The notes below the pieces were generated by a model. That model saw nothing but the letters and a program-made list of their open reading frames with translations, was not told where the DNA came from and made no database searches. Source: Sebaldella sp. S0638 (lineage in GTDB: Bacteria; Fusobacteriota; Fusobacteriia; Fusobacteriales; Leptotrichiaceae). From it: a DNA stretch of 64,000 bases. Of the stretch, positions 1 through 64,000 are shown piece by piece. Location of the stretch: the NCBI RefSeq assembly GCF_024158605.1, contig NZ_JAMZGM010000001.1, positions 62,001 to 126,000 of the forward strand, given 5' to 3'. A program made the translations under genes and the position numbers. Position 1 is the stretch's first letter. Each line of letters begins with the position of its first letter.

Positions 1-1016
1 ATAAAGCCTTTGGATTCAGTTTCCTCTATTATGAAATCTCCTGTGTCCGCCGCTGCCCTCAAGCCTGAAAATGTTCTGATAAAAGTTTTCAAATCAAACT
101 CTTTTGTTACATGTTCCGCCCTTTTCAAAATCTGTTCAAGATTTTCTTTTTCTGTTCCTGTATCTTCACGCCCTGAATCATTCTGCGCATCAGGTCCAAT
201 TAAGAGATTCCCATGATAGGTGCTTGTTACCAGCACACCTTTCCCTAGTTTTGAAGGTGTTTGAAAAATAACATTATTTAATATATTTCCTGTATCTCTG
301 GCAAACAAAATATACTCCCCTTTTCTGGGATTTATCGTAAAATTTTTTTTATTCACCGTTTCAGAAATAACATCACTGTATATCCCGGCTGCATTAATTA
401 CATATCTTGTACTGACAGTATTATTCTCTGCTCTGCCGTTAATATTTTCTTCATATGTTACATTATAATTATAATCTCCGCATTTTTTTATATCTGTAAC
501 CTTTGAATTCAATTTTAGAACTGTACCGTTTTCCACTGCATTCTCTGCAAGCGCTATGGCAAATTCATAAGGCGAACAGACTCCGGCTCCCTCACAATAT
601 AAGGCATATTTTATTTCAGGATTTAATGCAGGCTCCATTTCCAGTATTTCTTTCTGTTCTAGAATTCTTATATCATCTACACCATTTTTCAACCCGTTTT
701 CATATATATTATAAAGTGTTTCCCTGTCCTCTTCATTAAAACCAACCACAAGAGAACCTGTTTTTCTGTATCCGAAATTCAACTCTGAATTATATTTCTC
801 AAAAGACAGGCGCCCTTTATAACAAAGCTTTGATTTCAGCGTACCGTGTTTATCATCATAACCGCCGTGTACTATGGCACTGTTTGCCTTGGTTGCTCCC
901 ATGGAAACATCATTTTCTTTTTCTGCCAGAAGTATTTTGACCTTATATCTGCTTAGTTCTCTTGCTATAATTGTTCCAGTGATTCCGGCACCTATAATAA
1001 CAAAATCATATATCAT
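1..1016 (-). CDS. glpA: GlpA-like FAD-dependent glycerol-3-phosphate dehydrogenase (partial, C-terminus outside window)
   Basis: Reading starts at the ATG at 1016 and runs off the left edge, giving about 338 residues of a longer protein. The N-terminus MIYDFVIIGAGITG is a Rossmann FAD-binding loop (GxGxxG type), followed by a conserved stretch ending SAIVHGGYD typical of the DAO/GlpA superfamily. It lies 17 bases after the glpK stop on the same strand, so it should oxidise glycerol-3-phosphate made by GlpK to DHAP. Anaerobic-type homologues of about 480 residues often end in an Fe-S or BFD-like domain, which cannot be checked here. L-2-hydroxyglutarate oxidase is the main alternative; the operon context favours GlpA. 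Confidence 0.8.
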   Translation of the reverse strand, partial: MIYDFVIIGAGITGTIIARELSRYKVKILLAEKENDVSMGATKANSAIVHGGYDDKHGTLKSKLCYKGRLSFEKYNSELNFGYRKTGSLVVGFNEEDRETLYNIYENGLKNGVDDIRILEQKEILEMEPALNPEIKYALYCEGAGVCSPYEFAIALAENAVENGTVLKLNSKVTDIKKCGDYNYNVTYEENINGRAENNTVSTRYVINAAGIYSDVISETVNKKNFTINPRKGEYILFARDTGNILNNVIFQTPSKLGKGVLVTSTYHGNLLIGPDAQNDSGREDTGTEKENLEQILKRAEHVTKEFDLKTFIRTFSGLRAAADTGDFIIEETESKGF

Positions 1017-1033
1017 TGCAGTTCTCCCGTATT

Positions 1034-2964
<1,931 letters not shown>

Positions 2965-2974
2965 TTTTTTCCTC

Positions 2975-3613
2975 CTAAATTTGATTATAAATTGTTTTTA
3001 ATATGAGATAGCTTGAACATGCTCCGGGATCAATGGTTCCTATGCTTCTCTCTCCGAGATAGCTTGCTCTCCCACGTTTTGCCTGAATATCCTTTGTTGA
3101 TAACATCCCTTTTTCAGCTGCCTTCAATCCTTCTGCAAAACTGTCCTTGAGATTTTTCTCATCCTGAACAGCTTTCTTAAAAGCAATATAAAATGGTTCA
3201 AGTGTATCTACCATTGTTTTATCGCCTACTGCTGAATTCCCTCTTTGTTTTATGCCTTCCACAGCTTCTTTTACAGCATATTCTATATTATCTATATCTA
3301 CACTTCCTTCATTTTTATCCTTAAAAGCTTTTGCCATTTTCATAAGTGCCGTAGCATAAAGGGGCCCTGAAGCTCCGCCTACTGTTGATAAAAGTATCAT
3401 TGCAGTATCATTCAAAAGCTTTGATAAATCCATATTATCTTCATTTTCCCGAAAATAATCCACTTTAGCTATTACTGCATCAAATCCTCTTTTCAGATTC
3501 AGTCCGTGATCCCCGTCTCCTATTGCCCTGTCCAGATCTGTGAGTTCTTCTTCATGAGCTACTACTATCTTGGCTATTTCATCCAATACATCAATTACTC
3601 TGTCATTTTTCAA
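2975..3613 (-). CDS. dhaL: Dihydroxyacetone kinase ADP-binding subunit DhaL
   Basis: About 212 residues of the all-alpha DhaL domain, which holds ADP/ATP and transfers phosphate to DHA on DhaK. DRAIGDGDHGLNL supplies the Asp cluster that chelates magnesium; GGASGPLYAT and GNSAVGDKTMVD are further nucleotide-binding loops. Start choice: there is no ATG. A GTG at 3622 and a TTG at 3613 are both in frame. AGGTGA lies 5 bases before the TTG but overlaps the GTG, so I prefer TTG. It is translated right after dhaK, whose TGA is about 10 bases upstream. Confidence 0.93.
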   Translation of the reverse strand: MKNDRVIDVLDEIAKIVVAHEEELTDLDRAIGDGDHGLNLKRGFDAVIAKVDYFRENEDNMDLSKLLNDTAMILLSTVGGASGPLYATALMKMAKAFKDKNEGSVDIDNIEYAVKEAVEGIKQRGNSAVGDKTMVDTLEPFYIAFKKAVQDEKNLKDSFAEGLKAAEKGMLSTKDIQAKRGRASYLGERSIGTIDPGACSSYLILKTIYNQI

Positions 3614-3623
3614 GTATTTCACC

Positions 3624-4613
3624 TCAGTTCTTATATGCCGGTGTTTTGGCTATGAATTTTAGATACTTTTCCAGTTCTTCATCAAGCTTTAGCAGTGTTA
3701 TTGAAAAACCGGGCATTTCAAGAGAAGTCATATAGTTTCCTACTATAGTTTCAGATATTTCTATTTTATTATTTTTCAAAATTTCAGAAACTTTTCTGTT
3801 TATTATATATAGTTCCATTAATGGCGTTGCTCCTAATCCGTTTATCAGCACTGCTGTCTTTTCATTTTCAGAAAATTTCTGCTCTGCAAGAAGCTTTTCC
3901 ATCATATATTCCACATGCTCATCTGCTGTTTTGAGTTTTTCTTTGTGTATACCGGGTTCTCCGTGAATTCCGAGCCCCATTTCTATCTCATCTTCTTCAA
4001 GGTGAAAACTTTCTTTGCCGCTGGCTGGTACTATGCACGGACCCAAAGACATCCCGAGTGTTTTTACATTTTTTATTGTTTTTTCCGCTATTCTCTTTAC
4101 TTCTGCGAGATCAAGCCCGTCTTCTGCCGCACCGCCGCTGATCTTATGAACCAGTACGGTTCCAGCCACACCTCTTCTTCCTATTGTATATGTGCTGTCT
4201 TCCATCGCTATATCATCATTTACTACTACTTTTTCCACTTTTATATCTTCCATGTCAGCCATATCAGCTGCCATTTCAAAATTCATTATATCCCCGCTGT
4301 AATTCTTTATTATAAGAAGTACACCTTTTTCAGACTTTACTGCTTTTATTCCTTCAAGAACCTGATCAGGTGTCGGTGATGTGAATACTTCACCTGCCAC
4401 TGCCGCATCCAGCATTCCACAGCCCACATAACCCGCATGTGCAGGCTCGTGTCCGCTTCCTCCTCCGCTGACAAGGTTAACTTTATTATCTATAATTTTT
4501 CTTTTGATAATATTAAAATCCGGTACCTTTTCCAGAGTATCCGGATAGGCATCAGCTATACCCTCCAGCATTTCCCTGACAATATTCTCTGTTTTGTTGA
4601 TTAATTTTTTCAT
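3624..4613 (-). CDS. dhaK: Dihydroxyacetone kinase substrate-binding subunit DhaK
   Basis: A 329-residue DhaK that binds dihydroxyacetone covalently as a hemiaminal on a His and positions it for phosphorylation by DhaL. SGGGSGHEPAHAGYVG (residues 49-64) contains the catalytic-site His55. GLGIHGEPGIH holds His217, equivalent to the substrate-binding His of E. coli DhaK. Length matches the PTS-type subunit rather than the fused ATP-dependent kinases. It is the first gene of the operon, with AGGAGGG before the ATG and a promoter-like sequence about 180 bases upstream. No DhaR/DhaS regulator is adjacent. Confidence 0.95.
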   Translation of the reverse strand: MKKLINKTENIVREMLEGIADAYPDTLEKVPDFNIIKRKIIDNKVNLVSGGGSGHEPAHAGYVGCGMLDAAVAGEVFTSPTPDQVLEGIKAVKSEKGVLLIIKNYSGDIMNFEMAADMADMEDIKVEKVVVNDDIAMEDSTYTIGRRGVAGTVLVHKISGGAAEDGLDLAEVKRIAEKTIKNVKTLGMSLGPCIVPASGKESFHLEEDEIEMGLGIHGEPGIHKEKLKTADEHVEYMMEKLLAEQKFSENEKTAVLINGLGATPLMELYIINRKVSEILKNNKIEISETIVGNYMTSLEMPGFSITLLKLDEELEKYLKFIAKTPAYKN

Positions 4614-4789
4614 GCTGCCCTCCTATAATCATTTATTTTGAAAAAAATTCATATTAAACTAAAATTTTAAAACGTTTCATTTTTCTGCATAAAAAAATTT
4701 ACTGTAAAGACAGGCTGTTCTGAGATAAATATAATAATTAATCCTGTAATTGCACCATCAAAAGTCTGATTTTTTTGAGCATATACTTA

Positions 4790-4817
4790 ATTTTAGCTTG
4801 AAGTTCAGAATTGTCAA
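4790..4817 (-). promoter_or_regulatory. Predicted sigma-70 promoter of the dhaKLM-glpK-glpA operon
   Basis: On the minus strand TTGACA (4812-4817) and TAAAAT (4790-4795) are separated by 16 bases. Transcription from here leaves a leader of roughly 170 bases before dhaK, long enough for regulation, although I see only weak local hairpins in it. The rest of the 4614-5027 gap holds AT-rich DNA and the terminator of the next gene. No catabolite-control palindrome fits the consensus. Confidence 0.6.
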
Positions 4818-4985
4818 TATTAGGAAAAGATTTTTTTGTTATTTTTTTCTTCAAAAGATACTTTTTTTATAGATATTTACTTTTGTACAGCCAAAAGTAT
4901 TTTTGTATATTAAAATTTTAAAAAACAGAAATTTCTTATATCTTGTAAAATATATACTTTTTCCTGATTTATTTCAGACCGTTAA

Positions 4986-5021
4986 ACAAAAAGCGGAATT
5001 GCTTTAATACAACAACTCCGC
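4986..5021 (-). terminator. Intrinsic terminator after the YcgL-like gene
   Basis: Minus-strand stem with arms at 5013-5021 and 4993-5001 (9 pairs, one G-U), an 11-base loop and a T-rich tail. It ends the long hpt-to-ycgL operon, 7 bases past its last stop codon. Confidence 0.8.
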
Positions 5022-5027
5022 CTCAAA

Positions 5028-5810
5028 CTACATTTTTTCATAATAAAGAACCTTATCAAGAAAAAATCTATCAAGAAATTTCAGATCGGTATTTTTAGAA
5101 TTAGAAACATTCTTTACCATTTCTTCCACTTCCTTTTTTGTATCAAAAATAAATTCATTAATTATTTCATTTCCTATTATTTTAGTACCCTCATTACCAG
5201 CTTTTTTCATTTCCAAAAGCTTGCCTGTTTCATTAAGAACTTCCTTATTTTCCGTTAGTGTAAGAAGCTTACTCAGAAGTATAGGAGGCTTTTCATGATA
5301 TACCATTACCCACTTAGATGCTAATAGAGACCTTAACATATAAAAATATTTTTTTAGTTTTATTTCCTTTTTCTCTCTCAGAGTTTCAATGTCTTTGGAA
5401 GCCATGCTTAAATAGTGATAAACCAAGGCATTTTCTCTTAGATATTTATCAAAAAGCTCTGAAAACTCTGATATGCTGTTATCTCTGTTCATATAGACAA
5501 TACTGGAATTCAGCCATTCTCCCAAAGGCGGATTGCTTTTTGCCAGAAGTTCAAGAGCTTTGTTCAGATCCCATCCTGCGAAGTCCAAGTCCTCATTTAT
5601 CATAACTTCTAATGTGTCTTTTCTTCTGCTTATTGACATATACCATTCAAGCGGTCTCACATAAACAAAACGTACATCATAGTCACTGTCTTTAGATTCA
5701 AATCCCCAAGCTCTGCTGCCTGATTCCACAGCAAACAGGATTTTTATATTTTCTTTTTTCTCTAATGCCAGAAGCTCCTCTGTTATAAGTTCCTTTTCAT
5801 TATCGCTCAC
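5028..5810 (-). CDS. ycgL: YcgL/RlaP-type predicted nucleotidyltransferase
   Basis: A 260-residue member of the minimal-nucleotidyltransferase superfamily (COG3541 type). VESGSRAWGFESKDSDYDVR at residues 28-47 gives the GS motif and the DxD metal-binding pair (Asp43, Asp45). The remaining two thirds is helical. The physiological substrate of this family is not established, so no reaction is assigned. The start is GTG: the stop TAG of the upstream gene shares its last base with GTG, and GGTGA lies just upstream, so translation is coupled. It is the last gene of the translation-related operon and is followed by a terminator. Confidence 0.8.
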   Translation of the reverse strand: MSDNEKELITEELLALEKKENIKILFAVESGSRAWGFESKDSDYDVRFVYVRPLEWYMSISRRKDTLEVMINEDLDFAGWDLNKALELLAKSNPPLGEWLNSSIVYMNRDNSISEFSELFDKYLRENALVYHYLSMASKDIETLREKKEIKLKKYFYMLRSLLASKWVMVYHEKPPILLSKLLTLTENKEVLNETGKLLEMKKAGNEGTKIIGNEIINEFIFDTKKEVEEMVKNVSNSKNTDLKFLDRFFLDKVLYYEKM

Positions 5811-6373
5811 TAATTATCACCAAACAGTCTGTCAAGAATAATAGAAACAGCACTTCTTACTGAAAGATGATTATACTCCGTTTTTCCTCTTATAGGATTT
5901 AATATTTTATACGACATCCCCATTATCTCGTCTGTTAATCCCCATCCTGTCCCGAAAAGGAGAAGGTAAGGATTTTCATCATTATATATTTCATTGCTTA
6001 ATTCTTCATAAGATACTGAATTAGGGAAAGTTTTTGCTGAAGTTGTTATTATTCTTGGTTCTTTTCCTTCTTGTTCCCTGATTTTTTTTATACAGTCTTC
6101 TATGGAATCCATAAGTCTCGTACGCTCAAAAGCCTCATTTCTGTTTTTATTAAACGCTATACCGTCGCCTTCCTGCCAAAAACCTATGATTCTTCCTGTA
6201 AGTTCCTTTTGTGCATCAAGCGGCGTTACTATAAAATAATTTTCTATATCATAAGTACGGCATGTTCTTGATATATCGTGTATATCAAAATTGGTTACTG
6301 ATGTTGCCACAATATCGTTATTTTTATTATATACAGGATAATGTACCAAACCTACATATACTTTTTCCCTCAT
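5810..6373 (-). CDS. SPOUT-fold RNA methyltransferase (Methyltrn_RNA_4 type)
   Basis: A 187-residue protein. The N-terminus KVYVGLVHYPVYNK and the C-terminal LLLFGTGWGL ... YNHLSVRSAVSIILDRL pattern are those of the SPOUT-like RNA methyltransferase family known from the Thermotoga TM1570 structure. The glycine-rich loop and the Asn/Ser-rich last helix should form the trefoil knot that binds S-adenosylmethionine. The target RNA is unknown. The gene overlaps its upstream neighbour by 4 bases (ATGA) and the downstream gene by 1, so it is tightly coupled in an operon that also holds TrmD, RimM and RsmA. AGGAGA precedes the ATG. Confidence 0.78.
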   Translation of the reverse strand: MREKVYVGLVHYPVYNKNNDIVATSVTNFDIHDISRTCRTYDIENYFIVTPLDAQKELTGRIIGFWQEGDGIAFNKNRNEAFERTRLMDSIEDCIKKIREQEGKEPRIITTSAKTFPNSVSYEELSNEIYNDENPYLLLFGTGWGLTDEIMGMSYKILNPIRGKTEYNHLSVRSAVSIILDRLFGDN

Positions 6374-6891
6374 TTTATCTCCTTCAGATTTTCTTTAAAA
6401 TGTCTCCCGTTTTTCACATAATGATCTGCATTATCAAAGATATGCTTTATTTCATCTTCTGTAAGTTTTCTGATTATTTTAGCAGGCTGTCCCATAATAA
6501 GCACTCCGTCTTCATACGGCAGTTTATGTGTAACAAGGGAATTCGCTCCTATAAGGCAGTTCTTACCGACTTTTGCACCGTTTAATACTGTACTTCCCAT
6601 TCCTACTATTACATTATCATCAATATCACAGCTGTGAAGAATAACATTATGACCTACAGTGACATTTTTCCCCACTCTGCATGGTATTCCAAAATCTGTG
6701 TGTATCGTAGAATTATCCTGGACATTGCTTCCCGAGCCTATGCTTATTTTTTCCAGATCCCCTCTCAAAACAGCTCCAAACCATATATTTACACCGTCTG
6801 CGAGTTCCACATCACCTATTACTGAAGCTGAATCTGCCACAAAAGTATCTTTATCCACTTTTGGCATTTTCTCTCCTAATGAATATATCAT
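6370..6891 (-). CDS. Gamma-class carbonic anhydrase family protein (YrdA-like)
   Basis: A 173-residue left-handed parallel beta-helix protein built from hexapeptide repeats (VIGDVE, VLRGDL, VGHNVI, IVGMGS, LIGANS). Metal-binding His are visible in STIHTDF and VGHNVILHSC. Family members bind a metal at trimer interfaces, but many have no measured anhydrase activity. Start: ATG at 6891 overlaps the trmD stop (ATGA) and matches the usual family N-terminus. An inner ATG at 6867 has a better ribosome site (AGGAG 5 bases before) and would lose 8 residues. The outer start is favoured by family alignment. Confidence 0.85.
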   Translation of the reverse strand: MIYSLGEKMPKVDKDTFVADSASVIGDVELADGVNIWFGAVLRGDLEKISIGSGSNVQDNSTIHTDFGIPCRVGKNVTVGHNVILHSCDIDDNVIVGMGSTVLNGAKVGKNCLIGANSLVTHKLPYEDGVLIMGQPAKIIRKLTEDEIKHIFDNADHYVKNGRHFKENLKEIK

Positions 6892-7628
6892 AATTCTATC
6901 TCCTTTTTATATTTTTCCCATATTGTCCGAAAATTCTCATCTTCACTTAATTTTTTCTCCAGAAGATCCGGTCTGTTTCTATATGTTTTTTTCAAAGATT
7001 CCAATAATCTGTATTCATCTATTTTTTTATGATGACCTGATGTTAATACCTCAGGTACTTCCACGTCTTCTATTACGGCTGGTTTGGTATACTGCGGAAA
7101 ACCAAGCAGACCATTATAAAAAGAATCCGTTTCAAAAGATTCTTTTTTAATAACCCCGTCTTTTATACGGATTACCGAATCCATAAGACAAAGCACAGGA
7201 AGATCCCCGCTGCTTAATACAAAGTCTCCAATAGAAACTTCCAAGTCCACAAAATTATCTATTACTCTTTGATCCAGCCCCTCATATCGTCCTGATATAA
7301 GGACTACATCTTCCATCTCGGCAATCTCTCCCACTATTTTCTGGCTTGCAGGTACTCCCTGGGGAGTAACGAAAATAACAAAAGGTTTATTCGGGTTTTC
7401 ATGGCTTTTCATTTTGAAATAATTCCAGTAAGGTTCCGGCTTTAATACCATACCCGCACCTCCGCCAAAAGGTGTATCGTCAACCTGTCCGTGTTTATTC
7501 CCGCTGAATTCTCTTATATTCACAATTTCATAATTCACTATTCCCATATCCACGGCTCTCTGAATAATTGTCTGATTCAGATACAGCTCAAATATTTCAG
7601 GAAATAAAGTTAATACAGTAAATTTCAT
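6888..7628 (-). CDS. trmD: tRNA (guanine-N1-)-methyltransferase TrmD
   Basis: A 246-residue TrmD, which makes m1G37 in tRNAs with G36 and prevents +1 frameshifting. MKFTVLTLFPEIFE is the typical N-terminus. DDTPFGGGAGMVLKPEP, ISGRYEGLDQRV and SIGDFVLSSGDLP are the conserved SAM/tRNA-binding and knot motifs. It overlaps rimM by 4 bases (ATGA), the usual RimM-TrmD pairing. Confidence 0.98.
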   Translation of the reverse strand: MKFTVLTLFPEIFELYLNQTIIQRAVDMGIVNYEIVNIREFSGNKHGQVDDTPFGGGAGMVLKPEPYWNYFKMKSHENPNKPFVIFVTPQGVPASQKIVGEIAEMEDVVLISGRYEGLDQRVIDNFVDLEVSIGDFVLSSGDLPVLCLMDSVIRIKDGVIKKESFETDSFYNGLLGFPQYTKPAVIEDVEVPEVLTSGHHKKIDEYRLLESLKKTYRNRPDLLEKKLSEDENFRTIWEKYKKEIEL

Positions 7629-8128
7629 TCTTTCATTCCTTCTATTAATTCTACTTCTATTTTTCCCGTTTCAAAGTCTATCTTTTTTACAAAATTATCT
7701 ACCATTGGTATAAGTATTTCCCTGCTGTCACTGTTTACCACCACTAAAATATCATGGGCAGCAGTTTCCAGAGTATCCAGAACATCACCGAGATGTTCCT
7801 CTTTCTCAAAAACTTTCATCCCGAGCAGGTCATTATAATAAAAATCATCCTCTGTCTTTTCAGGCAGAAGATCTCTTCGTATTTTTATCTGATATCCGTT
7901 TAGATTTTTTGCATCATTTATATTGTTTATTTCGGAAAATTCCACTATAAGCTTCTTATTATTAATTCTTTTTATTGATTTAACAGTACAGAGCTTTTTT
8001 TCATTATTTTTCTCAAGCAGCACTTTTTCTGATATTATTACATCTGTATCCTGAAATATCGAAGTTACTTTTACTGCTCCGTTCAAATGATGAGTACCTG
8101 TTACTGTTCCAATATTTACTAATTCCAT
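7625..8128 (-). CDS. rimM: Ribosome maturation factor RimM
   Basis: A 167-residue two-domain protein that helps 30S head maturation and binds ribosomal protein S19. VNIGTVTGTHHLNGAVKV is the characteristic N-terminal RimM barrel; DDFYYNDLLGMKVF and ILIPMVDNFVKKID mark the PRC-barrel C-terminal domain. It sits between khpA and trmD, as in many bacteria, where rpsP-khpA-rimM-trmD-rplS is common; rpsP and rplS are missing here. Confidence 0.97.
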   Translation of the reverse strand: MELVNIGTVTGTHHLNGAVKVTSIFQDTDVIISEKVLLEKNNEKKLCTVKSIKRINNKKLIVEFSEINNINDAKNLNGYQIKIRRDLLPEKTEDDFYYNDLLGMKVFEKEEHLGDVLDTLETAAHDILVVVNSDSREILIPMVDNFVKKIDFETGKIEVELIEGMKE

Positions 8129-8150
8129 AACATCCTTTCGGTAAAATAGT

Positions 8151-8396
8151 TTATCCAGCTTTTTTTATTTCTATTTTTACTATTTTGTTTTCTTTTTTGG
8201 CAATTGATGAGATAAGAGTTCTTATAGAAGTAATGATTCTTCCGTTTTTACCAATTAGTTTCCCCATATTTGCCTCGTCTACTATTATTTTGATAAATAT
8301 ACTCTTTCCCTTCTCGTTACTTTCCAGGTGAAAAGAACTTTTGCTTTCAACCAAGTTTTCCACTAAAAAATTTACAGTGTCAAAATATCTACTCAT
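8151..8396 (-). CDS. khpA: KH-domain RNA-binding protein KhpA
   Basis: An 81-residue single KH domain. The GKLIGKNGRIITSIRTL segment contains the GxxG loop (GKNG) that contacts single-stranded RNA. KhpA works with KhpB in Gram-positive bacteria to control expression of division proteins. Start: the ATG at 8396 is used because AAAGGAG lies 7 bases upstream; the ATG two codons earlier is too close to that site. The gene begins 2 bases after the thioesterase stop and precedes rimM. Confidence 0.92.
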   Translation of the reverse strand: MSRYFDTVNFLVENLVESKSSFHLESNEKGKSIFIKIIVDEANMGKLIGKNGRIITSIRTLISSIAKKENKIVKIEIKKAG

Positions 8397-8398
8397 GA

Positions 8399-8797
8399 TC
8401 ATTCTCCTTTTAATTTTTTCAATAACTCATTAGAAAGCCTTTTCAGATTTCCGTTTATGTCAGTGAAAGTATTTACTGTTTCAGCTTTGGCTTTTAGTTG
8501 TGTGAAGTTTTCATCATAAATCTCATATAAAAATTTTATTTTTATCTTTGAAAACTCAAGCAATTTTATTTTAATTTTTATTAGTTCATCATATTTTACA
8601 GAATTGAAATATTCTATATTCAGTGTTTTTACCGGGAGCATAACACCCATTTCCTCAAGTCTGCTGTATGGCAGTGTATCCCTGAAAAATTCCGTTCTTG
8701 CCACTTCCATCCACTTCAGATAATTGGAATGATATACTACACCCATTTTGTCAGTATCATAATAATAAACCCGATGTTCCACTATTTTTTCTTTCAT
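8399..8797 (-). CDS. YbgC-like acyl-CoA thioesterase (4HBT family)
   Basis: About 132 residues of a hot-dog fold thioesterase. YYDTDKMGVVYHSNYLKWME carries the catalytic Asp and the His-Asn of the YbgC/FcbC family. It hydrolyses short or hydroxylated acyl-CoA or acyl-ACP; the natural substrate is not deducible. Start: the ATG at 8797 lies 2 bases after the previous stop with GGGAG upstream. An outer GTG at 8818 would overlap the previous gene and lacks a ribosome site. Confidence 0.87.
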   Translation of the reverse strand: MKEKIVEHRVYYYDTDKMGVVYHSNYLKWMEVARTEFFRDTLPYSRLEEMGVMLPVKTLNIEYFNSVKYDELIKIKIKLLEFSKIKIKFLYEIYDENFTQLKAKAETVNTFTDINGNLKRLSNELLKKLKGE

Positions 8798-8799
8798 GT

Positions 8800-9039
8800 T
8801 TATAATACTCCCTGCCACTCTCTTTTTTCAAGAATTTCTATTTCCACTCCGTGTTTTGTTAATTTTTCCAGAAGTAATTCCACATCATCTAAAAAAAACT
8901 CATTGGTAAGCACTTTTATCATGCCGTCTTCACTGTTCAGAGTTCTGACATTGGCCATTCCCTCATGTACCTCTACTATTTTATTTATATAATCTATATC
9001 AGATTTTCTTGTTTTTATTATATATTCCCAGCTTTTCAT
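8800..9039 (-). CDS. Small DUF4911-like protein
   Basis: A 79-residue cytosolic protein with a beta-alpha-beta pattern resembling an ACT-like ferredoxin fold; residues 1-60 alternate short strands and amphipathic helices, and IKVLTNEFFLDDVELLL is the most conserved-looking part. It resembles DUF4911 proteins of Firmicutes and Thermotogae, often beside translation genes. No function is known. Its ATG overlaps the last base of the rsmA stop (TAATG), so it is coupled to rsmA. Confidence 0.65.
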   Translation of the reverse strand: MKSWEYIIKTRKSDIDYINKIVEVHEGMANVRTLNSEDGMIKVLTNEFFLDDVELLLEKLTKHGVEIEILEKREWQGVL

Positions 9040-9863
9040 TATTTTTCATCCTTTAAAGCATTTATAAATTCTATAAATTCCTGTACTGAAAATTCCTCAG
9101 CTCTGGCAAGAGGCTTTTTCCCTGTTTTTTCTAATGCTGTCCCTACTTGTTCTTTATTATAACCAAGGCTTTTCATATTATTTCCCAGACTTTTTCTTTT
9201 ATTGGAAAAAGCTGCTTTCAGATATTTAAAATATTCTTTTTCATCTATCTGTTTCTCATATTCCCTGTTTTTAAAAAGCTTTATTCCCAGAAAAGCAGAA
9301 TCCACCTTTGGTACAGGATTAAAAAACTCTTTTTTTACGGTAAAAAGGTATTCGGCATCTCCGAAAAACTGTACTCCATGTGTCAAAAGACTGATATCAC
9401 TGCTTGGACTTACGGCACTTATTCTCTCTGCTACTTCCTTCTGTACCATTACATATATCTCATCTATGGAATCTCTGTATTCTATGAGTTTCCCTATGAT
9501 AGGCGATGTAATATAATACGGAATATTAGCGACTACTTTTATATTTTTCTCTTTTGATACTATCTCTGATAAATCATAATCCATAAAATCTGTATGAATT
9601 ATCTCCAGATTCTCTGCTTTGGAAAATTTTTCACGCAGTATTTTTACCAGATCGTCATCTATCTCAAATGCATATACTTTTCGCGCTTTTTCTGTAAGTG
9701 TTTTTGTAAGAAAGCCCAATCCGGGTCCTATCTCAATTATAGCATCAGTTTCATCTATATCTGCATAAGAAAATATCTGTTCCAGTATCTCCTTATTTTC
9801 CAAAAAATTCTGACCGTATTTCTTTTTTGTCCTGAAATTTTTTTCTCTGGTATTATTCAACAT
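9039..9863 (-). CDS. rsmA: 16S rRNA dimethyladenosine transferase RsmA (KsgA)
   Basis: About 274 residues. KKKYGQNFL and EIGPGLGFLTKTL (SAM-binding motif I) are diagnostic, and VANIPYYITSPII contains the catalytic NIPY motif. The enzyme dimethylates two adjacent adenines in helix 45 of 16S rRNA as a late 30S assembly checkpoint. The start is taken as the ATG at 9863, inside the end of hpt (11-base overlap); an in-frame GTG two codons upstream is possible. Confidence 0.97.
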   Translation of the reverse strand: MLNNTREKNFRTKKKYGQNFLENKEILEQIFSYADIDETDAIIEIGPGLGFLTKTLTEKARKVYAFEIDDDLVKILREKFSKAENLEIIHTDFMDYDLSEIVSKEKNIKVVANIPYYITSPIIGKLIEYRDSIDEIYVMVQKEVAERISAVSPSSDISLLTHGVQFFGDAEYLFTVKKEFFNPVPKVDSAFLGIKLFKNREYEKQIDEKEYFKYLKAAFSNKRKSLGNNMKSLGYNKEQVGTALEKTGKKPLARAEEFSVQEFIEFINALKDEK

Positions 9864-10407
9864 TTTCACCCATTACTGCAATATACGGAATATTTCTGTA
9901 TTCCTGTTTAAAGTCCAGACCATATCCCAGTACGAATTCATCTTCTATTTCAAAGCCTATATACTGTACATCAATATCTGCCACTCTTTTTACCTTTTTA
10001 TCAAGAAGTGTGCATAAGTATACTTCTTTTGCTCCTCTTCCGCCTATTATTTTCAATACTTTTTTTAGTGTAAGACCTGAATCGATAATATCTTCCACGA
10101 TAAGCACGTCTTTTCCCATTATGCTTCCTTCAAGATCTTTTAAGATCTTTACTTCCCTTGTGCTTTCAAATTCGTTTCCGTAACTTGAAATTTCCATAAA
10201 ATCTATTGTTATCGGCAGTTTTATCTCCCTGATAAGATCTGCCATGAACAGAAGTGAGCCCTTCAGCAGACAGATAACTACCAGATCTTCTTCTTTTCCT
10301 TCAAAATCTCTTGTTATTTCTGCTCCTAATTCCTTTATTCTTGCGTGGAGTGTTTCACTGTCAATCAATGTTTTACTGATTCCATATTCCCAATCTTTTT
10401 TTGTCAT
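9853..10407 (-). CDS. hpt: Hypoxanthine phosphoribosyltransferase
   Basis: About 184 residues of a type I phosphoribosyltransferase, converting hypoxanthine or guanine plus PRPP to IMP or GMP. VLIVEDIIDSGLTL is the PRPP-binding loop with its acidic pair; ICLLKGSLLFMADL and DFMEISSYGNEFEST are the other family signatures. The open frame extends to 10542, but the extra 45 residues cover the promoter and have no homology character. The ATG at 10407 with GAAGAG upstream fits the family N-terminus. It is the first gene of the translation operon. Confidence 0.95.
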   Translation of the reverse strand: MTKKDWEYGISKTLIDSETLHARIKELGAEITRDFEGKEEDLVVICLLKGSLLFMADLIREIKLPITIDFMEISSYGNEFESTREVKILKDLEGSIMGKDVLIVEDIIDSGLTLKKVLKIIGGRGAKEVYLCTLLDKKVKRVADIDVQYIGFEIEDEFVLGYGLDFKQEYRNIPYIAVMGENVE

Positions 10408-10440
10408 TTGATATCTCTTCTTTCCCAATAAATTTTTTAA

Positions 10441-10469
10441 ATTATAACACTTCTGTAGCTTTGTTGCAA
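10441..10469 (-). promoter_or_regulatory. Predicted promoter of the hpt-rsmA-trmD operon
   Basis: On the minus strand TTGCAA (10464-10469) is followed after 17 bases by a perfect TATAAT (10441-10446), about 34 bases before the hpt ATG. A divergent promoter for the PASTA gene lies 300 bases away. The DNA between them (10470-10762) is AT-rich, with no convincing gene or RNA. Confidence 0.78.
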
Positions 10470-10762
10470 CCAAAAAAGTATTGAAAAATTTAATGCTTTC
10501 TGCATCTCTGCCAATTTCAAAACCGGATTTTCCCCCAATCACAGAGAATTTTTCTTTTTTTTCTCTCTATTGTCGTACTTAAATTTTTTTTATTTTCTTT
10601 TAACTATTGTATATTCAAAAACTATACTCCAGAATTATAAAATTTTTACACTAAAAAATTTCGTTTCTTTGAGTAAACAAAACCTCTTCCGGCTAATCTA
10701 TAAAACTATATTAAATCTGCTGTTCAAAAATTGCCGTACTCTGACATTTCCCCATAGTTTAA

Positions 10763-10791
10763 TTGCGTTTTTATCCCAATTATGATATCAT
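10763..10791 (+). promoter_or_regulatory. Predicted promoter of the PASTA-rsgA-rpe operon
   Basis: TTGCGT (10763-10768), a 17-base spacer and TATCAT (10786-10791), followed by AAGGGAG just before the ATG at 10822. The spacing is ideal and the boxes are near consensus. Confidence 0.6.
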
Positions 10792-10821
10792 ATAAAAAAA
10801 CTATAGTTAAGGGAGTAATTC

Positions 10822-11802
10822 ATGGCTGGAAGAATCAGAATAAACTACATAAAATTTATAATTTTCGTAATTTCATTAGCTGTTATAATAATATTTGGAA
10901 GAGATGTATTCGTAAGACGTTTCTTTAATGAACAAAAATCAGAAGTTCCGAATGTAATGAATTTGGATGTAAAAGACGCGGAAAAATACCTGAAAGAAGC
11001 AGGTTTAAAGGTTAAGATAAATAGTTCAAACTCAGAAAAAGTAGGATTTAATAAAGTATTTATCCAATATCCCGAAGCGGGAAAAATCGTAAAATCTAAC
11101 AGAACAATACAGATTTGGGTTAATAACGGAAAAGGAAAAGAGGTTCCAAACATAGAGAAAATGGAACTGCTTGAAGCAAAATCAATACTTCAGAACTCTG
11201 ATATTCAGATAGAGAAAATTGATTATCAGCCTTCAGATGCAAAGTTCAACACTATAATCTCAGTATACCCTGCACCGGGAACAAAGCTTGATCCTAACCA
11301 GAAGATATCACTTCTTGTTTCTTCAAGAAAAATACTTGATGCTTCTGTTATGCCTAATCTTATCGGTCTTGATCTGAATGATGCACAGACGCTGCTTGTT
11401 CAGATGGGATTAAAAGCAGGAAAAATAAGCAGATCAAATGATGATACTCTGCCTGTTAATGCCATAATATCTACTAACCCGGCTCCGGGAGCCAAAATAG
11501 AAAAAGGACAGACTGTATCTATTGTTATAAATTCAGGTCCTGCACCAAGAAAAGCAGAACCTACAATTGAAGATATCATAAAACAGAACTCTGCTGATAA
11601 TGTTACTAACCAGAATGTAGAAGACATTATTAATCAGACTATGGAAAAAATTGACGAGAAGAGTACAAAGCCAGCTACTCCTCCTGCCAATAACAATAAC
11701 GCAAAACCAGATACTCCTGCCGGAGGAGACAGCCAGCCTAAGCCTGCACCGCAGCCTAAAAAGCCGGATAACGGTGGTTCTGCTGCTCCTGCACAGGAAT
11801 AA
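10822..11802 (+). CDS. Membrane-anchored PASTA-domain protein without a kinase domain
   Basis: A 326-residue protein with a short basic cytosolic tail, one membrane helix (about residues 10-26) and three tandem PASTA domains (about 41-102, 107-168, 176-238). Each domain opens with VPN or MPNL and ends with the typical IQIWVN/ISLLVS/VSIVIN strand. The tail from 240 is low-complexity, rich in Pro, Ala, Asn and Gln. PASTA domains bind muropeptides or beta-lactams in PknB/PrkC kinases and some penicillin-binding proteins. Here there is no kinase or transpeptidase domain, although the gene sits exactly where Firmicutes place prkC, before rsgA and rpe. A cell-wall sensing or scaffolding role is inferred. 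Confidence 0.85.
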   Translation: MAGRIRINYIKFIIFVISLAVIIIFGRDVFVRRFFNEQKSEVPNVMNLDVKDAEKYLKEAGLKVKINSSNSEKVGFNKVFIQYPEAGKIVKSNRTIQIWVNNGKGKEVPNIEKMELLEAKSILQNSDIQIEKIDYQPSDAKFNTIISVYPAPGTKLDPNQKISLLVSSRKILDASVMPNLIGLDLNDAQTLLVQMGLKAGKISRSNDDTLPVNAIISTNPAPGAKIEKGQTVSIVINSGPAPRKAEPTIEDIIKQNSADNVTNQNVEDIINQTMEKIDEKSTKPATPPANNNNAKPDTPAGGDSQPKPAPQPKKPDNGGSAAPAQE

Positions 11803-11826
11803 AGACAAAACTACGGAGGTAATTTT

Positions 11827-12708
11827 ATTAAAGGAAGAGTTATAAGGAAAATTAAGGGTTTCTACTATGTCAGTACTGATAATGATGTATACGAATGTAA
11901 ACTAAGGGGAACCCTTAAAATGAAAAATAATAAACTTAACTGTATCGTCGGCGATATAGTGGAATTTGACGAAAAAGAACTGGCAATCTACAATGTCTTT
12001 GACAGAAAGAACTATCTTGACAGACCGCTTATTTCAAATATTGATTACGCAGGTATTACTTTTGCGGTTAAGTCACCGGATTTTGATTACACTAATTTTC
12101 AGAAAGTACTTTTAAATGTTTATGACAGAAATATCAGTCCCTCTGTTATCTTTACCAAAACAGACCTGATTTCAGATTCAGAATTAAAAGAATTTCTTAG
12201 TGAGTTTCATAAGGTATTTTCCGGTCTTGAGCTTGATGTTTTTCCTGTTGTTGCCATGGATAACAGCACTCTTTCAGACTTGAAAGAGTTTATCAACGGG
12301 AAGATAACAGCCTTTTCGGGGCCGAGCGGTGTTGGTAAGTCTACTCTTATTAATAATCTTCTTGATGAAGATATTTTGAGAACAGGTGATATTAGTGAAA
12401 AAACAGACAGAGGAAAACATACTACCACTGAAAGCCGTATTTTTGAACTTAATAATTCTACTTTAATAGTAGATACACCGGGATTTTCCAGTCTGGATTT
12501 CCCGAAACTAAAAGAAAAATCTGCACTTTCGTTTTTATTCCCTGATTTTCAGGAATATGTCAGTTCATGTAAGTTCAGAGACTGCACACATATAAACGAA
12601 CCTGAGTGCGGTGTGAAAAATGCTTTGGAAAACAAGCAGATTCCAGAATTAAGATACGAATTTTACTTGTATTCATATAATAATATTTTTAGAGAGGTGA
12701 AAAAATGA
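11827..12708 (+). CDS. rsgA: Ribosome small-subunit-dependent GTPase RsgA, probable AUU start
   Basis: A circularly permuted GTPase that matures the 30S decoding centre. TKTD is the G4 motif, GPSGVGKST the P-loop and DTPGF the G3 motif, and CKFRDCTHINEPEC is the zinc-binding knuckle. The first ATG in frame (11920) would remove the start of the OB domain. The codons before it read RVIRKIKGFYYV ... YECKLRG, a typical RsgA N-terminus. Upstream in this frame there is no ATG, GTG or TTG before the PASTA stop. The only near-cognate codon with a ribosome site is ATT at 11827, 6-7 bases after GGAGGT. This gives 293 residues. It overlaps rpe by 4 bases. Confidence 0.9.
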   Translation: MKGRVIRKIKGFYYVSTDNDVYECKLRGTLKMKNNKLNCIVGDIVEFDEKELAIYNVFDRKNYLDRPLISNIDYAGITFAVKSPDFDYTNFQKVLLNVYDRNISPSVIFTKTDLISDSELKEFLSEFHKVFSGLELDVFPVVAMDNSTLSDLKEFINGKITAFSGPSGVGKSTLINNLLDEDILRTGDISEKTDRGKHTTTESRIFELNNSTLIVDTPGFSSLDFPKLKEKSALSFLFPDFQEYVSSCKFRDCTHINEPECGVKNALENKQIPELRYEFYLYSYNNIFREVKK

Positions 12709-13340
12709 TAAAAGTTGCTCCTTCTGTTCTGGCAGCAGATTTTAGCATTCTTAAAGAAGAGCTTGTAAATTTGGAAAAGGCAGGTGCTGATTATATACAT
12801 TTAGATGTTATGGATGGTAATTTTGTCCCTAATATATCTTTCGGTGCCCCTGTTATAAAAGAACTCCGAAAATGCAGCAAACTGATATTCGATGTTCATT
12901 TAATGGTAGAAATGCCCGAAAGATATATAGAGGATTTTGTTAATGCAGGTGCTGATATTATCACTGTTCATGTAGAAAGCACCAATCATCTTGACAGAAC
13001 CATTGAATTAATCAAATCTTACGGTATAAAAGCCGGAGTTACACTAAATCCCGCTACTCCTGTCGAATCTTTGAAATATATTATTAATAAGGTCGATATG
13101 GTTCTGGTAATGAGTGTAAATCCCGGATTTGGCGGTCAGAGTTTTATAGAATATTCACTGGACAAAATAAGAGAAATCAGAAATATGCGTCCTGATGTTG
13201 ATATACAAGTCGACGGAGGCATCACAGACATTACTGCAAAAAGAGTAGTAGAAGCAGGAGCCAATATCTTAGTTGCCGGTTCTTATGTATTTAACGGCGA
13301 TTATAAAGAAAAAATTGACTCTCTCAGAGGAGGTAAGTAA
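12705..13340 (+). CDS. rpe: Ribulose-phosphate 3-epimerase
   Basis: A 211-residue TIM-barrel enzyme interconverting ribulose-5-phosphate and xylulose-5-phosphate. APSVLAADFS, HLDVMDGNFVPNI and FDVHLMVEMPE give the metal-binding His and Asp residues; VMSVNPGFGGQSF and QVDGGI complete the site. It follows rsgA with an ATGA overlap, an arrangement also found in Bacillus. Its substrate can come from Gnd, encoded at 49849-50745. Confidence 0.97.
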   Translation: MIKVAPSVLAADFSILKEELVNLEKAGADYIHLDVMDGNFVPNISFGAPVIKELRKCSKLIFDVHLMVEMPERYIEDFVNAGADIITVHVESTNHLDRTIELIKSYGIKAGVTLNPATPVESLKYIINKVDMVLVMSVNPGFGGQSFIEYSLDKIREIRNMRPDVDIQVDGGITDITAKRVVEAGANILVAGSYVFNGDYKEKIDSLRGGK

Positions 13341-13342
13341 TT

Positions 13343-14005
13343 ATGTACGAAAATATAGAAGTTTTACTGGATGAGTTCTATAAAACTTATTATAAAATAG
13401 AGGAAATTAATCTGAATCAGGTAATAAAGTGCCTGACTACCACAGAACTTCACGTTATAGAAGCTATAGGAGACCAGCTTCTTACCATGAACGAGCTGTC
13501 GGAAAAACTTGGAATTACTATGGGTACAGCATCTGTAGCCATAAATAAACTATCAGAAAAGAACTTTATTGAAAGAGAAAGAAGCGATGATGACAGAAGA
13601 AAGGTATTTGTAAAACTTTCTAAAAAAGGACTTCTCGCATACAAATATCATAACAGCTTTCACAGTAACATCCTTGAAAAAGTTACCAGTGAAATCTCAA
13701 AAAGTAAAATGGAGACTTTTATAGAAGTTTTTGAAACTATTGTGAGAAATCTAAATAAAGTAAAAAAAGATATTCAGCCTGAATCTATCCTGAATTTTGA
13801 AAAAGGAGACGTAATACAGGTTTCAAATATAAAAGGAAGCCCTGCAATAAAAAAATACCTGAATGAAAAAGGTATTAACATAAAATCATTAATTAAAATC
13901 AATGATAAAAACAAACATATTTTATCACTTCTGGTAGATGGTGATGAAAAGATAATAAACATAGAAGATGCAGCTGATATAATGGTTATCAGAAACTATA
14001 TCTAA
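13343..14005 (+). CDS. MarR-family regulator with a C-terminal FeoA/SH3-like domain
   Basis: A 220-residue protein. Residues 1-140 form a MarR winged helix: LTMNELSEKLGITMGTASVAI is the helix-turn-helix and ERSDDDRRKVFV the wing. Residues 149-217 (ILNFEKGDVIQVSNI ... INIEDAADIMVI) match the beta-rich FeoA/SH3-like fold found at the end of DtxR/MntR metalloregulators. A metal- or small-ligand-responsive repressor is inferred; ordinary MarR proteins stop near 140-150 residues. GGAGGT precedes the ATG, 2 bases after rpe. Its targets are not evident locally. An inverted repeat just downstream (14030-14047) could be an operator. Confidence 0.75.
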   Translation: MYENIEVLLDEFYKTYYKIEEINLNQVIKCLTTTELHVIEAIGDQLLTMNELSEKLGITMGTASVAINKLSEKNFIERERSDDDRRKVFVKLSKKGLLAYKYHNSFHSNILEKVTSEISKSKMETFIEVFETIVRNLNKVKKDIQPESILNFEKGDVIQVSNIKGSPAIKKYLNEKGINIKSLIKINDKNKHILSLLVDGDEKIINIEDAADIMVIRNYI

Positions 14006-14029
14006 TACTAATTCAGCTCTATATATTGA

Positions 14030-14047
14030 CCAGAATGAATATTCTGG
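14030..14047. repeat. Inverted repeat between the MarR-like gene and rqcH
   Basis: Perfect 7-base arms CCAGAAT and ATTCTGG around a 4-base centre. No T-run follows, so it is not a standard terminator. It may be an operator for the adjacent regulator or an mRNA processing hairpin. Confidence 0.45.
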
Positions 14048-14094
14048 CTTTGGAAAATTATTAAATCAAATTTTTAACTAGTATCGGAGACAAT

Positions 14095-15693
14095 ATGATC
14101 TACATTGACGGAATAGGAATGAAATTCCTCGTAAACGAGATTAAAAATGAAATATTAAATTATAGAGTGAGTAAGATTTATCAGTATGATAAGTCTTCTC
14201 TCTCTTTATTTTTTGGCAGACAAAACCTTACCTTTATAATCAATAATAAAAATACTATTTTTTATCTGAAAGACACTAAAGATGACAATACAGACTTTCA
14301 GTCAAAGTTTCTTCTGAATCTGAAAAAGACTCTTCTAAATTCAAAACTTATTAACATTACACAAAGCGGTTTTGACAGAATAATATATTTTCAGTTTGAA
14401 AAACTGAACCAGTTTGGTAATCTGGAAAAATTTGATCTTATTTTTGAAATAATGGGAAAACACAGCAATCTTTTTCTTACTGAAAAAAATAAAATTATTT
14501 CTTCTATATTCACAGCTTCACTGGATGAGGGAAACAGGGTTATCTTCCCGGGAAGCATGTATACTCCCCCGTTTGAAAAAACTAAACTGTCTCCTATGCA
14601 GCTTACTTCTGATGACTTCCCTTTTACTTCAGGTGACGATTTTTTAGCAGCTGTGGAAGGTAGCGGGAAAATATTTGCCAATGAAGTTTATAATAACTAT
14701 AATAAATTCTCGGAATATCTAAAAAACTATCTTCCTGTTATATATAAACAGGAAAAAGGACGTACACTCACTTATAATGTATTTTCGGAATTCTCTGCAT
14801 TTGAATACGACACTTACTCTACTATTAACGAGTCTCTGAATATTTACCTGAATGTGAGTTTTAAATCCTCATTTTTTAACAGTAAAAAAAATAATATTAT
14901 AAAATTTATTGACACCCATCTTGTAAAAAATAGAAAGATAATACAAAATATAAAAAAAGACCTTGATAAAAATTCAAATTATCAAAAATACAGAAATATT
15001 GGCGATATACTTGCTGCAAATATGCATTTACTCAGACATGACATAAAAGAAATAGCATTATTTGATTTCTATAACGAAAAAGAGATCACAATTAAGCTTG
15101 ACCCCTCTCTTTCACCAAATGAAAATCTGAATTTTTACTATAATAAATATAACAAAGCTAAAAGAACCATAGAAAATCTCAATGAAAGACTTCCCAAGAT
15201 TGAGGAAGAAGTAGATTATCTTGAGGAAATAAAAGTCTTTGTTAATAACGAAACTGATATTATAGGACTGGAAGAACTGGAAAATGAACTGAATATTAAA
15301 CAAAAACGCAAAATCAAACTCAACAAAAAAATTAAAAGAGAAATTTTGAGTTATCAGTTTGAAGATTTCACAATACTTGTGGGAAGAAACAGCCGTGAAA
15401 ATGAAGAAATCAGCTTTACAAAAGGTAACAGCAATGATATCTGGCTTCATATAAAAGATCTTCCCGGCAGTCATGTTCTTATTCTCAGAGAAAACAGGGA
15501 GGTTCCTGATTCTGTGCTGCTGTATGCTGCTAATCTTGCAGGCCTTTATTCTAAATCCGGTATTGGTGATAAAGTCACAATAGATTACTGTGAAAAACGC
15601 TTTGTAAAAAAGATAAAGAAAAGCAAGCCGGGAAATGTAACTTATATTAATTATAAAAGCACTGATGTTGTTATAAAAAATATACAGACATAA
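14095..15693 (+). CDS. rqcH: RqcH/NFACT-family ribosome quality control protein
   Basis: A 532-residue protein long annotated as fibronectin-binding protein. It has an N-terminal NFACT-N domain, central coiled coils (about residues 260-430) and a C-terminal NFACT-R domain with NDIWLHIKDLPGSHVLI. SGFDRIIYF at residues 91-99 contains the Asp94-Arg95 pair needed by RqcH for recruiting alanyl-tRNA. RqcH binds obstructed 50S subunits and adds C-terminal alanine tails that mark stalled peptides for degradation. CGGAGA precedes the ATG. A bidirectional terminator follows. Confidence 0.92.
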   Translation: MIYIDGIGMKFLVNEIKNEILNYRVSKIYQYDKSSLSLFFGRQNLTFIINNKNTIFYLKDTKDDNTDFQSKFLLNLKKTLLNSKLINITQSGFDRIIYFQFEKLNQFGNLEKFDLIFEIMGKHSNLFLTEKNKIISSIFTASLDEGNRVIFPGSMYTPPFEKTKLSPMQLTSDDFPFTSGDDFLAAVEGSGKIFANEVYNNYNKFSEYLKNYLPVIYKQEKGRTLTYNVFSEFSAFEYDTYSTINESLNIYLNVSFKSSFFNSKKNNIIKFIDTHLVKNRKIIQNIKKDLDKNSNYQKYRNIGDILAANMHLLRHDIKEIALFDFYNEKEITIKLDPSLSPNENLNFYYNKYNKAKRTIENLNERLPKIEEEVDYLEEIKVFVNNETDIIGLEELENELNIKQKRKIKLNKKIKREILSYQFEDFTILVGRNSRENEEISFTKGNSNDIWLHIKDLPGSHVLILRENREVPDSVLLYAANLAGLYSKSGIGDKVTIDYCEKRFVKKIKKSKPGNVTYINYKSTDVVIKNIQT

Positions 15694-15696
15694 TAA

Positions 15697-15725
15697 AACA
15701 GGAGTCCTTTTTGCTCCTGTTTTTC
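15697..15725. terminator. Bidirectional terminator between rqcH and the outer-membrane protein gene
   Basis: Arms AACAGGAG (15697-15704) and CTCCTGTT (15714-15721) with T-runs reading out in both directions. It serves the convergent rqcH and beta-barrel genes. Confidence 0.85.
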
Positions 15726-15772
15726 TATACGAAATATCTGATACATAAAAACCGTTGACGCTCTCATTCTAT

Positions 15773-16462
15773 TTAAAAATCAAACTGATATCCTAGTGAA
15801 AGTTTCAATTTTTGATTTTTAAATTTTATATCTTCGTCTTTATATGTTACGTTTAATCCTCCCGGTGTATCACTGACACTTGTATATCTCTTTCCGTCAG
15901 CCTTAAAATCATTTATTTCATATGTAAGATCTACAATGAAATTTTTATACTCCACTCCTGTTCCGAAAGCATAGTAAAAACTATCCTTAGCACTGTAATC
16001 GTAAGCCTTGAAAGTTTTATTTACGTCATGCAGTGTTTTTTTAGCTTCCATATCACCGGAATTAAATGAATACCCTAAATTTATTTTTACATAAGGAGTA
16101 AAATCCGTTCTGTTTCTAAAAACATATCTTGCAGTAGCATATAAAGGAATAGAATCCAGATCATCACTGCTGTATTTTATTGTACTGTTATCAGCAGAAC
16201 TGTACTTATCTCCCGGAGTTTTGTCACTGTTAAAATTATACTCCAGTCCTGCACCTATCTGTATATTTTCATATATTTCCCTTCTATACTCAGCTCCCAG
16301 ATTAAAACCATTCTTGAATTTTAATTTATCGTACCCGTTGCTGTCTTTCTGCTCGATTTTTTTATAAACGTCATACCCGCCTCTTACTTCTACTGTGTTA
16401 TTTTCAGCAAACACAGAAAAAGCGAGAACTAATCCAATTAATAATACATATTTTTTTCTCAT
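15773..16462 (-). CDS. Outer-membrane beta-barrel (opacity/porin-like) protein
   Basis: A 229-residue protein with a signal peptide (MRKKYVLLIGLVLAFSVFA, cleavage after AFA expected). The rest is alternating amphipathic strands such as FNLGAEYRREIYENIQIGAG and KLKLSLGYQFDF, ending in Phe as expected for BamA-dependent barrels. Strand count suggests about 8-10 strands. Substrate or adhesion role is unknown. Together with lpxK it indicates a diderm envelope. GGAGG precedes the ATG. Confidence 0.82.
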   Translation of the reverse strand: MRKKYVLLIGLVLAFSVFAENNTVEVRGGYDVYKKIEQKDSNGYDKLKFKNGFNLGAEYRREIYENIQIGAGLEYNFNSDKTPGDKYSSADNSTIKYSSDDLDSIPLYATARYVFRNRTDFTPYVKINLGYSFNSGDMEAKKTLHDVNKTFKAYDYSAKDSFYYAFGTGVEYKNFIVDLTYEINDFKADGKRYTSVSDTPGGLNVTYKDEDIKFKNQKLKLSLGYQFDF

Positions 16463-16776
16463 TTTATTCCTCCAATCTCTGGCTATATATTTTAGTATGT
16501 TAAAATAAATAAGAGCGTCATAATTTCTACGTAAAATATACTTATAAAATGATATAAAATTATTACTTTCAGGAATCTGGAATTTGAAAAAGAAATGAAA
16601 AAAACTGTTTACAGAATAGAAAAAAAATACATTTTGATTATATAAGATAAGAGTGTTTGACTGGAAATAAAAGATATTTTGAATTTTGATATGAATAAGA
16701 TTTAGATATTAAAAAATTATCTGATTATTGCAACTATAACATATTTAAATCTTTTTTTCAAGTAAAAAAGCAAATA

Positions 16777-16805
16777 AAAAAGGAAGCATAAAAACTTCCT
16801 TTTTC
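16777..16805 (-). terminator. Terminator of the M20-DUF3100 operon
   Basis: Arms of 10 bases (16777-16786 and 16795-16804) with A- and T-rich flanks and an 8-base loop, 5 bases beyond the last stop. The rest of the 16463-16776 gap is AT-rich DNA upstream of the beta-barrel gene with no clear gene. Confidence 0.8.
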
Positions 16806-16809
16806 AAAT

Positions 16810-17316
16810 TTATTTTCCCATTATCATTAATCCTATTTGAGCTATTGTAGCACTTCCAATATATGTTCCTATGAAAACTGCCACTGCTACTATTAATATT
16901 TTCCATGAAGTCTGTTTTAATTCCGACATACGGTTTACCACTGATATTCCTGCATATGTCAGTATAGGAGTAGTTATAGCAAGCAGATCCACTGAGTTAA
17001 TAGACTTGATTATCAGTGATGAAAACGGCATTCCCGGAAGACAAAATATTATTGAAAATATAGATACCCATCCAAGAATAGGAAATCTGTTTAATCCCGG
17101 AACCTTTTTCAGTATCATTGAAACTAAAAGTCCAATCATAGAAATAGCCCACAATGCTGCCAGACCGTATACTGTATATTTATTTAAAACCAGCTTTGGA
17201 CCGGGATGAAATATATATTTTATTGTTGTTCCAAAAAGTACTGACACCACACTTAACAGAAGGATGCCCCCGTATTTTGCAAATTGTTTTACTTCTTTCA
17301 TCATATCATCTGTCAT
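16810..17316 (-). CDS. Small integral membrane protein paired with DUF3100 protein
   Basis: A 168-residue protein with about four to five membrane helices (near 15-33, 48-66, 80-100, 108-126 and 140-163). I do not recognise a named family. It overlaps the upstream DUF3100 gene by 4 bases (ATGA), so the two are probably made in equal amounts and may form one transporter complex. Two-component transporters split into a long and a short membrane subunit are the nearest analogy. Confidence 0.6.
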   Translation of the reverse strand: MTDDMMKEVKQFAKYGGILLLSVVSVLFGTTIKYIFHPGPKLVLNKYTVYGLAALWAISMIGLLVSMILKKVPGLNRFPILGWVSIFSIIFCLPGMPFSSLIIKSINSVDLLAITTPILTYAGISVVNRMSELKQTSWKILIVAVAVFIGTYIGSATIAQIGLMIMGK

Positions 17317-18107
17317 TTTTTATCACCTCTTGTTAATAACTTATACATAAAGCTCTGTAACGGAGCTGCTAAAAATAACATTGAATATGTACCTAAGAAG
17401 CTTGTTAACAGGTTACTTGCACTGGCATATGCCGTTATCTGTTCTCCCAGTTCAGGAAAATGCGAAGTCAGTGCTGATGACGAAGCCGCCATCATACTTC
17501 CCGAACCTACTCCCGAAGCCATGGCAAGTGCCTGAGGATCATATCCCACATAACTTAACAGCGGTGCAAAGAAGCTGAAAAACAGCGCTCCGAATAATGT
17601 TCCTATTATGTAAAGAGACAGTACTCCACGTCCTTCCGGCGAATCAAGAGTATATCTTTCAGATATATAAGCTAGTTCCCCTTCTCTTCCAAGACCAAGC
17701 GTACATCCTATAGCTTCTCGTCTAAGCCCTAAAAGAATAGCTATTGGAAGTCCCAGTATTACCGTTCCGAGATTTCCTAATTCCTGAAATATAAAAATAG
17801 GTCCTTTGCTGACTATATCTTTTAACTGCGGCGCTATTGTGGCACCGTATCTCGCCATTAGCGGAAGCATGATTATAATCAGATATTTTCCCGCAAAATT
17901 TACATTTTCTTTTGTGTAAATCTTTGCTATAATTCCTTTTCTCAATGGTTTCAAACCCAAAAGCATTGTAAATAAAATTGCAAATGCCAGCGGCAGTATA
18001 GTCAGAGCCAGCTTCCCTCCGATAGGAATAATCTGAATTCCTATTATTTCGGCAATAGCAATTATTATAAATGCAAAAATCACCATATAAATATAAGTTT
18101 TCTTCAT
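17313..18107 (-). CDS. DUF3100-family integral membrane protein (putative transporter)
   Basis: About 264 residues with roughly eight hydrophobic helices. The glycine- and serine-rich stretch AMASGVGSGSMMAASSSALT resembles the substrate loop of DUF3100 proteins. The frame opens at 18170, but the ATG at 18107 begins a natural membrane protein N-terminus (MKKTYIYMVIFAF) with AGGAGG about 13 bases before it. It lies between an M20 amidohydrolase and a smaller membrane protein. Uptake of an N-acyl or peptide-like substrate for the M20 enzyme is inferred by analogy with AbgT/AbgB. Confidence 0.7.
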   Translation of the reverse strand: MKKTYIYMVIFAFIIIAIAEIIGIQIIPIGGKLALTILPLAFAILFTMLLGLKPLRKGIIAKIYTKENVNFAGKYLIIIMLPLMARYGATIAPQLKDIVSKGPIFIFQELGNLGTVILGLPIAILLGLRREAIGCTLGLGREGELAYISERYTLDSPEGRGVLSLYIIGTLFGALFFSFFAPLLSYVGYDPQALAMASGVGSGSMMAASSSALTSHFPELGEQITAYASASNLLTSFLGTYSMLFLAAPLQSFMYKLLTRGDKK

Positions 18108-18142
18108 TATACTTTTCTTTCCTCCTAAATTTCTTTTATATA

Positions 18143-19402
18143 TTATTTTCCAATAATGGAATTTATACACTCTTCATATTCTTTAAAACTCTTTTTGTAT
18201 AACTTTGACTTGTCTATTTTTCCGCTCATATATTCCAGAGACTTTGCTACAAATTTTGGAAATATTTCGTATATCATTTCCGGATCTTCATCCTTGAAAT
18301 CATCACCGTGTATTGTACCGGCAAACCCGCTGTAACCTATCTGTATACAAGGCATTATATAAGAAAGATCTCCTATATCTCCTGCAGCACTGATAAACTT
18401 ATTATTCCACAAAGTCTTTATTTCACTCTGCTCATCAAAGGCTTCTACTACAAACTGTCCTATATAACGATCCTGTACAAACGGCAGATAACCCATCTGT
18501 GTCTCTGATTCTACTTCACCGTCAAGACATATTGCACTCCCCTTTGCTGCTTTATCTATTCTGTCGGCTACTATTTTCATATAATCCACAGTCTTTGTCC
18601 TTAAATCTGTCCCGACTTTTATGAAATTAGGTATTACATTCGTAGACATATCGGAATTCATCACAATTGGATTCATTCTCACATGTTCAGTATCTTTCAG
18701 CTGCTGTCTCATAAGTCCCAGAGCTACCTGAAATATATTAGACATACTATATGCATTTTTCCCGGAAAAAGGATCAAAACCTGCATGTGATGCACTTCCT
18801 CTAAAAGTATATTTTTTATAAAGAAAACCGGCAAGATCACAGTTTATTTCAGAAGTTCTTTCTGTAAATGATCCTCCTATTGCGTGAACACAAACACCTA
18901 TATCTATATCATCGAAAATACCCAGTCTCATTGCCTCGGGTTTTCCGCCGTAATAGCTTATTACGCCGTCTTTCTGAAGCTTTTCCCTGTAAGCAAGATC
19001 CAGATACTCTTCTGCGGGTATAAATATAAAGGTTAGCGTATAATCCAGTTTTTCATATGCTTTTGTTGTATAAAAATAATTATATAATGCCAGTGTTATT
19101 GCTACCTGTGTATGATGTCCACAGTTATGTGCTGCTCCGCTCTCATTATCGGAACACCAGTGTGAAGGTGCATACACTGCATCTAATTCTCCTACAAAGG
19201 CCAGATTGATATTCTTCCCGCTTCCAAGGCTGGTTTTTATCCCGGTGGTACTAAAGAATTCCATTTCTATTTCCGGATTTACTTTTTTCAGAAATTCGAT
19301 AACTGTTTCTTTAGTCTTAAACTCTTTGTAGCCTAGTTCAGGGTTCTTAAATATCTTCTCACCCAAATCTTTTATCTCTTGATATTGGTTCTTAAAAAAC
19401 AT
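18143..19402 (-). CDS. M20-family amidohydrolase (AbgB-like)
   Basis: A 419-residue metallo-amidohydrolase. AHNCGHHTQV (residues 91-100) and IPAEEYL (128-134) carry the metal ligands and catalytic Glu, and GSASHAGFDPFSGKNA opens the lid/dimerisation domain. M20 members hydrolyse N-acyl amino acids, dipeptides or p-aminobenzoyl-glutamate. The linked DUF3100 membrane genes suggest an imported amide. GGAGAAAGGAG precedes the ATG and a TATAAT box lies at 19429-19434. Confidence 0.85.
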   Translation of the reverse strand: MFFKNQYQEIKDLGEKIFKNPELGYKEFKTKETVIEFLKKVNPEIEMEFFSTTGIKTSLGSGKNINLAFVGELDAVYAPSHWCSDNESGAAHNCGHHTQVAITLALYNYFYTTKAYEKLDYTLTFIFIPAEEYLDLAYREKLQKDGVISYYGGKPEAMRLGIFDDIDIGVCVHAIGGSFTERTSEINCDLAGFLYKKYTFRGSASHAGFDPFSGKNAYSMSNIFQVALGLMRQQLKDTEHVRMNPIVMNSDMSTNVIPNFIKVGTDLRTKTVDYMKIVADRIDKAAKGSAICLDGEVESETQMGYLPFVQDRYIGQFVVEAFDEQSEIKTLWNNKFISAAGDIGDLSYIMPCIQIGYSGFAGTIHGDDFKDEDPEMIYEIFPKFVAKSLEYMSGKIDKSKLYKKSFKEYEECINSIIGK

Positions 19403-19517
19403 AATTGATTCTCCTTTCTCCTACAATTATTATACATAACTTTTTTTAAAATTAAAACCCTTTGCTGATATATTTTATATATCTAATTACTTCTTCTTCT
19501 AATATATTAAGCCTGAT

Positions 19518-19548
19518 AAAAAAATAACAGCATAAATAATATGCTGTT
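19518..19548 (-). terminator. Second intrinsic terminator upstream of the M20 gene
   Basis: Perfect 9-base arms AACAGCATA (19526-19534) and TATGCTGTT (19540-19548) followed on the minus strand by a T-run. It stands about 70 bases after the ptsH terminator, either as a backup or as the end of a short leader RNA. Confidence 0.75.
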
Positions 19549-19619
19549 CAATGCTCTTTTTGTGTATTCCTATGATATTTGTACAGAAAACGGAATAAAC
19601 ACGGCAGAGTTATAAGTTA

Positions 19620-19648
19620 TAAAAACACCCAAACAAACAGAATGGGTG
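19620..19648 (-). terminator. Terminator of ptsH
   Basis: Arms CACCCA and TGGGTG (19626-19631 and 19643-19648) followed by TTTTTAT on the minus strand, directly after the ptsH stop. Confidence 0.8.
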
Positions 19649-19655
19649 CAAAAAA

Positions 19656-19916
19656 TTAATCTCTTATAGTTGCTAATAATTCTCCTAAAGTTTCTACTGC
19701 CTGGTCAGCGTCAGCTCCTTCAGCTGTTACTGTTACTTCTGATCCGTTTTTAATTCCGATAGATAATAACTTTAACAGAGATTTCCCATTCACTTTTTTT
19801 CCGTCATGTTCTACAAAAACATCACTTTCAAATTCTTTTGCTTTAGATACAAAAATTCCACCTGGTCTTGTATGTAATCCTGTAGGATTAGTAATAGTTA
19901 CTGTTTTACTTGCCAT
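19656..19916 (-). CDS. ptsH: Phosphocarrier protein HPr
   Basis: An 86-residue HPr. NPTGLHTRPGG places the phospho-accepting His at residue 15. VNGKSLLKLL places Ser46, the regulatory site used by HPr kinase in Gram-positive bacteria. It carries phosphate from enzyme I to PTS transporters and to DhaM. Unusually it is alone: ptsI is not adjacent, and the gene has its own promoter and terminator. AGGAGG precedes the ATG. Confidence 0.96.
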   Translation of the reverse strand: MASKTVTITNPTGLHTRPGGIFVSKAKEFESDVFVEHDGKKVNGKSLLKLLSIGIKNGSEVTVTAEGADADQAVETLGELLATIRD

Positions 19917-19947
19917 ATTCTCCTCCTTGAGCTTTTTTATATCTAAG

Positions 19948-19976
19948 ATTTTACAATATAAATTTTACTTTGTCAA
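19948..19976 (-). promoter_or_regulatory. Strong predicted promoter of ptsH
   Basis: TTGACA (19971-19976) and TAAAAT (19948-19953) on the minus strand with a 17-base spacer. The DNA upstream to 20312 is extremely AT-rich, without a gene or a clear structured RNA; it may act as an UP-element. Confidence 0.78.
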
Positions 19977-20312
19977 TATTAATGTGTCTGCTTATATACT
20001 GTTAAAAAGATGATAATTAAAAAAAAATTTACTTAACCTCTAAAATTTTGTGATTTTTTTGTCATAATATTAAATTCATATTTTTTATTTTTAGATTAAT
20101 TTATATTAAATTCTACATTTTCATATAAACAGTTAAATGATTGCACTATATAAACTGTAAAATAAAAAATATAAATTTTAAATTAAAAAATATATAATAT
20201 TATATATTTTTTAAAATTAATAATTAAAACATTATTTTTAATTATTATAAGTGTAAAAATTAAAAAATTAATAGTTAAAAATTCTTTATATCACCTGATT
20301 TTCAGGGTTTGA

Positions 20313-20346
20313 ATAAAAAAAACCTGCCACAAATGTGTAACAGGTT
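20313..20346 (-). terminator. Terminator of pyrG
   Basis: Arms AACCTG (20321-20326) and CAGGTT (20341-20346) with an inner CACA/TGTG pairing and a minus-strand T8 tail. It lies about 50 bases past the pyrG stop. Confidence 0.8.
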
Positions 20347-20398
20347 AAATTATTTTATCTTTTTTATATTTATAATACTTTTTTTTGAAATTACATGT

Positions 20399-21994
20399 TT
20401 ATTTTTTGCTATTTTCCAAAACTGCACTTATCCATCCGAAAAATAAAGGATGCGGCTTATCCGGCCTGCTTTTGAATTCCGGGTGATACTGTGAAGCCAC
20501 GAAGAACGGATGATTATCTAATTCCACTACTTCTACGTATTTTCCGTCAGGTGATGTCCCTGTAATTCTCATTCCTGCTTTTTCAAATTCATCTCTGTAT
20601 TTATTGTTAAATTCATATCTGTGTCTGTGTCTCTCATTTATTAATTCAGAATTATACAATGAATATGCTTTGCTTCCTTCTTTTAATTTACAAGGATAAG
20701 TTCCCAGTCTCATTGTCCCGCCCAGATCCACTATATCTTCCTGTTCTTCCATAAGACTTATTATAGGGTAATCAGTATTAGCATCGAATTCTGTGGAAGT
20801 GGCATTTACATGACCAAGGACATTTTTAGCGAATTCTATACATGCTGTCTGCATTCCAAGGCATATCCCCAAATATGGAATCTTATTTTCCCTTGCATAT
20901 TTTATGGCATTTAGTTTACCTTCCACTCCTCTGTCGCCAAAGCCTCCCGGAACAAGTATTCCTTCATACTGCGACAAAATCGACGGATCATAATCTTCTG
21001 ACTGGATATAATCTATTTTTACCTTGGTATCCTGATTATAACCGGCATGCTCTATAGCTTCATGTATACTTATATATGCATCTTTTAATTCTACATATTT
21101 CCCTACTACGGCTACTTTTGCACATTTCTTCGGGTTCTTATATTTTTCCACCATAGTTTTCCATTTTACCAAATCAGGCTTTTTATTTTCAAGTTTCAAA
21201 TATTTACATGCTACATCTGCCAGACCTAACTTTTCCATTGTAAGCGGTATTTCATATAAAACATCTGCATCATTTGCCTCTATTACTGCTTCTTCATCTA
21301 TGTCGCAGAATAAAGATATTTTTTTCTTAATATTCTCATCTACAGGATGTTCACTTCTTACTACTATTATATCAGGTGATATTCCAAGACTTCTTAATAC
21401 TTTTACACTATGCTGCGTAGGCTTCGTTTTCAACTCTCCTGCTGCTTTTATGTAAGGAAGCAGAGTAACATGGATATAAATTACATTGTCTCTTCCGGCA
21501 TCCTTTTTGAACTGTCTTATTGCTTCTATGAAAGTATCGCCCTCTATATCCCCGATTGTGCCTCCTATTTCTGTAATTACTATGTCAGAGTCATTAGCAC
21601 ATGATACTTTTCTTATATAGTCTTTTATTTCATCTGTTACATGGGGAACGAACTGAACTGTAGCACCAAGATACTCCCCTTTTCTTTCTTTGTTTAAAAT
21701 AGTAGACATAAGTCTTCCTGTAGTCAGACTGTTATATTTGGTAAGCTCCTCATCTATAAATCTCTCATAATGCCCCAAATCCAAGTCTGTTTCCGCACCA
21801 TCTTCTGTTACAAAAACCTCACCATGCTGATACGGGCTCATTGTTCCAGGATCGACGTTTACATAAGGATCGAATTTTTGTATTGTTACTTTGTATCCTC
21901 TCTCTTTTAACAATCTTCCCAATGATGATGCAGTAATTCCTTTCCCTAAAGACGAAACTACTCCTCCGGTAACAAAAACGTACTTTTTCTCCAC
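20399..21994 (-). CDS. pyrG: CTP synthase
   Basis: About 531 residues, the family norm. [18 protein letters not shown] opens the ATP-dependent amidoligase domain, and GICLGMQ contains the glutaminase nucleophile Cys with the later [10 protein letters not shown] His-Glu. It aminates UTP to CTP. The frame is open to 22162, but homology starts at a GTG (21994) preceded by AAGGA; no in-frame ATG is nearby, and the ATG at 22004 is out of frame. A promoter and a terminator-like hairpin lie in the leader, suggesting attenuation. Confidence 0.96.
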
Positions 21995-22047
21995 TTGAAA
22001 CCATTCCTTTCCAATTTGATAGTATGTATTCTTTTTATTTTTCACAA

Positions 22048-22088
22048 ATAAAAAAGACGAAAAAAAAAAAATTAACTTTAATTTCGTC
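22048..22088 (-). promoter_or_regulatory. Terminator-like hairpin in the pyrG leader (candidate attenuator)
   Basis: On the minus strand GACGAAA pairs with TTTCGTC (22082-22088 with 22056-22062). The loop is AT-rich and holds a T12 stretch, and six or more T follow directly. It lies between the promoter (22134-22162) and the GTG start (21994), so it would stop transcription before pyrG unless overridden. Confidence 0.6.
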
Positions 22089-22133
22089 AGTTTTTTGAAT
22101 TTATATAGAATTTTTTCTACTTTGTTATTATTA

Positions 22134-22162
22134 AGTATAATAAAAAAAATAGATTTTGTCAA
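22134..22162 (-). promoter_or_regulatory. Predicted promoter of pyrG
   Basis: Consensus TTGACA (22157-22162), exactly 17 bases, then TATACT (22134-22139) on the minus strand. It begins just past the phosphatase stop and gives a leader of about 130 bases. Confidence 0.82.
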
Positions 22163-22167
22163 TAATT

Positions 22168-22716
22168 TTATAAAATTTTTGATTTTAGTTTTTCTATATC
22201 TGCATCTTGTATATACTTCACTATATTCCCGTAAATACTCTCATGGTGTCCGTATTTATCTTCTCTCAGCTCTTTTATAGCCTCTTCTTTAGTATAATCT
22301 TCGAATATTATTCTGTACATAGCGACAACTACCCCGGTTCTGTCACTTCCATGCCAGCAGTGTATCAAAACAGGCCCGTCAGAATTTTTTATCATAGTAA
22401 GGATTTCAATTATATCCTCATCTTTTATCTTACCGGCATTCATTTTTACTCTTTCCACCTTTAGGCTGGTATTCTTTGCTTCATAATTGTCAGAATGGTC
22501 TCTTCTGAGATTTATTACTGTTTTTATTCCTATTATATCCATTAATTCCATGTCTTTTTTATTAGGCTGTGCTGACCTGTACAATCCGTCGCTTACTTTA
22601 TAAAAATTCCTTATATTATCAGCCAGTATTTCCTCTTCTATGGAATTTATTTCGGCAAAGCTGATACTTTGTATCAAAAATAGAAATAATAGGAAGACCT
22701 TCACATAATTTTCCAT
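22168..22716 (-). CDS. Secreted tyrosine/dual-specificity phosphatase-like protein
   Basis: A 182-residue protein with a signal peptide (residues 1-21, ending SISFA). The active-site loop [10 protein letters not shown] (119-128) supplies Cys120 and Arg126 of the Cys-dependent phosphatase superfamily; LYRSAQPN and INLRRDHSD are typical of the Siw14/DSP-like branch. Location in the periplasm is predicted. Substrates could be phosphotyrosine, phosphoinositides or inositol phosphates; the sequence does not decide. GCAGGA precedes the ATG. It ends right at the pyrG promoter. Confidence 0.82.
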
Positions 22717-22830
22717 AATATCCTGCTTTCCGTATAGTTTAATTTCTATTATTATATCATAAAAATTCTATTTTTAGCTTAATATTAAAAAAATATATCA
22801 AATATTTATCTTATCTTAATTTTTTTATTT

Positions 22831-22858
22831 ATAAAAGAAAAAGCCGCATAAGCAGCTT
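22831..22858 (-). terminator. Terminator of fba
   Basis: Arms 22841-22847 and 22852-22858 (7 pairs with one G-U), a 4-base loop, then TTTTTCTTTT on the minus strand. Confidence 0.78.
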
Positions 22859-22887
22859 AATTCCCTGATTCTATAACATAAATTTTA

Positions 22888-23865
22888 TTACTCGCCTTTT
22901 TTATAAGCACCTTCAGAACCAAATACTGTTTTTATTTTTTCTTTATAGAATTCTTTCATGTAATTTTTCCCTGGTTCAAGATATTTTCTTGGGTCGAATT
23001 CTTTAGGATTTTTAGCAAGTGCTTCTCTTATTCCTGCTGTAAAAGCCAGTCTTCCGTCTGTATCAACGTTAATTTTAGCAACAGCTGATTTTGATGCAAG
23101 TCTTAATTGTTCATCAGGTATACCAATAGCATCTGCTAACTCTCCTCCGTACTGTTTCATTAAATCAACAAATTGTTTAGGTACAGATGAAGAACCGTGT
23201 AATACTATAGGGAATCCAGGTATTCTTTTTTCTATTTCTTCAAGAATATCCAGTCTTATTTTAGGATTATCCCCTGGTTTGAACTTATGTGCTCCGTGAG
23301 AAGTTCCTATTGCTATAGCTAATGAATCTACTCCTGTTCTTTTTACGAAGTCTTCTACTTCATCAGGCTGTGTATATATATGTGCGTCTGCTACTACATC
23401 ATCTTCCACTCCTGCAAGTACTCCAAGCTCTGCTTCTACTGTTACATCATTCTGATGTGCAAACTCTGCTACTTTTTTAGATTCTTCTATGTTTTCCTCG
23501 TAAGCGTGATGAGAACCGTCTATCATTACAGAACTGAATCCGTATTCAATACAGTCTTTACAAGTTTCAAAATCAGGACCATGATCAAGGTGAAGAGCGA
23601 TTGGTATGTCAGATCCTTTTGCTCTTGCATAAGCTACTGCTGCCTGTGCTAAAAAAGGAACCATTTCTTTTCCTATGTAATTTCTTGCTCCCTTTGATAC
23701 TTGTAAGATAACAGGTGATCCTGTTTCCACACATGCTTCAATTATCCCCTGAACCTGCTCTAAGTTGTTAAAGTTAAACGCAGGAACAGAATATCCCTCT
23801 TTGTTAGCTTTTGCAAACATTTCTTTTGTATTGCTTAAACCTAAATCTTTGAAATGATACTTCAT
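22888..23865 (-). CDS. fba: Class II fructose-1,6-bisphosphate aldolase
   Basis: A 325-residue zinc aldolase cleaving FBP to GAP and DHAP. ALHLDHGPDFE contains the catalytic Asp and zinc His; AIGTSHGAHKF and VLHGSSSVPKQF carry the other zinc ligands and phosphate-binding residues. AGGAGG lies just before the ATG. It stands alone with its own promoter and terminator. Class III FBPase in the same window (32835-34784) provides the opposing gluconeogenic step. Confidence 0.97.
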   Translation of the reverse strand: MKYHFKDLGLSNTKEMFAKANKEGYSVPAFNFNNLEQVQGIIEACVETGSPVILQVSKGARNYIGKEMVPFLAQAAVAYARAKGSDIPIALHLDHGPDFETCKDCIEYGFSSVMIDGSHHAYEENIEESKKVAEFAHQNDVTVEAELGVLAGVEDDVVADAHIYTQPDEVEDFVKRTGVDSLAIAIGTSHGAHKFKPGDNPKIRLDILEEIEKRIPGFPIVLHGSSSVPKQFVDLMKQYGGELADAIGIPDEQLRLASKSAVAKINVDTDGRLAFTAGIREALAKNPKEFDPRKYLEPGKNYMKEFYKEKIKTVFGSEGAYKKGE

Positions 23866-23895
23866 TTTAATACCTCCTAAAATATGTTCACCTAT

Positions 23896-23924
23896 ATAAT
23901 AACAAATTTATACCTTAAAATCAA
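23896..23924 (-). promoter_or_regulatory. Predicted promoter of fba
   Basis: TTGATT (23919-23924), 17 bases, TATTAT (23896-23901) on the minus strand, about 30 bases before the start codon. Confidence 0.65.
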
Positions 23925-23938
23925 CATTCTTGAATAAC

Positions 23939-23954
23939 TTTGACCTTTGTCAAA
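23939..23954. repeat. Palindrome upstream of the fba promoter
   Basis: TTTGAC-CTTT-GTCAAA, perfect 6-base arms, centred about 25 bases upstream of the -35 box. Possible activator site or operator; it lacks a T-run and so is not a terminator. Confidence 0.4.
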
Positions 23955-24021
23955 ACATTTCTAAACTCTGTATTTAATGCCAATTACCCTGTTTTAAAAC
24001 ATTTCGTACAAAAAATTAAAT

Positions 24022-24060
24022 AAAAAAAACCAATTCTGACTAAAATAAATTCAGAACCGG
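24022..24060 (-). terminator. Terminator of the DUF3298-like gene
   Basis: Arms 24030-24039 and 24051-24060 form 10 pairs including two G-U, followed by T8 on the minus strand. Confidence 0.8.
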
Positions 24061-24069
24061 CTTTTTATA

Positions 24070-24771
24070 TTATTTTATTTCCACTTTTTTTACTTCATCT
24101 CCTGAATAACTATCGAAAAAATAAAGTTTCTTTGTTTTTGTATTATATTCAAATTCAGGCATACCTGCTGCATACGGTGCCACAGCATAATTCAGGTAGA
24201 TTATCCCGATTGTATCTTTGCCTGACTGATAAACCACGGCACTGTCAGTTAATTCCTTTACTGTATATTCATCCTCAAAAAATATCCCTTCCGGATTATC
24301 AATAATATATTTTTGTATTTTATTAAATACAGCTTTATTATTAGTCTTTAATGTCTCAGTAATAAGTTTTCCCGTTTTTCTGTCTACAAGCAAAGAAGTT
24401 ACCCAGCCGCCGCCGTGTGCTCCGCCTGTATACTGATATCCGTTTATTGTAAAAGATATTACATTATTATCTGCATAAATCATATCCGGCCCTATTGACA
24501 GTTCATAATGCTCACATCTTTCAGGATCGTCACTACAAATTTCCTTCTCGTCTTTTGTTATTGCATCTATGTCTATTATTCTGTTTATTTCATCATTGAC
24601 AGCTTTGAATTTCACATTATCAGTAAATGACGGTTTTATTATTTCGAAATTTTTGTTTCCGTTAATATAGACAGTTTCCGTTTTCATTTCAGGAACTTTT
24701 ACTTCAGTTTTTGCCATCAGGCACATACTTGAAAAAATCATTAAAAATAATACATACTTAAATATTTTCAT
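24070..24771 (-). CDS. Exported DUF4163/DUF3298-like protein
   Basis: A 233-residue protein with a signal peptide (residues 1-20, MCLMA end). ISFTINGYQYTGGAHGGGW is the hallmark GGAHG loop of RsiV/PdaC-type DUF3298 domains, and PEFEYNTKTKKLYFF fits the C-terminal strand pair. In RsiV this domain binds lysozyme; here there is no anti-sigma segment, so a periplasmic ligand-binding role is only inferred. Cys80 and Cys87 may form a disulfide. AGGATGGAG precedes the ATG. Confidence 0.72.
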   Translation of the reverse strand: MKIFKYVLFLMIFSSMCLMAKTEVKVPEMKTETVYINGNKNFEIIKPSFTDNVKFKAVNDEINRIIDIDAITKDEKEICSDDPERCEHYELSIGPDMIYADNNVISFTINGYQYTGGAHGGGWVTSLLVDRKTGKLITETLKTNNKAVFNKIQKYIIDNPEGIFFEDEYTVKELTDSAVVYQSGKDTIGIIYLNYAVAPYAAGMPEFEYNTKTKKLYFFDSYSGDEVKKVEIK

Positions 24772-24874
24772 TTTACTCCATCCTTTAGTTTTTATTTTTT
24801 ATCAAATAAACTCTCTTTAAGATATTCTGTTTAAAATTATCTAATTAAGGGTGTAAAAAATAATTTTCTGCTGA

Positions 24875-26729
<1,855 letters not shown>

Positions 26730-26733
<4 letters not shown>

Positions 26734-27434
26734 AAATATCCCTCTTTTTTCAAATATGTATATATTCTGTCTTTTTCAGGACTTAAAGATGCACCCGGAG
26801 CTGATTCCATGCTTTTCATTTTGTATTTTTCATATTTTTTCATATAAATATCGTAATACAGCTTATCTGCCCGGTATTTACCAAAGTAATTCATATATTC
26901 CGCAGAGTCGTGTCTTATATATTCCAGCTCGGAACTTGAGAAATAATTCAGAAGATTTTTCATAAATTCAATATTATATGATGCTTTTTCACATAACACT
27001 TCAAATAAGAAAACCTTAGTCAGCTTATTCACATCTGATGATATAAAGGCATATCTGTATACTATTTCCAGAAACAATTCCCTGTCTCTCAAAAAAAGTT
27101 CATTTCCGAGTCTTACAGTATGAACTCCGTCTTTATTCATTAATGCACGCCAAAATTTATCGCTTAATTCAGGAATACTGTATTTTGATAATCTGTCGAT
27201 TTTTTTTATTTTATCTTTAAAGCACTTTCCTAGTTCATTATTTATAAGATCAAAAACAGTGCTGTCTTTTGTTTCATAATAAATGAAAGAAAGCTCAAGT
27301 ACCCAGGACGGTTCTTTTTCACAGATTTCCAGCTCCTGATTTATTTTAAAATATTTTCTTTTATCAAAATTCCCCTGATATTTTTCTATAAATTCATGAA
27401 AATTTTCAGGAAGATTTTCCATTATAATGTTCAT
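26730..27434 (-). CDS. Uncharacterised helical protein in the lpxK-nadD operon
   Basis: A 234-residue soluble protein, mostly alpha-helical, with many Tyr, Phe, Glu and Lys and no signal peptide or membrane helix. I see no catalytic motif. Regular helix pairs suggest a TPR- or HEAT-like scaffold, but no repeat is clear enough to claim. GGAGGG precedes the first ATG. It is fused by ATGA overlap to nadD and starts 12 bases after lpxK. Confidence 0.7.
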
Positions 27435-27446
27435 TGTCCCTCCGTA

Positions 27447-28436
27447 TCACAGTATATTAAAACTTATTTTTAAAATCAAAAGATTTTCAATATTTTTATT
27501 TATTTTTACTATATCTTTTTCTGTGGTAATAACAAAGTCATAATCCTTTGCTTCTCTTATAATTTCATCTATTTCCACATCAGAATACACATGATGATCT
27601 GAAAATTTTATTTCATCCAGCTTTCCTGTTCCCAGTTTTAATACTGACTTCTTAAAATTTTCAGGACTGGCAATAGAAGAAAATAAAAGGACTTTTTTAT
27701 CTTTCACTACACTAAAGTCAAACTTCTCAAGCTTTTGACTGTAAAAGTAATCTTCTTTATGCTCAGCAAGAAATAAAGGCTTATTATACTTTTCAAGTTT
27801 CTTTATTATAGGTTCTGCTGCCTGTACTCCTGTATAATTTACTTTTGTAATTATTATTTCATCTGCCCTTTTTATTCCCGCAAGGCTTTCACGCAGTCTT
27901 CCTTTGGGAAGGAGATGGTTTCCCCCGAAGGGATTAGTTGCATCAATCAAAAGGATATTTTTATCTCTGAAAAGTTTTCTGTGCTGATATCCGTCATCTA
28001 ATATTATAACATCTATATTATATTTTTCTTTGAGAAGTTTTGCGCCTGAATAACGGTCTTTTGCCACTGCAACGGGAATTTCCAGATTTAGTGCATGAAG
28101 ATAAGTTTCATCCCCGGCTTCAAGTGCTGTTGCAAAAATTTCTTTTTCATCCCTTACAATCATAGGATCTTCTTTTCTTTTTCCGTTATATCCTCTGCTT
28201 AATACAGCTACTTTTTTGTTTTCTTTAAGCATTTTTTTGGCAAAATACTGTACAGCAGGTGTTTTTCCTGTTCCTCCTGCTGTTATATTACCTATACATA
28301 TTATTTTAGTTCCTTCTACTCTTTTTGCCTTTAAAATATTAAAATCATAAAGTCTATTTCTGATACCTGTTATCAGACCGTAAATTAACGATAAAAAATA
28401 CATAAGTACCACCATTCCCGGAATTTTATTCCTCAT
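27447..28436 (-). CDS. lpxK: Tetraacyldisaccharide 4'-kinase LpxK
   Basis: A 329-residue inner-membrane-associated P-loop kinase that phosphorylates the lipid A disaccharide at the 4' position. An N-terminal amphipathic/membrane segment (residues 5-25) precedes VGNITAGGTGKTPAV, the Walker A motif; VIILDDGYQHRKL is the conserved catalytic Asp-Asp/His motif. It implies lipopolysaccharide and an outer membrane. It overlaps whiA by 11 bases. Inner ATGs at codons 8 and 12 are possible starts. Confidence 0.95.
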   Translation of the reverse strand: MRNKIPGMVVLMYFLSLIYGLITGIRNRLYDFNILKAKRVEGTKIICIGNITAGGTGKTPAVQYFAKKMLKENKKVAVLSRGYNGKRKEDPMIVRDEKEIFATALEAGDETYLHALNLEIPVAVAKDRYSGAKLLKEKYNIDVIILDDGYQHRKLFRDKNILLIDATNPFGGNHLLPKGRLRESLAGIKRADEIIITKVNYTGVQAAEPIIKKLEKYNKPLFLAEHKEDYFYSQKLEKFDFSVVKDKKVLLFSSIASPENFKKSVLKLGTGKLDEIKFSDHHVYSDVEIDEIIREAKDYDFVITTEKDIVKINKNIENLLILKISFNIL

Positions 28437-29322
28437 TTTCCATAAGTTCCTCGTAATATTCAGTCAGACGCCTGAATCTGTTTCTGATCCCTGATTTTGA
28501 GATATTCGTAAGATCAGCCAGTTCCTGAAGAGACATATCAGGATTTTCAATTCTCATTCTTGCTGTTTCCTGCAATACATCCGAAAGTGTGTTCAAACCT
28601 GCCACTTCATCTATTTTCTCTATCATTCTAAGCTGTTTTTCCGAAGTGGAGATTTTCCTTGTCTCATTGGCTATTTCCCAGTTCAGATTTCTGTTTACTT
28701 TATTTCTTATCTCTTTATTTATAATTGTGTCCTCATATTTAAAAAAAGTCGACACGGCATTTATTATAATTAATATATCAAGTATGTCTTCCGAATTTCT
28801 TATATAAACCAGATTTTTATTTTTTTTATCAGCCTGAAAGACCCTTTTTCCTATTTTTTTAAATAAGTAATATAAAAAAGTAGCTGCATCTTCAGTATCT
28901 ATAAAAAAATCCAGAGCATAACCTTTTTCCGGAGATTTTATATAACCGCAGCTCAAAAAATATCCTTTGATTAATCCTTTGAATATATTTTCATCTTTTG
29001 ATGAATCAAGATTTTTGAATTCAAAAATACTTTTCAAAAATTCAATATACCCGTTTTGAAAAGGTATTATTACCTCGTATACCTTATGAATCCCCAGCTT
29101 CTTACTGGTAAGATATTTCAGCTGAATAGTAAGTCCGGCAGCTTTTTTCATATTAGAATAAACCCGTTTTGCCAAAGCTATATTTTCAGTACTTAATCTT
29201 ATCTCATTTTCTTTTATGGAATTCTTTGCCATAAATATTCCCAAAAGTTCTGCCAGATTTTCATTATTATTTTCATTTGGTACATTAAAAAGTTCACTTT
29301 TTACATTTGCAGAATATGACAT
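28426..29322 (-). CDS. whiA: DNA-binding protein WhiA
   Basis: A 298-residue protein with an N-terminal LAGLIDADG-like fold (about residues 15-190) that lacks the nuclease acidic pair and a C-terminal helix-turn-helix. MSLQELADLTNISKSGIRNRFRRL (about 258-282) is the typical WhiA DNA-binding end. WhiA affects division and metabolism in Gram-positive bacteria. Here it heads an operon with lpxK and nadD, unlike the yvcJ-yvcK-whiA cluster of Bacillus. Confidence 0.93.
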   Translation of the reverse strand: MSYSANVKSELFNVPNENNNENLAELLGIFMAKNSIKENEIRLSTENIALAKRVYSNMKKAAGLTIQLKYLTSKKLGIHKVYEVIIPFQNGYIEFLKSIFEFKNLDSSKDENIFKGLIKGYFLSCGYIKSPEKGYALDFFIDTEDAATFLYYLFKKIGKRVFQADKKNKNLVYIRNSEDILDILIIINAVSTFFKYEDTIINKEIRNKVNRNLNWEIANETRKISTSEKQLRMIEKIDEVAGLNTLSDVLQETARMRIENPDMSLQELADLTNISKSGIRNRFRRLTEYYEELMENEE

Positions 29323-29441
29323 TTTTACTCCCAGAAAGTTATATTAGTACCGTGTTTTTTTCATTCCTGTATGTATAAACAGCTGTTTTATCATTGGCTT
29401 TACTGTAAAAACACTGATAATTACCGCATAAAGAAATTTTT

Positions 29442-29981
29442 TTAATAATATTTCGCAAGTACACTATCCAGATAATCCAGATTATACAATGTTTTTATTT
29501 CTGAATATTCAAAATAATGGAATACCTTTTTTGCTGACAGGAATAAATATCCGTCATCCAGCTTTACTATTCTGTAGAAATCTTCATATTTCAACGCACC
29601 GCCGCCATCCTCAGAGTCAAACTCCACTCTGTCAAGATAAAACTTTATTCTTAAAGTAAGACCAAGAAGATTATTTGGTATTGATTTAATAATTTTGCTG
29701 GAACGTCTCAGTATTTTCATTCTGAATGTGATAAAACAAAAGATCAGATACACTATCACTATTACTATACATGCTGCGATATAATATTTTCCTTTAAGAT
29801 ACTTATACTTATCCACATTTGTAAAATAGTAAGCTCCTGCAAGTGCCGCTATTAACACTACCAGAAATAACGAAGTCAGAAACTCGTAGCTTCTCATGTA
29901 TACAAATTTGAAACCTCTTCTTAATTTATACTTATTCAAATGATATTCCGGAATCTCGGCTATTACTCTATTTCTATCCAT
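29442..29981 (-). CDS. YcxB-like two-helix membrane protein
   Basis: A 179-residue protein with membrane helices near residues 33-53 and 66-87 and a cytosolic beta-rich C-terminus. FYLDRVEFDSEDGGGALKYE through YLFLSAKKVFHYF resembles the YcxB-like C-terminal domain. Function unknown. It lies between the whiA operon and a gap of about 200 bases (29982-30184) holding AT-rich DNA with no clear feature. Confidence 0.6.
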   Translation of the reverse strand: MDRNRVIAEIPEYHLNKYKLRRGFKFVYMRSYEFLTSLFLVVLIAALAGAYYFTNVDKYKYLKGKYYIAACIVIVIVYLIFCFITFRMKILRRSSKIIKSIPNNLLGLTLRIKFYLDRVEFDSEDGGGALKYEDFYRIVKLDDGYLFLSAKKVFHYFEYSEIKTLYNLDYLDSVLAKYY

Positions 29982-30184
29982 TTCGATTTCTCCCTTTATT
30001 AGAATCTTTTTCCTAATTGTAATATTTATGCCAAAACTTATGCTCCATATAATTAAACAACTGTATTTTGTGATGGCTGCTATATTAAGATGATATAAAT
30101 TTTTTTATTTGTCATTCAATTTTTTGATTTTTTATTTCTTTTCTCTATTTTATCAGAAATTAAAAATATTTTATACAGGAAATT

Positions 30185-30841
30185 TTATTTTTGATCTAAT
30201 GTTTTTTCATTGCTGCCGTTTATAGGTATTTTTTCCCCTAAATATTTTGGTTTTCTGTTAAACATAACATCAAAAAAAGCTTTTACCCGTGATATCTTAT
30301 CCCTTCCTTTGTTATAGTAAGATTCATACCATCCTTCAGGATTAGAAATTACCCCGTATGCATTCATCCCTTTTTTTCTGGCAATGTATACAGATCTTGG
30401 CAGATGAAATTTTTGTGTTATGATAATTACATCATCTATTTCAAATATTTCCCTTGCCCTTACCATAGAACTGTACGTATCAAAGCCTGCATGATCCAGA
30501 AAAATATCCTCAATAGGTATCCCTTTTTTCACAAGATAATTTTTCATTGAATTTACCTCGTCATAATTTTTCTGTCCGTGATCTCCTGAAACAAGAATTC
30601 TTTTTATCTTCCCTGACCTGTACAGTTCTATTGTTTTATCAAGCCTCTGCCTTACCACTCCCGAAGGGTTTCCGTTATCAAAAACCATTGATCCCAAAAC
30701 CAGACCGGTGTAAGCTTTCGGAACCCCTTCTACATTTGAAAATATATATTTTTTTGTACTGTATTGTATGTATATATTTATAAACACTGCTCCTATAAAG
30801 AGAACCAGCAGTATTTTAAATATCAAAATCACTTTTTTCAT
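30185..30841 (-). CDS. SanA/YdcF-family (DUF218) membrane protein
   Basis: A 218-residue protein with one N-terminal membrane anchor (residues 5-25) and a Rossmann-like DUF218 domain outside. GLVLGSMVFDNGNPSG, ILVSGDHG and IITQKFHLPRSVYIA are the family motifs. E. coli SanA influences outer-membrane barrier function to vancomycin and bile; a role in envelope polysaccharide handling is inferred. GGGGAG precedes the ATG. It is 16 bases after the interrupted kup gene. Confidence 0.82.
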   Translation of the reverse strand: MKKVILIFKILLVLFIGAVFINIYIQYSTKKYIFSNVEGVPKAYTGLVLGSMVFDNGNPSGVVRQRLDKTIELYRSGKIKRILVSGDHGQKNYDEVNSMKNYLVKKGIPIEDIFLDHAGFDTYSSMVRAREIFEIDDVIIITQKFHLPRSVYIARKKGMNAYGVISNPEGWYESYYNKGRDKISRVKAFFDVMFNRKPKYLGEKIPINGSNEKTLDQK

Positions 30842-30857
30842 TTCTCCCCTTTCATTA

Positions 30858-32810
30858 TTAGTCCACTCTTGTTAATTTTGCCCTTACTTTTCTCCCCAGA
30901 ACCAGAGGTACAGTTTCCACCTCTACGTTGCTTGTATCCAGACCAAACCATTTGGCCGGCGTTACTGTATATTTTTTTACAAATAGTTTCAAATTCATTA
31001 TTAATTCCTGAAACTTAGGAAGTTCCCCCTCATTTGACAGGGATTCCTGTATTATTACAAATTTAAAATCTCCTACCTGATTACCCGATTCTGAAAAATA
31101 ACCTTTCTGATATGAATTCAGTTCCCCTGTACTCAGAAGATCATTAACTACCTGACGCAGGAATATATTTATCTTCTGGTCTACTTTAAATCCCAGTCTG
31201 AACTGTATTTTCAGTGCCTGATTCGGTATAATGTTGTTTACTTTATATTCCATGGTAAACGGCTCGTCAGTTACAAGTACATTTATAAACCAGTATATTT
31301 CCGCTCTTTTAGGCTGTTTATTCAAAATTGAATACATTACTTTTCTTTCCACTTCTTCATCATCTGATGTATTCGTAAGGTATACAAGGTTCGTAGCATA
31401 TTTTGGTATATCTATATCTTCCTGAAGAGTAGTCAGCTGATCTTCATAAAGTTTTATTTTCACATTTTCAGCTAAGCCTTCTTTTATACTCTTTCCTCTT
31501 ATCCACACATACATCAGGAACATTATCAGCATCCCTATAAGCACTGTGATATAACCGCCGTGGAAAAACTTAAACAGGTTGGCGTATAAAAATATACCTT
31601 CGATTATACCATATACACACAGGAATATCACAGAGAAAATCACAGGATATTGTTTAAATCTCAGATAATTATAGAATAACACTGTTGTCATAAGCATTGT
31701 TATAGTGATGGACAACCCGTATGCAGCTTCCATATTTGAAGATTCCTTAAAGTGAAATAATACGAGCATACATCCCAGCCACAAAACCATATTTATCGCA
31801 GGAATATATAACTATCCCTTTAAGTCTGAAGGATAACTGATATTAAGTCTTGGAAATATATTCAGCTTTATTGCTTCTGATTCCAGCGTGAAAGACCCTG
31901 ATATCAGTGCCTGACTGGCTATTATTGCTGCCAGAGTGGCTATTATTATTCCCGGTATCAAAAACCACGACGGCATAATATTATAAAAAGGATTTCCTTC
32001 CAAAATCTGTCCGTCATTTTTGGAAAGCCATGCTGCCTGTCCCAGATAATTCAAAATCAATGAAATTTTTACGTAAATCCACGTATAGTGTATATTTCTC
32101 TTACCGCAATGTCCTAAATCAGAGTAAAGCGCTTCTGCTCCGGTGGTACACAGAAATACCGCTCCCAAAATCATGATCCCAAGCGGATTTGTAATAAGAA
32201 GCTTTATTCCGTAATAAGGATTTATCGCTTTAAGCACAACGGGATAAGTCACAAGTTCTTTTACCCCCAGAACTGCAAGCATAAAAAACCACACAAACAT
32301 TACAGGCCCGAAAACTCTTCCCACTACTGCCGTTCCAAATCTTTGAAAAAGAAAAAGCATTGTAATTATTATAGCTACTATTGTAACTATTTCATTAGTC
32401 GTAAGAGGTATTATAGTTACTAATCCTTCAATTGCAGAAGTTACTGTTACCGGAGGAGTTATCATTCCGTCTGCAAGAAGTGCCGAACCGCCGATGACTG
32501 CAGGAACCAGAAGCCATTTCGCCCTTTTTCTGATTATTGTATACAGTGAAAAGATTCCTCCCTCACCATTATTATCTGCACTTAGTGTTAAAAAAACATA
32601 TTTTATTGTTGTCTGCAGGGTCAGAGTCCATATTACCAGAGAAACTCCCCCAAGTACAAAAGATAAATCTATTATATTATTATTACCCCGTATTATTGCT
32701 GACATTACATATAAAGGTGAAGTCCCTATATCTCCGTAAATTACCCCTAAAGTGACAATTAAAGTGGCTAATGTGACTTTATTTATATTATGTGTCTGTT
32801 TTTCATTCAT
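30858..32810 (-). pseudogene. kup: Kup-type potassium transporter interrupted by one in-frame TAG
   Basis: Two open frames in the same frame, 32810-31812 (332 residues) and 31811-30858 (317 residues), are divided by a single TAG at 31814-31812. The first begins VTLGVIYGDIGTSPLYV, the Kup signature, and runs through SFTLESEAIKLNIFPRL to YPSDLKG. The second continues LYIPAINMVLWLGCMLVL and FHFKESSNMEAAYGL. Homologues read G-Q-x-Y-I-P here, so one C-to-T change of a Gln CAG explains the stop. The joined length of 650 matches intact Kup. It may be a fresh pseudogene, a sequencing error or two cooperating halves. An ATG at 31790 could restart the second part. Confidence 0.85.
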
Positions 32811-32834
32811 TACTCATCACTCATTTCATTATAT

Positions 32835-34784
32835 TCAGATGTTTTTTTCCTTAATTATACCTTCCTTATATGAAGTTAACAAATATTTTAATTCTGAGAT
32901 TTCCTCTGAAATCTCCTTTCCTATATCAGTATCTTTTACGAATTTTCTGTCGTTTTTTCTTACTACTTCGCTTATTGTAAGTATATCATGTCCTGATTCT
33001 ATTGCTTCCTGCGTTGATGTAAACGGCCCCTGAGTAGTAAGCAGCAGACCGTATGAGTTATAAATAAGGGTGTAACCTGCTATACCTGTTTTTTTCTGGT
33101 AAGCCTTAGAAAGACCGCCGTCTATTACCAAAAGCTTCCCGTTAGCTTTTATGGGACTTTCCCCTTTTCGTACAATTACAGGCATATGACCATTTATTAT
33201 ATGAGACTTTGCTACATCAAGACCAAAGTTTTCCAGTATTTTATTACATACTTTCTCTTTATCTCTAAGTGTAAAATACGGGTTTTCTTTTTCTTTATGA
33301 GTAAACTTATCCTCTATAAAGTATCTTTCAAATGTTGCCATTTTATCTTTCCCAAATAAAGGCGAGTCCTGATGACACCACAGATACCAGAAGAAATCAG
33401 AACCAAACTTTTCCTTTGGCTTGCCTCCTGTGAGATAATACTCTCTTACCAGAATATCTATTTTATCAAGGAAATTTTTCCCGTAATAGGATTTTCCCAG
33501 TATTTCTATTTTTTTAAATTCTTTATCTTCTCCCATTGGAATACACGCATGGTATAACAAGTTAGAGTTATATTTCAGATATATACTTCCTTTTAAAATC
33601 AGGAATTTTATATGCTTTTGAAGCTTTTCACTTTTTATAAAGCTGTTTTTTAGTTTTTCTGTAATTTCCTCTTCTTCTTTACTCAGTCTGTAAGGATCAT
33701 CAGGATCAAACGTAGGAAAATCCGTATCAAGCAATGGATAATCTTTATCTCCGATTCTTACAGTATTGTTGGTAAAATCTATTTTATCAAGGAAGAGTCT
33801 GTCGTTCATATTATACTCAGGGCTTTCCTTTATGATATTACCTTCCAGTTTCAGCTGCAGCACTGTCACTGCTTTATGCATCTGAGCGATCAGTTTTATA
33901 TCATCAAGTGATATATTTTCATCATTATTTATCTTTGGTTCAAACATCTTACAATTTGTATTTTTATATGTTTTCATCGCAAACCTTGCCAGAGGGAGTA
34001 AATTTATACCATATCCGTCCTCTGCACTTTCAAGGTTATTATATTTCATGCAAATTCTGAGAACATTATAAATGCACGCTGTAGAGCCTGCCGCTGCTCC
34101 AACCCACAGAATATCGTGATTCCCCCATTGTATATCCAGAGAGTGATGATTCATAAGTTCATCCATCACAAGATGCGGTGCCGGTCCTCTGTCATAAATA
34201 TCCCCCACTATATGCAAATGATCTACTGCGAGCCTCCTTATCAGTTTGGAAAGTTCTATAATAAAATCATCTGCCCTGTTAAGTTCGATAATTGACTCCA
34301 GTATGCCGTTATAATACTGTTTACGGTCTATATTATTATAGGAATTTTCATGCAGCAATTCTTCTATAATGTAGGAATAATTCTCTGGCAGTGCCTTTCT
34401 TACTTTTGAACGGCTGTATTTTGAAGAAACTACCTTACATAATATAACCAGTCTTTCAAGGGTTATCTTATACCAGTCTTTTAGCTCCTTATACTCTGTC
34501 TTATTGGCTTTCAGCCATCCTTTCGGATAATAAACCAAGGTTGCAAGATCTTTTTTCTCATGAAGCTTCAAATCGCTGAATTCTTCGTCGATCTTCATTC
34601 TTATATAGCCGGAAGCATTTCTTAATATATGGCTGAATGACTCGTATTCACCGTGTATATCTGTTATAAAATGCTCTGTAGGCTTGGGAAGATTCAGTAT
34701 TGCTTCGAGATTTATTATCTCCTTTGACACCTTTGCGATATTATCATAATATTTTGATAAAATTTTACAATAATTATTAAGCAT
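32835..34784 (-). CDS. fbp: Class III fructose-1,6-bisphosphatase
   Basis: A 649-residue FBPase of the Firmicutes type, built on a metallophosphatase fold. ITDIHGEYESF, HIVGDIYDRGPAPH and WGNHDILWVGAA are the three metal-binding blocks; a large helical insertion follows. It hydrolyses FBP to F6P in gluconeogenesis. GAAGGAGG lies before the ATG. It is the first gene of fbp-kup-sanA with gaps of about 25 bases. Confidence 0.95.
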   Translation of the reverse strand: MLNNYCKILSKYYDNIAKVSKEIINLEAILNLPKPTEHFITDIHGEYESFSHILRNASGYIRMKIDEEFSDLKLHEKKDLATLVYYPKGWLKANKTEYKELKDWYKITLERLVILCKVVSSKYSRSKVRKALPENYSYIIEELLHENSYNNIDRKQYYNGILESIIELNRADDFIIELSKLIRRLAVDHLHIVGDIYDRGPAPHLVMDELMNHHSLDIQWGNHDILWVGAAAGSTACIYNVLRICMKYNNLESAEDGYGINLLPLARFAMKTYKNTNCKMFEPKINNDENISLDDIKLIAQMHKAVTVLQLKLEGNIIKESPEYNMNDRLFLDKIDFTNNTVRIGDKDYPLLDTDFPTFDPDDPYRLSKEEEEITEKLKNSFIKSEKLQKHIKFLILKGSIYLKYNSNLLYHACIPMGEDKEFKKIEILGKSYYGKNFLDKIDILVREYYLTGGKPKEKFGSDFFWYLWCHQDSPLFGKDKMATFERYFIEDKFTHKEKENPYFTLRDKEKVCNKILENFGLDVAKSHIINGHMPVIVRKGESPIKANGKLLVIDGGLSKAYQKKTGIAGYTLIYNSYGLLLTTQGPFTSTQEAIESGHDILTISEVVRKNDRKFVKDTDIGKEISEEISELKYLLTSYKEGIIKEKNI

Positions 34785-34877
34785 GAAACCTCCTTCATTA
34801 TCACCTGTTATTATACATGATTTTATGATAATTTGAAACCTATAAAACGATTTTATGACCTAAAAAATTATTATAAT

Positions 34878-34912
34878 AAAAAATCCCCCTTGTTTCCAGG
34901 AAGGAAATTCTT
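34878..34912 (-). terminator. Weak terminator after the AEC transporter gene
   Basis: A short imperfect C/G stem followed by TTTTTTA on the minus strand lies just beyond the AEC stop. Pairing is poor, so the call is tentative. Confidence 0.4.
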
Positions 34913-34923
34913 AATTCATACCG

Positions 34924-35814
34924 TTAATACTGAAGTTTTTGAAGAAAATAAACGACAATCGGTATTTCTATAAATGAAAGTATCATTGATATAGAAATAA
35001 GCTTTGATACAAACTTTGTATCCAGTTTGGCAAACAATGCAAAATTCAGCAGGCTTGAAGCTGCGGGCGATACTGTTACCAGCATAAATGCACCTTTAGT
35101 ATAATAATCTATATTCAGATTATAGATTATTATCAGAAGCACAAACTTCACAATTTCTTTAGAAAGGACTATTTTCAGACTTTCTTTTAATTCACCGAAT
35201 CTGAAATTAAAAAACAGTCCCAGAGAAAACAGCATTGAAAAGCCTGTAAGATTACCAAGCTGATTCAAAAATTCCTCAATTGGTGCAAAAAATTTTATCC
35301 CTGCAAAATTACATATCAAAGCAAGAATCAAGGCTACTATTCCCGGTGCAAAAAACACTTTTCTCGCCAGATCTCTTTTTCGCTCTGCCCCTACTATATA
35401 AGAATAAGATATTGCATAAATAAATATGGAGTTGCCAAAGTCCAAAAGACCCAGCCTCCATACATTTTCGTCGCCGAATATTGATATATAAAAAGGATAT
35501 AAAAATCCTATATTTGCCATTGCAAAAAAGCCGGCTATTATTTTCATAGTATCTTTTTCTGTATTTTTTGCTTTTAAATATGTCAGAACCACAGCTGCAA
35601 TTATCAGCTGGATCAAAAGGATTATCAAGGGATAAGCCAGATAACCCGGTGTAAAATCTATTTTTCTTATTGACTGGAACAGAATTGCCGGAAGAAATAT
35701 GTAAAATGCCATTTTCAACAGTGTATTTCCGTCTTCTTCTTTTAATATTTTTATTTTTTTCATAAAATATCCCAATATAAAGTACATATTTATAACCATT
35801 ATCTTCGAAAACAT
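34924..35814 (-). CDS. AEC-family transporter
   Basis: A 296-residue integral membrane protein with about ten predicted helices in two inverted halves. GFFAMANIGFLYPFYISIFG and SPAASSLLNFALFA are the conserved crossing segments of the auxin efflux carrier family. Bacterial members export or import small organic acids; the substrate is undetermined. GGGGAAA lies ahead of the ATG. Confidence 0.85.
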   Translation of the reverse strand: MFSKIMVINMYFILGYFMKKIKILKEEDGNTLLKMAFYIFLPAILFQSIRKIDFTPGYLAYPLIILLIQLIIAAVVLTYLKAKNTEKDTMKIIAGFFAMANIGFLYPFYISIFGDENVWRLGLLDFGNSIFIYAISYSYIVGAERKRDLARKVFFAPGIVALILALICNFAGIKFFAPIEEFLNQLGNLTGFSMLFSLGLFFNFRFGELKESLKIVLSKEIVKFVLLIIIYNLNIDYYTKGAFMLVTVSPAASSLLNFALFAKLDTKFVSKLISISMILSFIEIPIVVYFLQKLQY

Positions 35815-35871
35815 TTTTTTCCCCTGTCGTTAAATTCTGATTTTAATTATTGTTTGTTTATATTTATAATA

Positions 35872-36318
35872 TTATGATAATTTGTAAATCATATCTACAT
35901 GCTCTATCCCTAAAATATCATAAGTATCTGATACGGTTTTGAATCCGCATGATTCATAAAATTTTTCCAGATATTTCTGTGCTCCTATTTTTATCTCTTT
36001 TTCTTTTAGTTCCTCTGTGATAAATTTTACTGCGCTTTCCACTATTGCCCTTCCGAGCTGCTTACCTCTGTGCTTTTCCTTCACCAGAACCCTTCCAAAG
36101 GAAATTTTGTCATAACCCACACCTTTTGGTACTATTCTAAGATATGCCGTCACTTCTTTTCCCTCTTTGTACATAAGATGATAGCTTTCCATGTCCTTAA
36201 AATCAAGATCCTGATATGCCCCTATCTGTCCCACTATAAAAACTTCTATTCTGGCTTCTATTAATCCGTAAAGCTCATCCAGAGTGAGATCACTGTATTT
36301 TTTTATAATCAGTTCCAT
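35872..36318 (-). CDS. ElaA-like GNAT acetyltransferase (copy 1)
   Basis: A 148-residue GNAT protein. FGRVLVKEKHRGKQLGRAIV is the acetyl-CoA pyrophosphate-binding loop (RGKQLG). The N-terminal SDLTLDELYGLIEARIEVF matches ElaA, but the usual VVEQNCPY segment reads VGQIGAY here, suggesting altered substrate choice. GGAG precedes the ATG. It lies directly downstream of a close paralogue, so the pair is a tandem duplication. Confidence 0.82.
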   Translation of the reverse strand: MELIIKKYSDLTLDELYGLIEARIEVFIVGQIGAYQDLDFKDMESYHLMYKEGKEVTAYLRIVPKGVGYDKISFGRVLVKEKHRGKQLGRAIVESAVKFITEELKEKEIKIGAQKYLEKFYESCGFKTVSDTYDILGIEHVDMIYKLS

Positions 36319-36339
36319 TTTTACTCCTTCATTTGACTT

Positions 36340-36801
36340 TTATTCTGGCATTCCCGGGCATTTTCTCTGCATATCCAGATGTTTTATCCCGTCTTCATCA
36401 TATACACCTGATATCGGCTTAAAATCAAAAGATGCATAAAAGTCTTTCAGATATTCCTGTGCCCCTATTGTAATAATGTACTCATTCATCTCTTTTTCTA
36501 TGTAATCTATAGCGTCTTTTACTATCACTCTGCCGAGTTTACGGCTTCTAAATTCTTTCTTTACACAGATCCTTCCCATTGATACAGAATCATAAGAGAG
36601 AAACTTTGGTATAATACGCAGATAAGCTGTTATTTCCCCGTTATCTTTATAAAAAATATGTATTGATTCTTTATCTTTATTATCCAGTTCCCCGTAAGGA
36701 CAGTTTTGTTCCACTACAAATATATCCGTTCTCAGCTTCAAAATATCATATAATTCATCCAGAGTAAGTTCACTGAATTTTTTTATTGATTTTTCTGTCA
36801 T
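36340..36801 (-). CDS. ElaA-like GNAT acetyltransferase (copy 2)
   Basis: About 153 residues. SELTLDELYDILKLRTDIF then VVEQNCPYGELDNKD is the standard ElaA N-terminus, and MGRICVKKEFRSRKLGRVIV is the acetyl-CoA loop. Start: ATG at 36801 with GGAGG 5 bases before it; the ATG at 36813 overlaps that ribosome site. Substrate unknown. Confidence 0.84.
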   Translation of the reverse strand: MTEKSIKKFSELTLDELYDILKLRTDIFVVEQNCPYGELDNKDKESIHIFYKDNGEITAYLRIIPKFLSYDSVSMGRICVKKEFRSRKLGRVIVKDAIDYIEKEMNEYIITIGAQEYLKDFYASFDFKPISGVYDEDGIKHLDMQRKCPGMPE

Positions 36802-36813
36802 ACCAACCTCCAT

Positions 36814-37085
36814 TTATAGATCATCAGCTTTATTTGCCCGTTTTACATATATTCCCGTCTTACTCAGTCCCTTACTGTCCTGTCTTTCCATAGAGAACAG
36901 CATATTCTGAGCGGCTTTAATACTTTGATACTATCTATATTTGTATTATAAACCGCCCAGCCGCTTATTATTGCTAAAACTATGGTTATAAATGCAAAAA
37001 CGGGAAATAACTCATATCTTTATACTTTGTTTTATTATTTTCACGCTTCCGTCTGCAATCTAAGAAATTTAGGCTTATGCCTCAT
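36814..37085 (-). pseudogene. Degraded small single-pass membrane protein gene after polA
   Basis: No intact frame spans this gap, but coherent pieces appear in successive minus-strand frames: an ATG at 37085 reading MRHKPKFLRLQ, a basic stretch RRKRENNKTKYKD, a membrane helix LFPVFAFITIVLAIISGWAV followed by YNTNIDSIKVLK, then AAQNMLFSMERQDSKGL ... KRANKADDL ending in TAA at 36814-36816. The order resembles a small basic, single-pass protein such as FtsL-type ones, broken by about three frameshifts. The family is not identified. Confidence 0.35.
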
Positions 37086-37087
37086 CT

Positions 37088-39745
37088 TTACTTTAATTCT
37101 CCCCAGTTTTTACCTACATTGCCATTTGCTGCAAGTCTTACATTCTTTAATTTTATTGTATTTTCCATAATATTATCAATTTCTTTCAGATACTTATCCA
37201 CAACTTCGTTTTTCACTTCAAAGATAAGTTCATCATGTACCTGAAGCAGCATATTTATGTCTTCTTTATCCCTAAATTCCTCATAAAGCTTTACCATTAC
37301 TATTTTTATAATATTAGCTGCTGTTCCCTGAACTACAGTATTTACAGCCATTCTGTCAGCCTGTGCTTCTATATTTTTGTTTGACGAATTTATCCCGGTA
37401 ATGTATCTTCTTGTACCGTATAATGTCTCTACAAAACCATTCAGCTTTGCTTCCTGAAGTACATTATTCAAAAATGTTCTTACCTTAGGATATTCTTCAA
37501 AATATTTATTTATATATAATTTCGCATCTCCCATAGGAATTTTTAGTTCTTTTGACAGTCCGAAAGGAGTTTTCCCATATAGAATACTAAAGTTTATTAC
37601 TTTGGCTATACTTCTTTCCTCTCTGCTCACAGGCTCTTCGTCTGTTTTAAAAAACAGCTTTCTTGCTGTAAGATCATGAAGGTCTTTATTCTGCTGATAC
37701 GCCAGTATAAGAGTCCCGTCTTCCGATAATTCCGCAAGAACTCTCAGCTCGATCTGCGAATAGTCAAAAGATATAAAACTCCAGCCTTCCTGAGAAACAA
37801 AACCTCTTCTTATTTTTATTCCTTCATCAGTTTTCACGGGAATATTTTGTATATTGGGATTACTTGAAGAGAGCCTCCCTGTGGCAGTACCGTTCTGATG
37901 AAAAGTTGTGTGTATTCTGTTTTCTTTGTCTGCCAGCTTCGGAAGCGGTTCTACATATGTCGTAAGAAGCTTTGTGTAACCTCTGTATTCAAGTATTTTC
38001 TCTGCTACATCCACACCTTGTGCTGCAAGCACTTCAAGCACTTCCACATCTGTAGAATATCCTGTCTTGGTTTTCTTCACGGGATCAAGCATCATTTTCT
38101 CAAATAATATCTCTGAAAGCTGCTTAGGAGAATTAATATTAAATTCCTCACCTGCAAGCTCATATATATTTTTCTCTATTTCAACAAGATTATTTTTTAG
38201 CTCGCTTCCATATTTTTCAAAATAATCAGGGTCTATCAGTATTCCCTTTTTCTCCATATCAGCAAGAACAGGAACCAGTTTTTTCTCTATATTTTCATAA
38301 ACATTATTAAGACCTTCTGATTCCAGACGGTTTCCTAAAATGTCTCTGAGCCTTGCCATATAATAAGATCTTTTTGTAAGAAATTCCGCTTTTCTTTCTA
38401 AAGAAACTTCACTTATATTTTGTTTCTTAAACTCTACTTCATACTTTTCCAAAAGTACCTGAAACTCTGAAAAAATTATGCTTTCCAGATCCTGTGCAGC
38501 CTCTGTCCCCAGTACATACCATACAAGCATAATATCAAAGTAATCTTTATACTCAAGTCCGGCCTTAAAAAGGTCTTTTATATTATATGCATTTACAGTT
38601 TTATCCTTAAAATTTTTCAAAAAAGCAGCTCTGTCTGTAATAATTTCCGCAGGAATATAATAGTTTTTTTCCTTATTGGAAATCCCAAACCCGAGTTCAT
38701 TATCAAAAACAGTTACTTCATTACCAAGTGCCGCAATTATTTTCTCAGCCGTCTCCAATGTATCTGCTGTCTCGTACTGAAACGGAGTTTCTTCCTTTAC
38801 TTCTTCCGCAGCAGGTTTCTTTTCCTGTACCGCTGTCTGAAATAAAGTTCCCTGAAGCGGATTGGCATTCTTTCTTGCACGTTCTGCATCTTCAAGGAAT
38901 CTCTTGAATTCCATCTCTTTATACAGAGGAATGAGCTTATTCATATCTTTTTCCTCATATTTAAGCTTGTCCTTATCATACTCCACATCAAGCTCCATAT
39001 GAACTGTTGCCAGTTCTCTGCTCAAAAATGCATTTTCCTTTTCCTTTTCCAGTTTTTCTTTTCTTTTTCCTTTTATTTCATCTATATTTTCATATAAAGT
39101 CTCAAGATTTCCATATTTTGATATTAATTCAACACCGGTTTTAGGTCCTATTCCCTGTACTCCCGGAATTCCGTCGGATTTATCTCCCATAAGACCAAAA
39201 AGATCAATTACCTGATCAGGTCTTACTCCCAGATACTCCACTACATCCTGCTCTGTCTGAATGTACTTAAACTGGCTTTTACCGTCACCTTTTCCGAGAA
39301 GCGCTATATTTACGTTATCTTTTATAAGCTGCATAAGATCTTTATCTCCTGTAACAATAAATACTTCCATATTATCATCGGAAAGTTTCTTCGCAAGAGT
39401 GGCAATAACATCGTCTGCTTCATATCCGTCTACTTTATACTTAGGTATATTGTATGCATCCAGCACTTCCATAATCTTAGGAAGCTGATAAACTAGCTCT
39501 TCAGGCATATCTTCCCTGTGTGCCTTGTACTCTGTCAGTTCGGAAGTTCTTTTAAGCTCTGATCTTTTCACATCAAGACAGGCTACCAGATAATCAGGAG
39601 AAAATTCCTTTATTATCAGGTTCAGGGTATTTATAAAACCATATGTAGCTCCTGTTGCTTTCCCCTTGGAATTTCTCATTCCCATAAGGGCAAAATGTGT
39701 TCTGTACATAATGGCGCTTGTATCTAATATTACAGCTCTTGGCAT
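37088..39745 (-). CDS. polA: DNA polymerase I
   Basis: An 885-residue protein. Residues 1-290 are the 5' nuclease (IVTGDKDLMQLI, GLMGDKSDGIPGVQGIGPKT). Residues about 320-500 correspond to the 3'-5' exonuclease domain, and the last 400 are the polymerase: FISFDYSQIELRVLAEL (motif A), RSIAKVINFSILYGKTPFGL (motif B) and LLQVHDELIFEV (motif C). The exonuclease domain keeps an FDNE that resembles Exo I, but the Exo II and Exo III acidic and Tyr residues are not apparent, so proofreading is probably lost. GGAG precedes the ATG. Confidence 0.97.
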   Translation of the reverse strand: MPRAVILDTSAIMYRTHFALMGMRNSKGKATGATYGFINTLNLIIKEFSPDYLVACLDVKRSELKRTSELTEYKAHREDMPEELVYQLPKIMEVLDAYNIPKYKVDGYEADDVIATLAKKLSDDNMEVFIVTGDKDLMQLIKDNVNIALLGKGDGKSQFKYIQTEQDVVEYLGVRPDQVIDLFGLMGDKSDGIPGVQGIGPKTGVELISKYGNLETLYENIDEIKGKRKEKLEKEKENAFLSRELATVHMELDVEYDKDKLKYEEKDMNKLIPLYKEMEFKRFLEDAERARKNANPLQGTLFQTAVQEKKPAAEEVKEETPFQYETADTLETAEKIIAALGNEVTVFDNELGFGISNKEKNYYIPAEIITDRAAFLKNFKDKTVNAYNIKDLFKAGLEYKDYFDIMLVWYVLGTEAAQDLESIIFSEFQVLLEKYEVEFKKQNISEVSLERKAEFLTKRSYYMARLRDILGNRLESEGLNNVYENIEKKLVPVLADMEKKGILIDPDYFEKYGSELKNNLVEIEKNIYELAGEEFNINSPKQLSEILFEKMMLDPVKKTKTGYSTDVEVLEVLAAQGVDVAEKILEYRGYTKLLTTYVEPLPKLADKENRIHTTFHQNGTATGRLSSSNPNIQNIPVKTDEGIKIRRGFVSQEGWSFISFDYSQIELRVLAELSEDGTLILAYQQNKDLHDLTARKLFFKTDEEPVSREERSIAKVINFSILYGKTPFGLSKELKIPMGDAKLYINKYFEEYPKVRTFLNNVLQEAKLNGFVETLYGTRRYITGINSSNKNIEAQADRMAVNTVVQGTAANIIKIVMVKLYEEFRDKEDINMLLQVHDELIFEVKNEVVDKYLKEIDNIMENTIKLKNVRLAANGNVGKNWGELK

Positions 39746-39789
39746 TTTTTTCTCCTTTATTCCGTTTTTTATTATCTATTATTTGTAAT

Positions 39790-39795
39790 ATTATA
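39790..39795 (-). promoter_or_regulatory. Extended -10 promoter element of polA
   Basis: ATGGTATAAT on the minus strand is a TGn-TATAAT extended -10, about 45 bases before the ATG. No good -35 box is seen, as expected for this class. Confidence 0.5.
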
Positions 39796-39883
39796 CCATA
39801 ATTCACTTGGCATAAAAAATTTTTTTGTACTAAAAAATATAAACTGTTTACTTCATTCAATCGGCTTTTTATATTCAGAATAC

Positions 39884-39923
39884 AAAAAACCGGAATAATC
39901 TTCTTTATTCTGACTATTCCGGT
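39884..39923 (-). terminator. Terminator after the YwqK-tail exported protein
   Basis: Perfect 9-base arms (39889-39897 and 39915-39923) followed by TTTTTTG on the minus strand. Confidence 0.85.
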
Positions 39924-39935
39924 ACTGCTAAAACA

Positions 39936-40712
39936 TTAATATAACTTCCAGTCCCCTACTCTTTTCGAATTTTCATATTTACCTTCTTCTACTAAAGTCA
40001 GACTTTCATCATATACTTTCATATATCCCGTTCCGTTTTTAAAAATTGTTTTATCTATAATTTTATAATTTTTATCTCTTACTTCCTGTACTCCGTCTGC
40101 TATAAACATATTTTTAGATGTATTATACACATAATTATTCATAAAGGAACCATTATCAAAATAATTATATACTGTAAGTCTCTTATCCAGCATAATATAA
40201 AGAAGTTCCACATTTTCATTTGCCAGAATATCAGAAATATATTTATTTATAGAAGCATATGTGTTTCCGTTTATTATATATAAATTATCAGCTTTAATAA
40301 TGTCGTTATATACAGTATAAGAACTGCACCGTCCTCCTGTGGAATAACGTATCTGCCCCACTGCCGCAAGACTTTTATAATTATTTTTATTTATCTGATA
40401 ATTTTTATAATAAAGTCTTCCACCTGTTACAAAATACTCGTTATTTTCAGGTTTATAATCCTCATCTCCGGGCTTATTCAGTTTTAACTCATTATCAATT
40501 CTATAAAAATTCTCAATATCATATTTTTTCTTCAAAATTTTTGGTTTATCCACATCAGTATCTACTTTTTTATTATCATAATATATACCGTCTGATTTTA
40601 TTACCACACCTTCAGGTCTCGGACGCTCCCATGTTTCCACACAGGCTATTGACGATGCACTGAATGTTCCTGCCGACAATAACGTCATAAACATTAATAT
40701 CACCTTTTTCAC
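39936..40712 (-). CDS. Exported protein with a C-terminal YwqK/MORN-like motif
   Basis: About 258 residues. A signal peptide (KKVILMFMTLLSAGTFSASS) leads a Tyr/Asn-rich, beta-strand-rich body with repeats such as GIYYDNKKVDTD and GRLYYKNYQINKN, close to DKNYY-type repeats. The end, EGKYENSKRVGDWKLY, is one YwqK/MORN unit. Start: GTG at 40712 with GAGGTGA 8 bases upstream; the frame opens at 40748. Periplasmic or surface location is inferred; function unknown. Confidence 0.65.
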   Translation of the reverse strand: MKKVILMFMTLLSAGTFSASSIACVETWERPRPEGVVIKSDGIYYDNKKVDTDVDKPKILKKKYDIENFYRIDNELKLNKPGDEDYKPENNEYFVTGGRLYYKNYQINKNNYKSLAAVGQIRYSTGGRCSSYTVYNDIIKADNLYIINGNTYASINKYISDILANENVELLYIMLDKRLTVYNYFDNGSFMNNYVYNTSKNMFIADGVQEVRDKNYKIIDKTIFKNGTGYMKVYDESLTLVEEGKYENSKRVGDWKLY

Positions 40713-40879
40713 GATAAAATCACCTCTTATCATATTATTTTGTAACACCTAAATACATTTTTATTATAATACTTTAACATATAATTTACAAGAAATAATC
40801 ATTATACTTCCATATAAAAACAATAGTTTTTACACTGGATTTTCTATGATATAAAAAATTAACCCTTGTTGATTTTATA

Positions 40880-40914
40880 TAAATAATTAAAAGGCCTTAT
40901 AAAAGCCTTTTAAT
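40880..40914 (-). terminator. Terminator after the WD40-UDG gene
   Basis: Arms 40886-40895 and 40905-40914 (ATTAAAAGGC/GCCTTTTAAT), with an extended AT-rich palindrome around them, 20 bases past the stop. Confidence 0.7.
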
Positions 40915-40933
40915 CAATATTGATATTCTCTTT

Positions 40934-42589
40934 TTAAAACAGCGTAGTTTTTCTCTGATCCTCATGTCCAAGCCAGTTTACCAGCCCTTTTGTTTTTTCA
41001 AAAGATTTGCTGTTCACAAAATCATTTTCATTCTCAGGATTTCCCCATGCAGAAGGATGATTATTTTTTATTATTTCTCCGCTTTTTATACTCTTCTCAA
41101 ATATCTGAACATCTTTTCCCCATAAAAAATATACTATATTTTTATTTCTTTCTGATATGAATTCCATAAGTTCCTGTGTAAAAGGTATCCAAAACTTACT
41201 ATGGTCTGCTGCTTTTGTTTCGGATATTGTCAAAGCTGTATTCAAAAGAAGAACTCCGTTTTTTTCCCAGTATTTAAATAATCTGTCAGGAGGAAGAATG
41301 TTAAAATTTCTCTTTTCTATATCTTCCCTTATAAAATTCAGATCTTTTGAAGTTCCCATATACGTTTTGTAAAGTAATTTCAGAATATTTCTAAGAGTAT
41401 TATTTACCTCAGGATCCATCCATGAATTTTTCTCCATCTCAAATGCAAGCCCTGTGGCAGTATTCCCCTGTGTATAAGGTTCTTTTCCCGGCATGCATAC
41501 TTTTTGTTCTGAAAGCGGCTCTGAAAATACTCTGAATATGAGATTTTCTTTCGGGCTGTAAGGTATATTTTTCATTTTCAGTTCTTTTATAAAGTTTCTC
41601 ACAGACTCCACTCTTTCATATGTAAAAAAATCAAAATATTCATCGTTTATTTTGTATTCTTCCATAAAATTCCGTCTTTCAATATCTGTATCTTCATCTC
41701 TAAGTATTCTCAGACTTAATATATTATAATCCATGCCAAGTGTAAATATTCTCTCGTCATTAGCCTTTATTTTCAGAATATCGCCTTTATGAAGACTGAG
41801 TTTTTTCTCTATTCTGAATTTCTCGTCTGTTATCAGGAGTTCTCCCGATGAAAGCCCCAAAAGGTAATTTTCCTTGGTTTTTTCTATATAAGATATGCGA
41901 TAATCGCTTACTTTTACGGAATTATAAAGTTCTTTAGTGATTACATCCCATATTTCCACTTCTCCGTCTTCTGTTCCTGCTATATACTGAAGAGCAGATA
42001 TACTGGAATATATATGGTTTTTTACTGTTTTTATATTAAAAATTTCTTCGAGCTTTTCATCGAAAATACTTATGGTATTTTCCTGTGAATGAAGGGCGCG
42101 ATATTTTACTACTATATTTTCACCGTTAATATAAATTTTATACTTTCCCCTGTTTTCATTCTTTTCATTAATAACAGCCTTTTTTATTGTTCTTTCTGAA
42201 TTAGGATTATATGAGTGAAGAATATTATCCATCAGATATATTATCTTTCCGTTTGTGGTGAAATTCACATAATCAGGTGTTCTTTCCATTGAAAATACTG
42301 TTTTGGAAGTTTTGTGTTTTCTGTCATAATATTTATAAATATCCCCGTTCATAGTCAGAACAAAAAAGGAATTCGATACAAACAGCTGATTTTCTTCCTT
42401 TATAAATTTTACTGCTTCTAAATTTTTTAATTTCCCGCCGAGCTCTGTTACATTTACATTTCCCTCAAAATCCGGCGATACAAAATACAGCTTTTTCCCC
42501 ACAGCGACCAAATCTTTATTAACAGGATCCAGATCAAAATCTTTCAGCCCGTTTTCGTTTATTAACTTTTTATCCAATATTACTTTCAT
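40934..42589 (-). CDS. WD40-like beta-propeller fused to a family-1 uracil-DNA-glycosylase-like domain
   Basis: A 551-residue protein. Residues 1-300 are repeated four-strand units of propeller type (for example TEDGEVEIWDVITKELYNSV and SSGELLITDEKF). Residues 320-545 follow the family-1 UDG order: GKEPYTQGNTATGLAFEM (368-385) aligns with GQDPYH...HGLAFS, VLLLNTALTISETKAADH (446-463) carries the Asn of LLLN, YFLWG (487-491) follows, and NHPSAW (510-515) holds the catalytic His. The water-activating Asp of GQDPY is Glu here and Gln-to-Lys precedes it. Uracil removal is therefore plausible but unproven; binding or altered specificity is equally possible. I know of no standard fusion like this. 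Confidence 0.8.
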   Translation of the reverse strand: MKVILDKKLINENGLKDFDLDPVNKDLVAVGKKLYFVSPDFEGNVNVTELGGKLKNLEAVKFIKEENQLFVSNSFFVLTMNGDIYKYYDRKHKTSKTVFSMERTPDYVNFTTNGKIIYLMDNILHSYNPNSERTIKKAVINEKNENRGKYKIYINGENIVVKYRALHSQENTISIFDEKLEEIFNIKTVKNHIYSSISALQYIAGTEDGEVEIWDVITKELYNSVKVSDYRISYIEKTKENYLLGLSSGELLITDEKFRIEKKLSLHKGDILKIKANDERIFTLGMDYNILSLRILRDEDTDIERRNFMEEYKINDEYFDFFTYERVESVRNFIKELKMKNIPYSPKENLIFRVFSEPLSEQKVCMPGKEPYTQGNTATGLAFEMEKNSWMDPEVNNTLRNILKLLYKTYMGTSKDLNFIREDIEKRNFNILPPDRLFKYWEKNGVLLLNTALTISETKAADHSKFWIPFTQELMEFISERNKNIVYFLWGKDVQIFEKSIKSGEIIKNNHPSAWGNPENENDFVNSKSFEKTKGLVNWLGHEDQRKTTLF

Positions 42590-42618
42590 ACAAAACCGCC
42601 ATCAATCATTTTTTTATT

Positions 42619-42624
42619 ATTATA
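42619..42624 (-). promoter_or_regulatory. Extended -10 element upstream of the WD40-UDG gene
   Basis: GTGTTATAAT on the minus strand gives a TGn-TATAAT element about 30 bases before the start codon. The -35 region is poor. Confidence 0.45.
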
Positions 42625-42640
42625 ACACTTAAAACGCCAT

Positions 42641-42716
42641 AAAAAAAGATACTTTTACAATTTTTTTTACAGAACATTGTATTTTCCTATACTGTAAAAA
42701 AGTCTGTAAAAGCATC
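42641..42716 (-). terminator. Nested inverted-repeat terminator of the GntR gene
   Basis: Outer arms 42648-42659 and 42705-42716 (12 bases, one G-U) enclose inner arms 42663-42672 and 42692-42701 (10 perfect pairs), and the minus strand continues with T7. The half-sites TTTTACA/TGTAAAA recur four times, so protein binding is an alternative use. Confidence 0.7.
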
Positions 42717-42740
42717 AATTAAAGAATTCCCATATACAAA

Positions 42741-43469
42741 TCATGTATTTTTTATTCTTTGTGCCTGCCCAAAAAATATAAAATAATCAGGTCTGTGTCT
42801 TGACTGAGTATATTCAAACATAATCCCTTCGGCATTATAAGTATAATTACTTATCACCGCTACACAGTTATAGTCCTGCAGATTCAGATATCTAAAATCA
42901 TCCTCTGTTGCTTTTTCCACTGTAATAATACGCTTGGTAGTCACTACTTTTTCATTCAGTTCATTTTCAATATATTCATATATGGAATTTTCCGCTATTT
43001 CAAGAGTAAGCCCTTTTACTATATCTTTTCTGTAATAATTATGATCAATTATCAGTGCCTGCCTGTCCATAAATCTGACTCTCTGGATATAGTATATTTC
43101 AGTTCCCGCTGGAATTCCGGTTTTTCTGCTTAAAACTTCATCAGCTGTAAGTTCTGAAAAGTGTACGACTTCTGTTTTATTTTCCCTGCTGTTTCTTATA
43201 CTTGCCTCTTTAAAACTCTCAACATCACCAAGCATGAAACCCGGTTTCTTATGCTGCTCGTATATTACACATACACCTTTGCCGTGAAGGCTTTGTACAT
43301 AACCGATTGATGCCAGCTGTGCCACAGCCCTCCTTAATGTATTACGTGAACATGTATATTCTTTTATAAGGTTATTTTCAGACGGGAGTAATTGCTGATA
43401 TCCGTATACTTCCAACTCTATTTTCTTTTTAAGGTCTTCATATATCTTGTCATATTTTATTCTTCCCAT
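42741..43469 (-). CDS. GntR-family transcriptional regulator with UTRA domain (TreR-like)
   Basis: A 242-residue repressor. Residues 5-70 are the GntR winged helix (LLPSENNLIKEYTCSRNTLRRAV); residues about 85-238 are the UTRA effector domain, ending in the FEYTQSRHRPDYFIF pattern. The N-terminus KYDKIYEDLKKKI is like trehalose repressors, but no trehalose or other sugar gene is adjacent, so the ligand is open. The 43470-43601 gap upstream is AT-rich. Confidence 0.85.
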   Translation of the reverse strand: MGRIKYDKIYEDLKKKIELEVYGYQQLLPSENNLIKEYTCSRNTLRRAVAQLASIGYVQSLHGKGVCVIYEQHKKPGFMLGDVESFKEASIRNSRENKTEVVHFSELTADEVLSRKTGIPAGTEIYYIQRVRFMDRQALIIDHNYYRKDIVKGLTLEIAENSIYEYIENELNEKVVTTKRIITVEKATEDDFRYLNLQDYNCVAVISNYTYNAEGIMFEYTQSRHRPDYFIFFGQAQRIKNT

Positions 43470-43601
43470 TTTTCTTCCTTTATTATTTATTTTTTTGATT
43501 ATATCATATTATTTTGAATTTTATAATAAATGAAATAATATTATGCTTTATTCTGGTTTATATTTTTTGCGGCTGTCTGAAATTATTTATTCCTGAAAAA
43601 A

Positions 43602-44360
43602 TTATAAGTATTCTTTTTCCTGTTTATCTTCAAGGCTGTTATAATAATTAGCAAATAGTATCATTATATAAGGAACTCCTATTATTATTCCTATCCACAG
43701 CGTACATAAAGATATTATCATAACAAGCATATACACCAAAAACACGAGCAGTATATTTACCGTTTCCCCTTTTATCAGGCTTCTGATTCTCCTAAATACT
43801 TCAAATATTCCAATTTCCGGATTATCATGAATAATGTAATATCCAAAATTATAAATCTGAAGTTTTATAATAAGAAATATACTAAAGAGTATAATATATA
43901 TCGTTTCAAATATATTAATATCTCTTCCGGGGCCGATAAGCCAATGCGGTACAAATACTACTGCACAGCCCAGCATTAAATATATTCCAAACTTTACATA
44001 TTTTAAAATCTGAAATAAAGTTATTTTTTTTATATGATTTTTTCCGGAGAATAATGTACTGTATGTTGTTTCTTCCCCTCTTGTAATTTTCAGATAAAAT
44101 ATGTATAATCCGTATTCTATCACTCCTGCGAGACTCAGTGAAATTATTCCCAATATTGCTATAATCACACTGCCTGTTATATAGCTCCATATATTTTGAA
44201 AGATAAAAAATATACATCCCAGAAGCATCAAAATCTGTGCAGCCATCCCCACTCCAAAATTAACACCCCAGTTTATCAGGAATCCTACTATGGACTTACC
44301 CATATTATTCATTGTATCTTCATTTGTTTTTTTTATTACTTCTGTCAGACTTGATTTCAT
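43602..44360 (-). CDS. DUF975-like polytopic membrane protein
   Basis: A 252-residue protein with about five to six membrane helices, Trp/Phe-rich loops, and a layout that fits the DUF975 family. A long helix pair near the end (GETVNILLVFLVYMLVMII) is followed by a charged tail. No function is known for the family. AGGGAG precedes the ATG. Confidence 0.6.
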   Translation of the reverse strand: MKSSLTEVIKKTNEDTMNNMGKSIVGFLINWGVNFGVGMAAQILMLLGCIFFIFQNIWSYITGSVIIAILGIISLSLAGVIEYGLYIFYLKITRGEETTYSTLFSGKNHIKKITLFQILKYVKFGIYLMLGCAVVFVPHWLIGPGRDINIFETIYIILFSIFLIIKLQIYNFGYYIIHDNPEIGIFEVFRRIRSLIKGETVNILLVFLVYMLVMIISLCTLWIGIIIGVPYIMILFANYYNSLEDKQEKEYL

Positions 44361-44493
44361 TTTTCTTCTCCCTAGTTATTCAAATATTTTTAATTTTATA
44401 TAAATCTATACAACATTCTACCATATATTATTTTATATTACATAATAATATATTTCAAGTTATAAAATTAATCTCTTGCATCATATTATTCAC

Positions 44494-44524
44494 AAAAAAA
44501 GACGACCCAGTCACGGATCATCTT
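44494..44524 (-). terminator. Terminator after the GlsB-type gene
   Basis: Arms 44499-44508 and 44515-44524 (10 pairs with G-U) followed by T7 on the minus strand. Confidence 0.78.
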
Positions 44525-44553
44525 AATTCAGGCATAAAGCCCCATATCTCAAT

Positions 44554-44784
44554 TCATAATTTTCTTTTAAAAAAGCCGAGAATCAGTAAAAATATTACGG
44601 CTCCCACAGCTGAAACCAATATTTGTGCAAATAACCCGTAAGTATCACGGAATATAAGCCCTCCTATCAAACCGCCTATACAACCAATAATAATTGTTAC
44701 TATGAAACTGTATCTTTGTCCCATTAGTGCTTTTGCTATTATTCCAGCTACTGCACCCACTATAAGTGAACCAAGTATACCCAT
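44554..44784 (-). CDS. GlsB/YeaQ/YmgE-family small membrane protein
   Basis: A 76-residue protein with three glycine-rich membrane helices (GSLIVGAVAGIIAKALMG, IIIGCIGGLIGGLIF, LVSAVGAVIFLLILGF). The family, often named transglycosylase-associated, is induced by envelope or general stress in many bacteria, and its mechanism is unknown. It follows a YwqK-repeat gene by 28 bases, probably as one transcript. Confidence 0.85.
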   Translation of the reverse strand: MGILGSLIVGAVAGIIAKALMGQRYSFIVTIIIGCIGGLIGGLIFRDTYGLFAQILVSAVGAVIFLLILGFFKRKL

Positions 44785-44812
44785 ACAAATACCTCCCGAT
44801 TTTTAGAATATG

Positions 44813-45637
44813 TTAATATTGCAAAATACCATTGTTGTAATTTTCTGTTGCTACAATATTTCCACTTTTATCAAAGTATTTCCATAGACCCTCTTTTTTT
44901 CTTAGCTTATAATTTCCTTCAAATTTCAGTTCTCCCGAACTGAAATAAGAAATAACACTTCCTTCTCCGTTACTGTACTTCCCTTTATAAAAAACATTCC
45001 CGTTTTCATAATAAGCTATATCATCTCCCGATATTTCACCGTTGGAATATTCAGTTTCCAGTTTCTTTATTCCTGAATTATACCATGTTGTCCATCTTCC
45101 GTCTTTCTGGTTGCGTTCATAGCTTCCTTCTGACTCTTTCTGCCCGTTGGTATAATAAGTATTCCACTTACCTTCTCTTCTGTTATTTATATAATTACCC
45201 TTTATCTTTTCCTGCCCTGTATTAGAATACAACTCCACATACTCGCCGTCCAGCCTCCCGTCTTTGTATGTTTCCTGTATCCATCTTCTGCCGCTGTCAT
45301 TATAGGTATACCATTTCCCATTTTTCTTTCCGTTTACATAACTTCCCTCTGATAATTTCAATCCATTTTCATAATACTCTGTAAAATTTCCTGCAAGCTC
45401 ACCGTTTTTCAGAGAAAAAGTAATACTTCTACCGGAATTTGAAATAAAATTAAAATCCCCGGTATCAATAACTTCATATCTTCCGTTATCTGCATCTTTA
45501 ACCTTTATATTCTCATAAAAAATCGGATTAATTAAATAGACTCTGTCATTACTTACCTGATAATCTGAATGCAGCATATCCGCGAAAGCAAATACAGCTG
45601 CGAATAATGACAAAAATAAGATCATGAATCTTCTCAT
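44813..45637 (-). CDS. Exported YwqK/MORN-repeat protein
   Basis: A 274-residue protein with a signal peptide (residues 1-19, AVFAFA) and about eight repeats of the form [E/K]G-x-Y-x-N-G-x-(K/R)-x-G-x-W-x-x-Y (for example EGSYVNGKKNGKW, KGNYINNRREGKW, EGSYERNQKDGRW). The sheet-like repeats resemble MORN and YwqK proteins. Databases call some of these antitoxins, but no toxin partner is nearby. Outer surface or periplasmic location is likely. A consensus promoter lies at 45667-45695. Confidence 0.78.
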   Translation of the reverse strand: MRRFMILFLSLFAAVFAFADMLHSDYQVSNDRVYLINPIFYENIKVKDADNGRYEVIDTGDFNFISNSGRSITFSLKNGELAGNFTEYYENGLKLSEGSYVNGKKNGKWYTYNDSGRRWIQETYKDGRLDGEYVELYSNTGQEKIKGNYINNRREGKWNTYYTNGQKESEGSYERNQKDGRWTTWYNSGIKKLETEYSNGEISGDDIAYYENGNVFYKGKYSNGEGSVISYFSSGELKFEGNYKLRKKEGLWKYFDKSGNIVATENYNNGILQY

Positions 45638-45666
45638 TTTTTTCTCCTTTAAATAATCTTTCCTAT

Positions 45667-45695
45667 ATTATACATAATTTCAGTTTCAATTTCAA
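45667..45695 (-). promoter_or_regulatory. Predicted promoter of the YwqK-GlsB pair
   Basis: TTGAAA (45690-45695), 17 bases, TATAAT (45667-45672) on the minus strand, about 30 bases from the start. Confidence 0.75.
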
Positions 45696-45748
45696 ATTAT
45701 CTTTTGTTTTTATCCATTTTATGATAAAATATCATGTATATCATAAAT

Positions 45749-46807
45749 ATGAAGGTGATAATAATCGAAAAAATTAATATATCAGGCTTAAAATACGATA
45801 CTCTGGAAAAAGAACTATTAAAACTAAATTTCAAAAAATATAATGTTAAACAGATATTTAACTGGCTTCATAATAAAATGGAAGATAATTTTGATAATTT
45901 TTCCAATATATCAAAAGAGAACAGAAATATTTTGAGTAAAAATTTTTTTATACCGGAAATAATATTATTGGATCACCAGATTTCTGAGAATGATGATACT
46001 GAAAAATTTTTATTTAAATTACAGGGGAATGTTTTGATTGAGAGCGTTCTTATCGGTCATAAAAACCGTTATACTCTCTGTGTTTCATCACAGGCCGGCT
46101 GTGCTTTGGGATGTGAATTCTGCGCTACTGCCACGATGAAATTTGAAAAAAATCTTGATATTTCCGAAATTTTGATGCAGTTTTATTATGTACAGAAATA
46201 TCTGAACCAAAAAGGTCATAAGCTCGATAATGTTGTCTTTATGGGAATGGGGGAACCTTTCCTGAATTATGACAATGTTATGGATTCTATTGATACTCTG
46301 AACAGTGCTGACGGACAATATTATTCCAAAAGAAACTTTACTGTTTCTACCAGCGGACTTGTTCCGTTTATTGAAAAGTTCACAGAGCTGGATTCACAGG
46401 TTAATCTTGCAGTATCCCTGCACTCTGTAAAAGATGAATATCGCAGTAAAATTATGCCTGTTAACCAAAAATATCCTCTTAAGGATTTGAAAAAGAGCCT
46501 TTCGGCTTACCAAAAGAAAACTAAAAAACGTATAAGCTTTGAATACATTCTTATTGATGATTTTAATTGCAGTAAAAATGACGCTTTCGAGCTTACTAAG
46601 TTTCTCAAAGAATTTAGCTGTCTGGTAAATCTGATTCCTTATAATCCAGTTGCGGGAAAGTCTTACAAGACTCCTTCCAAAGCAAAACAGCAGGAATTTT
46701 ATAGAATTTTATTAAATAATAATATCAATGTAACTCTGAGAGAGACAAAAGGACAGGACATTGCTGCAGCATGCGGACAGTTAAAAGTAAAAAGGGAGTT
46801 GATTTAA
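45749..46807 (+). CDS. rlmN: Dual-specificity 23S rRNA/tRNA methyltransferase RlmN
   Basis: About 352 residues. CVSSQAGCALGCEFCATA contains the CxxxCxxC radical-SAM cluster motif, VFMGMGEPFLNYDN the glycine-rich SAM site, and GQDIAAACGQL the C-terminal Cys used as the methyl-shuttle acceptor. It methylates C2 of A2503 in 23S rRNA and A37 of some tRNAs. Start: ATG at 45749 lacks a ribosome site, while AAGGTGAT lies at 45752-45759, 5 bases before an ATC at 45764. That would give a protein starting at EKIN. The AUG start is kept as the conservative choice. Confidence 0.95.
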   Translation: MKVIIIEKINISGLKYDTLEKELLKLNFKKYNVKQIFNWLHNKMEDNFDNFSNISKENRNILSKNFFIPEIILLDHQISENDDTEKFLFKLQGNVLIESVLIGHKNRYTLCVSSQAGCALGCEFCATATMKFEKNLDISEILMQFYYVQKYLNQKGHKLDNVVFMGMGEPFLNYDNVMDSIDTLNSADGQYYSKRNFTVSTSGLVPFIEKFTELDSQVNLAVSLHSVKDEYRSKIMPVNQKYPLKDLKKSLSAYQKKTKKRISFEYILIDDFNCSKNDAFELTKFLKEFSCLVNLIPYNPVAGKSYKTPSKAKQQEFYRILLNNNINVTLRETKGQDIAAACGQLKVKRELI

Positions 46808-48837
46808 TGAAATCAAAATTATCTATAGCAATAAAAATATTTATTTTTCTAATTATAGCATTGCTTATTGCTGTGGGGGTTCTTGTATATCAAGTAAAGA
46901 AAGAGCTTCCAAATTCGGAAGTTATTGAAAACTATCAGCCTATTTCCCCTACTGTTATTTATGACATTAATGGAAACCAGCTGGATATTATCACATTGGA
47001 AAACAGAGCACCGGTTCATATTAACGAAGTACCTCTTGATGTTCAGAATGCTTTTCTTGCTATAGAAGACAGAAAATTCAGAACACACCACGGATTTGAC
47101 TATATGAGACTTGGTAAGGCAGTATTATCAAATGTTACCGGAAGTGCCAAAGAAGGTGGAAGTTCCATTACTCAGCAGCTTGCGAAAAATGCTTTCCTCT
47201 CACCTGAAAGATCATTTGACAGAAAGCTGAAAGAAGCACTGCTTGCTATTGAGATAGAAAGAAGATATACAAAAGACGAGATTTTAGAAAATTATCTAAA
47301 TACAATTTATTTTGGAAATGGTTCGTACGGTATTAAAAATGCCGCCAGAAAATATTTTGACAAAAAGCCTAAGGATCTTACCATTGCAGAAGCTGCAATA
47401 CTCGCAAGTATCCCTAAGTCTCCTACCAAATATTCACCTACAAAGAATATGAAAAACGCAATAGAACGTCAGCAGGTAGTTCTTGCACAAATGTATAAGT
47501 ATAAGTTTATTACTGAAGCACAATATGAAGAAGCTTTGAATCAGAAAATCGTACTTTCTAAAAACAGCGACTTAAATAATGATCTGAATGAAGACGAACA
47601 GATTTCAGTTTCAAACAACGCTCCGGAATTTACATCAATTGCTATCAGTGAAGCAAAAAGAATACTTAATATCAGCGAAAGTGATCAAAAAGCCTTATTT
47701 GACGGTTACAAAATATATACCACAGTTGATCTGGATATGCAAAGAGCCGCTTACAAAGCTTTTCACAATAATTATAATCTAAAAAGACGTGAAAGACTAA
47801 ACGGTGCCTTAATTTCTATGGATCCTAACACAGGATTCGTAAAAGCAATGGTCGGCGGGAAGAATTACAGAAAAGGTGACTTTAACAGAGCTATAAGTTC
47901 TACAAGACAGCCTGGTTCATCTTATAAGCCATTTATTTATCTGGCTGCAATACAGCAAAATATTCCTATGAACACAGTTATAGAAGATTCACCGTTTACT
48001 ACTCCGGGATGGAGCCCTAATAACTATGACAGGAAATTCAGAGGCGGTATGAGCCTTCTGAAAGCTATTGAAATTTCAAACAACGTTGTACCTGTTAAGC
48101 TTCTGCAGCAGGTAGGTATAGATAAAGTAGAAAAAATATGGCGTGATGCCGGTATAGAAGGCGGAGATTTCCCGAAAGACCTTACGCTGGCTCTGGGATC
48201 TATTACCACTAACCCGCTTAATATGGCAAAAGCTTACTCGGCTATTGCAAACGGAGGTTACAGAGTAAAACCTATATTTATATATAAAATAGAAAATAAA
48301 TATGGTGAAGTTATTTACGATGCAAAGAAAGAACAGGAAAAAGTAAAAATATACGAACCGGAAGATGTAGCACTGATTACTTTCATGCTTGAAAGTGCAG
48401 TAAAATATGGTACAGGACAAAGTGCAAAAGTATTTAAAAACGGACAGCTGATTCCTGAAGCAGGAAAAACAGGAACTACAAGTGATTATGGTTCTGCATG
48501 GTTTACAGGATATACTCCTACTCTGGTTACTATAGTATATGTCGGTAATGACGACAACAGATCTATGGGCGGAGGTATGACAGGAGGAGCTGCTGCAGCC
48601 CCTATCTGGAAAAACTATATGCAGTCTGTTGTTAATCTTGAAGGATTTGAAATTGGTAATTTCGCCTTTATAGATGACTATATTAAGAGTAAGGATCTTT
48701 CTATGAGAGATATTGACCTGAAAACCGGTCTTCTTGATACAGATAATGTAGATAAGAGAACAGCATTATTCAAAGTAGGAACAGAGCCTGTAGAACTTCA
48801 AAATAAATACAGAATGGGACTTGAAGGTTTCTTCTAA
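46807..48837 (+). CDS. Class A penicillin-binding protein 1A
   Basis: About 676 residues. A short N-terminus and one membrane helix (residues about 5-28) precede the GT51 glycosyltransferase (EDRKFRTHHGFD, GGSSITQQLAKNAF). The transpeptidase follows with the active Ser in STRQPGSSYKPF, the SNN motif in EISNNVVPV and KTGTTSDYGSAWF. It polymerises and crosslinks peptidoglycan. Start: ATG at 46807 shares its A with the rlmN stop and AGGGAG lies upstream; the frame opens earlier at 46771. Confidence 0.93.
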   Translation: MKSKLSIAIKIFIFLIIALLIAVGVLVYQVKKELPNSEVIENYQPISPTVIYDINGNQLDIITLENRAPVHINEVPLDVQNAFLAIEDRKFRTHHGFDYMRLGKAVLSNVTGSAKEGGSSITQQLAKNAFLSPERSFDRKLKEALLAIEIERRYTKDEILENYLNTIYFGNGSYGIKNAARKYFDKKPKDLTIAEAAILASIPKSPTKYSPTKNMKNAIERQQVVLAQMYKYKFITEAQYEEALNQKIVLSKNSDLNNDLNEDEQISVSNNAPEFTSIAISEAKRILNISESDQKALFDGYKIYTTVDLDMQRAAYKAFHNNYNLKRRERLNGALISMDPNTGFVKAMVGGKNYRKGDFNRAISSTRQPGSSYKPFIYLAAIQQNIPMNTVIEDSPFTTPGWSPNNYDRKFRGGMSLLKAIEISNNVVPVKLLQQVGIDKVEKIWRDAGIEGGDFPKDLTLALGSITTNPLNMAKAYSAIANGGYRVKPIFIYKIENKYGEVIYDAKKEQEKVKIYEPEDVALITFMLESAVKYGTGQSAKVFKNGQLIPEAGKTGTTSDYGSAWFTGYTPTLVTIVYVGNDDNRSMGGGMTGGAAAAPIWKNYMQSVVNLEGFEIGNFAFIDDYIKSKDLSMRDIDLKTGLLDTDNVDKRTALFKVGTEPVELQNKYRMGLEGFF

Positions 48838-48852
48838 AAATAACTGATTATA

Positions 48853-48897
48853 TAAAAAACAGGAGTTATCTCTGAATGATAACTCCTGTTTTTTTAT
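48853..48897. terminator. Strong bidirectional terminator between pbp1A and rpiR
   Basis: Perfect 13-base arms AACAGGAGTTATC and GATAACTCCTGTT (48858-48870, 48878-48890), with T-runs in both directions, ending the two convergent units. Confidence 0.9.
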
Positions 48898-48907
48898 AAA
48901 TAATTTC

Positions 48908-49756
48908 TTAAAATCTTTTTTTTGCAATGGCTTCTCTGATTTTTCCCACAGTTTCCATATACTTCCCTTTATTTTTCAGACAAACATTCACAAATAATGT
49001 ATCTATAATTGCAAGTGTACTAATCTTTGATTCTGATGCTTCACTTTTAAAACTTCTCTCCTGTCCGTAACTCAGCAAAACTTCGTCGGAAATTTTGGAA
49101 ATGGGAGATTTATTATTAGAAGTGATTGCTATTATATTTACTCCGTTTTCTTTGGCAACAGCAAGATTGTCTATGAGTTCTTTATTGCTTCCGGTATTTG
49201 ATATTGCAATTATACAGTCGTCTTTTTTCAAAAGCCCTGCCATCATAACCTGCAGGTGAGAATCCGAATGATATTCACATCTTTTTCCTGTACGCAAAAA
49301 CTTATGATATCCGTCAAAAGCAAGTGCTGCCGAACCGCCCATTCCGAAAAATGCAATGGTTTCCGCTTTCAGCAGATAAGAAACACTCCTTTCTATCTGG
49401 GTGCTTTTATTTAGTTTCATTGTTTTTTCCAGTGAGTACATGCTGGATCTTATTACTTTTTCCATTATTACCAGTGCACTGTCATTTTCATTTATTTCTT
49501 CATGTATGTCTTTTATAGGCTCTATGACTTCACTTGCTATTTTTATTTTCAGCTCCTGATAGCCTTTATATCCCAGCTTTTTACAAACTCTGAAAATAGT
49601 GGCTTCCCCGCTCTGACATTCCTCTGAAAGCTCTGTAATTGACAGTTTTATAATCCTTTCCGGATTCTGCATTATATACTCGGCTATTTTCTTTTCTACA
49701 CCTTTTAATCTGGGATAGACTTCCCTGATACGTTCAAGATAAGTTAAATTCTCCAT
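48908..49756 (-). CDS. RpiR/MurR-family transcriptional regulator
   Basis: A 282-residue regulator. Residues 1-77 are the RpiR helix-turn-helix (LSITELSEECQSGEATIFRV); residues about 110-250 are a SIS sugar-phosphate-binding domain (FFGMGGSAALAF, AISNTGSNKELID). It is third in gntK-gnd-rpiR, so control of gluconate use in response to 6-phosphogluconate or a related phosphate is inferred. Two repeats in the gntK leader are candidate binding sites. AGGATG precedes the ATG. Confidence 0.88.
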   Translation of the reverse strand: MENLTYLERIREVYPRLKGVEKKIAEYIMQNPERIIKLSITELSEECQSGEATIFRVCKKLGYKGYQELKIKIASEVIEPIKDIHEEINENDSALVIMEKVIRSSMYSLEKTMKLNKSTQIERSVSYLLKAETIAFFGMGGSAALAFDGYHKFLRTGKRCEYHSDSHLQVMMAGLLKKDDCIIAISNTGSNKELIDNLAVAKENGVNIIAITSNNKSPISKISDEVLLSYGQERSFKSEASESKISTLAIIDTLFVNVCLKNKGKYMETVGKIREAIAKKRF

Positions 49757-49848
49757 TTACTACATCCTTTTCCGAAAACTTCACAAGTTTAATTCATAAT
49801 ATCTTTTCTTAATATTCTATAATTATTTCAAAGAAATATCAATACTTT

Positions 49849-50745
49849 TTATGCTTTCTCCACTTTATGACCGCCGAATTCATTTCTTAATGCAGCAATT
49901 ACTCTTCCTGAGAAAGTATTTTCTTCAAGTGATCTGTATCTCATCATTAACGACAATGCTATCACCGGAGCCGGAACTTCCAGATCAAGTGCGGTTTCCA
50001 CAGTCCATTTCCCTTCACCGGAAGAATTCATTATACCTTTTATTTTTTCCAGCTTCGCATCTTTTCTGAAAAGATTCTCTGTAAGCTCCATAAGCCAGCT
50101 TTCTATTACAGAACCATTATTCCATACCCGTGCTACTTTTTCATAATCCATGTTATAGCTGCTCTTGTCCAAAATCTCGAATCCTTCTGCTATAGACTGC
50201 ATCATCCCGTATTCTATCCCGTTATGCACCATCTTTGTAAAGTGTCCGCTTCCGGCTTCTCCTACATGAAGATATCCATCTTTTACAGCAATATCAGTAA
50301 AGATTTTTCCACAGTAACTTACAGGTTCCGTATCTCCTCCTACCATCAGACATGCCCCGTTTAAAGCTCCTGACGTTCCTCCGCTTGTCCCGCAGTCTAT
50401 AAAATCTATATTTCGCTCTTTTAGTTCATTATGCCTTCTCACGCTTTCCTTATAATTGGAATTACCTCCGTCAATTATTATATCCTTTTCTGAAAGTTCA
50501 GGAAGAAGCTCTTTTATTGTATTATCCACAGGAAGCCCGTTAGGAATCATTATCCATATTATTTTCCGCCCTCCCAGTTTTCCGCATAAATCTTTCAGGC
50601 TGTCCGCAGTCTCTATTCCTTCTGCCCGTGCTTTTGCCTTTATATCATTATCTGTATCAAATGCTGCTACCTCATGATTATTTCTAAGCAGATTTTTTGA
50701 TAAATTGAATCCCATTTTTCCCAATCCTATTATTCCTATTTTCAT
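49849..50745 (-). CDS. gnd: 6-phosphogluconate dehydrogenase, decarboxylating (short NAD-type)
   Basis: A 298-residue enzyme, of the short GndA/YqeC type rather than the 470-residue form. GIIGLGKMGFNLSKNL is the dinucleotide fold, DCGTSGGTSGALNGA the substrate loop and KMVHNGIEYGMMQSIAEGFE the catalytic Lys/His/Asn segment. It converts 6-phosphogluconate to ribulose-5-phosphate and carbon dioxide. Its neighbour gntK supplies the substrate. The product can go to Rpe at 12705. Confidence 0.93.
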   Translation of the reverse strand: MKIGIIGLGKMGFNLSKNLLRNNHEVAAFDTDNDIKAKARAEGIETADSLKDLCGKLGGRKIIWIMIPNGLPVDNTIKELLPELSEKDIIIDGGNSNYKESVRRHNELKERNIDFIDCGTSGGTSGALNGACLMVGGDTEPVSYCGKIFTDIAVKDGYLHVGEAGSGHFTKMVHNGIEYGMMQSIAEGFEILDKSSYNMDYEKVARVWNNGSVIESWLMELTENLFRKDAKLEKIKGIMNSSGEGKWTVETALDLEVPAPVIALSLMMRYRSLEENTFSGRVIAALRNEFGGHKVEKA

Positions 50746-50808
50746 ATGTCATCTCCTAATCAGTTTTTTGGTTTATTGCCGGTTAACAAGTAATTTTGGC
50801 ATATAATA

Positions 50809-52269
50809 TCAAAATATTTCTTTTAAAGAATTATAAACTTCTTTATATATCCGAAATTTTTCCATATATACTTTATGCTTTTCTCTGTCAGGTGTTATTT
50901 TTTTTACCTCAAATTTTATATTATTAAAACTTTCTATATTTTCTATTTCTTCCACAGCTGCCATTCCTGTTATAAATGCTCCAAAACAAGAGCTTTCATA
51001 GTTTTCCGAAATTAATATCTCCCTGTTAAAAACATCAGCCATTGTTCTCACAAATGCTTCTGATCTGCTTAATCCACCGTTTATGTATATTTTTTTAATA
51101 TCTTTCATACTGTCCAAAACCCTGAAAACATCATATATACTGTAAATTATTCCTTCAAGCACCGCTCTTACAAAGTGTTCCTGTTTATGCTCCAGACTTA
51201 TTCCAAAAAATACTCCTCTTGCATTGGAATTCCAGATCGGTGCTCTCTCTCCCAGAAGATACGGAAGAAATACGGGAATTCCTGCTATATCCTCTGTATC
51301 TTCAAGAATTTGAAATATTTCCTTGTAGTCTAAGCCGGGAAAAAGTTTTTCTTTAAGCCATTCGAGAACTATTCCGGTGTTGTTTACAGCTCCGCCTGAA
51401 ATATAATGATTTTTATCCAGTATATAAGTAAAAATACGTTTCCCATTATCTACTTCCGGATTTTTACTCCCTACTCTCACAGCGGCACTTGTACCTAATG
51501 TTATCACAGCTGTTCCTTCCTCCATATCATTTACTCCCAGATTCGCCATACATCCGTCACTTCCACCGATTATAAACGGAATGTCTTTAGCTAAACCTAA
51601 AAATTCCCTGTACTCTTCTTTTATATCATATATTTTAAAATCAATATCTACACTCTCTGATAAATAACCTTCATCTATTCCCAGAAAATCAATTGCTTCC
51701 CTGCTCCACTCCCTGACATGAATATCAAACAGTCCTGTAGCCGAAGCTGTGGAATAATCCACATAATACTTTCCTGTAAGTTTAAAAATAATATATTCCT
51801 TAATTGATATGAATTTTTTAGTTTTTTGAAATATATCTTTTTTTTCTTCCCTGAACCACATTATCTTAAACAAAGGAGACATTGCATGAATCGGCGTTCC
51901 CGTTTTAAGAAATATGTTATGTATTATGTTGCTTTCTTTATATTTTTTTACCAGTTTTTCACTTCTTCTGTCAGACCATAACAATGCATTGGTAAGCAGT
52001 TCATCATTTTCATCTATTGCTGCTATACTGTGCATTGCAGTGCTGAAACTAATTCCCAGAAGCACTTTCGTCTTATTATCTGAAATTATATCTTTTAATT
52101 TTTCTGTCACAGATTCAAAAATCTCTTCGGGATTCTGCTCAAAAAATCCGTCTTTCGGTGTATAGGTATTATATCTGGAATTCCTCTCTGAAATTATCTT
52201 TCCCTCAATACTATATGCAATTAACTTCGCACTGGTAGTTCCTATATCTATGCTGATTAAGTACTTCAT
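50809..52269 (-). CDS. gntK: FGGY-family gluconokinase
   Basis: About 486 residues of the FGGY fold. LISIDIGTTSAKLIAYS is the phosphate loop; FFEQNPEEIF, IIGGSDGCMANLG and LPYLLGERAPIWN are gluconokinase-type motifs, and YINGGLSRSEAFVR is the adenosine site. It phosphorylates gluconate to 6-phosphogluconate; the link to gnd supports this over xylulose. Start: the second of two adjacent ATGs (52269) is used because AGAGG overlaps the first. A long leader with two repeats precedes it. Confidence 0.88.
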   Translation of the reverse strand: MKYLISIDIGTTSAKLIAYSIEGKIISERNSRYNTYTPKDGFFEQNPEEIFESVTEKLKDIISDNKTKVLLGISFSTAMHSIAAIDENDELLTNALLWSDRRSEKLVKKYKESNIIHNIFLKTGTPIHAMSPLFKIMWFREEKKDIFQKTKKFISIKEYIIFKLTGKYYVDYSTASATGLFDIHVREWSREAIDFLGIDEGYLSESVDIDFKIYDIKEEYREFLGLAKDIPFIIGGSDGCMANLGVNDMEEGTAVITLGTSAAVRVGSKNPEVDNGKRIFTYILDKNHYISGGAVNNTGIVLEWLKEKLFPGLDYKEIFQILEDTEDIAGIPVFLPYLLGERAPIWNSNARGVFFGISLEHKQEHFVRAVLEGIIYSIYDVFRVLDSMKDIKKIYINGGLSRSEAFVRTMADVFNREILISENYESSCFGAFITGMAAVEEIENIESFNNIKFEVKKITPDREKHKVYMEKFRIYKEVYNSLKEIF

Positions 52270-52287
52270 CATACCTCTTTCTCTTTT

Positions 52288-52349
52288 TGAAAAAAATTTT
52301 ACTTAAAACTTTATTTTGTCAAAAAAAATATTTTTATGAAAAAAATTTT
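52288..52349. repeat. Two-copy direct repeat in the gntK leader (candidate RpiR operator)
   Basis: TGAAAAAAATTTT occurs at 52288-52300 and again at 52337-52349, 49 bases apart, both between the promoter and gntK. Each copy is an imperfect palindrome. RpiR-type regulators often use AT-rich palindromes beginning with TGA. Confidence 0.45.
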
Positions 52350-52357
52350 CTAATAAT

Positions 52358-52385
52358 AGTATACTTTATTTTTTTTAAAAGTCAA
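52358..52385 (-). promoter_or_regulatory. Predicted promoter of the gntK-gnd-rpiR operon
   Basis: TTGACT (52380-52385), a 16-base spacer, TATACT (52358-52363) on the minus strand. The gap 52273-52545 holds this promoter, the repeats and a terminator, with no gene. Confidence 0.7.
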
Positions 52386-52492
52386 CTAAAATTTTTATAT
52401 TTCAAAATATACAGCTGTTTATCATCTTTATTATTTTCAGTAAAATATGCTTTCTAATATTTAATTCTCCTACTTAAACTTTTTCCTCATAC

Positions 52493-52527
52493 TAAAAAAT
52501 CCCGGAATTCCTTTATAAATTCCGGGA
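52493..52527 (-). terminator. Terminator after the LprI-like membrane protein gene
   Basis: Perfect arms TCCCGGAATT and AATTCCGGGA (52500-52509, 52518-52527) with a T6 tail on the minus strand. Confidence 0.88.
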
Positions 52528-52545
52528 AAAATTACACTTCTCATT

Positions 52546-54042
52546 TTAAAATAAAATATCATCATAAACCTGAAGCATTTTCAGTCTTATACTGTATGGT
52601 TCAAATCCCATTGAAAACTGAGATGTCTCTCCTTCAGCTAGTACCGCTGAAAGACTCTGAACAAATGTAAGGTCAGAATCAGCAAATACAGACCATTTTG
52701 TTTCTGAATCCTTCATAGGCTGCAGGCTGTCACCGCTTAAATGTGTAAGCAATGTTGCATATCTCTGTTTCAAATTTTCTTTCTGCTTATTCATTTCTGT
52801 TACGTCAAGCTTTACTGTTCCTTTTTTATCTACCAGTTCTTTATATGAATTTAATTCATTAATTCTGTTTTCTATTACTTTTATCTTATATTTTTCTGAG
52901 AATCTATCCGAAATTTCCGCAGAATTTGGAATATCTTTGATAAAGAATATTGAATTCAAAAATTTAAATTCACTGTCTCTGTAATCAAGCCATGACTTTT
53001 GTGAAGCTGTAAGCTTTGATCTCTGATCATCATTAAGGACTCCTGTCAGCTGCTGATATACTTTATTCAGCTCTTCGTCAGCTTTCTCTTTAGTTTCAAA
53101 TTTTACACTTATACTTGATGTTTTCTTTGGAACTACTTTCAGGTAAAAATTATTCATCCCTTTTAGTGCTGCCCCGTAATTAAAAGAATCATTATATACA
53201 TCATTTAATCCGCCGGCTAATTCTGCTTTATATATTTCATTTCCGTTTGTTATTTCCATTTCCCTTTTAGACAGTTCCAGATTTTCATTTCCTGTACTTT
53301 CCTTTGGTATGTAGAAATAACTGTTATCGTATATTTTTATTTCATTTTGATGTTTTCTAAGATACAAATACGCCATTTCAGACATATCTCCGTCATTGCC
53401 TATTTTTACATCAGGACCGTTATAATCAAGAATCTGCTTTACATCAAGCTCAGCTTTTACCTGAAAAACAGTTCTTCCGTCTTTTTCATACAGAAGATAC
53501 TCTACATTTCTGGCGTTTTTATAATTCGAAAAAGCATCTGATATTGCAATACTTGTATCACCGCTCCAGTATTTTTTCTTATAGTCATTAACATCTGTGC
53601 CAGGCGCAGCAGTCTGCTCTGTTTCCGTCTGGGCGTTCTCCTCTGCAAGGTCGTTTATTCTGTTCCCGCCTCTCATATTTCCTATTATAATATAAAGAAG
53701 TATTCCTAAAACTACTATAATTCCAAATATTATATAAGGAAGCTTACTTGTATTTCCCCTGCTTTTTACGCTTGGGTCATAAGGAACATATTTTGAAGGA
53801 TCGAATTTATCTTTGAGATTCTCGTCAAAAGATTCCTCTCCCTCGTTTTCTGCAATATCAGCTTCATAGTCATTATTTCCGGCTTCTGTATTTTCACTCT
53901 CTTCTGTTGGATGAACCGGTTCTTCTGTGATATCTTCTGCCTGATTTTCCAAAGCAGTCTCAATATTTTCTTCCGGCAGCTTTGTACCGTTTTCTTCTTC
54001 TGCTAATTCTTTTTTCTCTAAATTTTCTTTATTTTCTGACAT
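52546..54042 (-). CDS. Acidic single-pass membrane protein with LprI-like (DUF1311) repeats
   Basis: About 498 residues. Residues 1-90 are highly acidic and disordered (Glu/Asp/Asn). A membrane helix (about 101-121, LPYIIFGIIVVLGILLYIII) follows, then a large extracytoplasmic region. DDQRSKLTASQKSWLDYRD near residue 385 matches the LprI lysozyme-inhibitor-like motif, and a second related stretch lies near the end; the usual Cys residues are absent. A role in envelope protection is inferred. Start: ATG at 54042 with AGGAG 6 bases before; the frame opens at 54087. Confidence 0.72.
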   Translation of the reverse strand: MSENKENLEKKELAEEENGTKLPEENIETALENQAEDITEEPVHPTEESENTEAGNNDYEADIAENEGEESFDENLKDKFDPSKYVPYDPSVKSRGNTSKLPYIIFGIIVVLGILLYIIIGNMRGGNRINDLAEENAQTETEQTAAPGTDVNDYKKKYWSGDTSIAISDAFSNYKNARNVEYLLYEKDGRTVFQVKAELDVKQILDYNGPDVKIGNDGDMSEMAYLYLRKHQNEIKIYDNSYFYIPKESTGNENLELSKREMEITNGNEIYKAELAGGLNDVYNDSFNYGAALKGMNNFYLKVVPKKTSSISVKFETKEKADEELNKVYQQLTGVLNDDQRSKLTASQKSWLDYRDSEFKFLNSIFFIKDIPNSAEISDRFSEKYKIKVIENRINELNSYKELVDKKGTVKLDVTEMNKQKENLKQRYATLLTHLSGDSLQPMKDSETKWSVFADSDLTFVQSLSAVLAEGETSQFSMGFEPYSIRLKMLQVYDDILF

Positions 54043-54129
54043 TTCACACTCCTTATATATAGCTAAATTGCTGAATATAAAACTCATTTTACGTATTATA
54101 TCATAACTGCCCGTATTTATTATATAGAA

Positions 54130-54726
54130 TTACCTTTGACCATCTGTCAAATTCTGATATTCTGTATACGCAAGTTCTGCTGTACGTCTGAATTCTTCTA
54201 AACTCAGCCTGTGAAACAAATCATATTTTTTCATAAGCTCGTCATATGCCTCTGTTAATATCTCACCTTTTCTCACTCTTCTGGAAATTCCCCCAAAAGT
54301 TTTCCTGATGTTTTCAGGATTTTTATATGAGTAAAGTATGTTATTTTTCGATATCCAGTCATATACTTCAATAAAATGCTTCGGATAAATATTTTTATAC
54401 TTATCCAGTTCTCCGTATATTGTTTTTATGCTTTTATTAAGGTCTTCTTTGAAAAGATTCTCCCACTCCAAAGCCAAAAAATGATCTATTATTATATCTG
54501 AAATTACACCCCTGAAAATACTGAATCTTTTATCTATTTTTTCTGTAAGGACATTATCAATATCAGAGATAGAGTCTATTTTTCTATGAAGAAACAGCCC
54601 ATTTTTCACCTCATAGGGAACATTTATATTTTCCAGTCTGCCCTTATAAAAATCACCTGTAAAATTACCATATGTTGTTTTTATGTCAATCTCCGCAGAG
54701 ATTCTAGAATGCCCGAGAAAGTTCAT
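54130..54726 (-). CDS. Acyl-carrier-protein phosphodiesterase-like protein (AcpH family)
   Basis: About 198 residues. MNFLGHSRIS, GNFTGDFYKG, LHRKIDSISD and DIIIDHFLA match the His/Asp metal-binding pattern of the AcpH family, distant HD-type hydrolases that remove the phosphopantetheine arm from holo-ACP. Start: ATG at 54726 preceded by AAGGA at 9 bases. No acpP is adjacent, so the assignment rests on motifs. Confidence 0.78.
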   Translation of the reverse strand: MNFLGHSRISAEIDIKTTYGNFTGDFYKGRLENINVPYEVKNGLFLHRKIDSISDIDNVLTEKIDKRFSIFRGVISDIIIDHFLALEWENLFKEDLNKSIKTIYGELDKYKNIYPKHFIEVYDWISKNNILYSYKNPENIRKTFGGISRRVRKGEILTEAYDELMKKYDLFHRLSLEEFRRTAELAYTEYQNLTDGQR

Positions 54727-54826
54727 ACTTATCATTCCTTTACATTAATGTAAATATATTTTATCCTATATTTCAAAATAAGTCTAATTTTACTTTTGGA
54801 TATACAAAATTTATACTATTTTACAG

Positions 54827-54853
54827 CAAAAAAACTCACCGTTAAGGCAAGTT
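54827..54853 (-). terminator. Terminator of the dnaX-rplI-dnaB-trhP operon
   Basis: Arms 54833-54840 and 54846-54853 (8 pairs, two G-U) followed by T7 on the minus strand. Confidence 0.72.
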
Positions 54854-54858
54854 TTCTT

Positions 54859-56121
54859 TTAGTTGCTTTCTTTATCTATATCGCTTTCACTTTCACCTAC
54901 AGGAAGTTTTACTCTCAGTAAATCCTTCGGTTCCATCTCAAGATCAGCTGTTATAAGTGCAAGGGTATTCGGATGCACCACATTAACTATTTCATCATTT
55001 TTTGTATTTAAAAATTCTTTTATTCTGAATTTTTGCGCATTTCCTGTTGGTCTTACCAGTTCCACTTCATCATCAGCAGTTAATCTGTTTCTTATTTGCA
55101 GCAAATACTGATTATTTTCTCTTTTTTCCAGCACATTGGCTACCAGCTGGTAAGTCTGGCTGTAAGAAAGATTTGTATTGTAATTCTGATCATCTTCAGT
55201 AGGCTTTCCTAAATAAAATCCCTGTGAATAAAGTCTGTGGCTTATTGTCTGCAACTCTTCCAGCCATTTCGGATCATATTTATATTCACCTTTAAGATAC
55301 AGGTCTATTGCTTCCCTGTACTGCTTTACTACTATAGAATTGTAATAGATACTTTTCATACGTCCTTCTATTTTCAGTGAGTCTACTCCTGTTTCTATGA
55401 CTTTATCAATAAACTCTATCGTACATAAATCTTTTGCATTAAATATAAATGTTCCGTCTTCATCTTCCACTACATCATGATACTGCCCGGGTCTGTTTTC
55501 AGCAACGACCTTGTAATTCCATCTGCAGCTTTGCGCACATACTCCCCTGTTTGCATCTCTTGCTGTAAAGTAGTTGCTCAAAAGACATCTTCCTGACACC
55601 GCCATGCACATTGCTCCGTGGACAAATACTTCCAGCTGAATATCAGGGACTTTTTCCCTTATTTCCTTTATTTCCTCAAGAGACATTTCACGTGCAAGAA
55701 TCACTCTTTTAGCTCCGAGATCTTTCCAGAGTTTTACACTTCTCCAGTTTGTATTATTAGCCTGTGTGCTTACATGTACATCCAGATCGGGAGCTATTTC
55801 CCTAACCAGCTGAAAAACTCCCAAATCTGCTACTATTACCCCATCTACATCTGCACCTGCCAGAAATTTTATAAATTCCGGAAGATGGTCTATCTCTTTA
55901 TTATGAGCAAATATATTTAAAGTTATATAAATTTTCTTATTTATGCTGTGTGCAAATTTTACCGCTTCTTCCAACTCAGGGTTTTTAAAATTTGCAGACA
56001 TACCTCTTAAATTAAAAGCATTCCCGCCTATATAACATGCATCTGCCCCAAAATGAAAAGCTGACTGCAATTTTTCGAGATTACCCGCAGGTGCTAATAA
56101 TTCGATTTTCCTTGTGCCCAT
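54859..56121 (-). CDS. U32-family tRNA hydroxylation protein (TrhP-like)
   Basis: A 420-residue protein formerly called collagenase-like peptidase. IELLAPAGNLEKLQSAFHFG, VHGAMCMAVSGRCLLSN and ANRGVCAQSCRW show the N-terminal TIM-like half and the four-Cys set expected to hold an Fe-S cluster. YegQ/TrhP-type proteins make 5-hydroxyuridine at tRNA position 34. The length matches the longer of the two Bacillus proteins (YrrO type). A peptidase role is unlikely. It is last in the dnaX-rplI-dnaB operon. Confidence 0.82.
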   Translation of the reverse strand: MGTRKIELLAPAGNLEKLQSAFHFGADACYIGGNAFNLRGMSANFKNPELEEAVKFAHSINKKIYITLNIFAHNKEIDHLPEFIKFLAGADVDGVIVADLGVFQLVREIAPDLDVHVSTQANNTNWRSVKLWKDLGAKRVILAREMSLEEIKEIREKVPDIQLEVFVHGAMCMAVSGRCLLSNYFTARDANRGVCAQSCRWNYKVVAENRPGQYHDVVEDEDGTFIFNAKDLCTIEFIDKVIETGVDSLKIEGRMKSIYYNSIVVKQYREAIDLYLKGEYKYDPKWLEELQTISHRLYSQGFYLGKPTEDDQNYNTNLSYSQTYQLVANVLEKRENNQYLLQIRNRLTADDEVELVRPTGNAQKFRIKEFLNTKNDEIVNVVHPNTLALITADLEMEPKDLLRVKLPVGESESDIDKESN

Positions 56122-56161
56122 TTTTCCTCCTAATTGATTTTACGCACTGTTTTGTATCTAA

Positions 56162-57538
56162 CTAGTCTGTTCTGAATGTTATATTTACGAATCTCTGCTG
56201 TTCCTTCAGAAATCCTATTTTTACAGTCCCTACAGGACCGTTTCTCTGCTTACCGATAATTACTTCTGTTATTGGTATATTGTTAACTACTGCAGGTTCG
56301 GGACTAGGTGCTCCTTCGCTGCCTTCCCCTCTGTTTTGCTCGTTATAATATTCATCTCTGTATAAAAACAGAACTATATCCGCATCCTGCTCTATGGCTC
56401 CCGATTCTCTCAAATCCGAAAGCATAGGTCTTTTATCTGCTCTCAATTCAGGTGCTCTTGACAGCTGTGATAGTGTAATTACTGGAATATCAAGCTCTTT
56501 TGCTATTATTTTCAGTGATCTCGATATTTCCGATATTTCCTGTTCCCGACTCTTTCTTCCGCCGTCAGTTCCTGTGATTAGCTGAAGATAATCTATTACA
56601 ATGGCGTCAAGTTTTCCCTCTGCCCTTAATCTACGTGCTATTGCCTTTATTTCAAGGACATTTATTCCCGGTGCATCTGAGATATAGAACGGAAGATCTG
56701 CAAGTTTCCCGACTCCGTTTGCCAGTGCTGCCCATTCAGTTTCCGACAGTCTTGCTTCTCTCAGCTTCGTAAGCGGTATTCTTGTTTCCATAGCAAGAAG
56801 TCTTTGATAAAGCTGTACATTTGACATCTCCAGACTGAAAACCAGTACTGATTTATTCTGTCTTGCGATATTCAAAGCCAGATTCAGCGCAAAAGCCGTT
56901 TTTCCCATGGCTGGTCTTGCCGCAAGTATAAGAAGGTCAGACCCGTGAAATCCGCTTGTCATTGAATCAAAGTCGGTAAATCCCGAACTTATCCCTGTTA
57001 TTCCGGTTCCTTTGGGCATTTTCTCCATTCTTTCCAATTCCAGATTTGCCATTTCCTTTAATGTTGTTACATCCTTTTTTTGCTTGAATTCAGCTATTTT
57101 AAAAATCATACTTTCTGATTTATCAAGCATTGTCTGTACGTCATCATATCCTTTGTAAGCCATTTCCACTATTTTACTTCCTGTGTCTATGAGCTTTCTC
57201 TGAACTGCATTATCCCTGATTATTTGTGCGTACATTTTTGCATTGGCAGCAGTAGGGACTGCCTCTGTAAGATCATATATAAGCTGTTCCCCGCCTATAT
57301 CCTCCAGAACTCCTTTTCTATTTAAAGAGTTTATCAGCAGTAATGAATCTATTACTGCCGAGCTTCTGTATATTTCTTTCATTTCCGTAAAAATAATTTT
57401 ATAATTATTTTTATAAAAATCATCTTCTGTAACAAGTTCTATAATTTCCGAAAGAACATCGGGTTTTATAAATATCGACCCTAGAAGCGCCTCTTCTGCT
57501 TCTATATTATAGGGGGTTTTTACTGTATTTTGGTCCAT
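56162..57538 (-). CDS. dnaB: Replicative DNA helicase DnaB
   Basis: A 458-residue hexameric helicase. The N-terminal domain (residues 1-105) begins PYNIEAEEALLGSIF; the RecA-like C-terminal domain has Walker A AARPAMGKTAF, Walker B DAIVIDYLQLI and the RPMLSDLRESGAIEQDADI arginine-finger block. It unwinds DNA at the fork and contacts primase and the tau subunit. It starts 2 bases after rplI. Confidence 0.97.
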   Translation of the reverse strand: MDQNTVKTPYNIEAEEALLGSIFIKPDVLSEIIELVTEDDFYKNNYKIIFTEMKEIYRSSAVIDSLLLINSLNRKGVLEDIGGEQLIYDLTEAVPTAANAKMYAQIIRDNAVQRKLIDTGSKIVEMAYKGYDDVQTMLDKSESMIFKIAEFKQKKDVTTLKEMANLELERMEKMPKGTGITGISSGFTDFDSMTSGFHGSDLLILAARPAMGKTAFALNLALNIARQNKSVLVFSLEMSNVQLYQRLLAMETRIPLTKLREARLSETEWAALANGVGKLADLPFYISDAPGINVLEIKAIARRLRAEGKLDAIVIDYLQLITGTDGGRKSREQEISEISRSLKIIAKELDIPVITLSQLSRAPELRADKRPMLSDLRESGAIEQDADIVLFLYRDEYYNEQNRGEGSEGAPSPEPAVVNNIPITEVIIGKQRNGPVGTVKIGFLKEQQRFVNITFRTD

Positions 57539-57540
57539 AT

Positions 57541-57999
57541 TTACTCCTTATTTATTAATTTCACTTTTAAAATGGCCTTTACTTCACTGTGTAGTTTTAC
57601 TTCCACATCATGAAGTCCTAATTCTTTCATTCTTGAATTTTCCCCGTCTATTTTTTTCTTATCAATAGTCAGCCCGAACACTTTTTTTACTTCGTCCACT
57701 ATCTCTTTTGAACCGATAGACCCGAACACTTTCCCGTTTTCTCCGGCTTTTACTGCAAGTGTTATTTCTTTATTATTAATTTTCTCTTTTATTTCCTCAG
57801 CTTTTTTTACTTCTTTTGCGTGATCTTTAACATTTTTTTCTGCTTTATTTTTAAGTTTTTTCAGATTTTCATCTGTAGCAGGAACTGCTTTATTCTGTGC
57901 AAATAAAAAGTTATTGGCGTATCCGTCTTTAACCTCTATTATTTCATCTTTTTTTCCTACACCTTTGATGTTCTCTTTTAGTATCACTTTTACTTTCAT
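57541..57999 (-). CDS. rplI: 50S ribosomal protein L9
   Basis: About 152 residues. MKVKVILKENIKGVGKKDE and VKDGYANNFLFAQNKAVPA are the L9 N-terminal signature; a long helix links to the C-terminal lobe. It binds domain V of 23S rRNA and limits frameshifting. Start: ATG at 57999 with GGGAG 8 bases before it; the frame opens at 58029, overlapping dnaX. The rplI-dnaB order is widely conserved. Confidence 0.97.
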   Translation of the reverse strand: MKVKVILKENIKGVGKKDEIIEVKDGYANNFLFAQNKAVPATDENLKKLKNKAEKNVKDHAKEVKKAEEIKEKINNKEITLAVKAGENGKVFGSIGSKEIVDEVKKVFGLTIDKKKIDGENSRMKELGLHDVEVKLHSEVKAILKVKLINKE

Positions 58000-58015
58000 A
58001 CCATTCACTCCCGTC

Positions 58016-59503
58016 TTATTTTTTTTCAATTATCTCAGCATCAAAAAAGTCTATGACCTTATTAATGAATTCGTCGGATTCGTTTTTCGGCTGTTCACCG
58101 ATTAATTTTGTGCTTATAATTAATTTTGCACCGTATATTTTTTTCAGTATTTTTTCTATTTTCAGCTTATTATCTTTATCTTCTATTTTTTCACGGTGAA
58201 AAGACTGCCATCCAGGAAGACCTAAGACCAGCTTGTCACCATCGAGATCCAAAGGATTGGTGTCTGTAAGAAATGCAGAAAGCATGATGCTTTCTTTTTT
58301 TAACTCCCCTTTGAATAACGGCCACTTTTTTTCTATAATATTTATATTAAGATCAGAAAGCTCTACAGAAGGACTTGGCGCGGTTTCCTGTGCCTGATTT
58401 TCTATGGGCATTTCCGGACTGCTTTTTCCCGCAGGTTCTGCTGCTCTGACCTCCTGCCTTACTTCTGTGATGACAACAGGTGTTTCCTGTTTAAATATCT
58501 CATTTATAAGAACATAACCAAGAAGTCTCTTATCCTCTTCATATCTGAATTCACCCAGAACAAAATAAATTACGCTGATTAATGATAAAGTTCTGTCTAT
58601 CCCTATAGAATCTTCTCTTTTTAGATTTTCTTTCAAAAAATATGAAAAATCTTTCAGAAAATTTTCTATAAGTATACCATCTTCCCATAATTTATCTACA
58701 AAATCTATTCCTCCGATTTTATCACCATTGGATATAACATCCAGAAATTCGTTCAAAAGCTTATCGGGAATAACACCCAAAGCCATTTGTGTCTTTTCTA
58801 TATCTATTTCTTCACCGGAAAAATTAGACGCTACCTGTTCAAAAATAGAAAAACTGTCTCTGGCACTTCCCTCAGACTTTCTGTAAATAAGTTTCAGACT
58901 TTCGTCGTCTATTTTTATGTTTTCTTTCTCAGCAACCATTTTCAGCATTTCTATAATATCGTTCATATTTAATGGAAGAAAATCATATCTTTGACATCTT
59001 GATATTACAGTATCCGGTATTTTATCCACTTCTGTGGTAGCCAAAATAAATATAACATGCGAAGGCGGCTCTTCCAGAGTTTTCAGAAGGGCGTTAAATG
59101 CTTCCTTAGTAAGCATATGAACCTCATCTATTATATATACTTTCTTATTCCCGTTCACAGGCTGATAGTTTATTTTCTCTTTCAGCTCTCTTATCTCATC
59201 TATTCCTCTGTTTGATGCTGCATCTATTTCCACCATATCCATAGAGATTCCTGCTGTTATTTCACGGCAGTTATCGCATGTTCCGCACGGATGATCGGAA
59301 ATACCATTAGTCAGACAGTTTACGCCTTTTGCTATAAGTCTGGCTATTGTGGTCTTTCCCACACCTCTCGGTCCGTTAAAAAGATAAGCATGAGATAATT
59401 TATTTTCTTTCAAAGAATTCCTTATTGCCTTGACTATATGACCCTGCCCGGCAATCTCCTCAAAATTTTGAGGTCTGTATTTTCTATATAAAGTTATATT
59501 CAC
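58016..59503 (-). CDS. dnaX: DNA polymerase III gamma/tau subunit
   Basis: A 495-residue clamp-loader ATPase. YRPQNFEEIAGQ leads to GPRGVGKTTIARLIAKG (Walker A), the zinc module with four Cys (CLTNGISDHPCGTCDNC), VYIIDEVHMLTKEAFNALLK (Walker B) and TTEVDKIP. The C-terminal 130 residues are the tau-type tail. Inside codons 401-404 lies an A7 run followed directly by a perfect 7-base hairpin, a possible slippage signal for a shorter product. A consensus promoter precedes the gene. Confidence 0.96.
   Translation of the reverse strand: MNITLYRKYRPQNFEEIAGQGHIVKAIRNSLKENKLSHAYLFNGPRGVGKTTIARLIAKGVNCLTNGISDHPCGTCDNCREITAGISMDMVEIDAASNRGIDEIRELKEKINYQPVNGNKKVYIIDEVHMLTKEAFNALLKTLEEPPSHVIFILATTEVDKIPDTVISRCQRYDFLPLNMNDIIEMLKMVAEKENIKIDDESLKLIYRKSEGSARDSFSIFEQVASNFSGEEIDIEKTQMALGVIPDKLLNEFLDVISNGDKIGGIDFVDKLWEDGILIENFLKDFSYFLKENLKREDSIGIDRTLSLISVIYFVLGEFRYEEDKRLLGYVLINEIFKQETPVVITEVRQEVRAAEPAGKSSPEMPIENQAQETAPSPSVELSDLNINIIEKKWPLFKGELKKESIMLSAFLTDTNPLDLDGDKLVLGLPGWQSFHREKIEDKDNKLKIEKILKKIYGAKLIISTKLIGEQPKNESDEFINKVIDFFDAEIIEKK
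58278..58301 (-). promoter_or_regulatory. Candidate frameshift/slippage signal inside dnaX
   Basis: Minus strand TTA-AAA-AAA-GAA at codons 401-404, with seven A (58295-58301), followed at once by GAAAGCA-TCA-TGCTTTC (58278-58294), a perfect 7-pair stem. A -1 slip would add 19 residues and stop, giving a product of about 422 residues instead of 495. Confidence 0.4.
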
Positions 59504-59536
59504 TCTAAAATTCTCCCATTTTTTTTATTGTCTTTA

Positions 59537-59565
59537 ATTATAACATTTCTAAGCTGTTTTTGCAA
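59537..59565 (-). promoter_or_regulatory. Predicted promoter of the dnaX operon
   Basis: TTGCAA (59560-59565), 17 bases, perfect TATAAT (59537-59542) on the minus strand, about 34 bases before dnaX. It is nearly the same as the hpt promoter. Confidence 0.78.
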
Positions 59566-59728
59566 TTATGGCCTACATTAAACATGTCTGAATTTCTGCC
59601 TTTTTTTCGAAATCTGCTGTATTTTTATTCGGCTGTTTATATTTTTATAATATTCTTATAAAATTGTATAAATATTATACATGAAAACTCTTTATATGAT
59701 AAAATAAGTAATGAACAAGGAGGAAAGC

Positions 59729-60049
59729 ATGAAAAAAGTATTATTTATTTTTTTATCAGCACTTTTAATATTATCTGAAGTTACAGCTGTATACATTACA
59801 AGGGTAAAAATTTATCCGGACTCACTATTTTCAAAAGCTGTTAAATTCCAGAATAATAATGATTTTGAAAAAGCGGAAAAATATTACAGAAAAGCAGATA
59901 AAGCCGGTAATGTATATGCTAAATGTACTATGTTTTATATGATCTACAAAAACATAAATGATGATAAAAAAATTGAAGCTTATAAAACTGAGTATAAGGC
60001 AGGAAAACCCTGTAAAACTCTTGATATAGAGCGAATCTGGACTGACTGA
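59729..60049 (+). CDS. Small exported protein with a TPR/Sel1-like unit
   Basis: About 106 residues. MKKVLFIFLSALLILSEVTA is a signal peptide or anchor; FQNNNDFEKAEKYYRKADKAGN is one TPR/Sel1-type helix pair, and two Cys (near 70 and 95) could form a disulfide. Start: ATG at 59729 with AGGAGG 5 bases before; an ATG at 59711 overlaps that site. Function unknown. The terminator at 60080 ends it. Confidence 0.65.
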   Translation: MKKVLFIFLSALLILSEVTAVYITRVKIYPDSLFSKAVKFQNNNDFEKAEKYYRKADKAGNVYAKCTMFYMIYKNINDDKKIEAYKTEYKAGKPCKTLDIERIWTD

Positions 60050-60079
60050 TTTATTTTATATCCATAATAGATACTAATG

Positions 60080-60107
60080 AAAAAGGAGAGTCTTGTCTCT
60101 CCTTTTT
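60080..60107. terminator. Bidirectional terminator between the small exported protein and DUF4259 genes
   Basis: Perfect arms AAAAAGGAGAG and CTCTCCTTTTT (60080-60090, 60097-60107) with a 6-base loop; the A/T tracts serve both converging genes. Confidence 0.88.
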
Positions 60108-60110
60108 ATG

Positions 60111-60521
60111 TTATTTCAAAAGATCTGATAAAGCTTCAGCCAGATCTCCTACTTCCTGTTTCCATTCATTAAAATCTTCCTCATCTGCTTCTTCCCACAA
60201 ATCGTGTAGTTCATGACTCTCAGAATTGGTAAGTATATCCTCTATCTGTTCTATTAATACTTTTACATCATCTTTTGTATATGGCAGATATGGAACCTCA
60301 TCTGTTATTTCAGTGAATTCCACTATATTTTCCTGATTCAGTATTACCGCTGCAAGTGCGAGAATTTCAGCATCTACATCTGAATCCACATATTCTGCAT
60401 CATATTCCATTTCTCTCAATATTTTTTTTAAACTAGGTTCCTTCCCCTTATAATTTTCCAAATAACCTATAAAATCAAGGGCTGTATCATTTTCTAAACA
60501 CCCATATCCCCAGGCTCCCAT
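60111..60521 (-). CDS. DUF4259 protein
   Basis: A 136-residue acidic soluble protein. MGAWGYGCLENDTALDF is the fixed N-terminal signature of DUF4259, followed by a helical body rich in Glu and Asp. The family occurs in many bacteria without known function. GGAGGAAG precedes the ATG. It follows dnaN after a hairpin, so it is probably a separate or partly linked unit. Confidence 0.83.
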   Translation of the reverse strand: MGAWGYGCLENDTALDFIGYLENYKGKEPSLKKILREMEYDAEYVDSDVDAEILALAAVILNQENIVEFTEITDEVPYLPYTKDDVKVLIEQIEDILTNSESHELHDLWEEADEEDFNEWKQEVGDLAEALSDLLK

Positions 60522-60566
60522 GCTTCCTCCTACTTTACACTACTACTATATTTTTATTTTAAAATC

Positions 60567-60600
60567 ACCGGTATTTTATCAGTCAGGATAAAATACTAGT
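60567..60600 (-). terminator. Hairpin overlapping the dnaN stop
   Basis: GTATTTTATC and GATAAAATAC (60571-60580, 60587-60596) make 10 perfect pairs with a 6-base loop, overlapping the TAG stop. The tail GATTTTAAAA is only weakly T-rich, so termination may be partial. Confidence 0.5.
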
Positions 60601-61720
60601 CTCTTAATGCCAAAGGCATTGTCAGATACAGCGACTTATCATTTTTTTCTTCTGTTATTAATACTGAACTTTTTGAATTAAGCATTTTCAGCTGTGTAAC
60701 TTCTCCTGTAATTGTAGAGATATAGTCCAGTAAAAATTTTACGTTCAGGGAAATTTTTATATCTTCCCCTTCTTTTATAATTGGTATTTCTTCTTTTATT
60801 TTAGCATTTTCGCTAATTCCATTCAAAAACAGCTTATCGTTTTCAAAGCTGAATATTCCGCTGTTTTTAGCTTCATAGTTATCTCTTACGAAAATAAGCG
60901 TTCTTTTTAATACTGCGATAAAATCTTTTGTATTAAGAAGTATCTTTTTATCATACTGTGCACCTGTTAAAATTGCTTTATAATCAGGGAACTGTAATTC
61001 TATTACTCTTGTAAGTATTTCTACATCGCCCATCTGGAAATATACCTTTGTTCCGTCGGATTTTAAAACAATTTTATCCTCACTTGTAAGTTTCATTATT
61101 TTCACGAGACCATCCATTGTTTTCAGCGGTATACTTACACTCAGACTTTCTTTGTTCTTCTCTTCTTCTTCCAGTTCTTCCTCAAGGTAAATCAGTCTGT
61201 AGGTATCAGAAGATACGAGTTTCAGTTTATTTTCCTCTATTTCGAATCTTATACAGTTAACAGCAAGATTTTCAGGTGTAAGTGATGCTGCTATTCTTGC
61301 TTTTTCTATAGATTCCAAAAGTTTCTGCTTATCAAAGTTATACTCCACTCCTAATTCAAGTGTAGGTGTCACAGGATAATTTTCAGGATCAAATGTAGAG
61401 AATTCCGAATTTATTTTTCCTGTTTTTATAATTATCTTTCCGCTTTCTTCTATAAGCTCTATAAATTCATCCTCTATCTGTTTCAAAAATTCTTCTATAA
61501 GTTTATATTTAATAACGATCTTTCCGTTTTCTCTTACTTCGCCGTTTATCTTAAAGTTTATTGAAAGCTCAAGATCAGTACCTTTCAAGAATATTTCATT
61601 TTCTTTTGCTTCTATAAAAATACCTGAAATTACAGGTCTGATTTTATTTTCCGATACTGCATTTTCTACGATTTGCAATCCTTTTAGAAAGTCTTTTCTG
61701 TTTACTTTTATATTTAGCAT
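60596..61720 (-). CDS. dnaN: DNA polymerase III beta clamp
   Basis: A 374-residue sliding clamp of three similar domains (about 1-120, 125-245, 250-374). VSSDTYRLIYLEEE corresponds to the domain-two signature, and SLYLTMPLALRD matches the C-terminal MPMR-like end that lines the partner-binding pocket. It sits behind a sigma factor rather than beside dnaA. AAGGAGG lies before the ATG. It ends in TAG. Confidence 0.92.
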   Translation of the reverse strand: MLNIKVNRKDFLKGLQIVENAVSENKIRPVISGIFIEAKENEIFLKGTDLELSINFKINGEVRENGKIVIKYKLIEEFLKQIEDEFIELIEESGKIIIKTGKINSEFSTFDPENYPVTPTLELGVEYNFDKQKLLESIEKARIAASLTPENLAVNCIRFEIEENKLKLVSSDTYRLIYLEEELEEEEKNKESLSVSIPLKTMDGLVKIMKLTSEDKIVLKSDGTKVYFQMGDVEILTRVIELQFPDYKAILTGAQYDKKILLNTKDFIAVLKRTLIFVRDNYEAKNSGIFSFENDKLFLNGISENAKIKEEIPIIKEGEDIKISLNVKFLLDYISTITGEVTQLKMLNSKSSVLITEEKNDKSLYLTMPLALRD

Positions 61721-61735
61721 TATTCCTCCTTCAAA

Positions 61736-62548
61736 TTATTTAAAAAACTCATGAAAATGAGATTTTAGTTTTGTAATTGCCTTTTTCTCTATCTGCCTTA
61801 CCCGTTCCCTTGTTATATTCAGCTCATCGCCTATTTCTTTCAGGGTATGCATTTTATTGTTGTATAATCCGTATCTAAGTTCGATTATCTCTCTTTCTCT
61901 TTCACTTAATATATTATCAAGAAGTTCACGCATTTTGTTTATCTGATCATTTTTTATTATTTTTTCTTCTATATTATCTTCATTTCCTATTACATCTTCC
62001 AAAAAGATATTATCCCCGATTACGTCATTCAGTGATATTATATCCTGAAATTCATTTATCAGAAGACTTACTTTATATTCTTTTATTTCCAACTGCTCAG
62101 CTATATATGCCACACTTGGCGACTCGCCGTGGTCATTTATATAGTTGACCATTACTTTATTCACCTTAGCCAGCTGCTCATATTTGTATGAAGGTATTCT
62201 TATATCCCTTCCTTTATTGATAATAGCTTTTTTTATAGACTGCTTTATCCACCACACTGCATATGTACTAAATCTGTGTCCTTTAGTATAGTCGAATTTA
62301 TTAATTGCTTTTATCAGACCAATATTCCCTTCGCTTATAAGATCTATAAGCGGAAGCCCGTTTCCTAAAGATTTTTTTGCAATACTTATTACAAGTCTCA
62401 AATTAGATAAAATAAGCTCGTGTCTTGCATCCTGGGAATTGTCTTCTTTGATTTTTCTAAAGAGTTCATATTCTTCTTCTCTATTTAATAATTCATATTT
62501 TTGGATATCCTTCAAATACAAATCTATTAAATTATATTCTTTTTCCAT
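61736..62548 (-). CDS. RNA polymerase sigma factor, RpoD/SigA family (short)
   Basis: A 270-residue sigma-70 factor lacking region 1.1. Region 1.2 is YLKDIQKYELLNREEEYELF, region 2 runs DLISEGNIGLIKAINKFDYT and FSTYAVWWIKQSI, region 3 follows, and region 4 is LKEIGDELNITRERVRQIEKK. The promoter-contacting residues of regions 2.4 and 4.2 look intact, so it should read TTGACA/TATAAT-like promoters as seen in the window. It may be the primary factor or a group 2 factor; only a genome-wide look can tell. Confidence 0.9.
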   Translation of the reverse strand: MEKEYNLIDLYLKDIQKYELLNREEEYELFRKIKEDNSQDARHELILSNLRLVISIAKKSLGNGLPLIDLISEGNIGLIKAINKFDYTKGHRFSTYAVWWIKQSIKKAIINKGRDIRIPSYKYEQLAKVNKVMVNYINDHGESPSVAYIAEQLEIKEYKVSLLINEFQDIISLNDVIGDNIFLEDVIGNEDNIEEKIIKNDQINKMRELLDNILSEREREIIELRYGLYNNKMHTLKEIGDELNITRERVRQIEKKAITKLKSHFHEFFK

Positions 62549-62561
62549 ACTCTATCTCCAT

Positions 62562-63566
62562 CTAAAATTCTGACTTTAGTTTTCTACTCATTAAGTTATA
62601 AAATAAATTTTCCAGAGTTTCGTCTTCATAAAGGACTTTGTATAATTCAGTAAAAATAGGTGCATTTATATTTTCATCAACAATAATATTATGCAGTGCC
62701 TTTATTGTCTCTGATCCTTCTGAAATGCCGTTCATACTCTCTAGTATCTCCGCAAGCTTTCTTCCTTTTCCCAGCTGCTCGCCCACATATCTGTTTCTGC
62801 TGTGTTTACTTGTACATGTAACAATTATGTCACCGAGACCGGACAACCCGAAAAAAGTCTTGGGATCTGCCCCGTAAAATTCCCCGATTCTTATTATTTC
62901 ATTTATTCCTCTTGTAAGAAGCGCTGCCTTGGAATTGTCGCCAAGCTCCAGCCCGTCTGCCATACCCGCAGCTATAGCAAGACAGTTTTTCAGAGCTCCG
63001 CCAAGTTCTGCCCCTACTATATCTGTCCCTGTATATACTCTTAAATAATCATTATTAAATAATTTCTGTATTTTCTCTGCAGTTTCAAGATTAGGTGATG
63101 CTGCCAAAATTGCTGACGGCATTTTTTTAGCCAGATCTTCTGCATGTGTCGGCCCTGTGAGAATTCCGTATTCATAATCACAGCCGCTTAGTTCATCCTC
63201 TACTACTTCTGACATTCTTTTTTTGGAGGCTATCTCTATCCCTTTAGCGATATTTATTATTATTACTTTATACTTCAGGGAAGTTTTCAGATTTTTCAGT
63301 ATGCCTCTCAAAAACTGGCATGGTGTCGCTAATAAAATAAAGTCAAACTTTTCTTCATTCAGTAATTTCTGATACTCATCCACTACTTTTAGTTTTTCTG
63401 ATAGTTTTATTCCCGGGAGGAAAACTTTATTTTCATGCTCTGTCCGAATTACATCCCTTACCTTTTCGCTGTACTCCCACAGGTATACATCGTTTCCATT
63501 TTCAGTAAGGAGATTCGAGAGGCATGTTCCAAATCCACCTCCGCCAAGTACTAATACTTTACTCAT
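62562..63566 (-). CDS. gpsA: Glycerol-3-phosphate dehydrogenase (NAD(P)+)
   Basis: A 334-residue enzyme reducing DHAP to sn-glycerol-3-phosphate for phospholipid synthesis. VLVLGGGGFGTCLSNLL is the dinucleotide loop, TGPTHAEDLAKKMPSA and GALKNCLAIAAGMADGLELG carry the catalytic Lys and substrate residues, and GLGDIIVTCTSKHSRNR is the C-terminal motif. It overlaps plsY by 4 bases and is followed by the sigma factor after 13. Confidence 0.97.
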   Translation of the reverse strand: MSKVLVLGGGGFGTCLSNLLTENGNDVYLWEYSEKVRDVIRTEHENKVFLPGIKLSEKLKVVDEYQKLLNEEKFDFILLATPCQFLRGILKNLKTSLKYKVIIINIAKGIEIASKKRMSEVVEDELSGCDYEYGILTGPTHAEDLAKKMPSAILAASPNLETAEKIQKLFNNDYLRVYTGTDIVGAELGGALKNCLAIAAGMADGLELGDNSKAALLTRGINEIIRIGEFYGADPKTFFGLSGLGDIIVTCTSKHSRNRYVGEQLGKGRKLAEILESMNGISEGSETIKALHNIIVDENINAPIFTELYKVLYEDETLENLFYNLMSRKLKSEF

Positions 63567-64000
63567 TTTTCACCATCCTTAGTTACTTTAAATTTATTCT
63601 CTGTTCCGTTTATGAGTCTTTGTATATTGCTTCCGTGCTTCACTATTATAACCAGCGCCAGTACCAGCGCAACCACTGTCAGCGGAATATTTTTATATAT
63701 AAAGTATATAAAAAACGGCAGACATGCGGCACTTACTATAGAAGACAGCGATACATATCTAAAAACAGCAAATAATACAAAGAAAATAACAAATAAAAAT
63801 AATATTGCTTTTGGAGCAAGAACCAGAAAAACACCCAAAGTCGTAGCCACACCTTTTCCACCCTTAAACTTAAGGAAAATAGAAAATGTATGACCCAGAA
63901 TAGCGACTATCCCGATAATAATAGGATCAATCCCTACTATACCTGTCATATTCCCAAGTGTATTAATTCCTAAGGCTAAATACGTAGGTATCACGCCTTT
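63563..64000 (-). CDS. plsY: Glycerol-3-phosphate acyltransferase PlsY (N-terminus outside window)
   Basis: Only the last 145 or so residues are present; the frame runs off the right edge. ILGHTFSIFLKFKGGKGVAT is the catalytic and phosphate-binding motif 2 region, with four hydrophobic helices around it. PlsY uses acyl-phosphate to acylate the G3P made by GpsA. The ATGA overlap with gpsA is a familiar pairing. Confidence 0.93.
   Translation of the reverse strand, partial: KGVIPTYLALGINTLGNMTGIVGIDPIIIGIVAILGHTFSIFLKFKGGKGVATTLGVFLVLAPKAILFLFVIFFVLFAVFRYVSLSSIVSAACLPFFIYFIYKNIPLTVVALVLALVIIVKHGSNIQRLINGTENKFKVTKDGEK

Follow-up and report, generated by a model that had tools for sequence, protein, structure and literature searches.

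The window, as the whole 64,000-nucleotide stretch analysed here is called, carries a gene that joins a WD40-type beta-propeller to a domain resembling the family-1 uracil-DNA glycosylases (UDGs, of which Ung is the type). The gene, its domains and active-site motifs, and the two genes beside it are the following.

40934..42589, minus strand: propeller-UDG fusion gene of Sebaldella sp. S0638, 551 aa
41699..42589, minus strand: seven-bladed WD40-type beta-propeller, residues 1-297
40955..41683, minus strand: divergent family-1-like UDG domain, residues 303-545 (TIGR00628, PF03167, stand-alone homologues, fold match)
41474..41488, minus strand: water-activating loop GKEPY, residues 368-372, placed by alignment, with codon GAA for Glu370
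41228..41251, minus strand: uracil-recognition motif LLLNTALT, residues 447-454, with Asn450, placed by alignment
41045..41062, minus strand: NHPSAW, residues 510-515, with His511 kept and Trp515 in place of the intercalating Leu, placed by alignment
39936..40748, minus strand: neighbour, a 270-aa protein that matches no Pfam family and lies between the fusion and polA
37088..39745, minus strand: neighbour, an 885-aa protein that we take to be DNA polymerase I (polA), named by eye from its sequence

The preliminary description saw a propeller followed by a UDG-like domain, and both are there in that order; neither of the outcomes it had named as fatal, a C-terminal part with no UDG match or a protein with neither fold, came about. 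The N-terminal half is a WD40-type propeller of seven four-stranded blades, with 10-14% identity to the listed solved WD40-type propellers. No Pfam WD40 model exceeds its cut-off (the best, PF24807, reaches 36.7 bits against 200) and a search of solved structures with one propeller-only protein gave no convincing match. VIA-align was applied to residues 1-297; for the C-terminal half, the UDG fold therefore comes from sequence profiles (TIGR00628, E 3.2e-27; PF03167, 25.7 bits) and a separate fold match. The score for TIGR00628 is 91-96 bits (95.8 for the C-terminal part of the window's protein), below the curated ung cut-off of 185.75; below it, too, are 32 matches of the divergent branch to which, as described below, the domain belongs.

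Much of family-1 Ung is nevertheless recognisable: the fold, the order of motifs, the Asn of LLLN (Asn450), the catalytic His of the HP motif (His511), the Phe of GLAF and, in the Asp-type members, DPY. The Tyr of DPY, the Asn of LLLN and the Phe of GLAF, which set uracil specificity, are all unchanged in the window's protein. In contrast, where family 1 has GQDPY the window's protein has GKEPY; alignment puts Glu370 at the position of Asp64 of E. coli Ung and the codon, GAA, bears out the Asp-to-Glu change beside an intact Asn450 and His511 that had been read from the sequence at the outset. Also different are some 20 extra residues before LLLN, the N-terminal propeller, the absence of a recognisable Pro-rich loop and the absence of the HPSPLSA intercalation loop (as that loop is defined in the portions consulted of PMC1936997 and PMC5538708): HPSPLS with its Leu is HPSAW here and mostly HPAIC in the divergent branch. 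The signature of the branch, taken from an alignment of 15 of 16 stand-alone proteins with 7 of 16 fusion domains, is xDPY[P/F]Q, ATGLAFEV, the ~20 extra residues before LLLN, and NHPAICGN. Replacement of the Gln before the Asp (by Met, Lys or Ala) runs through the branch, Asp-keeping members included, with L047, one of the 16 stand-alone proteins, as sole exception. The Gln-to-Lys change remarked on earlier is thus real, but as a trait of the branch and not as a peculiarity of the window's protein. The Asp itself is kept in all 16 aligned stand-alone proteins and in eight of the 16 fusions; the other eight fusions have Glu.

The stand-alone proteins are direct relatives, with the same signature and without a propeller. 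A phylum-wide search of 98 genomes found them, ~240 aa long and 37-45% identical to the UDG half, in codes g18, g19, g20, g24, g25, f3, f4 and f6. An alignment query returned, besides 16 fusion loci, named records from Psychrilyobacter, Ilyobacter, Propionigenium, Streptobacillus, Sebaldella and Aneurinibacillus, among others, and matched a Peptostreptococcaceae MAG and a Clostridia MAG, the latter grouping with canonical Ungs in the tree. The first 20 of 132 plasmid matches include pILYOP01 of Ilyobacter polytropus, Haliovirga, and Bacillota plasmids of 0.3-0.9 Mb (the Bacillota carriers among these being Aneurinibacillus, Virgibacillus, Alkaliphilus, Rossellomorea and Pontibacillus). The plasmid records already annotate this branch as uracil-DNA glycosylase, and both folds of the fusion are known. 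Seven of the divergent UDGs (L050, L042 and L091-L095) lie on plasmids or second replicons of 0.3-0.96 Mb in Fusobacteriota and Bacillota, which may reflect no more than the collection searched. Phage relatives exist as well, and the profile of PHROG 12143 matches the UDG half (E 2.2e-31), but its members are phage proteins and their listed function is unknown.

In a UDG tree of 62 rows (14 of the 16 stand-alone proteins, L037 and L043 being left out and the fragment G094 never used; canonical Ungs comprising 20 from the phylum and one from Klebsiella), the 16 fusion domains form one clade (support 87/81) within a Fusobacteriota branch (96/87) of stand-alone UDGs. That branch joins a Bacillota branch (100/97), with two viral members of PHROG 12143 adjoining; another member, from a Flavobacterium phage, lies nearer the canonical Ungs, and three rows have long branches. 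Among 65 genomes outside the window's family, 43 have a canonical Ung above the TIGR00628 cut-off, 17 have a divergent UDG (which in G094 is no more than a fragment at the end of a contig), no genome has an intact copy of each and five have neither (four of these are 67-78% complete and one is 0.8 Mb). The either-or distribution gives a Fisher probability of 1.4e-11, which ignores shared descent. Since no genome holds both intact, the divergent UDG is probably a working Ung outside the family, and the distribution suggests that it does Ung's job in the genomes that hold it. The Psychrilyobacter-type genome G088, which holds a stand-alone divergent UDG, also carries pieces of a canonical Ung (C2:64865-65258; profile positions 2-98 and 179-209) that fall below the cut-off and look broken.

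Within the family the fusion is a fixed architecture. Searching 33 family genomes, the window's own included, for the domain pair found the full fusion in 16, the propeller only in 14 (13 of genus code g6 and one of g3, the propeller of G007 being divided between two frames) and neither in three; the reading frame is open in all 16 fusions. A look-up of the full protein in genome contigs gave 28 pattern matches and no confirmed relative. In the propeller tree, which like the independent-pairs test below used 26 of the 30 propeller loci (L023, L028, L029 and L034 left out), the propeller-only genomes are nested within the fusion-bearing group, adjoining G018 (support 92/82), so that the simplest reading is loss of the UDG half after fusion. 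A UDG remnant near the propeller was sought in 19 stretches from propeller-only genomes and none was found (best E 0.14). All 14 propeller-only genomes have a canonical Ung. One further alignment set comprised the 16 fusions, 10 of the 14 propeller-only proteins and 12 of the 16 stand-alone proteins. Spread of the fusion by plasmid or phage was considered and rejected: no homologue of the propeller was found in the plasmid and phage collections searched, and the UDG tree roughly tracks the genus codes.

The window's genome has a normal Ung elsewhere, the other thing that had been proposed for checking: on contig C50 (L101:1173-3200, plus strand), a canonical Ung (GQDPYHG; TIGR00628, 266.6 bits) is followed by WG repeats (PF14903, E 3.9e-41, five stretches), a second fusion in this genome and unrelated to the propeller-UDG one, in a frame that is open for 1085 aa and extends beyond the stretch examined. 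Other UDG-superfamily proteins of ~180-190 aa are widespread in the family, so that "only Ung" here means the only family-1-like one. The window's genome encodes one of 185 aa on contig C34 (L002:1414-1971, plus strand; PF03167, 60 bits); it is without the GEAPG motif expected of a family-4 enzyme, and it may be inactive.

The fusion's catalytic acid tends to vary with the company it keeps. In the presence of a canonical Ung, G000, G026, G022, G018, G003, G001 and G028 all have Glu and G027 has Asp; in its absence, G004, G020, G021 and G029-G032 have Asp and G024 has Glu. Asp is thus found in seven of eight fusion genomes without a canonical Ung against one of eight with one (Fisher 0.010), or, in the 13 of 16 genomes that are at least 90% complete, in six of six against one of seven (Fisher 0.0047; left out are G003, with Glu and a canonical Ung, G004, with Asp and none, and G024, with Glu and none). 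The association is not significant once shared descent is taken into account (independent pairs: two for, none against, one undecided; p 0.5), and loss of the Asp beside a canonical Ung is accordingly a pattern with three supported contrasts, not a proof. Single members depart further: in G024, an 87%-complete genome in which no canonical Ung was found, the loop reads REA--Q and the following Pro-Tyr is absent; G021, in which none was found either, keeps the Asp, but its catalytic Asn is replaced by Ser; in G022, Ser stands at the positions of both Asn and His. Among the fusions, Glu is a derived state that has arisen repeatedly: parsimony on the propeller tree counts at least four changes of the Asp if regain is free, and a loss-only count made by eye on the same tree, with its four open forks, gives about six. 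The family's canonical Ungs occupy at least three to four places in the UDG tree (those of g1 beside Klebsiella and the Clostridia MAG, those of g10 close to the base, that of g2 within g15, and all others together in a single group); repeated acquisition is likely, and loss and long branches could contribute.

What a Glu at this position might do can be gauged from two comparisons. In family 1 the Asp positions or activates the water, according to the sections consulted of PMC5387724; as reported there, the family-4 mutants G42E and G42D are relatively more active than other changes of G42, and E41G-G42E is inactive. The tests of Glu at the matching place found in that source are in the family-4 background only, and a D64E or D145E mutant of Ung was not found in the open-licence PMC papers searched. 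The vaccinia D4 protein, as presented in the part consulted of PMC1936997, resembles the window's protein in its altered loop (xDPYP; GIDPYP in D4), in having no Pro-rich loop and in having no intercalating Leu, and it is uracil-specific, with a role in replication that is independent of catalysis. In contrast, D4 keeps its Asp and binds a partner, A20, where the window's protein has a fused propeller; sequence similarity between the two is weak (E 0.65-0.84). Taken together, D4 and the family-4 Glu mutants lead us to expect that the window's protein is a slow or non-turning-over UDG, with the canonical Ung doing the bulk of repair.

We favour, at a probability of about 0.6, a reading in which the fusion is a propeller-tethered Ung whose catalysis, in genomes with a second Ung, has become weaker or been retuned, its UDG domain remaining under purifying selection. 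The divergent family-1 branch, resident Ung of part of the Fusobacteriota, would be the source of the C-terminal half, joined once to a WD40-type propeller in the ancestor of the window's family. The propeller most likely binds a protein partner and would thereby place or tether the glycosylase. As a genome's only family-1 Ung, the fusion mostly has its Asp-Asn-His set intact and probably excises uracil. In genomes that, like the window's, have a canonical Ung as well, the acid that activates the water has changed repeatedly to Glu; there the domain is probably a glycosylase that works slowly or has been retuned, or else a module binding uracil or abasic sites, retained by selection. In the 14 genomes in which the UDG half is gone beside a canonical Ung, it is the propeller that stays. 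The analysis establishes the architecture, its distribution, the tree, the substitutions and the purifying selection, and from these the catalytic state, the role of the propeller and which change led to which are inferred. As far as the sequence goes, the Glu form is equally compatible with weak activity, with activity on another base and with binding without catalysis. Open-licence PMC papers, searched by title and start of abstract, with subscription papers outside, gave no account of the fusion, its fixation, the either-or distribution or the repeated replacement of Asp by Glu.

A possible, if doubtful, alternative is that the Glu-type domain is simply decaying, redundant beside a canonical Ung in a protein of which only the propeller matters, with Glu as a tolerated first step to loss. 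The nesting of propeller-only genomes among fusion-bearing ones, the want of any UDG remnant in the former and the further active-site damage in G022 and G024 all suit it. Between the window's genome and G026, the two closest, dN/dS for the UDG half is 0.112 (bootstrap 0.064-0.174), above that of the propeller (0.076; bootstrap 0.046-0.119), the polA neighbour (0.041) and the canonical Ung of C51 (0.049), as decay would have it; but 0.112 is far below 1 and every fusion has kept its frame open. Constraint on the Glu-type domain thus persists, perhaps at a somewhat lower level. Faster evolution of the UDG half in Glu than in Asp lineages is a trend only, not significant (terminal-branch ratio 1.40 vs 1.02; Mann-Whitney p 0.19), on the full-length tree used for this comparison, in which supports among G018, G003, G021 and G022 are weak (27-63). 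The outcome at the catalytic position also speaks against decay: each of the eight fusions that lack the Asp has Glu there, although two of the eight single-base amino-acid changes of GAT give Glu, so that the rough odds of an all-Glu result run from 0.004 with four events to 0.0002 with six (ignoring mutation bias and the greater ease of conservative changes).

The surroundings of the gene bear on another alternative, that the UDG fold has turned into a component of a replication or repair complex and no longer catalyses, the propeller being its docking platform. Twelve of the 16 fusion loci have ligA, polA or a gene for a RecB-like helicase close by. In all three fusion-bearing g1 genomes polA is next or next but one to the fusion (the intervening 270-aa protein is present in G026 and absent from that place in G024); ligA is one or two genes away in eight loci (g2, g8, g10, g11), with guaB between in seven (both identified from profile matches in L077 and, at the other loci, from homology); in G004, genes for a PD-(D/E)XK nuclease and a RecB-like helicase follow the fusion. 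At the remaining four (L072, L074, L075 and L076) no repair gene was identified among the neighbours, a minority of which were scanned. Also near the window's fusion (44813-45637, minus strand) is the gene for a secreted-looking 274-aa protein with YENG-type (MORN-like) repeats, read by eye. Six of the 16 fusions (L005-L008, L010 and L012) end in -LF (TTLF, KILF, GRLF, FRLF, NTLF), a tail reminiscent of a sliding-clamp motif and possibly a clamp- or partner-binding element; ten do not. The neighbourhood, however, differs from genus to genus and is weak evidence, the -LF end is found on one Asp-type fusion and missing from three Glu-type ones, and the Asp-type fusions keep a full catalytic set. 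Even with D4 as precedent for a replication role independent of catalysis and for doing without the same family-1 traits (PMC1936997, portions consulted), we consider this explanation improbable.

That Glu brings a new substrate preference, for another deaminated base or DNA context, as the preliminary description had ventured, would suit the repeated change to one and the same residue, the retention of Asn450, His511 and the pocket Phe and Tyr, and the purifying selection, but is very improbable, the Glu being real but derived, absent from eight of 16 fusions and mostly found with a canonical Ung (which would fit redundancy better than an ancient new preference), the uracil-specificity residues of family 1 being unchanged, and, in the sections consulted of PMC5387724, family-1 enzymes being narrow in substrate and E41G-G42E being inactive even though G42E is relatively active.

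A bolder version of the propeller-tethered Ung, unlikely as it stands, is that the arrival or presence of a second Ung has repeatedly made a new class of protein: an acid-retaining UDG fold that would bind uracil or abasic sites, turning over slowly or not at all, and report them, or hand them over, through its propeller, the UDG half being lost later where only the propeller's partner function was needed.

Few repair enzymes are as well studied as Ung, and its catalytic Asp features in textbooks. In the window's family, sister proteins with Asp or with Glu, from genomes with or without a second Ung, form a natural series together with relatives that have lost the domain, and this series would allow one to test directly how a catalytic residue comes to be given up and whether the UDG fold then keeps a binding role. 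The divergent branch to which they belong is missed by the curated ung cut-off, and genomes apparently without an Ung may therefore have one.
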